NCBI RefSeq assembly: GCF_018139625.1
Contig: NZ_JAGSOH010000080.1
Location: 1 to 33,875 of the forward strand
Source of the DNA: Actinospica acidithermotolerans
Lineage (GTDB): Bacteria > Actinomycetota > Actinomycetes > Streptomycetales > Catenulisporaceae
Reading direction: 5' to 3'
Length of the DNA: 33,875 bases
Position 1 is the stretch's first letter. Every line of letters starts with the position of its first letter. The notes under the pieces are model-generated. The model saw nothing but the letters and a program-made list of their open reading frames with translations, was not told the DNA's origin and ran no database searches. Shown here piece by piece: positions 1 to 33,875 of the stretch. The position numbers were made by a program, and so were the translations under genes.

Positions 1-49
1 GGGTGAGGCCGTGCGTGGGGCGGGCGCCGTTGCCCGTGGTGCGCATCAT
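1..49 (-). CDS. Start of an unidentified gene, cut by the window edge
   Basis: An ATG at 49-47 is preceded by a GGAG Shine-Dalgarno at 60-57 with 7 bases of spacing, only 13 bases after the esterase stop. The visible peptide is MMRTTGNGARPTHGLT and the frame stays open to position 1. This is too short to identify. Because the operon upstream carries an ABC ATPase and a binding-protein-like gene but no permease, a membrane permease is a reasonable guess; that is inference only. Confidence 0.5.
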   Translation of the reverse strand, partial: MMRTTGNGARPTHGLT

Positions 50-62
50 GCTGATTCTCCGT

Positions 63-1649
63 TCACCAGGGTTGTTGAGCTGCGAAAAAGCGCTTCCAGA
101 ACTCCAGCCGCGCGGGCGCGGCCAGCGGGACGGGCTGGAAATCGCCGCCGAGCTCCATGACCGAGGGGCGGTCGGGGCGGAAGGCGGGCCAGTGGGGAAG
201 GCCGGGGCCGTTGGGGTCGCCGGTGGCGATGTAGTTGGCCCAGTAGCCGGTCATGCGTTCGGAGACGGCGCGGTCCTCGTCGCTCCACGCGGCGAGGGCC
301 GGGTCGAGGTTGCCGAACACGTAGTCGATCTCCGAGCTGTGCGACGCGCGGCGCGGATCGGGGCCGTGGATCGGCGAGCGGTGCGTCCAGAAGTACGTGA
401 ACACGGGGCTTTCGGCGTGCCGGGACCAGTCCGTCGCCCACAGGAACGTCGAGATCCGGGCGTTGTCGCGTACGGCGGCGTTGCTCGAATGGGCGGCCTC
501 GTCGTCGGTCGCGGCCGGGTAGAGCCGCAGGAACTCGTCGGCCAGGGCGCCGAACTTGCGCTCCGCGGCGGCGCGGAAAGAGTCGAGCGTGACGTGGACC
601 GGCGGCATGCCCGGTCGCCGCGCCCTGCTGCTGGCCGCCCGGTAGGCCGCGAACGCGTTCTCCGGCACCGCGCCGCTCTCGTCGCGGTTGTTGCCAGCGA
701 GGTAGCCGACGTCATTCTGCAGACCATTGATATATGTCTGGTCATATCCCTGCGGGATCACGTATCCGTCGACGACGGGCCGGAACAGCGGCGGTTTCGC
801 GTCGCTGCCGGTCTCGACCTCGGTGTCGACGGCGTCTCCGTCAATGAGGCTCTGCCAGGGCAGCGCACGCAGCTGGGCCAGCGAGCGCGCCTTGCGCTGC
901 TCCGCGTAGCGCGCACCGTGCGACTCGGCGTCGGCGCGCGTGCGGTACGAGGTGGACAGGTAGCGGAGTTCGAGGTCCCGCGAGTACCGGGCGTGGCTCT
1001 CGGCGATGGCCCGCTGGAACAGGCCCTTGGCGAGCGGCGACATCGCGAGGAAGTTCACCGAGCCCGCGCCCGCGGACTGGCCGGCGATCGTCACGCGTCC
1101 GGGGTCTCCCCCGAAGCCCGCGATGTTGCGCTGCACCCATTCGAGTGCCGCGATCTGGTCGAGCAGGCCGTAGTTGCCGGAGGCACGCTGCGGGGATTCC
1201 GCGCTCAACTCCTCCGTGGCGAGGAAGCCGAGTGCGCCGAGCCGATAGTTGAACGTGACCACGACCAGGCCCTTGCGCGCCAGGTTCACGCCGTCGTACC
1301 GGGGATTCGCCCCGGTGCCGACGCGGAACCCGCCGCCGTAGATCCAGACGAGGACAGGGCGCCTCTCGTCGGCGTGCTGCGCCCCGGTCCAGACGTTGAG
1401 GCTGAGGCAGTCCTCGCGCATCGGCAGGTCGACGCCCGCGATCTCGGGATTCGGCGCCTGCGGGCAGATCGGGCCGAAGCGGTGCGCGCGGCGCACCCCG
1501 GACCAGCGTTCGGGCGGTTGCGGCGGACGCCAGCGCAGTTCGCCGACCGGCGGTTGCGCGTAGGGGATGCCGCGGAAGACGGTGATCGAGCGGTCCCGGG
1601 CGGGTATGCCCTCGACCGGTCCCGACGCGGTTTCCACCGTGGTGAGCAT
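63..1649 (-). CDS. Type-B carboxylesterase (alpha/beta hydrolase)
   Basis: A 528-residue protein of the carboxylesterase/cholinesterase family, which hydrolyses carboxylic esters with a Ser-Glu-His triad. Visible marks are the N-terminal FRGIPYAQPP block (about 25-34), the EDCLSLNVW segment (79-87), the oxyanion-hole YGGGF (104-108) and the nucleophile elbow GQSAGAG with Ser192. A candidate catalytic Glu is in GNNRDESG and the His in the SHSSEIDYVF region. Length is normal for the bacterial family. No signal peptide is seen, so it is probably cytoplasmic. The ATG follows GAGGAG. It lies 69 bases after the GntR gene, behind a hairpin, and just before another gene start, so it may act on the compound imported by the upstream ABC system. 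Substrate unknown. Confidence 0.9.
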   Translation of the reverse strand: MLTTVETASGPVEGIPARDRSITVFRGIPYAQPPVGELRWRPPQPPERWSGVRRAHRFGPICPQAPNPEIAGVDLPMREDCLSLNVWTGAQHADERRPVLVWIYGGGFRVGTGANPRYDGVNLARKGLVVVTFNYRLGALGFLATEELSAESPQRASGNYGLLDQIAALEWVQRNIAGFGGDPGRVTIAGQSAGAGSVNFLAMSPLAKGLFQRAIAESHARYSRDLELRYLSTSYRTRADAESHGARYAEQRKARSLAQLRALPWQSLIDGDAVDTEVETGSDAKPPLFRPVVDGYVIPQGYDQTYINGLQNDVGYLAGNNRDESGAVPENAFAAYRAASSRARRPGMPPVHVTLDSFRAAAERKFGALADEFLRLYPAATDDEAAHSSNAAVRDNARISTFLWATDWSRHAESPVFTYFWTHRSPIHGPDPRRASHSSEIDYVFGNLDPALAAWSDEDRAVSERMTGYWANYIATGDPNGPGLPHWPAFRPDRPSVMELGGDFQPVPLAAPARLEFWKRFFAAQQPW

Positions 1650-1695
1650 GGTGAACGTACTCCTCGATCAGGGGTCGTGAGAGTCCTCGCGGCTC

Positions 1696-1719
1696 ACGGC
1701 CCCGGTTTCGAGGGGCCGT
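1696..1719 (-). terminator. Hairpin between GntR regulator and esterase
   Basis: A perfect 8-bp inverted repeat (ACGGCCCC / GGGGCCGT) with an 8-base loop begins at the last base of the GntR stop codon. There is no clear U-tract, so it could be a weak terminator or an attenuator that lowers esterase expression relative to the upstream genes. Confidence 0.4.
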
Positions 1720-2405
1720 CAGTGCGGGTCGTCGTCCGTGCGCAGGACGAGTGCGCCGCGGGCCGATGCGACGTGGTGCCGCATGGCCGCGACCGCCGCG
1801 TCCGGATTGCGGGTGATGATCGCGAACAGGACCGCCTGATGCTCCTCGTACGATCCGGGGCGCGGATGCAGTGCATGCACATTCCGGTACTGGCGCATCA
1901 CGAGCGGGTAGTGCAGGGTGTCGAACACCCGGGTCAGGGCCTTCTGGTGCGCGGCGAGCTTCACCTGCTGGTGGAAGGACCGATTGCCGGCGGAGTAGCC
2001 GTCCTGGTCGCCGCGCGCCCTGCAGTCCTCCATCTCGGCGAGCGTCCGGCGCAGTCCTTCGATCTCCTCGTCGGTCGCACGCTCCGCGGCCTTGCCGGCG
2101 AGCGCGGACTCCAGCGTCGCCCGGGCCTCGAGGATGTCCGCCGCCTCCTCGACGGAGAAGCTGCGGGTGCGTACGCCGCGGTTGACCTCGCCGGTGACGT
2201 AGCCTTCCTGCGTCAGCCTGCCGAGCACCGTGCGCATCGTCGCCCGCGAGACGGTGAACATCCTGGTCAGGTCGGCCTCGGTGAGCCGGGTGCCGGGCGC
2301 GATGCTGCCGGAGAGCAGCAGCGAGCGCAGTCCCTCGTACGCCTGCTCGACCCGGGTCGAGACGGCGGCCGCGTCCAGGAGGTCCTCGTGGCCGTAGCCC
2401 GCCAT
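1719..2405 (-). CDS. GntR-family transcriptional regulator, FadR (FCD) type
   Basis: A 228-residue protein with an N-terminal winged helix (about 16-75; PGTRLTEADLTRMFTVSRATMRTVLGRL) and a C-terminal all-helical FCD ligand domain (about 85-220) containing the RATLE, FHQQV and MRHHV elements usual for metal-assisted acid binding. Such proteins usually repress neighbouring catabolic genes until a carboxylate effector binds. The ATG has GGGGAG upstream. It sits inside a minus-strand operon between DUF3500 and the esterase. A matching operator consensus (TTGT-N3-ACAA) lies at 5428-5438, ahead of the first gene, so autoregulation of the whole operon is likely by inference. Confidence 0.9.
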   Translation of the reverse strand: MAGYGHEDLLDAAAVSTRVEQAYEGLRSLLLSGSIAPGTRLTEADLTRMFTVSRATMRTVLGRLTQEGYVTGEVNRGVRTRSFSVEEAADILEARATLESALAGKAAERATDEEIEGLRRTLAEMEDCRARGDQDGYSAGNRSFHQQVKLAAHQKALTRVFDTLHYPLVMRQYRNVHALHPRPGSYEEHQAVLFAIITRNPDAAVAAMRHHVASARGALVLRTDDDPH

Positions 2406-2431
2406 GCGCGCTCCCCTTCATGGAGTTGATC

Positions 2432-2449
2432 ACCGCGGCGTTCCGCGGT
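2432..2449 (-). terminator. Small GC-rich hairpin upstream of the GntR gene
   Basis: Perfect 7-bp inverted repeat (ACCGCGG / CCGCGGT) with a 4-base centre in the 95-base gap between the DUF3500 stop and the GntR start. No U-tract. It may attenuate read-through or be a protein-binding site. Confidence 0.3.
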
Positions 2450-2500
2450 TAGAAAGGGAGGCTGCCTCCCGGGTGGCCGTTCGCGCAAGCCGCATCCGGC

Positions 2501-3664
2501 TCAGCCTCCCCGGTGGTACAGCTCGTGGTGCCGGCGCAGCAGGTCGACGCCGTAGTCGTTGCCGTTCGGGGTGCGCACGACGGTGTGGATGTGCAGCGGC
2601 AGCGGCTCCTCGTTGTCGAACATGACGCCGTGCTGATGCTCGAACTCGATGAGGATCACCGGGCTGTGCACGCGGTAGTAGAAGACATGCTCCGGATCGC
2701 CGATCCACGAGAAGTAGGTCTCGTCGGCGTGCGCCAGAACCTCGTCCCTGCGCACCCTGGCGTGACCGGGCGCCGCGCGGTCGATGTAGAGGCCGAGCAG
2801 CTGGTCGGATATCGCGCGCTGGGTCTCGGTCAGTTCGCCGAAGGGCAAGCCGGCGAATTCGAGCTCGAAATTGTCGCGGAACTGCCCGGCGAACAGGTCT
2901 CGCGGCATCGTGTCGGCGATCACGGCGAGCTTGCGCTGATCGTCGCCGAGACTGGCGAACAGGTCGCGGCCCACGGACTCCTCGCTGCGGAACGAGACCG
3001 TCCCCCGATATCTCCCCGACTCGGCGATCACCGGCTCGGCGCCGAGGAAGGTCGGGGTGAGCACCATCTGGCCGCCGATGAACGCGCAGTTCACGCACAC
3101 GTGGTGGCCGTCGAGCTGCCAGCCCCACGGACCGTCGGATTCCGGCGTGCCGTAGATGCTGAACCAGTACATCCACTCGTTGAGCTGATCGGTCTCGCCG
3201 CGGATCTCGCCGATCGTGAGGTTCAAGCGCATCAGGTCGACGATCTGCCGGTAGCCCGCGTCGCTGAGGCTGCCGCGGATCACGGCGAGGGCACGGTGGC
3301 GTGCGGTGTCGTCGAGGTCTTCGAGGCACAGGCCATGACGCAGGAAGTAGCGCGCGCCGTTCGCCCACTGCCGCCGGGTGACGTCGTCCATCGGGAATCG
3401 TCCCTGCTCGCGCCGGTCGGGCGAAAGCGCGGCGAGATAGTCGCGGGCCGCCTGGCGGGTGCCGCTGGAATCGATGCCAGTCTCGCGCAAGGGGAACAGA
3501 CCGGGCCGCACCCCGGCCGCACCGGCGATGCCGCGGAAGGGCTCGGCGGCCGCCTTGGCCCGCCACGCGATCTTCCTCGCGAGCTCCGGCGTGATCACCT
3601 CGGGCCGGCGCGCGTAATCGCCGACGCGAGGCCGAATGCCGGGCATCTGCCACTCGACGCTCAC
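2501..3664 (-). CDS. DUF3500 family protein
   Basis: A 387-residue protein. The GTG start overlaps the upstream TGA as GTGA, so translation is probably coupled. The central block SDGPWGWQLDGHHVCVN is the hallmark of DUF3500, a family with no assigned reaction as far as I know. Several His-rich or acidic patches are visible: DGHH, IEFEHQHG, HIHT and RRHHELYH, the last near the C-terminus. These could be metal ligands; that is inference. No signal peptide is seen, although some family members are exported. Tight coupling to an ABC binding-type protein suggests it handles the imported compound. Family assignment is good, function unknown. Confidence 0.85.
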   Translation of the reverse strand: MSVEWQMPGIRPRVGDYARRPEVITPELARKIAWRAKAAAEPFRGIAGAAGVRPGLFPLRETGIDSSGTRQAARDYLAALSPDRREQGRFPMDDVTRRQWANGARYFLRHGLCLEDLDDTARHRALAVIRGSLSDAGYRQIVDLMRLNLTIGEIRGETDQLNEWMYWFSIYGTPESDGPWGWQLDGHHVCVNCAFIGGQMVLTPTFLGAEPVIAESGRYRGTVSFRSEESVGRDLFASLGDDQRKLAVIADTMPRDLFAGQFRDNFELEFAGLPFGELTETQRAISDQLLGLYIDRAAPGHARVRRDEVLAHADETYFSWIGDPEHVFYYRVHSPVILIEFEHQHGVMFDNEEPLPLHIHTVVRTPNGNDYGVDLLRRHHELYHRGG

Positions 3665-4497
3665 GCCGCCTCCCCGAAGATCGCTGCGGCCTTCTCGATC
3701 TCGCGCACGTCCGGCGGCGTGCGGACGAGTTCCTGTTCCAGCGAGTACCTGCCGGCGATCTCCAGGCAGGCGGCGAACGAATCCGTCCATCCGGCGTCCG
3801 GCAGCGCCGCCTTCAGCGCGTGGTAGAGCTCGATGACCGAGTCCGCATCCTGGCGCAGCACGTCGTCGCGGACGACGAGCGTGTGGTTGATCGGCGTGGT
3901 CCCGTGCCGTTCGACCCAGGCGCGTCCCGCGGCCTCGGCGTCCTCCACGAGCGGTACGAGCCCCTGGCCCTGGCCGCCGATCGCGCGCGGGCCGAGAACC
4001 GCCGCGTCCACCTGCCCGCCGCGCAGCAGCTCCGCCACGTTCGCGGCCGTGGACCGCCCGACGTTGCCGGGCTCGCGGTAGGAGGCGACGTGCGGCTCCT
4101 CCGTCGTCACCCAGGTGACCTGCGACGAGTCGACACCGTAGTCCTCGCGAAGGATGCCGCGCACCCACATGCCGGTCGTCTGGCTGTACGAGCGGACCCC
4201 GACGCGCCGCCCGGCGAGGTCGCCCGGCGCGAGCGGTGGAGCATCGGGCGATCGCGTCAACGACCGATGGTGCGTGCCGCCGATCATCACGACCGGGATC
4301 AGCGTGATCGGCACGCCGACCTCCCGCGCCTGGAGAAAGGTGGCCAGCGCCATCTCGCAGACATCGAACTCAAGGTTGCGCACCATCCGCGCGAAGGCCG
4401 AATACAGCGGCGTGACCTGCGGAAATCGCCACTCGGCACGCTGCTTGAGCGCGGCGGTGTGCGGATAGTCGCCGAGCAGGACGTTGAGCTTCGTCAT
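3661..4497 (-). CDS. NMT1/THI5-like ligand-binding protein resembling 4,5-dihydroxyphthalate decarboxylase
   Basis: About 278 residues. The start LNVLLGDYPHTAALK resembles the 4,5-dihydroxyphthalate decarboxylase group, which shares the periplasmic-binding-protein fold with NitT/TauT substrate-binding proteins. No signal peptide or lipobox is seen, so either it acts in the cytoplasm as an enzyme or is exported another way. The ATG at 4497 follows GAGGAAGTGTG; an adjacent GTG at 4500 is an alternative. It starts 34 bases after the ABC ATPase and overlaps the DUF3500 start by four bases. Whether it is an enzyme or a solute receptor cannot be decided from the sequence. Confidence 0.75.
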   Translation of the reverse strand: MTKLNVLLGDYPHTAALKQRAEWRFPQVTPLYSAFARMVRNLEFDVCEMALATFLQAREVGVPITLIPVVMIGGTHHRSLTRSPDAPPLAPGDLAGRRVGVRSYSQTTGMWVRGILREDYGVDSSQVTWVTTEEPHVASYREPGNVGRSTAANVAELLRGGQVDAAVLGPRAIGGQGQGLVPLVEDAEAAGRAWVERHGTTPINHTLVVRDDVLRQDADSVIELYHALKAALPDAGWTDSFAACLEIAGRYSLEQELVRTPPDVREIEKAAAIFGEAA

Positions 4498-4531
4498 CAC
4501 ACTTCCTCGCCTATCAGGCTTTTTCTTCGGT

Positions 4532-5392
4532 CTACGCGGCGGCGGCTTCGGCGGCCGGGACGTCCAGTTCGGACTTGAACAGGCTCCACAGGTCGTTGTA
4601 GATCTCCGCGAAATCGCTCGACTCGACGAGCGAGCCGATGTCGCGCGGCCGCTCGAAGGGCACCGGCAGCACGCGCCGGACCGTGCCGGGGCCGGCCGAC
4701 ATCACCACGACCTCGTCGGCGAGGTAGATCGCCTCGTTCAGGTCGTGCGTGACGAACACGAGCGTGCCGCGCTGCTCCGCCCAGATGTCGAGCAGGTCCT
4801 GCTGCAGCCTGAGCCGCGTGATCGCGTCGAGCGGCCCGAACGGCTCGTCCATCAGCACGATGGAGGGTTCATAGATCAGGGCCCTGGCGATGGAGCAGCG
4901 CTTCTGCATCCCGCCCGAGAGCTCGCGCGGATAGTGGTCCTCGAACCCGGTCAGGCCCACGAGCGCGATCCACCGGGCGATCCGCTCCTCGCGCTCGCTC
5001 TTCGGCACCTTGCGGAACTTCAGCGCCAGCCCGATGTTCGCCTTCACCGACAGCCACGGCAGCAGGTTCGCGTGCTGGGTCACGTACGCCGCCTCGGAGT
5101 TCACGCCCCCGATCGGCGCCCCGTTGAAGGCCACGTCGCCCTCGCTCGGCTTGAGCAGCCCGGCGGCGAGGTTCAGCAGCGTGCTCTTCCCGCAGCCGCT
5201 GGGCCCGATGACGGCGACGAACCTGCCGCGCCCGACGCTGAAGGACACATCCTGCACGGCGGGCCGCTCGACCCCCGCGAACCGCAGGGTCACGCGCTCG
5301 AAGCGAAGGGCGTCGGCGGGTTCGGGGGTCGCGGCGGGTTCGGCTGTCGCTGCGGCGGCGGCCGGTTCGGGGGCTTGCTGGGCGGTCGACAT
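4532..5392 (-). CDS. ABC transporter ATP-binding protein, NitT/TauT (SsuB/TauB) type
   Basis: A 286-residue ATPase subunit. An Ala/Pro-rich N-terminal tail (about 1-28) precedes the nucleotide-binding domain. Walker A is GPSGCGKST (63-71), the signature is LSGGM (158-162) and Walker B is IVLMDEP (178-184), followed by the FGPLDA D-loop and a switch-region His in VTHDLNEA. It resembles subunits importing nitrate, sulfonates, taurine or aromatic acids. The ATG at 5392 has GGAG well placed; an upstream in-frame ATG at 5434 lacks an equally good site and would run into the operator. It is first gene of the minus-strand operon. No permease gene lies between it and the window edge. Confidence 0.9.
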   Translation of the reverse strand: MSTAQQAPEPAAAAATAEPAATPEPADALRFERVTLRFAGVERPAVQDVSFSVGRGRFVAVIGPSGCGKSTLLNLAAGLLKPSEGDVAFNGAPIGGVNSEAAYVTQHANLLPWLSVKANIGLALKFRKVPKSEREERIARWIALVGLTGFEDHYPRELSGGMQKRCSIARALIYEPSIVLMDEPFGPLDAITRLRLQQDLLDIWAEQRGTLVFVTHDLNEAIYLADEVVVMSAGPGTVRRVLPVPFERPRDIGSLVESSDFAEIYNDLWSLFKSELDVPAAEAAAA

Positions 5393-5427
5393 CGTCGTCT
5401 CCTGACAGCTGGTCATCAACTGACTGA

Positions 5428-5438
5428 TTGTCATACAA
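5428..5438. promoter_or_regulatory. Candidate FadR/GntR operator
   Basis: TTGTCATACAA is a perfect TTGT-N3-ACAA inverted repeat matching the FadR-subfamily consensus TNGTNNNACNA. It lies 36 bases upstream of the ABC ATPase start, near a possible -10 (TATGAC on the minus strand), so bound regulator would block initiation. The FCD-type regulator at 1719-2405 is the obvious binder (inference). Confidence 0.55.
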
Positions 5439-5587
5439 GCTGTGGAGTGAACCTAACACTGCCTCCGCAACCGGACAAGGCTGCTCCGCAAAAACCTCAG
5501 CTCCGCGCGCTGCCCGCCCGAACCGGCGCGCCGAGATTGTCCGACGATCTGCGAGGATGGCGCGAACAGCCCATGGCTGCAGAATCG

Positions 5588-5602
5588 GAAACCTTAGGTT
5601 TC
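5588..5602. promoter_or_regulatory. 15-bp palindrome downstream of MarR gene
   Basis: GAAACCT-T-AGGTTTC is a perfect 7+1+7 inverted repeat, 11 bases past the MarR stop and about 150 bases before the ABC operon promoter region. It could be a short terminator stem or an upstream operator; nothing else distinguishes the two. Confidence 0.3.
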
Positions 5603-5613
5603 ACCGCGGCGCC

Positions 5614-6123
5614 TCACGACGCGTCGGGCACCTCGAAGGCGATCTCGTCGTCCGCGTGGGCCACGAAATCGTCGACCATGCGGCGGAAGAGCACGGCGAG
5701 GGTCCCGATGTCCTCGGCCGGCCAGTCCGCCAGTGCCTGCTGCATGCCGAGGCAGCCGACGACGCGGATCCGCTCCACGGCGGCACGGCCGCGCGGGGTG
5801 AGCTCGACCAGCTGGGCCCGGCCGTCGTCCGGGTCGGGAACGCGGGTGACGTAGCCGGTGCGTTCGAGCTGCTGGACCTGGCGGGTGATGTGCGACGCCT
5901 CGACGGCGAGCCGGTTGGCCAGCTCGCCAGAGCGCACCGGTTCGTGCTCGGACAGACTGCGCAGCAGGGCCGCGGCCGAGCGATCGAGGTCGAGCCCGGC
6001 CACGGCCATCATCCGCTCGTGCTGGCGGGCGCGGCTCGCCAGGTACGCGATCTCCTTCAGCGCCGCCTCGATGCCGGCGACCTCGGCTGAGACTCCCGCG
6101 ACCGGGCCTGCTGCGGCATCCAC
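5614..6123 (-). CDS. MarR-family transcriptional regulator
   Basis: About 169 residues from a GTG at 6123 preceded by GGGAGG with 7 bases of spacing. A TTG at 6198 is in frame but lies inside the operator repeat, so is unlikely. The winged helix spans roughly 50-115 of this version (RSGELANRLAVEASHITRQV, then the wing VPDPDDGRAQLVELTPRG). MarR dimers usually repress the divergent gene until a phenolic or similar ligand or oxidant is sensed. It is divergent from the isochorismatase-like gene across two identical 18-bp operator copies, which supports local repression and autoregulation. Confidence 0.88.
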   Translation of the reverse strand: MDAAAGPVAGVSAEVAGIEAALKEIAYLASRARQHERMMAVAGLDLDRSAAALLRSLSEHEPVRSGELANRLAVEASHITRQVQQLERTGYVTRVPDPDDGRAQLVELTPRGRAAVERIRVVGCLGMQQALADWPAEDIGTLAVLFRRMVDDFVAHADDEIAFEVPDAS

Positions 6124-6180
6124 GACGTGGCCTCCCTGACCTGACCGAACCTGCGACCACGCCCCATCCTCCCCGGAATG

Positions 6181-6229
6181 CTTGCCTAACTCAAGCAAGC
6201 CTTTTGCTACACTTGCCTAACTCAAGCAA
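6181..6229. promoter_or_regulatory. Two direct copies of a MarR-type operator
   Basis: The 18-mer CTTGCCTAACTCAAGCAA occurs at 6181-6198 and again at 6212-6229. Each copy is itself a partial inverted repeat (CTTGC...GCAAG in the first). The 31-base spacing is about three helical turns, so two dimers would sit on the same DNA face. They lie between the divergent MarR and hydrolase genes, with TTTTGCTAC between them. Confidence 0.7.
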
Positions 6230-6267
6230 CTTCTCGCGCCGAAGGAAACCCCGAAGGGATCCCGCTC

Positions 6268-6825
6268 ATGCCGCAATCCGTCCTGCTGGTCCTCGACGTG
6301 CAGAGCCTCATCGTCGAGCGGTACGCGGACCCGGACTACCTGTCTCGGCTGGGCCGGGCGATCGACGCCGCCCGGCGGGCCGGCACACCGGTCTGGTACG
6401 CCCAGGTGGGCTTCCGCGCGGGCTTCCCGGAGGTCCACCCGCGCAACAAGATGTTCGGGGCCCTCGCCCGCGCCGCCGAGGACGGCCCTGCGCGTCAGCA
6501 GCCCCCGAACGAGATCCATCCGGCCGTCGCCCCGCACCCGCAGGACATCGTCGTGACCAAGCGGCGGGTGAGCGCGTTCTCCGGCAGCGATCTCGACATG
6601 CTCCTGCGTGCCGCCGGCGTCGACGAACTCGTACTCACCGGCATCGCCACCAGCGGCGTGATCCTCTCCACCCTCCGCCAGGCGGCCGACCTCGACTACG
6701 GGCTTACGGTGCTGTCCGACGCCTGCGCCGACGCCGACCCCGAGGTCCACCGCGTTCTGGTGGAGAAGGTCTTCCCGATGCAGGCCGACGTCGCGACCGT
6801 GGCCGACTGGGCCGCAGGGCTCTGA
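6268..6825 (+). CDS. Isochorismatase-like (cysteine hydrolase fold) protein
   Basis: A 185-residue protein of the isochorismatase/nicotinamidase fold. Asp10 (LVLDVQ) and Lys98 (VVTKRR) fit the conserved Asp and Lys of the active site. The usual T-x-x-C-V-x-x-T segment reads TSGVILST (128-135), so the nucleophilic Cys position holds Val131. Amidase-type chemistry through a Cys thioester is therefore unlikely; isochorismatases proper also work without that Cys. Length is normal for the family. The divergent MarR probably controls it. Substrate unknown. Confidence 0.88.
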   Translation: MPQSVLLVLDVQSLIVERYADPDYLSRLGRAIDAARRAGTPVWYAQVGFRAGFPEVHPRNKMFGALARAAEDGPARQQPPNEIHPAVAPHPQDIVVTKRRVSAFSGSDLDMLLRAAGVDELVLTGIATSGVILSTLRQAADLDYGLTVLSDACADADPEVHRVLVEKVFPMQADVATVADWAAGL

Positions 6826-6863
6826 TCTACCCCCGCGGACGCGCGGTCCCGGCGCGCCCCGGG

Positions 6864-7388
6864 CTAGACGGCAAGCTCCTGCTGCACCGGTCCGTCCGCG
6901 CTCGCGCCGGAATCTCCCGGCTCCGCCCCGGCGGCCTCGTCCGGGCGGGGCCAGGGCACCGCGCCCATCCGCTCGATCCCCGCGTTGAAGCGGCGCAGCA
7001 GCACGGCGAACTGCGCGATGTCAGCCTCCGGCCAATCGGCCATGACCGCGTCCAGCGAGCGGACGTTGAAGCTGCGGTCGTCGTCGAGCTTCTGCTGGCC
7101 CAGCGCCGTGATGCGGAACTTGCGGGCCAGCCCGCCGGCGGGGTCGGCGATGCGCTCCACCAGGCCCGCCTCCATGGCCGCCCTGGTCTGCCGGTTGACG
7201 GTGGAGACGTCGAGGTCGAAGGCCTCGCTGATCTCGCCGATCGACATCGGCCCCTGCAGCCGGATCCGGCTGAGCAGGATGTACGCGCTCTTGTCCATGG
7301 CCCGGCCCGGCACCCGGCCGTGGGAGGCCAGCCCGAAGCGACTGAGCAGCATCTGCTCGAACTCGACCTCTTCCGTGGCCCTGGCCAT
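6864..7388 (-). CDS. MarR-family transcriptional regulator
   Basis: About 174 residues. ATG at 7388 has GAGG at 9 bases; a TTG six bases upstream is an alternative. The winged helix lies at about 48-110 (MSIGEISEAFDLDVSTVNRQTRAAMEAG...), and the C-terminal helix (ADIAQFAVLLRRFNAGIERM) is the dimerisation part. The Ala/Pro/Glu-rich tail after about 150 looks disordered. It ends 38 bases after the hydrolase (convergent) and is divergent from an MFS exporter across two palindromes, the classic layout of a MarR repressor of a drug pump. Confidence 0.88.
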   Translation of the reverse strand: MARATEEVEFEQMLLSRFGLASHGRVPGRAMDKSAYILLSRIRLQGPMSIGEISEAFDLDVSTVNRQTRAAMEAGLVERIADPAGGLARKFRITALGQQKLDDDRSFNVRSLDAVMADWPEADIAQFAVLLRRFNAGIERMGAVPWPRPDEAAGAEPGDSGASADGPVQQELAV

Positions 7389-7452
7389 CTGCAACCGCCT
7401 CTCTCCGCTCCCTCCATTCCACCATCCACGGCACCCCGGCCGCGATTATGGC

Positions 7453-7473
7453 GTCTACATGTCTCATGTAGAC
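7453..7473. promoter_or_regulatory. Perfect 9-3-9 palindrome in MarR/MFS intergenic region
   Basis: Arms GTCTACATG and CATGTAGAC around a TCT centre, lying 65 bases upstream of the MarR start and 53 upstream of the MFS start. Likely operator for the adjacent MarR regulator. The surrounding sequence is unusually AT-rich for this genome, as expected for promoters. Confidence 0.65.
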
Positions 7474-7481
7474 TACACATT

Positions 7482-7498
7482 ATATGCACTGTGCATAT
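7482..7498. promoter_or_regulatory. Perfect 8-1-8 palindrome in MarR/MFS intergenic region
   Basis: ATATGCAC-T-GTGCATAT, centred 27 bases from the previous palindrome and different in sequence from it. It overlaps the probable MFS promoter or 5' leader. It could bind a second regulator rather than the same MarR dimer. Confidence 0.6.
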
Positions 7499-7525
7499 CA
7501 CGTCCTTCGTCGAGGAGCCCTCCCT

Positions 7526-8998
7526 ATGGCCACCACCGCGCCATCCACCACCGCGTCGCCGCCGGCCCGAGCGGGCGCCATCGTCGCCACGCTCGCCTTC
7601 GCCGGCACCGTGGCGGCGATCATGCAGACACTGGTGACCCCGCTCATCGGCGACCTGCCGACGATGCTGCACACCACCTCGGCCAACGCGACGTGGGTGA
7701 TCACGGGCACCCTGCTGGCGGCAGCCGTGTGCACGCCGATCTCCGGCCGGCTCGGCGACATGTTCGGCAAGCGCCGGATGCTGCTGATCTGCCTGATCCC
7801 GCTGCTCATCGGGTCGATCGTGTGCGCCCTGTCGTCCTCCGTCCTGGTGATGATCATCGGCCGCGGCCTGCAGGGCATGGGGATGGGCATGGTCCCGCTG
7901 GGCGTGTCGCTGCTGCGCGACGTCGTTCCGGCGGAAAAGCTGTCCGGCGCCATCGCCCTGGTCAGCGCCTCCATGGGCATCGGCGGCGCCCTCGGCCTGC
8001 CGATCTCCGCCGCCGTGGCCCAGTACGCCAACTGGCGTGTGCTGTTCTGGGGCTCCGCCGTCCTGGCCCTGATCATCGGCGCGCTCGTCACGACCCTGAT
8101 CCCGCACACCCCCGCCGACGAGGGCGACCACCAGAGGTTCGACCTGCTCGGCGGCCTCGCCCTCGGCGCCGCCCTCGTCTGCCTGCTGCTGCCCATCACC
8201 AAGGGCTCCGAATGGGGCTGGACCAGCGCCACCACCCTCGGCCTGTTCGCCGCCGCCGTGGTCCTGCTGCTCGGCTGGGGCGTCTGGGAACTGCGCAACT
8301 CCGCGCCGCTCGTGGACCTGCGCACCACGGCCAGGCCGCGCGTGCTGACGACGAACATCGCCTCGATCTTCGTCGGCGTCGGCATGTACTCCAGCCTGCT
8401 GATCATGCCTCAGCTGCTGCAGTTCCCCACCGCCACCGGCTACGGCCTCGGCCAGTCCCTGCTGGCCTCCGGACTGTGGATGGCCCCCGGCGGCCTCATG
8501 ATGATGCTGGTCTCCCCGCTCGGCGGAAAGCTCACCAACGCCAGGGGCCCGAAGTTCACCCTCGTCTGCGGCGTCCTCGTGCAGGCCGCGGGCTACGCGC
8601 TCTCGCTCGGCCTGATGAGCCACGCCTGGAGCATCATGGTCGCGATCATGGTCATCAACTCCGGCACCGGCCTCGCCTACGGCGCCATGCCCGCGCTGAT
8701 CATGAGCTCCGTCCCGCTGCACGAGACCGCCGCGGCCAACTCCTTCAACACCCTCATGCGCTCTCTCGGCACCTCCATCGGCTCCGCCGTCGTCGGCGTC
8801 GTCCTCGCCCAGATGACCGTGAACCTCGGCGGCACCGTCGTCACCTCAGAGAACGGCTTCCGCACCGGCCTCGCCGTCGGCGGCGGCGTCGCCCTCCTCG
8901 CCGCGGCCATCGCCGCCCTCATCCCCGCGGCCCGCGCCGCCCGGATCCCGGGCCAGGTCCCGGCACAGGAAGTCGCCACCGCTTCGGCAGAAGCCTGA
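7526..8998 (+). CDS. MFS drug exporter, DHA2 (EmrB/QacA) type, about 14 TM segments
   Basis: A 490-residue membrane protein. Motif A appears as GRLGDMFGKRRM between the second and third helices, and a motif-C-like stretch as GIGGALGLPISAA. Hydrophobic segments run through the whole chain, and the length fits the 14-helix DHA2 group that exports drugs or antibiotics by proton antiport. ATG at 7526 follows GGAG; an earlier ATG at 7484 would start inside the 17-bp palindrome and is rejected. It is divergent from a MarR regulator, so substrate-induced derepression is expected. Followed by a strong terminator. Confidence 0.92.
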   Translation: MATTAPSTTASPPARAGAIVATLAFAGTVAAIMQTLVTPLIGDLPTMLHTTSANATWVITGTLLAAAVCTPISGRLGDMFGKRRMLLICLIPLLIGSIVCALSSSVLVMIIGRGLQGMGMGMVPLGVSLLRDVVPAEKLSGAIALVSASMGIGGALGLPISAAVAQYANWRVLFWGSAVLALIIGALVTTLIPHTPADEGDHQRFDLLGGLALGAALVCLLLPITKGSEWGWTSATTLGLFAAAVVLLLGWGVWELRNSAPLVDLRTTARPRVLTTNIASIFVGVGMYSSLLIMPQLLQFPTATGYGLGQSLLASGLWMAPGGLMMMLVSPLGGKLTNARGPKFTLVCGVLVQAAGYALSLGLMSHAWSIMVAIMVINSGTGLAYGAMPALIMSSVPLHETAAANSFNTLMRSLGTSIGSAVVGVVLAQMTVNLGGTVVTSENGFRTGLAVGGGVALLAAAIAALIPAARAARIPGQVPAQEVATASAEA

Positions 8999-9087
8999 CC
9001 CCTGCGGTGGCGCCGCCGTACTCCGGCGGTGGCCGCCGGCCGATCACGAGCCCGGGCCGAGATCTCGCTCGCACGGCGCGAATGCGC

Positions 9088-9119
9088 GGGGCCGTCCCGC
9101 CTTGCGGCTGGACGGCCCC
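9088..9119. terminator. Bidirectional terminator hairpin
   Basis: Perfect 10-bp stem GGGGCCGTCC / GGACGGCCCC with a 12-base loop, between the convergent MFS gene and DUF1906 gene. It can serve both. Confidence 0.7.
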
Positions 9120-9165
9120 TGAAACGCTCCCAGGCTCGGCCTGTCGGTTATCTTCCGCAGCGCGC

Positions 9166-11331
9166 CTACTGGGTCGGCACGTCCGGGGAGCCGAGGCAGG
9201 TGTTCGCCGGGGTGATGGATCCGAGCGGCTGGTCGGCGCTGTCGTTCGGCACAGTGCCGGCCATTGCGTACTGGGCGAACTGCTCCGACATCGCCCGCGT
9301 CGCCGCATCGTTGCTGCCATCGGCCCCTTCGAACACGCCGCCGGCGCCGTTCTGGAGCGGCACCGCGGCGTATCCGAACGGTGTGTGGCCCATAGCCTCG
9401 CCGGCCGGGTTCGTCCAGCCGCAGGCGTTGTGGAACAGCGCGTTGCTCGCCGCCGTGCCGACCGCGATCACCAAGTCGGATCCGCTCGCGGCATCCGTCC
9501 ACGCGGTCTCGAAGTCGCCGGTCAGGTTGCTCGCGGGCAGGGCGAGTTCCTGCGCCTCAGCCTGAGCGATCGCCATGCTGTCGGCGTCCGCCGCGTAGAG
9601 CACGACTGGCGTCGCGATGGAGGAGCCGTTGCTGACCAGGAGGAACGTCTCCGTGACCTGCTGTCCGTTCGCGCTCGCGGTGATGGGCACGGCGTACCGC
9701 CCGGATGCGAGCGATGCGGCGCCCGTGACGTGCAGCGAGACGGTCGCCTGGCTGTTCCCGGACAGCACGGCGATACCCGACGACGGCGAGACGGTGACCC
9801 CGGCGGGCGGCTCGGCCCGCCAGTGCACGGCCGAAAGCCGCGGGCCGGCCTGGATGGTCAGCTGCGTCGTGCCGCCGTCGCCGCCCGGTGAGACGGAGAC
9901 CGCGGCGGGCTCGTCGGTGATCGTGGCCTGACCGCCGGCCGACGCGTCCGCGTCCCCGGCCACCGCGGCGTCGACGACGTCGCTGTCGAGCTGGAGGGTG
10001 TCCCCTCCCCAGGTCTCGTAGTGGTCTCCGTAGTACTGGTGCATGATCGCACCCTGCCAGTCGGCTTGCGGCGCGTAGGGGTTGACCAGCACGGGGTTGC
10101 CGTTCCAGTCGGCGAACCAGACGTCGTCCGGGCTCTGATAGGCGCTATTCGTGTACTGCGATGCGAGGTCTGCGATTCCGGTCGCGGCACTCGAGTACAC
10201 GCCGGAGAGGTAGCCCGCGGCGTGCAGTCCGGCCGTCCAGCCGCCGAGGAAGGTCAGCGTCGCCTGGCTGCATCCGGCGGCGGCCGTGCTGTAGCTCTCC
10301 ATGTCGTAGTAGATCGGCGTGCCCTGGCCGTAGCCGAACTGCTGAGCCGCCGCGACCGCGCTCGCCGCCTCGGCCTCGCCCTGCGCCGCCGCGTTGGCCG
10401 GGTCGATCACCGTCGTGTTCGTCAACTGCGTGCACGACGCCTGCGGACCGACCCAGATCGGAATGAACTTCCAGCCCTCGGCCGCCACCTGACCGACCCA
10501 CCCCGGCGTGAAGTCGCCGTAGGTGCACGCCCAGTTCGCGCCGCCGAGGTACGTGCTGATCACGCGGTAGGGCGAGGCGAGCCAGTCCTTCATCGTCGCG
10601 GCCGACGGCACGGTGCACGTGTCGATGCCGAGCCCCTGCCCCTGCACTGCCGAGAGGCCCGAGGAGGTGGCCGCCTTCTTCACCGGCGTCGCGGAGCCGG
10701 AGCCCGCCACCTGTCCCGCCACCTGTCCCGATGCGGACGCCGAGGACGTGCCCGCCGTGGCCTGCGGGGAGCTGACGACCGGAGCCTTGGCGGCGGTCTT
10801 CGCGGTCATCCGCGCCCCCGACAGGATCGCCCGGATGCCCGCCTCGTCGGTGCCGTAGGACGCGGTCACCTGCACGCCCGGTCCCGGAGCCGTGAACTGC
10901 ACCGTGTGGACCGTCGCCTCATCCGCGCTCAGCGCGCCCGAGAAGGAGGCGGTGTCCGGCCCGAGTTCCACCGCGCCGGCGGAAACCGACGACGGCTCGG
11001 GCTGCACGAGCACGGCCTCGGTGCGCCCGTACGCGCGGGTCGGGCAATGCTGATCGGCCCCCGGCGTGCCGAGGTAGACCGCGTGCCGGTTGAACAGCAC
11101 GCACCGGGTCGGATCGGCCGCGAGATCGTAGACCGGCCAGGACGCCGGAACCTGGATCTCGTAACCGTGATAGTTGATGGTCTGATATACCGCGCTGGAT
11201 GATGCCGCGGACGCGGTGGGAATCCCCGCGAATCCGAGCATTGCCATCACAGCGCCCCCGACTGCAATTTTTCGCAACACCGCCGGACCATACCAACGCC
11301 GTCCTGCGGCAGACAAGACTTCCGAGGGCAC
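9166..11331 (-). CDS. Secreted DUF1906 (glycoside-hydrolase-like) multidomain protein
   Basis: Up to 721 residues. A signal peptide is clear (RKIAVGGAVMAMLGFAGIPTASA, cleavage near residue 42). Residues 45-175 hold a poorly known domain, 180-230 a Ser/Ala/Gly linker, and about 233-455 a DUF1906 domain (Rv2525c-like TIM barrel) with GIDTC at 235-239 and YYDME at 341-345, the likely acidic site. An Ig-like segment follows (about 470-565), then a C-terminal module (575-721) with GDFETAWTDAASGSDLVIAVG that I do not recognise. The GTG at 11331 is used; GTG at 11280, immediately before the signal peptide, is an alternative. A role in cell-wall or polysaccharide remodelling is inferred from the domain. 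A terminator follows. Confidence 0.85.
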   Translation of the reverse strand: MPSEVLSAAGRRWYGPAVLRKIAVGGAVMAMLGFAGIPTASAASSSAVYQTINYHGYEIQVPASWPVYDLAADPTRCVLFNRHAVYLGTPGADQHCPTRAYGRTEAVLVQPEPSSVSAGAVELGPDTASFSGALSADEATVHTVQFTAPGPGVQVTASYGTDEAGIRAILSGARMTAKTAAKAPVVSSPQATAGTSSASASGQVAGQVAGSGSATPVKKAATSSGLSAVQGQGLGIDTCTVPSAATMKDWLASPYRVISTYLGGANWACTYGDFTPGWVGQVAAEGWKFIPIWVGPQASCTQLTNTTVIDPANAAAQGEAEAASAVAAAQQFGYGQGTPIYYDMESYSTAAAGCSQATLTFLGGWTAGLHAAGYLSGVYSSAATGIADLASQYTNSAYQSPDDVWFADWNGNPVLVNPYAPQADWQGAIMHQYYGDHYETWGGDTLQLDSDVVDAAVAGDADASAGGQATITDEPAAVSVSPGGDGGTTQLTIQAGPRLSAVHWRAEPPAGVTVSPSSGIAVLSGNSQATVSLHVTGAASLASGRYAVPITASANGQQVTETFLLVSNGSSIATPVVLYAADADSMAIAQAEAQELALPASNLTGDFETAWTDAASGSDLVIAVGTAASNALFHNACGWTNPAGEAMGHTPFGYAAVPLQNGAGGVFEGADGSNDAATRAMSEQFAQYAMAGTVPNDSADQPLGSITPANTCLGSPDVPTQ

Positions 11332-11426
11332 ATCATGCCAGCCCTCTGTGATGCCTGCGCAATGTGAACTCCGGGAAGCTCTTCACCGCTTCCCGCGTTT
11401 ATCACCAGGTGGGCACAGGTCGGTCC

Positions 11427-12359
11427 TCAAGGACAGCTGTAGACGAACGATGCGACCGCCGAAGCCGCTCCGGGGGACTCCACATCGATCGTCGCGACGG
11501 CGCGGGTGCTGCCGTGGCCGGAAAACGCCCAGCGCAGCACGACATCGGTCTGCTTCGTACCGTCCCCGACGGACTGCCGGAGATCACCGGAGACGGTCCC
11601 GTCGCTGCGCACCCAGCGGTAGACGATCGTTCCCGCAGTGCCGTTCGTGTGCAGGCTGGCGGTCACCACCTCGGTCGAGTCGCAGCCGATCGACGCGGTT
11701 CCGGCCGACGCGGTCACGCCCGAGACCTCGAGCCGGCCGCCGACGCGCTGCCACAGCAGCAGAGCAATGACACCGACGAGCACGAGCAGCGGCATGAGCC
11801 AGCCGCGCAACAGCGCCCGACGCCGCTTCTTCGGCGCGGCACCGTGCCAGGCCGCCGCCGTCGCCGGATCGATCCGCGACGCGCCCGATCCGGCCAGGGC
11901 CGCGGCGGGACCCGGGCCGATCCGCCGATACCCCTGTGCCGCAAGGGGGTTGGCCGCACCGGCTCGCGGCGCCTCAGTGGCCTGCGGGTAATCGGCCTGC
12001 GGCAGGTCAGCCCGCGGCAGGTCAGCCCGCGACGGGTCGGCCTGCGACAGGTCGGCCTGCGTGGGCATGAGCAGCGTGCCGTGCGCTGGCTCCGCGGCCA
12101 ACGCCTGGGTGGCCGCGGGCTCCGCGGAGACGTCAACAACCACCGTGGCGGCCACCACATCGGCACCAGCCTCAACCGCCACCGTGGCCACCACATCGGC
12201 AGCAGCATCGACCGCCACCGTGGCAACCACATCGGTAGCAGCAGCATTGACCGCCACCGTGGCCACCACATCGGCCGACACATCGCGCACCGTCGGCACG
12301 ATCGCGGCGGTCAGCACCTCAGCACCGTCGGCGGGGTGCTGCTTCTCGTTCCCGGTCAT
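11427..12359 (-). CDS. Repeat-rich single-pass membrane protein, partner of the kinase
   Basis: A 310-residue protein whose ATG overlaps the kinase TGA (ATGA). The cytoplasmic half has two repeat sets: about four copies of a 12-13-residue unit like ADVVATVAVDAA (29-80) and a pentapeptide run ADLSQ/ADPSR/ADLPR/ADLPQ/ADYPQ (102-126). After the basic KKRRR (about 177-181) comes one membrane span (about 187-203), then a short outer domain (210-310) with two Cys (226 and 309) that probably pair. This outer domain resembles the ectodomain of the upstream kinase in having a first Cys, a YRWVRSDG / FTWFSS strand and a final Cys. It may be a phosphorylation target or co-receptor (inference); no family recognised. 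Confidence 0.75.
   Translation of the reverse strand: MTGNEKQHPADGAEVLTAAIVPTVRDVSADVVATVAVNAAATDVVATVAVDAAADVVATVAVEAGADVVAATVVVDVSAEPAATQALAAEPAHGTLLMPTQADLSQADPSRADLPRADLPQADYPQATEAPRAGAANPLAAQGYRRIGPGPAAALAGSGASRIDPATAAAWHGAAPKKRRRALLRGWLMPLLVLVGVIALLLWQRVGGRLEVSGVTASAGTASIGCDSTEVVTASLHTNGTAGTIVYRWVRSDGTVSGDLRQSVGDGTKQTDVVLRWAFSGHGSTRAVATIDVESPGAASAVASFVYSCP
11990..12290. repeat. Two adjacent in-frame tandem repeat blocks
   Basis: At about 12130-12275 the phrase ACCGCCACCGTGGC plus ACCACATCGG recurs about four times with a 36-39-base period. At about 11997-12062 a 15-base unit close to GGCAGGTCAGCCCGC recurs four to five times. Both keep the reading frame, coding for the VVATVAV and ADLPx repeats of the membrane protein. 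Such near-identical units expand and shrink easily. Confidence 0.7.
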
Positions 12360-14041
12360 TGGATCTCGCAATTCGGTCCGTACAGCGTTTCGGAGGACCC
12401 GTTGCCCGAGGCGGCCGCCGGATCGGTCGTGACCTCGACGCCCCAGTAGGCAGGCGGCGCGTTGCTGAAGTCGTGCATCTCGGTCGCTTTCACGCTCGTC
12501 TGGCCCTGAGCCAGGGAGACCACCGTCGGCGTGCCGTCGGCGGTGTGCGCGCCGGAGGACGACGGGCTGGAGAACCAGGTGAACGTCAGCGTCCCCGAGG
12601 CCTTTCCATCGCTCGTGACCTGGACGGTCGCGTACGCACCGGTGAGTCCCTGGCAACCGAGGACGGTGATCTGGACCGAGTCGACGGTCAGCGACGGCGG
12701 CGGCGCGGCGGTCGTCGAGTGCTGCGTCGGCGGGGTGGAGGACGCCGAGGTCGCGGCGGATGTCGTCGCCGTGCCCGTGCCGGTCGACGGTTGCGTGGTC
12801 GACTGCCCGCCGCTCTGCTTCGGTGCCGTGCTCCCGGCGCTGGCCGTGCTCGTCTGGCTCGATGCCGCGGTGGCGGTCGGCGTGGCCGACGCGGCTGCGG
12901 CCGGGAGTGCGGCCGGACCTGTCGGTGTCGGGCCGCCTGCGGTCACGGTCGTGGCGATCTGGACCGTGGCGCCGGCGGACACCGACGCGGCGGGCTTGGT
13001 GAGCAGCGAGATCAGCAGCGCCACGACGAGGATGCCGACGGTCGCGGCCACCGGACCGCGGGCCCTGCGCATCTGGGAGCGGCCGGTCGGCCCCGCTCCG
13101 AGGTTCGTGAGCGCGAAGTCGGTGGCGGCCTCGGCCGGCGGCGCCTGCGCGCCGCGCAGCAGCAGCAGCGGCAGGGCCGCGACGACGGTGGCCAGCTTGC
13201 GCTGGCCGCGTTCCTCCCAGTCCTCGCCGTACGCGGCGCGCGCGATCTCCTCCAGCTCCGCGACGAATTCCGCCGCGCTGGACGGCCGCTCCTCCGGCGC
13301 CTTCGCCAGCCCCGCGCGGACCAGCGGCCGTAGCGGCTCCGGCGCCAGCTCGTCCGGGATCGGCGCCTCGTTGTGCTGGGCCATCAGCTCGATCACGGTG
13401 GTGCCGGAATACGGCCGGGCTCCGGTGACGCACTCGAAGAACGTCGCAGTGGCCGCGTACACGTCGGACGCGGCCGAGGCCGGACCCTTGCTGAAGCGCT
13501 CAGGCGCCATGTAGACCGGCGTGCCGGCCGCCGCCGGCGTGGCTCCGAAGCGGCTCGCCAGACCGAAATCGACCAGCTTCGAGGCGCCTTCCGGCGTGAC
13601 CAGCACGTTGTCCGGCTTGTAGTCGCGGTGCACGACCCCGGCCTCGTGCGCGGCGGCCAGCCCGAGCAGCGAGCCCTTCAGGACCGCCAGCGCCGCCTCG
13701 GGGCCGGTCGCCCCCTCCTCACGCAAGAGGACGCGCAGCGTCACGCCCTCGACCAGCTCCATCACGATCGCCGACCCGGCCGGCCCCTCGACGTACTCGT
13801 ACAAGGCGGTGATGTTCGGCGACCGCAGAGTACTGAGGATGCGTGCCTCCTCGGCGAATCCGCCGTCGATGCCCGCCAGCGCCGCCGATCTCGTGTCGAG
13901 GTACTTGATCGCCACCGCGGCACCGGACTCGATGTGCCTGGCCAGCACCACCCGCCCGGTCGCCCCGGCTCCCAGCGGACGCTCGTGCTCGTAACCGGGC
14001 ACCACCCAGTCCCCGGCCGCCCCAGGCGGACTCTCCCCCAC
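12356..14041 (-). CDS. Membrane Ser/Thr protein kinase
   Basis: A 561-residue eukaryote-type (Hanks) kinase. The glycine loop is GAGATG (24-29), the ATP-binding Lys46 is in AIKYL, the alpha-C Glu is in FAEEARIL (65/66), the catalytic loop is HRDYKPDN (138-145, Tyr for the usual Leu), DFG is at 158-160 and APE at 179-181; all key residues are present. A juxtamembrane segment precedes one membrane span (about 330-348), a long Thr/Ser/Ala-rich linker (350-455), and a C-terminal ectodomain with two Cys. No PASTA repeats. It starts with GTG, with GGAG 12 bases upstream. Translationally coupled to the repeat-rich membrane protein. The outer domain probably senses an envelope signal (inference). Confidence 0.92.
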   Translation of the reverse strand: MGESPPGAAGDWVVPGYEHERPLGAGATGRVVLARHIESGAAVAIKYLDTRSAALAGIDGGFAEEARILSTLRSPNITALYEYVEGPAGSAIVMELVEGVTLRVLLREEGATGPEAALAVLKGSLLGLAAAHEAGVVHRDYKPDNVLVTPEGASKLVDFGLASRFGATPAAAGTPVYMAPERFSKGPASAASDVYAATATFFECVTGARPYSGTTVIELMAQHNEAPIPDELAPEPLRPLVRAGLAKAPEERPSSAAEFVAELEEIARAAYGEDWEERGQRKLATVVAALPLLLLRGAQAPPAEAATDFALTNLGAGPTGRSQMRRARGPVAATVGILVVALLISLLTKPAASVSAGATVQIATTVTAGGPTPTGPAALPAAAASATPTATAASSQTSTASAGSTAPKQSGGQSTTQPSTGTGTATTSAATSASSTPPTQHSTTAAPPPSLTVDSVQITVLGCQGLTGAYATVQVTSDGKASGTLTFTWFSSPSSSGAHTADGTPTVVSLAQGQTSVKATEMHDFSNAPPAYWGVEVTTDPAAASGNGSSETLYGPNCEIQ

Positions 14042-14074
14042 GTCGTTTCACGACTCCTCGGCAGATCATGACGA

Positions 14075-14107
14075 GGTTCCCGGCGCACTCCCCGCGCGCC
14101 GGGAACC
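14075..14107. promoter_or_regulatory. Strong hairpin upstream of the kinase gene
   Basis: Perfect 12-bp inverted repeat (GGTTCCCGGCGC / GCGCCGGGAACC) with a 9-base loop, 34-66 bases before the kinase start. It could be a 5'-leader hairpin that limits kinase expression or a terminator for anything reading from upstream. No U-tract in either direction. Confidence 0.5.
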
Positions 14108-14159
14108 AACCCGCGTGCCACGGGGCCGAAGCATTCCATCAGCGATCGCGCGCGGACGC

Positions 14160-14178
14160 CTGAGTAATCGCTACTCAG
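14160..14178. promoter_or_regulatory. 7-5-7 inverted repeat, possible operator
   Basis: CTGAGTA and TACTCAG flank a 5-base centre, about 120 bases upstream of the kinase start and 190 bases beyond the aldo/keto reductase stop. A possible regulator site; no regulator assigned. Confidence 0.35.
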
Positions 14179-14249
14179 TCCGGAGCCGCCGCATTTCGCC
14201 ACTGCCGGCCTTCCGCTTCGGCCGCGGGGAATTCAGCCGCCGAGCTTGA

Positions 14250-14311
14250 CGGCGCTGGCGGGCATCGACGGCGGATTCGCCGAGGACGCGCGCATCCTCA
14301 GTACTCTGCGG
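14250..14311 (+). pseudogene. Inverted fragment of a Ser/Thr kinase gene
   Basis: These 62 bases match the neighbouring kinase gene (13823-13884, opposite strand) with only two mismatches by eye. Read on the plus strand they encode AGIDGGFAEDARILSTLR, the alpha-C helix region of the kinase (AGIDGGFAEEARILSTLR). No start, glycine loop or catalytic loop is present, so it cannot work as a gene. It is either the relic of a second kinase or a piece copied from the neighbour in inverted orientation. The remaining 14042-14370 gap holds hairpins and short repeats but no gene I can support. Confidence 0.7.
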
Positions 14312-14323
14312 CCGAAACATGCG

Positions 14324-14378
14324 CTTGACGGCCGCTGCATCTGACGACCGCAACGTCTGCTTGACGACCGCTACATCT
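14324..14378. repeat. Three degenerate 18-bp tandem units
   Basis: CTTGACGGCCGCTGCATC, a diverged middle unit TGACGACCGCAACGTCTG, and CTTGACGACCGCTACATC follow one another directly after the kinase fragment and run over the aldo/keto reductase stop codon (14371-14373). The outer units differ at two positions. Confidence 0.5.
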
Positions 14379-15324
14379 CCTTCTCCCACCAGCCGCGGGT
14401 GTCGACGTCCGCGGTGTCCGCCAGCGCCTCCAGTTCCGCGATCTCCTTGTCGGCGAGCTCGAGGCCGCGGGCTCGGAGCAGCCCGTCGACGTGATTCGCC
14501 TTCGTGACACCGACGATCGGGGTGGTTCCCTTGGCCATGGCCCAGGCGGTGGCGACATCGGCGGCGGAGGCGCCGCGGTCCTCGCCGATCGCCGCCATCC
14601 TGTCCGTGAGCGCCTGCAGCCGGGGAAGGATGGCGTTGTACGCGGTCGCCCGGGTGCTGCCCTCGGGCAGCGGATTGGCCGGGCTGTACCTGCCGGTCAG
14701 CGCTCCCTGTTCGAGGACCATGTAGGAGAAGAACCGCACCTCGTGCTCGCGGCAGTACTCGAGGATGCCCGCGCGCTCGGAGCCGCGGTACAGAAGGCTG
14801 TAGTGGTTCTGGACCGCCTCCACCCGGAAGCCGGCCTCGCCGAGGATCCGGTCGGCGAGAGCGATCTCCTCCATGTTGTGGTTCGAGACGCCGACATGCT
14901 TTATCTTGCCGCTCTCCAGTAGCGGGATCAGGGACGGCGTCCAACGTGCCACGTCGGAAGGATTGTGGATCCAGTACAGATCCACATAGTCCGTACCCAT
15001 GCGGTTCAGGCTCTGCTCCAGCATGTCCGCGACCGGATCGTCGCCGTCGCCCGCCAACTGCGGGGTGAACTTCGTCGACAGCTGGTACTCGCTGCGGTCA
15101 TAGCCGCTCAGGGACTGAGCGAGGACCGACTCCGAGCGGCCCATCCCGTACGCCAAGGCGGTGTCCCACAGGGTGAACCCGTTCGACTGCGCCTTCTCGA
15201 CGACCTCGCGTAGACCGGACGCGCTCAGCCGGCTGCCGAAGTAGCCGTCGCCCGCCTCTCCGCTGTCTCCCCAGGCCCACGTGCCCAACGCCACCGCCGG
15301 CACGTTCAGCGCCTTGCTCGTCAT
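14371..15324 (-). CDS. Aldo/keto reductase
   Basis: A 317-residue NADPH-dependent oxidoreductase of the AKR superfamily (TIM barrel), reducing aldehydes or ketones. The catalytic tetrad is visible: Asp54 and Tyr59 (WDTALAYGMG), Lys85 (LSTKF) and His120 (YWIHNP). The C-terminal cofactor region is TPIVGVTKANHVDG. ATG at 15324 follows GGAGG; longer in-frame versions would start within the divergent promoter. It is divergent from an XRE/MmyB regulator, a common pairing in actinobacteria where the regulator controls an oxidoreductase. Cytoplasmic; substrate unknown. Confidence 0.93.
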   Translation of the reverse strand: MTSKALNVPAVALGTWAWGDSGEAGDGYFGSRLSASGLREVVEKAQSNGFTLWDTALAYGMGRSESVLAQSLSGYDRSEYQLSTKFTPQLAGDGDDPVADMLEQSLNRMGTDYVDLYWIHNPSDVARWTPSLIPLLESGKIKHVGVSNHNMEEIALADRILGEAGFRVEAVQNHYSLLYRGSERAGILEYCREHEVRFFSYMVLEQGALTGRYSPANPLPEGSTRATAYNAILPRLQALTDRMAAIGEDRGASAADVATAWAMAKGTTPIVGVTKANHVDGLLRARGLELADKEIAELEALADTADVDTRGWWEKEM

Positions 15325-15416
15325 GTCCTGCCTCCGTTGATTGTTCTCGCGATCGTGTCGGAACGATCGATACCCAGCAGACCGCGGTCGCCGCCGCCGG
15401 AGAAGGTCGCGCCTAT

Positions 15417-15437
15417 GGGGGTACAACTTCAACCCCC
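15417..15437. promoter_or_regulatory. 6-9-6 inverted repeat in the AKR/XRE promoter region
   Basis: GGGGGT and ACCCCC flank a 9-base AT-richer centre, 25 bases upstream of the XRE regulator start and about 95 bases upstream of the aldo/keto reductase. Candidate operator for the XRE regulator. Confidence 0.4.
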
Positions 15438-15461
15438 TTCGCGCCCTGACCAGCGACTACC

Positions 15462-16376
15462 ATGAAAGGCATGGACCGATTGCCCGGAAACCGCGGCGAT
15501 ATCCGGGATTTCCTGGCCAGCCGGCGCGCCAAGATCACTCCGGCGCAGGCCGGACTGCCGACCAGCGCCCGCCGCCGGGTCCCCGGGCTGCGGCGCGAGG
15601 AGGTCGCCGTCCTCGCCGGCGTGAGCACGGAGTGGTACACGCGGCTGGAGAAGGGCCACATCGGCGGCGTGTCCGAGGACGTGCTCGACGCGGTCGCCCG
15701 CGCCCTGCGACTGGACGACGACGAGCGCACCTACCTGTTCGACCTGGCCAGGTCGTCGCGGCAGGAGAGCCGCGCGCCGTCGCGTTCGCGTCGCCGGGAC
15801 GTCGAGGTCCCGCCCCGCGTCCGCTGGCTGCTCGAGTCCATGACGACGTCCTCGGCATTCGTCCGCAACGGCCGGACGGACATCGTGGCCGGCAACGCCC
15901 TGGCCAGAGCCGTGTTCGCGCCGATGTTCGGCAGCTCCACCGTCGACGGGCACGGCCGTCCCAACCTCGCCCGCTACATCTTCCTCGACCCGGGTGCCCG
16001 CGATTTCTTCGTCGACTGGGAAGCCGCCGGCATCGCCACCGCCGCCCTGCTGCGCGCCGAGGTCGGGCGCGAGCCCCGTGACCGGGCACTGCGCGAACTC
16101 GTCGGCGAGTTGTCCACCCTCAGCCCCGAGTTCCGCGGCCGATGGGCCGCGCACGACGTCCTGATGCGCCACGACGGCGTCAAGCGGCTCCAGCACCCCG
16201 AGGTCGGCCACCTGGAACTGACCTTCCAATCCCTCGACCTGCCGCTGCCGGGCCGAGCCGTGCACGAACTGATCGTCTACACTGCCGAGCCCGGTACCCC
16301 ATCCGAAGACCGGCTCAAACTCCTCACGAGCTGGGCGGCAACGCAACGACCGCAAAGCCACGCGGACGCCGTCTAG
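15462..16376 (+). CDS. XRE-family regulator with MmyB-like ligand domain
   Basis: A 304-residue protein. The N-terminal helix-turn-helix (about 15-80) includes RRRVPGLRREEVAVLAGVSTEWYTRLEKG, nearly diagnostic of this actinobacterial group. The C-terminal MmyB-like domain (about 110-280), which binds small molecules (fatty acids in studied cases), includes NALARAVFAPM, NLARYIFLDP and LSPEFRGRWAAHDV. ATG at 15462 has no clear Shine-Dalgarno; ATG at 15471 is an alternative, and a leaderless transcript is possible. Divergent from the aldo/keto reductase, its likely target. Confidence 0.92.
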   Translation: MKGMDRLPGNRGDIRDFLASRRAKITPAQAGLPTSARRRVPGLRREEVAVLAGVSTEWYTRLEKGHIGGVSEDVLDAVARALRLDDDERTYLFDLARSSRQESRAPSRSRRRDVEVPPRVRWLLESMTTSSAFVRNGRTDIVAGNALARAVFAPMFGSSTVDGHGRPNLARYIFLDPGARDFFVDWEAAGIATAALLRAEVGREPRDRALRELVGELSTLSPEFRGRWAAHDVLMRHDGVKRLQHPEVGHLELTFQSLDLPLPGRAVHELIVYTAEPGTPSEDRLKLLTSWAATQRPQSHADAV

Positions 16377-16435
16377 TTCTAGCTACCGAGGTTTGGTTCG
16401 GCGCATGTCCGGCGGTGCGCGGGGCACCCGGCGGC

Positions 16436-17089
16436 ATGTTCATGCTCCGACCTCCGGGCGTTTATGCAGCGCAGGGCGATACGTTTCTGCTGATCTCCGC
16501 GTTGCGCCGGGAGGGGCTCGTGCCGGGCGCGCAGGTGCTCGATGTGGGGACCGGTAGCGGGGCGCTGGCGGTCGCGGCCGCTCAGCTCGGAGCCTCGGTG
16601 ACGGCGGTGGACGTCTCGCGGCGCGCGCTGTTTGCGGCGTGGGCGAACGGGGCGTTGCGCGGCAAGCGCATCGCCGTGCGGGTCGGGTCGCTGCTCGAAC
16701 CTGTGCGGGACCGTCGTTTCGACCTGGTGCTTTCCAATCCGCCTTACGTCCCGTGCCCAGGCCGAGGGCTGCCGGCGCACGGCGCGGCGCGCGCGTGGGA
16801 CGCCGGACCGCGGGGACGTGCGCTGCTCGACCGGCTGTGCCGGGACGCGCCGCGTGTCCTCAACCCGGGCGGGGCCGTGCTGCTCGTGCACTCGGCGTTG
16901 TGCGGGACGGAGGCGACGTGCGCCGCGCTGGAGCGCTCCGGCCTGAAGACCCAGGTCGTGGCGCGCATGACCCAGCCATTCGGACCGGTCATGCGGGCGC
17001 GGGCGCGGTGGTTCGAGCGGCAGGGGCTGATCGACGTCGGGGAGCGGGAGGAGGAACTGGTGGTGGTGCGCGGTGAGCGACCCAGGTGA
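16436..17089 (+). CDS. HemK-like class I SAM-dependent methyltransferase
   Basis: About 217 residues. The SAM-binding motif is VLDVGTGSGAL (about 35-45), followed by VTAVDVS, and the NPPY motif (LSNPPYVP) marks the glutamine/adenine N-methyltransferase group. The FMLRPPGVYAAQGDT start matches short HemK-like actinobacterial proteins that lack the N-terminal PrmC domain. ATG at 16436 is chosen because homologous sequence begins here; GTG at 16415 is possible and neither has a strong ribosome-binding site. It overlaps the CDGSH gene by 17 bases, so the two are probably made together. The methyl acceptor is unknown: glutamine of a protein or a small molecule. Confidence 0.85.
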   Translation: MFMLRPPGVYAAQGDTFLLISALRREGLVPGAQVLDVGTGSGALAVAAAQLGASVTAVDVSRRALFAAWANGALRGKRIAVRVGSLLEPVRDRRFDLVLSNPPYVPCPGRGLPAHGAARAWDAGPRGRALLDRLCRDAPRVLNPGGAVLLVHSALCGTEATCAALERSGLKTQVVARMTQPFGPVMRARARWFERQGLIDVGEREEELVVVRGERPR

Positions 17090-17459
17090 CGGGCCGGAGC
17101 ACGACGGGCGGCGCCAGACTTCGGTGAGCGACCCGGGTGCCGGCGCGGTGAGCGACCCGGGTGCCGGGTCGGCGCGCCGCGAGCGGTGCCGGGTTGTGAT
17201 GCCTGGCGCGATCGGTCCCGTCCTCGTGCAGGGTCCGGTGGAGGTGGTGCTCGACGACGGTACGATCCGGTCGAGCGATCGGCCGGTGGTGGCGTTGTGC
17301 GCGTGCGGCCGAAGCGGGAGCTATCCGTTCTGTGACACGAGCCATCGTCGTCGCTCGCGCCCACGGCGTGGTTCAGACGACGGCGACTCACGTCCACGCC
17401 GCGGATCAGCGAGCGGCGACCAGGGCCCCGGGGCTGTCGGTGAGCGGGATACGCAGTGA
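17073..17459 (+). CDS. CDGSH-type [2Fe-2S] protein
   Basis: A 128-residue protein. CACGRSGSYPFCDTSH gives the 3Cys-1His cluster ligands Cys76, Cys78, Cys87 and His91 of the CDGSH (mitoNEET-type) motif, with Thr in place of the usual Gly after Asp88. Such proteins transfer clusters or electrons. The N-terminus repeats SDPG(A/D)G three times because a 20-base unit is repeated, and each copy begins with a GTG, so GTG at 17124 or 17148 are alternative starts. The Arg/Ser/Asp-rich tail is unusual and overlaps the convergent iron-enzyme gene by 54 bases. Likely an electron donor for that enzyme (inference). Confidence 0.82.
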   Translation: MSDPGDGPEHDGRRQTSVSDPGAGAVSDPGAGSARRERCRVVMPGAIGPVLVQGPVEVVLDDGTIRSSDRPVVALCACGRSGSYPFCDTSHRRRSRPRRGSDDGDSRPRRGSASGDQGPGAVGERDTQ

Positions 17460-18437
17460 GCTGTGATGTTGCCGCCAGCACTCGACGGCGTGTTCGCCGA
17501 GTTTGTCGTCCGCCCGCACACTCGCTGCGAGACCGAACGCGATGTCCTCTTCGAGGTGCGGCTCGTCCTCGAGCAGCGCGCCGATGACCTCCCGGCGCAC
17601 GAGCTGTTCGTGGACGGCGTCGGCTTCGACGTGCTCTCGGTAGAAGTCCGTGCCGTCGGCGGACGCGCCGAGTCGGGTCAGTGCTTCGGCGAGCCGGCGG
17701 GCGCCCGGCGAGGAGGTGATCTCGACGGCGGCGAACTGGCCGATGAGGGCACCTCGGTGCTCGCGGTGCAGACCGAAGAGCGACATCAGATTGACTGCGG
17801 CTAGCGCCTCGGCGGGCGCCGCCGCCACATATGCGCCGTACGTAGCATCCAGGCCCATGTCGCGCATCATGGTGGCGAACAGCAGCGAGTGCGTGCGCTG
17901 CGGATTTCCGCCTCCGTACTCGTCGTACTCGATCGCCAGATATGCCGCCTGGGCCCGGCCGTGCAGCCGTGGAATGACCCACGCCTGCGGATCGGCCTCC
18001 TTCAGGTGGTAGAGCGAGCGTTGCGCAAGGTACTCGCGGGCCTGCCAGCGTTCGCCTTTCTCCAGCAGGTAGTGGGAGGGTCCGCTTCCGGTTGGCGGTT
18101 CGACGAGCAGTTCCTCGAGCTGGTCTTCGAGCGCGGGTACCTGGCCCAGTTCTTCGCGCACGGCGGCGAGGAAGCAGTGCTCGAGTCGGGCGCGCAAGGC
18201 CAGGAGAGAAGGGTCCCACTCCCAGCGCGGTGCGACGCCCTCGAAGCCGCGGTAGTGCAGTTCGTAGCAGATGTAGAGCGCCAGCTGGTGGTCTTCGCCG
18301 CGCGGATCACCGGCGTCGGCCAATCGCGGCGAGATCGGTGTTCCGTCCGGCGGGGAGGTGAGCCGATCGACGACCACGGCGCTGACGGGGCCGCGCGGCG
18401 GAGGCAGCAGCGGGGTTCGGGTGTCGGTGATGCCCAT
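17406..18437 (-). CDS. Haem-oxygenase-like iron-containing redox enzyme (HDO type)
   Basis: A 343-residue all-helical protein of the iron-containing redox enzyme family (haem-oxygenase-like diiron oxidases and oxygenases, which include UndA, BesC, CADD and the central domain of SznF). Candidate iron ligands are Glu170/Glu173 and His183 (IEYDEYGGG...THSL), Glu239 (GQFAAVEIT) and His269, Asp273, His276 (YREHVEADAVHEQLV), the usual spacing of this fold. ATG at 18437 follows GGAGG. It begins 11 bases after the dimethylargininase-like gene, so the two form an operon, and it converges on CDGSH. Expected to use O2 to oxidise, desaturate or cleave an amine or amino-acid-like substrate; the exact reaction is unknown. 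Confidence 0.88.
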   Translation of the reverse strand: MGITDTRTPLLPPPRGPVSAVVVDRLTSPPDGTPISPRLADAGDPRGEDHQLALYICYELHYRGFEGVAPRWEWDPSLLALRARLEHCFLAAVREELGQVPALEDQLEELLVEPPTGSGPSHYLLEKGERWQAREYLAQRSLYHLKEADPQAWVIPRLHGRAQAAYLAIEYDEYGGGNPQRTHSLLFATMMRDMGLDATYGAYVAAAPAEALAAVNLMSLFGLHREHRGALIGQFAAVEITSSPGARRLAEALTRLGASADGTDFYREHVEADAVHEQLVRREVIGALLEDEPHLEEDIAFGLAASVRADDKLGEHAVECWRQHHSSLRIPLTDSPGALVAAR

Positions 18438-18448
18438 CGTTCGCCTCC

Positions 18449-19315
18449 TCAGTTCAGGGCGGGACTCGGTCCGGGTCGGCTCGGTCCGGGTCCGGCGCGC
18501 AGTTCCAGGACACAGCACTTGGGACCGCCGCCCGCCTTCAGCAGTTCGCCGAGCTCGACCGGGACCGGCTGGTATCCGCGCTCGGCGAGGCGGCCGGCCA
18601 GGCGGGAGGCCGCGGCCGGCAGGACGACGTGGTACCCGTCGCTGATCGCGTTCAATCCGAAGACGGCGGCATCCTCGTCGTCGGCCTCGATGGCGTCGGG
18701 GAACAGGTCGCGCAGCCGGTTCAGGCTCTCGGCGCAGAACGCCCCGGGCAGGTACATGATCTCGCGGCCGTCGAGCACCGCGAGCGCCGTGTCCAGGTGG
18801 TAGTAGCGGGGATCCACCAGCCTCAGGGCGACCACGGGCCGGCCGAAGTAGCCGCCCGTCTCCGGGTGCGAGCCCGGATCGCTGCGCGGCCCATGACCGG
18901 CCAGGATGACCCCGCCGGCGAGCAGATGGTCGCCCTCGCCCTCGTTCGCCTCCCCGGCTCGGCGCACCGGCCGGTAGCCCCGCAGCCGGAACCAGCGCTC
19001 GAACGCGGCGGACTCGCCGGCCCGTTCGCGGTGGCGGAAGCTCGCCACGAGCACCCGGCCGTCGATCACGGTCGCGGCGTTCGCGGTGAAGACCATGTCC
19101 GGCAGTCCCGGCCGGGGCGGCGCCAGCTCGACCCGATGCCCGAGTCCGCGCAGCACGTCCCGCAGGGCGGTGCACTGCGCCTGGGCGAGCGGCGTGTCCA
19201 CCGGACGCCCCGGCTCCATCCACGGGTTGATCGAGTAGTCCACGGTGAAGTGGTCCGGCGGGCACATCAGGTAGGAACGGGGGCGGGCGACCCGCCCCAC
19301 GGTGTGGGCGGCCAT
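18449..19315 (-). CDS. Dimethylargininase / amidinotransferase-fold guanidine hydrolase
   Basis: A 288-residue protein of the guanidine-modifying superfamily (DDAH, arginine deiminase, amidinotransferase), working through a covalent Cys-amidino intermediate. Visible are PDMVFTANAA with Asp73, NEGEGDHLL (Glu127, Asp129), the catalytic His173 in YYHLDTAL and the catalytic Cys at 267/268 in GGGPKCCVLEL. Length fits DDAH. DDAH enzymes turn methylated arginine into citrulline and methylamines. ATG at 19315 has AGGAG. It is first gene of a two-gene operon with the iron enzyme. The Pro-rich last 15 residues are atypical. Deiminase or amidinotransferase activity is a lesser possibility. Confidence 0.88.
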   Translation of the reverse strand: MAAHTVGRVARPRSYLMCPPDHFTVDYSINPWMEPGRPVDTPLAQAQCTALRDVLRGLGHRVELAPPRPGLPDMVFTANAATVIDGRVLVASFRHRERAGESAAFERWFRLRGYRPVRRAGEANEGEGDHLLAGGVILAGHGPRSDPGSHPETGGYFGRPVVALRLVDPRYYHLDTALAVLDGREIMYLPGAFCAESLNRLRDLFPDAIEADDEDAAVFGLNAISDGYHVVLPAAASRLAGRLAERGYQPVPVELGELLKAGGGPKCCVLELRAGPGPSRPGPSPALN

Positions 19316-19455
19316 GCTTTCTCCTGACTCCGGGCGCCGACCCGGATCCGCGGCGTGCGGCGTATCCAGCGGACCGGCGGGTACCCGGCCGCTTCCGGAT
19401 CACACGCGGAGGGCGGCGACGGCCGCTCGTTCCCGGAGGAAGGGGTGGAGCTGCG

Positions 19456-19836
19456 ATGCAACTGGCCTGGGTGCTCGACTGCCGCGACCCGAGGCGGCTG
19501 GCCCCGTTCTGGGCCACCGTGCTCGGCTACCGCGCCGGCCCGTTCAAGCCCCCGTACCTCACCCTGACGGACCCGGCCGGGCGTCGCCCGGACCTGCTGC
19601 TGCAGCGCGTGCCCGAGAAGAAGTCGGGCAAGAACCGGATGCACCTGGACCTGCGGGTGGCCAGCCTGGAGGAGCCGCTGGAACGGTGCCTGGAGGCGGG
19701 CGCCCTCGTGCTGCGCGGGCCGTTCGACGACGACGGCTGGCTCACGACCGTCCTCGCCGATCCGGAGGGCAACGAACTGTGTCTGCTCGTTCCCCCGGAA
19801 GGGCCGGAGCGCGACGCGGTTCTCGATCCGGAGTAG
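19456..19836 (+). CDS. VOC (glyoxalase/bleomycin-resistance fold) protein
   Basis: A 126-residue protein. The ARRLAPFWATVLGY-like opening (LDCRDPRRLAPFWATVLGY), KNRMHLDLRV and the closing LADPEGNELCLL are typical of the actinobacterial single-domain VOC-like group. His in MHLDL and Glu in GNELCL are the likely metal or substrate ligands. Start has GGAG five bases upstream. It stands alone between the divergent dimethylargininase-like gene and the convergent ATPase. Function of this subgroup is generally unassigned. Confidence 0.87.
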   Translation: MQLAWVLDCRDPRRLAPFWATVLGYRAGPFKPPYLTLTDPAGRRPDLLLQRVPEKKSGKNRMHLDLRVASLEEPLERCLEAGALVLRGPFDDDGWLTTVLADPEGNELCLLVPPEGPERDAVLDPE

Positions 19837-19967
19837 GAGGCGCCGCGCTTGCGCCGGGCGAGGTTTCACGCCGCGGCTCCTCATGGCCGTCTGCGCCGGT
19901 GGGGTCCGCTGCGAACGGACTCCGAGGGCTGGCGCGCTGGCCACGGCACGTCGGAAGTACTCCGAGC

Positions 19968-20003
19968 CGGGCCGGGGCCGGGCGGATGTCCGGCCCCGGC
20001 CCG
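19968..20003. terminator. Bidirectional terminator hairpin
   Basis: Perfect 14-bp stem (CGGGCCGGGGCCGG / CCGGCCCCGGCCCG) with an 8-base loop, between the convergent VOC and ATPase genes. Confidence 0.75.
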
Positions 20004-20015
20004 TGTTCGCCGGCC

Positions 20016-23000
20016 TCAGTCTTCCGCGTGGGTCGGCGCGCGGCTCGCGGCGATCTTCTCGACGAGCCCCGGCGCGGCCGCTCCGGCGAGGGTCGCCGTC
20101 GCGCAGGAGGCGCCGACGATGCCCCAGGCGACCGGCCCGAGCGGCGTGCAGCCGAAGAAGCGGCTGACGCCCGGCGTCTCCACGACGGCCACCAGCGCCA
20201 CGGCCGAACCGAGACAGGTGGCCGCGACGAGCGGGCTGCGGCGTCCGGCGAGCAGGGTCTGGCCGAGCTGGGTGCCGACGAGCGCGGCCAGCGCCATCGT
20301 CGAGGCGCGGCGCTCGCGGCCGACGGTCCGCCCGGCCTGCCAGGCGAGCAGCGCGCCGAGCGCGGTGGCGCCGCCGCGCACGGCGAGGTCGCGGCCGAGT
20401 TCCGGGCCCCAGACGCGGCCGACCGGCGCGTCGGCCCGCTCTCCGTCCTGCGGGCGCTCGGGGGCCAGCGCGACGGCGAGGGCGGGCAGCATGTCCGTCA
20501 TCATGTTCACGAGCAGGAACTGCCGGGTGCCGAGCGGCGCCTGGCCGCCGATCGCGGTGCCCAGCACGGTGAAGGCGATCTCGCCGGCGTTCCCGCCCAC
20601 CAGGATGCCCACGGCCGCGCGCACCCGTCGCCACAGCGCCCGGCCCTCCTCGATCGCGTCGAGCAGCCGCAGCGGCTCGGGCTCGGTCAGGACGAGGTCC
20701 GCGGCGTTGCGCGCCGGCACGCTGCCGGTGCCGGCCAGCGCGATGCCCACGTCGGCCGCGCGGATCGCGGCCGCGTCGTTGCTGCCGTCGCCCGCCATCG
20801 CGACCACGCGGCCGGTGCTCTGCAGCGCCTGGACGATGCGCACCTTGTGCTGCGGGGAGACCCGGGCGAACACGGTGGTCTCGGCGATGCGCCTGTCCCG
20901 TCCGGCCTTCGAGAGCCGGTCGAGTTCGGCGCCGGTGAGCACGCGGTCGGCGTCCGGGATGCCGAGCCCGCGCGCGACCGCGACCGCCGTGCGGGGATGG
21001 TCGCCGGTGATCATGACCGGGCGGACGCCGGCGGCCGTGAGACGTTCGACGGTCTCGCCCGCTCCGGCGCGCGGAGTGTCGGCGAGCGCGACGAAGCCGA
21101 GCAGGGTGAGTTCTCCGACCAGGCCGGGCAGCCCCTCGCGGGTCGCGGCGGCCTCCGGGACCGCGCGCTCGGCCACGGCGAGCACCCGCAATCCGTCGTC
21201 GGCGAGCCGCTTGAGGGTGTCCGCGGCGGTACGGCGGCGCGCGGCGTTCAGCGGGCTCGTCCCGTCGTCCGTGGCCACGGAGACACAGCGTTCGAGCAAA
21301 CCCTCGGGAGCGCCCTTGACGATCAGGGTCCGGCTGCCGTCGCGGTCGCCGAGCGCGGCCGAGTAGCCCCGGTTGCTCTCGAACGGCAGGTCGGCCACCG
21401 GTACCCAGGACTCTGACTCCGGGTCTTCGATCTCGCGCGCGGCCTTGACGATCGCGCTGTCCGTGGCGTGCACGTCCGCGTCGGGGCAGGCCCGCGCGGC
21501 GTCCCGCAGGAATCTGCGGCCCCGCTCGTCGTCGGGGGCGAAGTCCCGGTCGAACGCCGCGGAGCGGTTGACCGACAGGCGCCCCTCGGTGAGTGTTCCC
21601 GTCTTGTCGAAGCACAGGGTGTCTACCCGGCCCAGCGCCTCCAGGGTGCTGGCGGATCGCACCAGGACGCCGTGCCGGGAGAGCCGGCGGGCCGCGCCGA
21701 GCTGGGCCACGGTCGCGACCAGCGGCAGCCCCTCGGGCACCGCGGCCACCGCGATGGCGACGCCGGACGCCAGCGCGCGCCGGAAAGGCACCCCGCGCGC
21801 CGCGGCCAGCGCGGTCACCGCCACGCCGCCGATTCCGGTGGCGGGCAAGGCGATCCGGGTCAGTTCCGTCAGCCGCGCCTGGATTCCGGCGCGCGAGGGA
21901 GACGAGGCTCCGGCGACCGCCGCCGCGCGTCCGGCCTCGGTGTCCGGGCCGACGGCGGTGACGACCGCGTACGCGGTGCCGGCGAGCACGGTGCAGCCCT
22001 CGTACACCATGCAGGCTCGCTCGGGCAGGTCGGCGCCCGGCGTCGCATCGAGGGACTTCGCGACGGGCAGCGATTCGCCGGTGAGCGCGGACTCGTCCAT
22101 CTCGAGCCCGTCGGCCGACAGAAGCCTGCCGTCGGCGGGCACGATGTCGCCGGCCCGCAGGGCGATCACGTCGCCGGGCCGTAGCTGATCGGCCGTCACC
22201 GTGCGCGTCGAGGCCTTGCCTTCCGGCACGGGCCAGCGGGTGAGCCGCGCGCGCCGACGCTCGCCGAGGAGCAGGCCGCGCATCGCGCGCCGGGCGCGGA
22301 GCCGCTGCCCGGCGCTGATGACCGCGTTGCCGCCCATGACGCCGGTGACCAGGGCCGCGTCGACGCTGGAGCCGACCACGGCGGAGGCGGCGGCGCCGAG
22401 GGCCAGGACGGGGGTGAGCGGGTCGCGCAGTTCCTCGACCACCGCGCCCCCGAACGAGGCGAGACCCCGGACCGGGTCGATCACGACGTGCCGCACGGGC
22501 GGCGTGGCCGCCAGCCGTCGACCGGCTCCGCGCGCCAGGCGCAGCGCGACGGGCGGTCGGGACAGCGCTTCGCGTCGCCGCTGTTCTGCACGTCGTTCGC
22601 GCAGCCGCTTGAAGGCCTCGTCAGCGGAAAGCGCGTGCCACGCGGTGTGGTCGGTCGGCCGCGGGGCACGCTCCCGCCCGACGCGCAGTCCGTGGTACGC
22701 GCCGCCGAGGACAGCGAGCGTCGCCGCGCCGTGTACGGGCGAGAGGCGCGGGGTGCGGCGACTGCGGCGGTCGCCCGAGACGGCGATCAGCGCACCGAGG
22801 GAGCCGCCGGCCCAGGCGAACCGGGTCGAGGTGCGGGTGACGGCGCGGGCCGCCGGCACGGCGTGCAGCAGCCGCCACACCTCCACGAGTCCGGGACCGG
22901 CGATGAAGTCCGCCGCCCAGCCGACGGCGGCGGCGCAGGAGCCGGGGCGCGGGCACGGCACCGCGACCGAGACGTCGGCCCCGGCCAGCGCGGCGTCGTC

Positions 23001-24644
23001 GGCGCACGCGACCAGCAGCACACCGTGGCCCTCGCGCTGCAGGTCGCGAATGTGCCAGCAGAGCCCTCCGTCGCCGGGCAGCACGTCGTCCACCCAGGGC
23101 AGCAGGGGTTCGATATTCGTGTTCTGAGTGACCAGGACCCGGTCCGCGGCCTCGTGCGCGGCGGCGAGGACCGCTTCGGCGTGCGGGTCGAGGCCGCGGC
23201 CGACCTGCACGACGCCGCGGCGTACGTCCTCGACGTCGATCAGGTCGAGTTCGAGGGCTTCGGCGATGCCGCGATCGGGCTCGCGTGTCCTCGGCTGCAG
23301 CCGCCAGTGCTCGTCGCGCCATTCCGAGGCGGATTCGGGCGGTCCGTCGGCGAGCAGGCGCTCGGCGATCAGCCGCACCTCCTCGTCCTCGAACCCTGCT
23401 TCGCCGCGGGCGTCGAGCACCGTCGGCGGGCCGCCGCACAGCACCGTCGCGTCGATCACCACCGTGTCCACCCGGTCGAGCCGGCGCAGCGCGGTGCCGT
23501 CGAGCGGCAGCACCCCGTGCCCGGCGAGGCAGAGCCCGAGCACCGCGGCGAAGGCCTCGCGGCCCTGCCGGCCCGCCTTGGGCATGGTCGCGAGCATCAG
23601 TTCGGCGGCACGCCCCGGATCCCGGGTGAACGCGAGGACTCCCCCGGCGCCGATCAGCGAGGCGATCGCCTCTCGGTCGCCGAGCTTCTCGATCGGGCCG
23701 TCCGGCAGCGGCGCCGGGCGCGGCTCGCGGACCGGGGCCTGCGCGGCGAGGCCGCGTCCGTCCCCGGTGAGCTCGCCCTCCCGCCGGCGCCAGACGGCGC
23801 GGCGGCCGAGCCGTTCGGCCAGGCGCAGCGAGTGGTGCGCGCAGTCGACGGCCAGCGGCCCTGGCCCGAGGCTCGCAGCGTTCACCGTGGAGGTGGCGAG
23901 CGCGACGAGCAGCTCGGCCCGCTGGTGGCCGAGCCGGTCCTCGAGGCCGCGGCGCAGCGGCGGGTAGGTGTCGGCGAGCAGCAGCGGCAGCCGCGCGGCG
24001 CGCGGCAGCGGGGCCACGTCGGCGATCCGGAACGCGATCGCCGCGCCCAGACCGGTCAGATCGGTGGCCAGGGCCAGCGCGGCCACCTCGATCGGCTCGT
24101 CGTCGGCGGGATGCTCCGGGGTTCCGGCCGCCTCCCGCCCGGCGGCGAGATCCGCGTCTCCGGTGCCGTTGTCCCCCTCGACGGCCTCGATGACCGCGAG
24201 GATCTCCTCGATGCCGATCTGCTCCTCGTCGAAGGCGAGCAGCACCTCGCGGGTGACCGCGTTGACCTTCGCCCACTTCACCCCGCGCAGCCGGCTGAGC
24301 GCGGCGGTCACGTCCGCCGCCACCCGGCGATGCGTCTCGCCGCGCCCAGTCAAGCCCTTGACCTCGATGTGCGCACGGCCGGCGCGTGTCCAGGCCCGGC
24401 GCACGCCGTGACCCACCGCGACCTCCCGGATGTCGCCGAGCAGGTTCGCGGGATGCCCGGGCAGCCTCGACGCCGCGCCGCGCAGACCCGCGGCGCCCTG
24501 CCCGGCCACCGCACCGCCGACCGCCCGCGTCACGGTCGCGGACCCCTGGGCGGCCGCGCCCGCCAACCGGAGCGACGCGGCGCCGGTGTCCCGGCTGTAC
24601 GCGGCAAGACGGCTGAGCGGGGCCAGCGCGGGCATCAACGGCAT
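20016..24644 (-). CDS. Giant CtpI-like P-type cation ATPase
   Basis: A 1542-residue protein, about the size of mycobacterial CtpI (roughly 1600). An N-terminal region has a HMA-like fold (about 90-150) without the CxxC metal motif. A long second module (about 150-700) resembles a degraded ATPase half. The catalytic half carries TGES (about 853), PEGLP in a transmembrane helix (about 966), the phosphorylated Asp of DKTGTLT (about 1013) and GDGSND (about 1283), then C-terminal helices. PEGLP rather than CPC suggests type-2-like Ca/Mg/Na ions rather than heavy metals. ATG at 24644 follows GGTGA; longer starts would overlap the divergent hemerythrin gene. Ion specificity is unknown. Confidence 0.9.
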   Translation of the reverse strand: MPLMPALAPLSRLAAYSRDTGAASLRLAGAAAQGSATVTRAVGGAVAGQGAAGLRGAASRLPGHPANLLGDIREVAVGHGVRRAWTRAGRAHIEVKGLTGRGETHRRVAADVTAALSRLRGVKWAKVNAVTREVLLAFDEEQIGIEEILAVIEAVEGDNGTGDADLAAGREAAGTPEHPADDEPIEVAALALATDLTGLGAAIAFRIADVAPLPRAARLPLLLADTYPPLRRGLEDRLGHQRAELLVALATSTVNAASLGPGPLAVDCAHHSLRLAERLGRRAVWRRREGELTGDGRGLAAQAPVREPRPAPLPDGPIEKLGDREAIASLIGAGGVLAFTRDPGRAAELMLATMPKAGRQGREAFAAVLGLCLAGHGVLPLDGTALRRLDRVDTVVIDATVLCGGPPTVLDARGEAGFEDEEVRLIAERLLADGPPESASEWRDEHWRLQPRTREPDRGIAEALELDLIDVEDVRRGVVQVGRGLDPHAEAVLAAAHEAADRVLVTQNTNIEPLLPWVDDVLPGDGGLCWHIRDLQREGHGVLLVACADDAALAGADVSVAVPCPRPGSCAAAVGWAADFIAGPGLVEVWRLLHAVPAARAVTRTSTRFAWAGGSLGALIAVSGDRRSRRTPRLSPVHGAATLAVLGGAYHGLRVGRERAPRPTDHTAWHALSADEAFKRLRERRAEQRRREALSRPPVALRLARGAGRRLAATPPVRHVVIDPVRGLASFGGAVVEELRDPLTPVLALGAAASAVVGSSVDAALVTGVMGGNAVISAGQRLRARRAMRGLLLGERRRARLTRWPVPEGKASTRTVTADQLRPGDVIALRAGDIVPADGRLLSADGLEMDESALTGESLPVAKSLDATPGADLPERACMVYEGCTVLAGTAYAVVTAVGPDTEAGRAAAVAGASSPSRAGIQARLTELTRIALPATGIGGVAVTALAAARGVPFRRALASGVAIAVAAVPEGLPLVATVAQLGAARRLSRHGVLVRSASTLEALGRVDTLCFDKTGTLTEGRLSVNRSAAFDRDFAPDDERGRRFLRDAARACPDADVHATDSAIVKAAREIEDPESESWVPVADLPFESNRGYSAALGDRDGSRTLIVKGAPEGLLERCVSVATDDGTSPLNAARRRTAADTLKRLADDGLRVLAVAERAVPEAAATREGLPGLVGELTLLGFVALADTPRAGAGETVERLTAAGVRPVMITGDHPRTAVAVARGLGIPDADRVLTGAELDRLSKAGRDRRIAETTVFARVSPQHKVRIVQALQSTGRVVAMAGDGSNDAAAIRAADVGIALAGTGSVPARNAADLVLTEPEPLRLLDAIEEGRALWRRVRAAVGILVGGNAGEIAFTVLGTAIGGQAPLGTRQFLLVNMMTDMLPALAVALAPERPQDGERADAPVGRVWGPELGRDLAVRGGATALGALLAWQAGRTVGRERRASTMALAALVGTQLGQTLLAGRRSPLVAATCLGSAVALVAVVETPGVSRFFGCTPLGPVAWGIVGASCATATLAGAAAPGLVEKIAASRAPTHAED

Positions 24645-24840
24645 GAGTCGTTCACCGTCCTTCACGAGCGGGCAGAGTGCGGCGGGTAACCGATCTGGCA
24701 CCGCTGAAACAGAGCCGCCGCCCGCCTCGTGTTCACCGGGGGAAGCCGTCAAACGGATGACGTGTGGCCGCTGGGAATGCGGGCACCAGCGCGGCACCTC
24801 CGCCGAGCGGCGGAACGACCTACCGATAGGGGCGAGAGCC

Positions 24841-25395
24841 ATGACCGGACACGAGGGAAACGTCATCGCGGAACTGACCACCGACCACAGGGAGGTCGAG
24901 GGGCTGTTCGAGAAGTTCAAGGCGCTCGCACCCGACGATCACGCCGGCCGGCGCGAGGTGGCCGACGACTTCACCACGGAACTCGTGCGCCACTCGGTCG
25001 CCGAGGAGCAGTACCTCTACCCCGCGGTACGCGAGCACGTACCGGGCGGCGGAGCCATGGCGGACAAGGAGCTCGCCGACCACGAGAAGGTCGAGCAGCT
25101 GCTCAAGGACCTCGAGCGCGCCGATACCACCGACCCGCGGTTCGACACCCTGGCCGCCGAGGTCATCGAAGAGGTCACCTCGCACGTCAAGGACGAGGAG
25201 GAGCGCCTCTTCCCGGCACTGCTCGAAGCTTGCCCCATGGACTACCTCTTCGAACTCGGCGACAAGATCCGCACGGCGAAGGCCGCCGCCCCCACCCGGC
25301 CTCATCCGAACGCGCCGGACAACAAGGTCGCCACCGCGGGCGCCGGGCTCGTCGACCGCGTCCGCGACCTGTTCTCGGGGAGGAGCAGGTCTTGA
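24841..25395 (+). CDS. Hemerythrin HHE-domain protein
   Basis: A 184-residue protein with the hemerythrin-like cation-binding helical bundle (about 5-130). Probable diiron ligands are His16 (TTDHREVE), His51 and Glu55 (RHSVAEEQYLYP), His81 (DHEKVE) and His115 and Glu119 (SHVKDEEERLFP). The C-terminal 50 residues are Pro/Ala-rich and basic. It likely binds O2, NO or iron, or scavenges peroxide. It is divergent from the P-type ATPase; the 196-base gap holds the promoters. Plus-strand GGGTAAC (24684) and GTGT-N15-GGGCAC (around 24761) resemble stress-sigma -10/-35 elements, at low confidence. Confidence 0.92.
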   Translation: MTGHEGNVIAELTTDHREVEGLFEKFKALAPDDHAGRREVADDFTTELVRHSVAEEQYLYPAVREHVPGGGAMADKELADHEKVEQLLKDLERADTTDPRFDTLAAEVIEEVTSHVKDEEERLFPALLEACPMDYLFELGDKIRTAKAAAPTRPHPNAPDNKVATAGAGLVDRVRDLFSGRSRS

Positions 25396-25503
25396 CCGCC
25401 GCGCTCACGGCGCGCCTGTCCGGCCCGCCCGCTCGGGGCGAGAGCCGGCGGCGGCCCGGAATGGACCAGGCCGCGCGGCGGATGCTGCTCTACGGGGTCG
25501 ATC

Positions 25504-25704
25504 TTGGCGATCATGCACTGGGACCAGGCCGCCGGACTGTTCCGGCGCGGCGGCGCGCCGCCGGGCTGGAGGCTGCGGCCCAAGCAGCAGCCCCTCACCG
25601 CTCGCGCCAAGGCCACGACGCTCGCGGCCATCGCGCTGCTGGGCGCGCTGCCGTATGCCGAGGAGATGGCGCGCTGCCTGAGAGGCACCGAGGCGGGCCA
25701 GTGA
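25504..25704 (+). CDS. Possible small hypothetical protein
   Basis: A 66-residue frame starting TTG at 25504 or ATG at 25513, with a basic middle and a hydrophobic ATTLAAIALLGALPYAEEMA segment near the end that could be a membrane helix. No recognised family and no good ribosome-binding site. It lies in the 322-base gap between hemerythrin and the deaminase and ends inside a 17-bp tandem duplication. Could be a real tail-anchored peptide or chance. Confidence 0.3.
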   Translation: MAIMHWDQAAGLFRRGGAPPGWRLRPKQQPLTARAKATTLAAIALLGALPYAEEMARCLRGTEAGQ

Positions 25705-25734
25705 CACGGGCGATGACGTGACACGGGCGATGAC
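25701..25734. repeat. Perfect 17-bp tandem duplication at the deaminase start
   Basis: GTGACACGGGCGATGAC occurs twice in immediate succession (25701-25717 and 25718-25734). The first copy holds the stop of the small upstream frame, the second the GTG start of the deaminase. Confidence 0.85.
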
Positions 25735-26221
25735 GGCCGACGAGGGTCGCGCGGCCGACGACGAACCGCACCTTCGGCGCGCGGTCGCGCTGGCCGCCGG
25801 TGTCACGCCGGGCGGCGGCGACCTGCCGTTCGGCGCGGTCGTCGTGTCGAATGGGAAGGTGCTGGCGGAATCCGCCAACCGTGTCGGTTCCGACGCGGAT
25901 CCGACCGCGCACGCGGAGATCCTGGCGCTCCGGGCGGCCGGCCGACGGCTGGGACGGGCCGATCTGTCCGGCGCGGTGCTCTACAGCAGCGGTGAGCCGT
26001 CTCCCATGTGCCTCGCGGCGTGCCTGTGGGCGCGGATCGAACGCGTCGTGCACGCGGCCGAGGTCGCGGACGCGGCCGACTTCGGGTTCGAGGACCGCGA
26101 GTTCTACCGGCAGCTCGCGCCGCCCAAGCCGGAGCGGTCGCTGCGCGTGGAGCGCGCCGGCCTGCGGTGGCGCGCCGAGGCGGTGGCGGCGTACCAGCGG
26201 TGGCACCGCGGCACGGGCTGA
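25718..26221 (+). CDS. Nucleoside/guanine deaminase-like protein with altered zinc motif
   Basis: A 167-residue cytidine-deaminase-fold protein (about 18-125 the core). TAHAEILAL gives the zinc-binding His65 and proton-shuttling Glu67. The second motif, normally EPCPMC, reads EPSPMC: Ser95 replaces the first zinc Cys while Cys98 remains; Cys102 is nearby. Activity may therefore be altered or lost unless another residue completes the site. Start is GTG at 25718 or ATG at 25730; both follow the 17-bp duplication. Downstream is a short CCCGGG hairpin. Substrate class (guanine, adenosine, cytosine) is not decidable. Confidence 0.88.
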   Translation: MTRAMTADEGRAADDEPHLRRAVALAAGVTPGGGDLPFGAVVVSNGKVLAESANRVGSDADPTAHAEILALRAAGRRLGRADLSGAVLYSSGEPSPMCLAACLWARIERVVHAAEVADAADFGFEDREFYRQLAPPKPERSLRVERAGLRWRAEAVAAYQRWHRGTG

Positions 26222-26259
26222 CCCCGTCGCACGGGCCGGCGGTCCGCGGGGCGCATAGC

Positions 26260-26274
26260 CCCGGGCTTCCCGGG
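26260..26274 (+). terminator. Small hairpin downstream of the deaminase
   Basis: CCCGGG-CTT-CCCGGG, a 6-bp stem with a 3-base loop, 39 bases after the deaminase stop. Weak terminator candidate, no U-tract. Confidence 0.35.
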
Positions 26275-26332
26275 CACCGGCGCGACATGCGAGCACTCAT
26301 ACTCAACTGCAGCCGTCTGCCGGGATGGCAGC

Positions 26333-26890
26333 ATGCAGACCCGCGCCTGCACGGACGACGTGGTGCTCAGGCTCGACCGCCTTCAGTCGCGGTTCCGCGA
26401 GGGGCCCTGCTTCGCGGCCGGGAGCGCGAGTGACCGATCCGTGATCACCGTGCCGGACACCGCGGCCGAGAAGCGCTGGCCTCGCTTCGCCGCCGAAGCG
26501 GCCCGGCTCGGCGTGCGCAGCGTGATCGCCTGCGCCGTGACCGTGCCTGGCAGCGGCATGCTCTCGCTGAACCTGCACGCCCTGACCCCGGAGGCCTTCG
26601 ACCCCGTCGCGACGCGCAACGCCACGTTCCTGGCGGCGTACGGCGCCGCCGTGCTCGGCCAGGCGCGCCTCGCCGAGAACCTGAACTCCGCCCTGGCGAA
26701 CCGTCAGGCGATCGGCGAGGCCGGCGGCATTCTGATGGAGCGGCACCGGATCGACTCGGCCGAGGCGTTCGCCCGGCTCTCCCGGGCGTCCCAGCGGCTC
26801 AACGTCAAGCTCCGGCTGCTCGCCGAGTACGTGGTGCGCACCGGCGCCGACCCCGACGATATCGGCCCCGACGACCTGACCGGGCGCTGA
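26333..26890 (+). CDS. GAF-ANTAR regulator, N-terminally short
   Basis: A 185-residue protein. Residues about 1-105 match the later part of a GAF domain (LDRLQSRFREGPCFAA, then a VPD..A.E.RWPRF block), and 110-170 form an ANTAR RNA-binding domain (ALANRQAIGEAGGILMERHRIDSAEAFARLSRASQRLNVKL). The first 50 or so GAF residues usual in this family are missing, and only 111 bases separate it from the deaminase, too little to hold them. It may be truncated or a natural short form. ANTAR proteins act as antiterminators by binding paired RNA hairpins. Confidence 0.8.
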   Translation: MQTRACTDDVVLRLDRLQSRFREGPCFAAGSASDRSVITVPDTAAEKRWPRFAAEAARLGVRSVIACAVTVPGSGMLSLNLHALTPEAFDPVATRNATFLAAYGAAVLGQARLAENLNSALANRQAIGEAGGILMERHRIDSAEAFARLSRASQRLNVKLRLLAEYVVRTGADPDDIGPDDLTGR

Positions 26891-26939
26891 GCCGTTCCGG
26901 TCAGGCGCCGCGGACCCGGCGACAGGTCGAGGAGACGGC

Positions 26940-27698
26940 CTAGGCCGGCCGGGCCCGCTCCGCCGCGGCCTCGGGAACGCCGAGCACCTCGGACGCCTCG
27001 ATCTCCCGGCGGATGACCGCGCGGGCCAGATCGGTGGCCCGGACCCCGTGCGCGTGCGCGTAGTCGCGCAGCGTCGTTCCGGCCGCCTCCACCGAGATTC
27101 CGCCGGACTCGGCCAGGAAGCCTTTCGCCTGCTCGACGGCCACCTTGTTGGTGATGGTCACCTGGAGCCGGGCGAGGATGTCCTCCGGCCCCGTGCGCCG
27201 GGACGGCGAATTGAGCATCGCGAGCGCGGCGACGTCGGAGAACGCCTGCGCCACCGGCAGGTCGTCGGCGACGTCGGGATCCTCCTGCGGGTAGAAGAGG
27301 TTGACCGCGCCGATCACGCTCTCGCGCAGACGCAGCGGCAGCGCCACGACGGCCGGGAAGCCGGCCTCGATCAGCGCCGGCACCAGCTGCGGCCAGCGCT
27401 CGATCTCGGCGGCGACCCGCGGCACCCGCACCATCGAGCCCGTCCGGAAGCACTCCACGCACGGCCCGTCGCCCGTCTGCAGCTGCAGCAGCTCCATGAA
27501 CGCGGCGCGCTCCTGGGAGGCGGCGATGTTGCGCAGCGGTCCGCGTCCGTCGGACAGCACGATGCCGACGGCACCCGCGGAGCTGAACGCGACGCAGCGG
27601 GCGGCGAGGCGCTCGAGCAGGTCGACGACGTCGAAGTCCTCGCCGAGGGTGTCCGCCAGGCCGACGAAGGCGGCGCTCAGCTGTCGATCCCTGCCCAT
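26940..27698 (-). CDS. GAF-ANTAR antiterminator-type regulator
   Basis: A 252-residue protein with a complete GAF sensor domain (about 15-165, including QTGDGPCVECFRTGSMVRV and VVALPLRLRESVIGAVNLF) and an ANTAR domain (about 172-240; RLQVTITNKVAVEQAKGFLAESGGISVEAA). ATG at 27698 is preceded by a near-perfect AAGGAGGTGGAC site; an earlier ATG overlapping the upstream stop is less likely. It is the second gene of a two-gene unit and converges on the short GAF-ANTAR gene. Expected to bind hairpin pairs in leader RNAs when its GAF ligand or signal is present. Confidence 0.93.
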   Translation of the reverse strand: MGRDRQLSAAFVGLADTLGEDFDVVDLLERLAARCVAFSSAGAVGIVLSDGRGPLRNIAASQERAAFMELLQLQTGDGPCVECFRTGSMVRVPRVAAEIERWPQLVPALIEAGFPAVVALPLRLRESVIGAVNLFYPQEDPDVADDLPVAQAFSDVAALAMLNSPSRRTGPEDILARLQVTITNKVAVEQAKGFLAESGGISVEAAGTTLRDYAHAHGVRATDLARAVIRREIEASEVLGVPEAAAERARPA

Positions 27699-27732
27699 GT
27701 CCACCTCCTTGTTCCGCATCGCGTACCGTCTC

Positions 27733-28518
27733 TCACTCATCCTCGTCCAAACGGACCCGCCGGGCGACCACTTCGCGGGCCAGTTCGCCGAGCGCGACCC
27801 CGTCGGTGAACGCGCGGGCGCGCAGCCGCAGCAGCGCCTCCTCGGCCTCCACGCCGCACTGGACCATCACCATTCCGGTGGCCTGGTGGATCTCGTCGAA
27901 GTCGGCCTGACCGCCGAGCCAGGACATCTCGCCGTCGCCGCGCCGGTACTCGGTCTCGCCGCCGCCCGCGTACACCCGCAGGACGCCGAGCGTGGCGGTG
28001 TCGGCCAGCAGCAGCGCGACGCCCGTGTCGGATTCGGAGAGCGCGCCTGGTGCGCGCCGGTAGAGCTCGAGCGTGCCCACGGCGATCGCCCCGATCGCCA
28101 GCGGCAGCGCGAACACCGCCCCGACATCCAACTCCTGCGCGCGGTGCGCGAACACCGGCCACGCATGCGCGTCGTGATGGTCGCTCAGATCGATGGCCTG
28201 CACCGGGGCGTGATCCGCGAAGGCGCGCAGCGACGGGCCGTTGCCGAGCGCGTACTGCGCCTCGCTGATAGCCGTCGCCACCTCGTCCGTGGCGTAGAGG
28301 ATCTGCCGGGCCGCGCCCCTCGCCATCAGCGAGACCGAGGCGCCGTCCACCGGGAGCAGCCGCGTGCTCAGCAGGCAGAGCCGTTCCACCGTCTCGGCCG
28401 GCGTCGCCCCGTGCACGCAGGCCGCGATCTCCCGGGCCGCCAGGACCGGGTCCCGAGATTCCGCCCCGTCCAGCGAATCCCACCTCCGACCCTCGTCACG
28501 ACCGTCCGATGATGCCAC
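27733..28518 (-). CDS. GAF-ANTAR antiterminator-type regulator
   Basis: A 261-residue protein: GAF domain about 40-175 (LPVDGASVSLMARG, LGNGPSLRAFADHAPVQAIDL, ALPLAIGAIAVGTLELYR) and ANTAR about 195-255 (DEIHQATGMVMVQCGVEAEEALLRLRARAF, then LGELAREVVARRV). GTG at 28518 is the only in-frame start upstream of the conserved region that is visible, with a weak ribosome-binding site. First gene of the pair with the GAF-ANTAR gene 34 bases downstream. The two differ clearly in the GAF pocket, so they likely sense different signals. Confidence 0.92.
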   Translation of the reverse strand: MASSDGRDEGRRWDSLDGAESRDPVLAAREIAACVHGATPAETVERLCLLSTRLLPVDGASVSLMARGAARQILYATDEVATAISEAQYALGNGPSLRAFADHAPVQAIDLSDHHDAHAWPVFAHRAQELDVGAVFALPLAIGAIAVGTLELYRRAPGALSESDTGVALLLADTATLGVLRVYAGGGETEYRRGDGEMSWLGGQADFDEIHQATGMVMVQCGVEAEEALLRLRARAFTDGVALGELAREVVARRVRLDEDE

Positions 28519-28711
28519 ACGCGCCGTCGTCGCCCGCGCAGGCGCCGCGCCCGGTACCCCCGGCGCGGCGATTCACGCACCTGCGCGCACCCGCGGTCGG
28601 CCGCGCATGGATCCGCGGCGGATGGTTACCCGCACGCCTCAGGATCACGATCGGATCCGGTCGGCGGCGGATCCGAACGCCGGACGGCCGCCGACCCAGG
28701 AGGAGCGCGCC

Positions 28712-29059
28712 ATGCGATTCAGTCCGAGGCGTCCGAAGCGCGAGCACGGCGACGACAGGTCCGGAGCCGTGGGACGCGTGGTGCCGGACTCGACCGCCGC
28801 GGTGAGCGTCGCGGCGCGGGAGGAGGCCCGCAAGGGTACCGCCGCCGCCGATCCGGTGATCGGCTTCACCCCCGAGGGCCAGATGCTCGCCGGCTCGGTG
28901 GTCGACGGCGAGTTCGTGGCCGCCGAGAGCGGGGCCACCCCCGAGAAGATCGAGCGGAAGAAGTCCGACGACCCGGTGGAGTCGGGCGAACTGCCGGGCG
29001 AGAACGAGCCGATGAAGCACGTGTGGTGGGCCCGTCGGAGGCGGAGCGGCCGAGGCTGA
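28712..29059 (+). CDS. Small charged hypothetical protein
   Basis: A 115-residue hydrophilic protein with an excellent AGGAGGAG ribosome-binding site. It is rich in Arg, Glu, Asp and Gly, with a central VIGFTPEGQMLAGSVVDGEFVAAESG segment that looks folded and a Trp-containing basic tail (KHVWWARRRR). No family recognised, no membrane segment. Divergent from the GAF-ANTAR pair across 193 bases. Probably cytoplasmic and stress-related by neighbourhood only. Confidence 0.7.
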   Translation: MRFSPRRPKREHGDDRSGAVGRVVPDSTAAVSVAAREEARKGTAAADPVIGFTPEGQMLAGSVVDGEFVAAESGATPEKIERKKSDDPVESGELPGENEPMKHVWWARRRRSGRG

Positions 29060-29115
29060 TCCGCCCGTGCCGGGACCGCGAAGCAACGTCAGCCCTGCGA
29101 GAACACGCAAAACAC

Positions 29116-29420
29116 CGTCAGCCCTCCGTCGGCGCCGATGGCTGTTCGCGACGGCAGCGATTCGTTCACAACGGCCTGGTCGCCGCCTTACCCAGGGAAC
29201 GCGAAGCGCCGTCAGCCCTCCGTCGGCGCCGATGGCTGTTCGCGACGGCAGCGATTCGTTCACAACGGCCTGGTCGCCGCCTTACCAGGGAACGCGAAGC
29301 CGTCAGCCCTCCGTCGGCGCCGACGACTGCCCGCGATGGCAGCGATTCGTTCACAACGGCCTGGTCGCCGCCTTACCCAGGGAACGCGAAGCGCCGTCAG
29401 CCCTCCGTCGGCGCCGACGG
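29116..29420. repeat. Tandem array of about 3.3 copies of a 91-94-bp unit
   Basis: Units begin CGTCAGCCCTCCGTCGGCGC at 29116, 29210, 29301 and 29395 (the last partial, 26 bases). A diverged start CGTCAGCCCT also occurs at 29087. Copies 1 and 2 are almost identical; copy 3 differs at several bases and lacks three. Each unit opens with the sequence of the 3' end (codons PTEG and stop) of the minus-strand gene at 29397-29645, so the array looks like repeated duplication of that gene's end plus its downstream DNA. Each opening contains CCGTCGGCGCCGACGG or a near copy, a palindrome perfect at 29405-29420. The 29060-29396 gap holds no gene I can support. Confidence 0.85.
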
Positions 29421-29645
29421 CGCTGCGGCGTCGCCCTCGGGTTCGGCCGCGCCGTCACCCTCTCGCCGATCGCGGTCCCGGGGGGCCGACGCGGCTTCTT
29501 CGTTCTCCTTCGCGTCCTTGAGAACGTCCTTGACCTGGTCCGACGGGTCCTCGGCAGCGGTACGCCGGGCCTCGCCCTCGACGGTCGAGCGCGGTACGCC
29601 CTTCTTGCGCGCCTCGTGGTCCGTGTCCACATGATGCGTATTCAT
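29397..29645 (-). CDS. Small acidic/charged hypothetical protein
   Basis: An 82-residue, highly polar protein (VEGEARRTAAEDPSDQVKDVLKDAKENEEAA), probably largely disordered or helical, ending in an Ala/Pro/Glu-rich tail. No family recognised. ATG at 29645 has only a weak ribosome-binding site, but a GGGTAC -10-like element at 29660-29655 with a GGAT 15 bases further upstream would give a nearly leaderless transcript from a stress-sigma promoter. Its last codons and stop are the seed of the adjacent tandem array. Divergent from the stress-type SDR. Confidence 0.6.
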   Translation of the reverse strand: MNTHHVDTDHEARKKGVPRSTVEGEARRTAAEDPSDQVKDVLKDAKENEEAASAPRDRDRREGDGAAEPEGDAAAPSAPTEG

Positions 29646-29654
29646 CCCGTCGCA

Positions 29655-29660
29655 GTACCC
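29655..29660 (-). promoter_or_regulatory. Stress-sigma (SigB-like) -10 element candidate
   Basis: Minus-strand GGGTAC, 9 bases before the ATG at 29645, with GGAT 15 bases further upstream, fits the GnnT-N15-GGGTAC pattern of actinobacterial SigB-type promoters. On the plus strand, GGGTTT-N15-GGGCAC (about 29697-29723) upstream of the SDR is a weaker match. Confidence 0.35.
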
Positions 29661-29750
29661 GAAAAGCGGTGTCTCATCCGCCCGCACCGCCGGACGGGTT
29701 TGGGGGTGCGGGCGGCGGGCACCAGCGCGCGGACCTGAGAGGAGATCCAC

Positions 29751-30647
29751 ATGTCCGCAGACCAGTCCGCCGGCGAAGGCCCCGCCCGCCGGCAGCCCGA
29801 ACCCGAGTTTCGCGAGCAGAACCAGCCGCACCCCGGCTCCAGCGGCGCGATGGACCCGGAGCCCGATTACGGCGAGGAGACCTATCGCGGCAGCGGCAGG
29901 CTCGCCGGCCGGCGCGTGCTGATCACCGGCGCTGACTCGGGCATCGGCCGCGCCGTCGCGCTGGCGTTCGCGCGCGAGGGTGCGGACATCGCGCTGGCCT
30001 ACCTCGAAGAGGAGGAGGAAGACGCGCAGACCGTGGTCGACCTGGTTGAAAAGGCCGGGCGCCGCGCGCTCGCCCTGCCCGGAGACGTACGCCGGGAAGA
30101 GCACTGCCGCGAGCTGGTCGCGCGCACCGTCGAGGAGTTCGGCGGCCTCGACGTCCTCGTCAACAACGCCGCCTACCAGATGTCCCAGCCCGAGGGGCTC
30201 GCGGCGATCAGCAGCGAGCAGCTCGACCGGGTCCTGAAGACCAACGTGTACGCGATGTTCTGGCTCACCGCCGCCGCGCTCGCGCATCTCGGCCCCGGTT
30301 CCGCGATCATCAACACCGCGTCGGTCCAGGCTTACCAGCCCAGTCCGCACCTGCTCGACTACGCCGTCTCGAAGGCCGCCATCGTCAACTTCACCCACGG
30401 GCTAGCCCAGCAGCTCGCGCCCGAGGGGATCCGGGTCAACGCCGTGGCCCCGGGACCGGTGTGGACGCCGCTGATCCCGGCCACGATGCCGCCGGACAAG
30501 GTCGCCGAGTTCGGCAAGCAGTCCCCGTTCGGCCGCCCCGCCCAGCCCGCGGAGATGGCTCCCGCCTACGTGTTCCTCGCCTCGAAGGAGGCGGCCTACA
30601 TCACCGGCGAGATCGTCAACGCCACCGGCGGCACACCGCTGCCCTAG
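29751..30647 (+). CDS. Short-chain dehydrogenase, stress-associated (YhxC/YghA-like)
   Basis: A 298-residue SDR with the long polar N-terminal extension (1-50, QPEPEFREQNQPHPGSSGAMDPEPDYGEETY) typical of general-stress SDRs. The Rossmann motif is TGADSGIG (59-66), NNAA is at 138-141 and the catalytic triad is Ser191, Tyr204 and Lys208 (YAVSK). C-terminal TGEIVNATGG is usual. ATG has GAGGAG. NAD(P)-dependent reduction or oxidation of an alcohol/carbonyl; true substrate unknown. Followed 63 bases later by the DUF2945 and DUF3140 genes, probably as one stress operon. Confidence 0.94.
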   Translation: MSADQSAGEGPARRQPEPEFREQNQPHPGSSGAMDPEPDYGEETYRGSGRLAGRRVLITGADSGIGRAVALAFAREGADIALAYLEEEEEDAQTVVDLVEKAGRRALALPGDVRREEHCRELVARTVEEFGGLDVLVNNAAYQMSQPEGLAAISSEQLDRVLKTNVYAMFWLTAAALAHLGPGSAIINTASVQAYQPSPHLLDYAVSKAAIVNFTHGLAQQLAPEGIRVNAVAPGPVWTPLIPATMPPDKVAEFGKQSPFGRPAQPAEMAPAYVFLASKEAAYITGEIVNATGGTPLP

Positions 30648-30710
30648 CGTTTCGGCGGGCTCCGCGCGGGCACCGCAAGGCTTCGATCGAACCGGCGAAA
30701 GGCGGCGGCC

Positions 30711-30950
30711 ATGGGCAAGCACGGCAAGGTTCGGGTGGGCGACCGGGTGTCGTGGAGAAGCCACGGCGGCCGGGCCGTCGGGCGGATCACCAGGAAGATC
30801 ACCGGCCGCACGCGTGCGGCGGGACGCACGGTGCAGGCATCGCGGCAGGAGCCGCAGTACGAGGTCCAGAGTGAGAAGTCCGGCGGCAAGGCTGTCCACA
30901 GGCCGGAGGCGCTCCACGAGGAGGGTGCGGGCCGTGACGAACCGCGATAG
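30711..30950 (+). CDS. DUF2945 (hypervirulence-associated TUDOR-like) protein
   Basis: A 79-residue basic protein with KVRVGDRVSWRSHGGRAVGRI at the start and PQYEVQSEKSGGKAVHRPEALHE, both standard for the DUF2945/HVA1 small SH3/Tudor-like fold. Function is not established; members are often near stress genes. Its stop overlaps the DUF3140 start by 17 bases, so the pair is translationally linked. The loop ITGRTRAAGRTVQASRQE is strongly basic and could contact nucleic acid (inference). Confidence 0.9.
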   Translation: MGKHGKVRVGDRVSWRSHGGRAVGRITRKITGRTRAAGRTVQASRQEPQYEVQSEKSGGKAVHRPEALHEEGAGRDEPR

Positions 30951-31272
30951 CGATCGGAAAGTGGCACTGGACGGCTTTCGCGAGGCGGTGAACATGGCGC
31001 CCGCGGAGCTCGAGGCGTGGCTCGCCACCGAGGAGTCACGTAGCGCCGGGCAGCACACCGGCGGGCGCGAGAGCATCGGGCATGCTTCGGGACGGCGCAT
31101 CGTCACCCTTCTGCGCAGGCCCGACTCCGAATTGAGCGCCGGCGATTTGGCCCACATGCGGAAGGTCACCGGCTACGTACACCGTCACCTGGCGCAACAG
31201 CCGAAGGGCGACATCACCGACACCACGTGGCGCCACTCGCTGATGAACTGGGGTCACGACCCGAAGAAATGA
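30934..31272 (+). CDS. DUF3140 family protein
   Basis: A 112-residue protein from GTG at 30934, with GGAGG upstream inside the preceding gene. The order FREAVNMAPAELEAWLATEES, then a HTGGRESIGHASGRRIVTLLRR block and HMRKVTGYVHRHLAQQP...SLMNWGHDPKK, is the family signature; it is helical and of unknown function. DUF2945 and DUF3140 genes are commonly adjacent in bacteria, which suggests they act together. Followed by a terminator. Confidence 0.92.
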   Translation: MTNRDSDRKVALDGFREAVNMAPAELEAWLATEESRSAGQHTGGRESIGHASGRRIVTLLRRPDSELSAGDLAHMRKVTGYVHRHLAQQPKGDITDTTWRHSLMNWGHDPKK

Positions 31273-31298
31273 CCTCCGCGAGAAGGCCGCGGAGAGAC

Positions 31299-31346
31299 GC
31301 GAAGAGACTCGGACCGGGACGCACGACCAGGACCGGGTCTCTTCGC
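31299..31346. terminator. Bidirectional terminator-like inverted repeat
   Basis: Perfect 10-bp arms GCGAAGAGAC / GTCTCTTCGC with a 28-base loop that contains further CCGG pairing, between the convergent DUF3140 and membrane-protein genes. Confidence 0.6.
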
Positions 31347-31350
31347 TCGC

Positions 31351-31803
31351 TCAGGCGCTGATCGCCTCGTGCGCGACGAACCCGTACGCCAGGTGCGGAA
31401 GGGCGTCGGAGAGCCAGTCGGCCGCCGACCAGGTGCGCGGGTCGCTCACGCCGAGCCTGGCCATCGGCACGGCGCTCGCCGCCATCGCCAGGCCGGCCAC
31501 GCCGACGCTCCCGGCCCACCACGGCGGACGGACGCCGATGCGGCGCAGTCCGGCCGCGATCACGCCGATCCCCGCGCCGAGCGCGATGCCGTTGAGCGCG
31601 CCCAGCCCGGTCAGCCGGGCCTGGCGCTGCGGGCCGTCCCCGGGGATCTCGACGTGCGCCCGTCCGGCGAGGGCGTCGACGGTGCGCTCCGGCGTGCTGC
31701 TCGACGGCCGGGCGCGCACCGCCATGTCCAGATAGGTCACCGCGTTCAGCGCGGTCGTTCCGGCGGCTCCGGCGAGCGCGCCGCGGCTGAGTGTTCGCAA
31801 CAT
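31351..31803 (-). CDS. Small conserved membrane protein
   Basis: A 150-residue protein with probable membrane segments near 8-26, 66-86, 92-112 and 132-148, and a polar loop (30-60) containing SSSTPERTVDALAG. Similar small proteins occur next to stress genes in actinobacteria, but I cannot name a family. ATG at 31803; weak ribosome-binding site. It lies 59 bases after HtpG on the same strand, so could be co-transcribed with it. Confidence 0.75.
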   Translation of the reverse strand: MLRTLSRGALAGAAGTTALNAVTYLDMAVRARPSSSTPERTVDALAGRAHVEIPGDGPQRQARLTGLGALNGIALGAGIGVIAAGLRRIGVRPPWWAGSVGVAGLAMAASAVPMARLGVSDPRTWSAADWLSDALPHLAYGFVAHEAISA

Positions 31804-31862
31804 GCCGCGGCGGCTACCCGTTCGCGCACCGCCCAGACGGACGCGCCGCGAAAAGTTCGCCG

Positions 31863-33788
31863 TCAGAGCCCGGCGGCGAGCCGGTCGGCGACGAGCCTGG
31901 TGAACCGGGCCGGGTTCTCGATCTCGCCTCCCTCGGCGAGGACCGCGAGGTCGTAGAGCAGTTCGGCGCTCCGGGCGAGGGCGTCGTCGTCCGCCGACGG
32001 CTCATCGGCCGTGCGGGCGTGGGCGTCCCGCAGCTTGATGACCAGCGGGTGGTCCGGGTTGAGTTCGAGAATGCGCTTGATGTGCGGCACGGGCTGGCCG
32101 GTGGCGCGGTAGAGCTTCTCCAGCGCGGGGGTCGGGTCGTTGACGTCGCCGACGACGCAGGCCGCCGAGGTGGTCAGCCGGGTGGAGAGCCGTGCCTGCT
32201 TGATCTGCTCCCCCAGCGTCGCGGTGAGGAAGGAGAGCAGCGCGGTGAAGTCCTCGCGCTCCGGCTTGGCGTCGGCGTCCCCGGCGGCCTCGTCCGCATC
32301 GTCGAGGTCGACCCGGCCCTTGGCGATCGAGCGAAGCGGCCTGCCGTCGTATTCGAGGACCTGGTCGGCCCAGACCTCGTCGATCGGGTCGGCGAGGATC
32401 AGCACCTCGTAGCCCTTGGCCTGGAAGGCCTCCATGTGCGGCGAGTTCTCGATCGCGGCGCGGGAGGCGCCGGTCAGGTAGTAGATCTCCTTCTGATCCT
32501 CCTTCATCCGCTCGACGTAGCCGCGCAGGGTCGTCGGCTCGGTTTCGTCGTGGGTGGATTCGAGGAGCAGCAGGTCGAGCAGGGTCTCGCGGTTGTCGGC
32601 GTCCTCGAGCAGGCCCTCCTTCAGGGCGCGGCCGAAGGCGTCGAAGAAGACGCGGTACTTCTCCGCGTCGGCCGCCTGCAGGTCCTTCGCCGTGCCGAGG
32701 ATCTTCTTGACCAGGCGGCGGCGCACCCCGCGGATGTGCCGGTCGTGCTGGAGCAGTTCCCGCGAGACGTTCAGGGACAGGTCGTGCGCGTCGACGACGC
32801 CGGCGACGAACCGCAGGTAGTGCGGCATCAGCGCGTCGCACTCGTCCATGATGAACACGCGGTTGACGTACAGGTGCACGCCGCGCTTGGCGTCCCTGGT
32901 GTAGAGGTCGAACGGGGCGTGGGAGGGCAGGAAGAGCAGCGCGTCGTACGCGAAGGTGCCTTCGGAGCGGAGGTGGACGGTCTCCAGCGGGTCGGTCCAG
33001 TCGTGTGCGATCTGCTTGTAGAACTCCCGGTACTCGTCCTCGGTGATCTCGCTGCGCGGCCGGGACCACAGCGCCTTCATCGAGTTGATCGTCTTCGGCT
33101 CCTCGACGACCGTGCCCTCGTCGCCGGAGCTCGTGGAGATCAGCCGGATCGGCCAGCGGATGAAGTCGGAGTACTTCTTGACGATCTCGCGGATCTTGGA
33201 CTCGGCGGTGTAGTCGAACACGTGGTCGTCGGTGTCGACCGGCTTCAGGTGCAGGGTGACGGAGGTGCCCTGCGGAGCGTAGGGCGCCTGCTCGATCCGG
33301 TAGGTGCTCTCGCCCGTCGACTCCCAGCGGGTGCCGACGTCCTCGCCGGCCCGCCGGGTCACCAGGGTGACCTTGTCGGCGACCATGAACGCCGAGTAGA
33401 AGCCGACGCCGAACTGGCCGATGAGCGTGTTCGAGGCCTCGGCGTCCTTGGCGGACTTGAGCTTCTCGAGCAGGCCGGCGGTGCCGGATTTGGCGATCGT
33501 GCCGATCAGGTCGACCACCTCGGCACGGGACATGCCGATGCCGTCGTCCCGCACGGTGAGCGTGCGCGCGCCGGCGTCGGGGCGGATCTCGATGTGCAGG
33601 TCCGAGGTGTCCGCCGCCAGGTCGGCGTCCTTGAGCGATTCGAGGCGGAGCTTGTCCAGCGCGTCGGAGGCGTTGGAGATCAGCTCCCGCAGGAAGATGT
33701 CCTTGTCCGAGTACAGCGAGTGCACCACCAGGTGCAGCAGTTGCCGGGTCTCGGCCTGGAACTCCAGGGTCTCGCTTCCGCCGGACAC
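31863..33788 (-). CDS. htpG: Molecular chaperone HtpG (Hsp90)
   Basis: A 641-residue Hsp90. The N-terminal GHKL ATPase shows LRELISNASDALDKLR (N-box), VRDDGIGMS and GQFGVGFYSAF; the middle domain has LYVNRVFIMDE and LNVSRELLQ; a C-terminal dimerisation domain ends the chain, with no MEEVD as expected in bacteria. GTG at 33788 follows GAGGAG with 8 bases of spacing and gives VSGGSETLEFQAET, the usual start; a GTG nine codons earlier would swallow this site. Folds client proteins under heat and oxidative stress in the cytosol. The 87 bases upstream to the window edge show no clear operator. Confidence 0.97.
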   Translation of the reverse strand: MSGGSETLEFQAETRQLLHLVVHSLYSDKDIFLRELISNASDALDKLRLESLKDADLAADTSDLHIEIRPDAGARTLTVRDDGIGMSRAEVVDLIGTIAKSGTAGLLEKLKSAKDAEASNTLIGQFGVGFYSAFMVADKVTLVTRRAGEDVGTRWESTGESTYRIEQAPYAPQGTSVTLHLKPVDTDDHVFDYTAESKIREIVKKYSDFIRWPIRLISTSSGDEGTVVEEPKTINSMKALWSRPRSEITEDEYREFYKQIAHDWTDPLETVHLRSEGTFAYDALLFLPSHAPFDLYTRDAKRGVHLYVNRVFIMDECDALMPHYLRFVAGVVDAHDLSLNVSRELLQHDRHIRGVRRRLVKKILGTAKDLQAADAEKYRVFFDAFGRALKEGLLEDADNRETLLDLLLLESTHDETEPTTLRGYVERMKEDQKEIYYLTGASRAAIENSPHMEAFQAKGYEVLILADPIDEVWADQVLEYDGRPLRSIAKGRVDLDDADEAAGDADAKPEREDFTALLSFLTATLGEQIKQARLSTRLTTSAACVVGDVNDPTPALEKLYRATGQPVPHIKRILELNPDHPLVIKLRDAHARTADEPSADDDALARSAELLYDLAVLAEGGEIENPARFTRLVADRLAAGL

Positions 33789-33875
33789 GGGCGGCACTCC
33801 TCTACTTTCGATCACCCGGGGGGCGGGTGCGACGCGGGACGGGATGGGCCGACCGCCCGCGCCCCGGAAGGGGAC

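What the first reader, a model, noticed from the sequence alone, without database searches (positions are those of the whole stretch)
16436..19315. Iron-oxygenase / CDGSH / dimethylargininase / methyltransferase locus: candidate undescribed nitrogen-chemistry pathway
Seen: a two-gene operon pairs a haem-oxygenase-like iron enzyme with a guanidine hydrolase of the DDAH type, and converging on it a two-gene unit pairs a CDGSH iron-sulfur protein with a HemK-like methyltransferase. Known: HDO-fold enzymes oxidise amines and amino acids (SznF acts on a methylated arginine), and DDAH hydrolyses methylated arginine. Inference: a methyl- or hydroxy-guanidine compound could be the common substrate, with CDGSH as electron or cluster donor.
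Basis: partly seen in the sequence, partly recalled or inferred. Interest (0 to 1): 0.65.

Follow-up and report, generated by a model that had tools for sequence, protein, structure and literature searches.

The report
Conserved iron-oxygenase, CDGSH and methyltransferase trio
Actinobacteria very often carry a three-gene set made of an oxygen-activating iron enzyme, a small iron-sulfur protein that probably feeds it electrons, and a methyltransferase; it looks like an undescribed amino-acid oxidation system, while the arginine enzyme next to it here is only a local addition.

Summary
The conserved unit, however, is HDO + CDGSH + HemK2/MTQ2-type methyltransferase, not HDO + DDAH. In this genome each is the only family member above cut-off, all within 2 kb. 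Of 99 relatives, all 80 with a full-length HDO have CDGSH and 76 the methyltransferase; of 19 without, 3 and 0. Seven trio orders occur; three metagenome genomes fuse CDGSH to HDO. Outside the class the link is looser: 14 of 59 HDO genomes lack CDGSH. The DDAH-like gene adjoins HDO in only 3 of 80 named loci and resembles arginine dihydrolases more than DDAHs of known structure. The HDO models as a SznF/HrmI/RohS-type N-oxygenase with all seven SznF ligand positions. Best reading: a diiron (N-)oxygenase of an amino-acid-derived substrate, CDGSH its electron donor, the methyltransferase modifying substrate or product; substrate, electron transfer and methyl target are inferred. My searches found no paper describing it. 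New variant built from known families.

The parts
16436..17089 (+). HemK2/MTQ2-type SAM-dependent methyltransferase, 217 aa, with NPPY motif; core member of the trio
   Evidence: TIGR00537 106.1 bits, cut-off 87; NPPY invariant in 21 aligned; profile: human N6AMT1, E 1.6e-25
17073..17459 (+). CDGSH iron-sulfur protein, single motif C-x-C...P-x-C-D-T-S-H; start codon uncertain; core member
   Evidence: PF09360; motif His in 19 of 20 aligned, Arg in L199; 3tbm, E 1.9e-8
17406..18437 (-). HDO: haem-oxygenase-fold diiron oxygenase, 343 aa, ligand positions E147 E173 H183 E239 H269 D273 H276; core member
   Evidence: (PF14518)
18449..19315 (-). DDAH/arginine-dihydrolase-like guanidine hydrolase, 288 aa, upstream of HDO on the same strand; local addition, not part of the conserved core
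   Evidence: NF045659; Sll1336 arginine dihydrolase, E 8e-47; DDAH structures, E 5e-6 to 1e-4

Best explanation
The locus holds a conserved three-gene actinobacterial oxidation module. (1) The HDO binds two irons and activates O2; like SznF, HrmI and RohS it most likely N-oxygenates an amine or other nitrogen of an amino-acid-derived small molecule. (2) The CDGSH protein carries a [2Fe-2S] cluster and is the HDO's dedicated electron donor, returning the diferric centre to diferrous. (3) The MTQ2-type enzyme N-methylates the substrate or product (or a glutamine of a partner protein). Lineages add further amino-acid enzymes: the arginine-dihydrolase/DDAH-like gene here, an EgtD-like amino-acid methyltransferase in Pseudonocardiales, a YbdK-type ligase elsewhere. 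Shown: genes, co-occurrence, adjacency through rearrangements, fused reading frames, predicted fold class, ligand positions. Inferred: reaction, substrate, electron transfer, methyl target.
For: Unique and clustered in this genome: 1 PF14518, 1 CDGSH and 1 above-cut-off MTQ2 protein in 7.9 Mb, all here. Co-occurrence in 99 relatives: CDGSH in 80 of 80 genomes with a full-length HDO and 3 of 19 others; MTQ2 in 76 of 80 and 0 of 19; CDGSH within 3 kb of 78 of 83 HDO genes, MTQ2 of 69 of 83. The 35 genomes of the window's class in the phylum sample: 24 have both HDO and CDGSH, 11 neither, none just one. Named genomes (best 80 of 105 relatives found): CDGSH near 76 of 80 HDOs, MTQ2 near 71. Control: CDGSH in 56 of 78 HDO loci and 0 of 38 arbitrary loci, 37 of them from the same genomes. 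At least 48 changes of neighbourhood label on a 169-row tree, a figure that false absences at short flanks and contig ends inflate. Fused frames in L133, L163, L167. HDO: pLDDT 91.6; best chains HrmI Z 31.8, SznF 29.3, RohS 28.3, then 3bjd 25.2 and FlcD 24.7, the rest 19.1 or less; profile hits HrmI, SznF, RohS first; all 7 ligand positions with SznF spacing, invariant in 31 aligned HDOs. Six of these positions are essential in SznF (PMC11705231, passages). A dedicated HDO redox partner has precedent in MboAB (PMC13185094, passages).
Against: No substrate, product or electron transfer is tested. SznF, HrmI and RohS are only 17-20% identical to this HDO, and fold does not fix the reaction; HDO chemistry ranges from C-C cleavage to alkyne formation (PMC13108848, sections 4 and 8). 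[quoted passage not shown] The link weakens outside the class: 14 of 59 HDO genomes in the 296-genome phylum sample have no CDGSH match, and CDGSH is within 4 kb of 40 of 64 HDO places there; in 50 divergent loci CDGSH is near 28 and MTQ2 near 13. So some orthologues work without either. MTQ2 is absent from 4 of 80 HDO relatives. The MTQ2 family is known for methylating a release-factor glutamine, not metabolites. The fused loci are one clade, so probably one event. CDGSH proteins can also transfer clusters (recalled). Counts are not corrected for shared ancestry.
Confidence: 0.42

Rival explanations
1. Stress-protection system like Acinetobacter DtpC: the HDO uses O2 or H2O2 to limit oxidative damage in dry or stressed cells, with CDGSH supplying electrons; any product is incidental.
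For: DtpC, an HDO-domain protein co-transcribed with catalase, limits H2O2 during desiccation, and mutations in its HDO domain disrupt protection (PMC13232832: abstract, passages, part 1 of 2 of the discussion). SigB-type sigma factor, STAS, RsbW-like or CsbD genes lie in 21 of 78 HDO loci and 2 of 38 control loci (pooled after seeing the plasmid neighbours). Two SigB-family genes flank the trio on a Streptomyces plasmid. A GGGTAY element is upstream of 43 of 99 HDO genes that lead a run and of 116 of 954 other genes; a full SigB-like promoter in 13 of 230 leader regions, 6 of 230 on the other strand, 21 of 954 other genes.
Against: The same stress genes lie in only 9 of the 80 named loci. The promoter signal is modest, uncorrected for ancestry, and GGGTAY is partly palindromic (65 of 230 leader regions on the other strand, 69 of 230 on the right one). 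The model leaves the methyltransferase, EgtD-like, YbdK and DDAH-like neighbours unexplained.
Confidence: 0.22
2. CDGSH is an iron or [2Fe-2S] donor that assembles or repairs the labile HDO diiron centre rather than an electron donor.
For: HDO diiron centres are often labile (PMC13108848, section 4); CDGSH clusters are transferable (recalled). The same co-occurrence and fusion data fit.
Against: Characterised HDOs are loaded in vitro with Fe(II) without such a partner (recalled); a permanent fusion suits repeated electron transfer as well or better.
Confidence: 0.13
3. One reading: a methyl- or hydroxyguanidine is oxidised by HDO and hydrolysed by DDAH, with MTase and CDGSH helping.
For: DDAH lies 11 bases upstream of HDO here and adjoins it in this genus, three Streptacidiphilus loci and a Kitasatospora plasmid. 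The 7 HDO-linked copies aligned read GGGPKCC or GGGAKCC where the 5 others read GGSVKC, and the window genome has no close homologue of the Catenulispora-type aminotransferase (best 39%), so a local role is plausible. SznF acts on methylarginine.
Against: DDAH adjoins only 3 of 80 named HDO loci and 3 of 31 relatives that were searched for it. DDAH occurs with or without HDO. It is nearer to arginine dihydrolase.
Confidence: 0.1
4. The MTase methylates a protein (a glutamine of HDO, CDGSH or a translation factor), so the trio is a modified protein machine and no small-molecule methylation occurs.
For: Its best profile match is HEMK2/N6AMT1, and the NPPY motif is invariant in 21 aligned sequences.
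Against: It tracks the HDO (76 of 80 against 0 of 19) and not a universal translation factor; it is missing in 4 of 80 HDO genomes.
Confidence: 0.13

Closest known systems
HDO N-oxygenases SznF, HrmI and RohS
   Same: Fold (best chains Z 28-32 over 281-307 residues), nearest sequence profile hits, all seven SznF ligand positions with the same spacing.
   Different: 17-20% identical; no SznF cupin domain; partner genes CDGSH and MTQ2; substrate unknown.
MboA/MboB (mangotoxin): HDO with dedicated reductase
   Same: An HDO encoded with its own iron-sulfur redox protein (PMC13185094, passages).
   Different: MboB is a flavin plus [2Fe-2S] NAD(P)H reductase; here the partner is a small CDGSH protein without a flavin domain.
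Type 4 bacterial CDGSH proteins (RsCISD, 3tbm)
   Same: Single CDGSH motif; 3tbm is the hit that spans most of the profile; type 4 is predominant in Actinobacteria and Firmicutes (PMC3174974, passages). That 3tbm is RsCISD is recalled.
   Different: Linked to an HDO; the N- and C-terminal tails of the window protein are not conserved.
HemK2/MTQ2 (N6AMT1) methyltransferases
   Same: TIGR00537 above cut-off; NPPY.
   Different: Bacterial, co-occurring with HDO; target unknown.
DtpC of Acinetobacter baumannii
   Same: HDO-domain protein of unknown reaction with the six HDO ligands predicted (PMC13232832).
   Different: Co-transcribed with catalase; the word CDGSH is not in the paper's main text (find); sequences not compared here.
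Arginine dihydrolase ArgZ/AgrE and actinobacterial DDAH (NF045659)
   Same: The window's fourth gene is above the NF045659 cut-off and its closest structures are Sll1336 and Alr4995, the arginine dihydrolases ArgZ and AgrE.
   Different: Single domain of 288 aa, against about 700 aa for the full cyanobacterial proteins; activity untested.

Membership tests
HDO (haem-oxygenase-like diiron oxygenase) | Haem-oxygenase-like fold / PF14518 | tested here: met
   190.7 bits, cut-off 28.9; predicted model
HDO (haem-oxygenase-like diiron oxygenase) | 3 His + 3-4 carboxylate ligand set | tested here: met
   E147 E173 H183 E239 H269 D273 H276 align with SznF E189 E215 H225 E281 H311 D315 H318 and are invariant in 31 aligned HDOs; E189 as a ligand is recalled, the other six are named in PMC11705231. 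Metal binding itself not tested
HDO N-oxygenase subgroup (SznF/HrmI/RohS) | Nearest neighbours in sequence and structure | tested here: met
HDO N-oxygenase subgroup (SznF/HrmI/RohS) | Hydroxylates or oxygenates a nitrogen | not testable with these tools
   no biochemistry available
SznF-type N-nitrosourea synthase | C-terminal cupin domain | tested here: not met
   343 aa; PF14518 is the only Pfam match listed up to E 0.1
CDGSH iron-sulfur protein, type 4 | Single motif with 3 Cys and 1 His | tested here: met
   [2Fe-2S] binding itself not tested
HemK2/MTQ2 methyltransferase | TIGR00537 above cut-off and NPPY motif | tested here: met
HemK2/MTQ2 methyltransferase | Methylates glutamine of a GGQ release factor | not testable with these tools
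   no biochemistry available
Dimethylargininase (DDAH) | NCBIfam equivalog model above cut-off | tested here: met
   NF045659, 390.9 bits, cut-off 300
Dimethylargininase (DDAH) | Closest to DDAHs of known structure | tested here: not met
   arginine dihydrolase structures E 8e-47 to 1e-44; DDAH structures E 5e-6 to 1e-4
   3 of 80 named loci; 3 of 31 relatives

The most novel reading that the evidence does not exclude
A phylum-wide, undescribed oxygenase system in which a type 4 CDGSH protein is the dedicated (in one clade covalently attached) electron donor of a SznF-class diiron oxygenase, working with an MTQ2-type and sometimes an EgtD-like methyltransferase to make an unknown N-oxidised, N-methylated amino-acid metabolite used in stress. 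It would give bacterial single-motif CDGSH proteins a defined partner.
Probability: 0.27. Interest if true: 0.8.

Novelty: new variant of a known kind. Interest (0 to 1): 0.6.

Why it matters
About a dozen HDOs are functionally validated out of a superfamily of more than 10,000 members (PMC13108848, section 4). The MboA authors suggest that MboAB may be the first characterised dedicated HDO redox pair (PMC13185094, passages). A full-length HDO of this kind, in each case with a CDGSH gene in the genome, is in 80 of 99 relatives, so its product or protective role is probably general in streptomycetes and their kin. It pairs CDGSH proteins and bacterial MTQ2 enzymes with a tractable oxygenase and supplies a natural fusion frame for direct tests of electron transfer.

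Tried and rejected
DDAH as core gene: rejected on distribution. SigB promoter scan: modest only (full pattern 13 of 230 leader regions, 6 of 230 on their other strand, 21 of 954 other genes; strictest pattern 5, 3 and 11). Stress-gene neighbourhood: 21 of 78 against 2 of 38 controls, but 9 of 80 in the named loci. A de novo neighbour census was noisy: in GC-rich DNA many clusters are antisense frames, and the filter used missed real MTQ2 and CDGSH genes, so counts come from the profile-based and the genome searches. NnhA-like hydrolase: the paper appeared in the search listing, but the passages found for my terms were only references, and NnhA was not among the structure hits. An alignment meant for folding the CDGSH-HDO fusion seemed to place the CDGSH-only rows badly, so no second fold was run. 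TenA, PqqC, BesC, UndA and PolF appear with Z of 16.1 or less and were not pursued.

Rows dropped and limits. From the HDO lists, weak or partial matches under 60 bits were dropped: one search reported a match in 86 of 99 genomes, of which 80 are full-length. For the phylum distance count I gave the 50 CDGSH places in HDO-bearing genomes that I picked, a part of the places printed; the presence/absence count used all 95 genomes with a match. Genome searches score a limited number of first-look candidates, so absences are not absolute. From the tree, L035-L059, L008, L017, L118 and L119 were left out as duplicates, and rows under 250 aa. The 80 named loci are the best 80 of 105 found through exact peptide patterns of the window protein, so they lean to close relatives. 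Controls: 40 regions requested at positions that I chose arbitrarily, 38 returned. Loci L001-L033 hold only 1.5 kb of flank. Of 17 plasmid records with an HDO match I opened 3. The EgtD-like alignment holds 10 of the 18 loci.
Full report
What is there. The window carries, between 16436 and 19315, a MTQ2-type methyltransferase (16436-17089, +), a CDGSH protein (17073-17459, +), an HDO (17406-18437, -) and a DDAH-like guanidine hydrolase (18449-19315, -). Families and scores are; the HDO matches no NCBIfam model up to E 0.01, nor do the other 30 HDOs of alignment A1.

Which genes belong together. In the window's own genome (7.9 Mb) there is one PF14518 protein, one CDGSH protein and one MTQ2 protein above cut-off, all in this locus (four weaker methyltransferase matches elsewhere are below the MTQ2 cut-off). 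I searched the same 99 relatives for HDO, CDGSH and the methyltransferase and tabulated them. Genomes with a full-length HDO: 80. CDGSH is in 80 of 80 of them and in 3 of 19 others; those 3 hold only paired motifs in open frames of 700 residues or more, a different kind of protein. MTQ2 (E at or below 1e-25) is in 76 of 80 and 0 of 19. CDGSH lies within 3 kb of 78 of 83 HDO genes, MTQ2 of 69 of 83. Where MTQ2 is not adjacent it can be elsewhere in the genome (for example G014, G021). In the even sample of 296 genomes of the phylum, 45 of 59 HDO genomes have CDGSH against 50 of 237 others, and CDGSH is within 4 kb of 40 of 64 HDO places; for the 35 genomes of the window's class the two genes agree perfectly (24 both, 11 neither). 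These counts are not corrected for shared ancestry.

Named genomes. Of 80 loci (the best of 105 found among 84,980 species genomes), CDGSH is near the HDO in 76, the methyltransferase in 71, DDAH in 3, an EgtD-like methyltransferase in 18. In 50 divergent loci of the phylum sample (L060-L109) CDGSH is near in 28 and MTQ2 in 13 (listing). In 38 arbitrary 15-kb control loci, 37 of them from the same genomes, there is no CDGSH, against 56 of 78 HDO loci. On a FastTree tree of 169 HDOs the neighbourhood label changes at least 48 times, CDGSH presence 11, MTQ2 18, EgtD 9, DDAH 3 times; short flanks and contig ends make some false absences, so these figures run high. Seven different orders and orientations of the complete trio occur. 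Keeping company through so many rearrangements argues for a functional link. In three related metagenome genomes (L133, L163, L167) CDGSH and HDO are one open frame; 3 of the 55 same-strand CDGSH-HDO pairs are so. A Pfam scan of the L133 frame finds both domains.

The HDO. AlphaFold2 gives pLDDT 91.6 and pTM 0.91. The closest solved structures are HrmI (Z 31.8, 2.6 angstrom, 305 residues), SznF (29.3) and RohS (28.3), then 3bjd (25.2) and FlcD (24.7), then nothing above 19.1; sequence profiles give the same order for the first three. HrmI oxygenates the side-chain amine of lysine and SznF hydroxylates methylarginine (PMC13108848, section 8); RohS is an N-oxygenase (PMC13232832, passage). The alignment to SznF is free of gaps across the ligand region: E147, E173, H183, E239, H269, D273 and H276 stand at SznF E189, E215, H225, E281, H311, D315 and H318 with identical spacing, and all seven are invariant in 31 aligned HDOs. 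PMC11705231 (passages) names the last six as metal-binding and essential. No cupin domain was found.

The partners. The CDGSH protein is a single-motif protein; 3tbm is the structure that spans most of its profile, and the motif histidine stands in 19 of 20 aligned sequences. The methyltransferase profile is nearest human N6AMT1/HEMK2 and keeps NPPY. The EgtD-like neighbour (10 of 18 loci aligned) matches EgtD at E 6e-72, but the member tabulated (L124) scores 255 bits, under the EgtD model's cut-off of 290.9, and the glutamate of EgtD that I recall as E282 (histidine binding) is an invariant glycine in the 10, so it probably methylates another amino acid. A YbdK-type ligase is in 7 of 78 and 4 of 80 HDO loci and 0 of 38 controls. 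Of 17 plasmid records with an HDO match I opened 3, and all 3 have CDGSH next to it: on a Kitasatospora plasmid the order is YbdK, DDAH, HDO, then CDGSH and MTQ2 converging; a Curtobacterium plasmid carries HDO and CDGSH without a methyltransferase in the stretch shown; a Streptomyces plasmid has a methyltransferase, CDGSH and HDO between two SigB-family genes. Several lineage-specific neighbours are thus amino-acid enzymes.

The DDAH-like gene. It is in 30 of 31 relatives whatever their HDO status. I found it next to the HDO only in this genus, in three Streptacidiphilus loci and on a Kitasatospora plasmid. Its closest structures are cyanobacterial arginine dihydrolases. The 7 HDO-linked copies aligned read GGGPKCC or GGGAKCC where the 5 others read GGSVKC, and the window genome has no close homologue of the aminotransferase that sits beside DDAH in 3 of 9 other loci (best match 39%), so it may have been recruited locally.

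Mechanism proposed. The HDO reduces O2 at a diiron centre; two electrons per turnover come from CDGSH; nitrogen of an amino-acid-derived substrate is oxygenated; the MTQ2 enzyme methylates the substrate or product. The nearest precedent for a dedicated HDO redox partner is MboAB, with a different kind of reductase (PMC13185094, passages). The main rival is a protective, peroxide-limiting role as reported for DtpC (PMC13232832: abstract, passages, part 1 of 2 of the discussion), for which the stress-gene neighbourhood (21 of 78 against 2 of 38 controls, but 9 of 80 named loci) is weak support.

Literature. Searches for HDO or 'iron-containing redox enzyme' with CDGSH returned nothing; CDGSH with HemK2 or MTQ2 returned 18 papers, none with an occurrence of CDGSH; HDO with genome neighbourhood returned only the MboA paper; CDGSH in actinobacteria gave no such system among the 20 of 92 titles listed; 'iron-containing redox enzyme' with Streptomyces, methyltransferase and gene cluster returned nothing. 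The library lacks most subscription papers, so this is not proof of absence.

Noticed in passing
L133:6710-8014, L163:1744-3030, L167:6710-7996: CDGSH and HDO domains in one uninterrupted reading frame in three related Pseudonocardiales metagenome genomes.
   Followed up: yes
L124:5042-6034 and 17 other of the 80 loci L120-L199: EgtD-like amino-acid methyltransferase beside the trio, on the HDO strand in 17 of 18; below the EgtD model cut-off in the member tabulated, and with the histidine-binding glutamate (recalled E282) replaced by glycine in the 10 aligned.
   Followed up: partly
L228:2866-4020: YbdK-type carboxylate-amine ligase directly upstream of DDAH and HDO on a Kitasatospora plasmid; also in 11 of 158 other HDO loci.
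   Followed up: partly
L072:10184-11719 (cluster of 11 members): FAD-dependent oxidoreductase with a C-terminal Rieske domain (Pfam on the L072 member); in L168, L174, L182, L185, L193 and L197 a cluster member lies directly upstream of the HDO on the HDO's strand. A possible alternative electron source.
   Followed up: no
window 19456-19836: Glyoxalase-like protein divergent from DDAH; a homologue is also beside DDAH in Streptacidiphilus L121 and L123.
   Followed up: no
window 17073-17171: The N-terminal tail of the CDGSH gene repeats the unit VSDPG(A/D)G three times, each starting with GTG, so the true start is uncertain.
   Followed up: no
window 20016-24920: Very long P-type ATPase frame with an N-terminal heavy-metal-associated-like match just under the curated cut-off.
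   Followed up: no
window 15462-16376 and 14371-15432: MmyB-like HTH regulator with ligand-binding domain, divergent from an aldo-keto reductase.
   Followed up: no
L084:166-1179 and other divergent HDO loci: Glycosyltransferase-2-like gene (Pfam on the L084 member), mostly about 1 kb downstream of the HDO in an 11-locus cluster that looks like the same family.
   Followed up: no
L227 (Curtobacterium plasmid pW21): HDO and CDGSH overlap by 4 bases as a two-gene unit on a 62-kb plasmid.
   Followed up: partly
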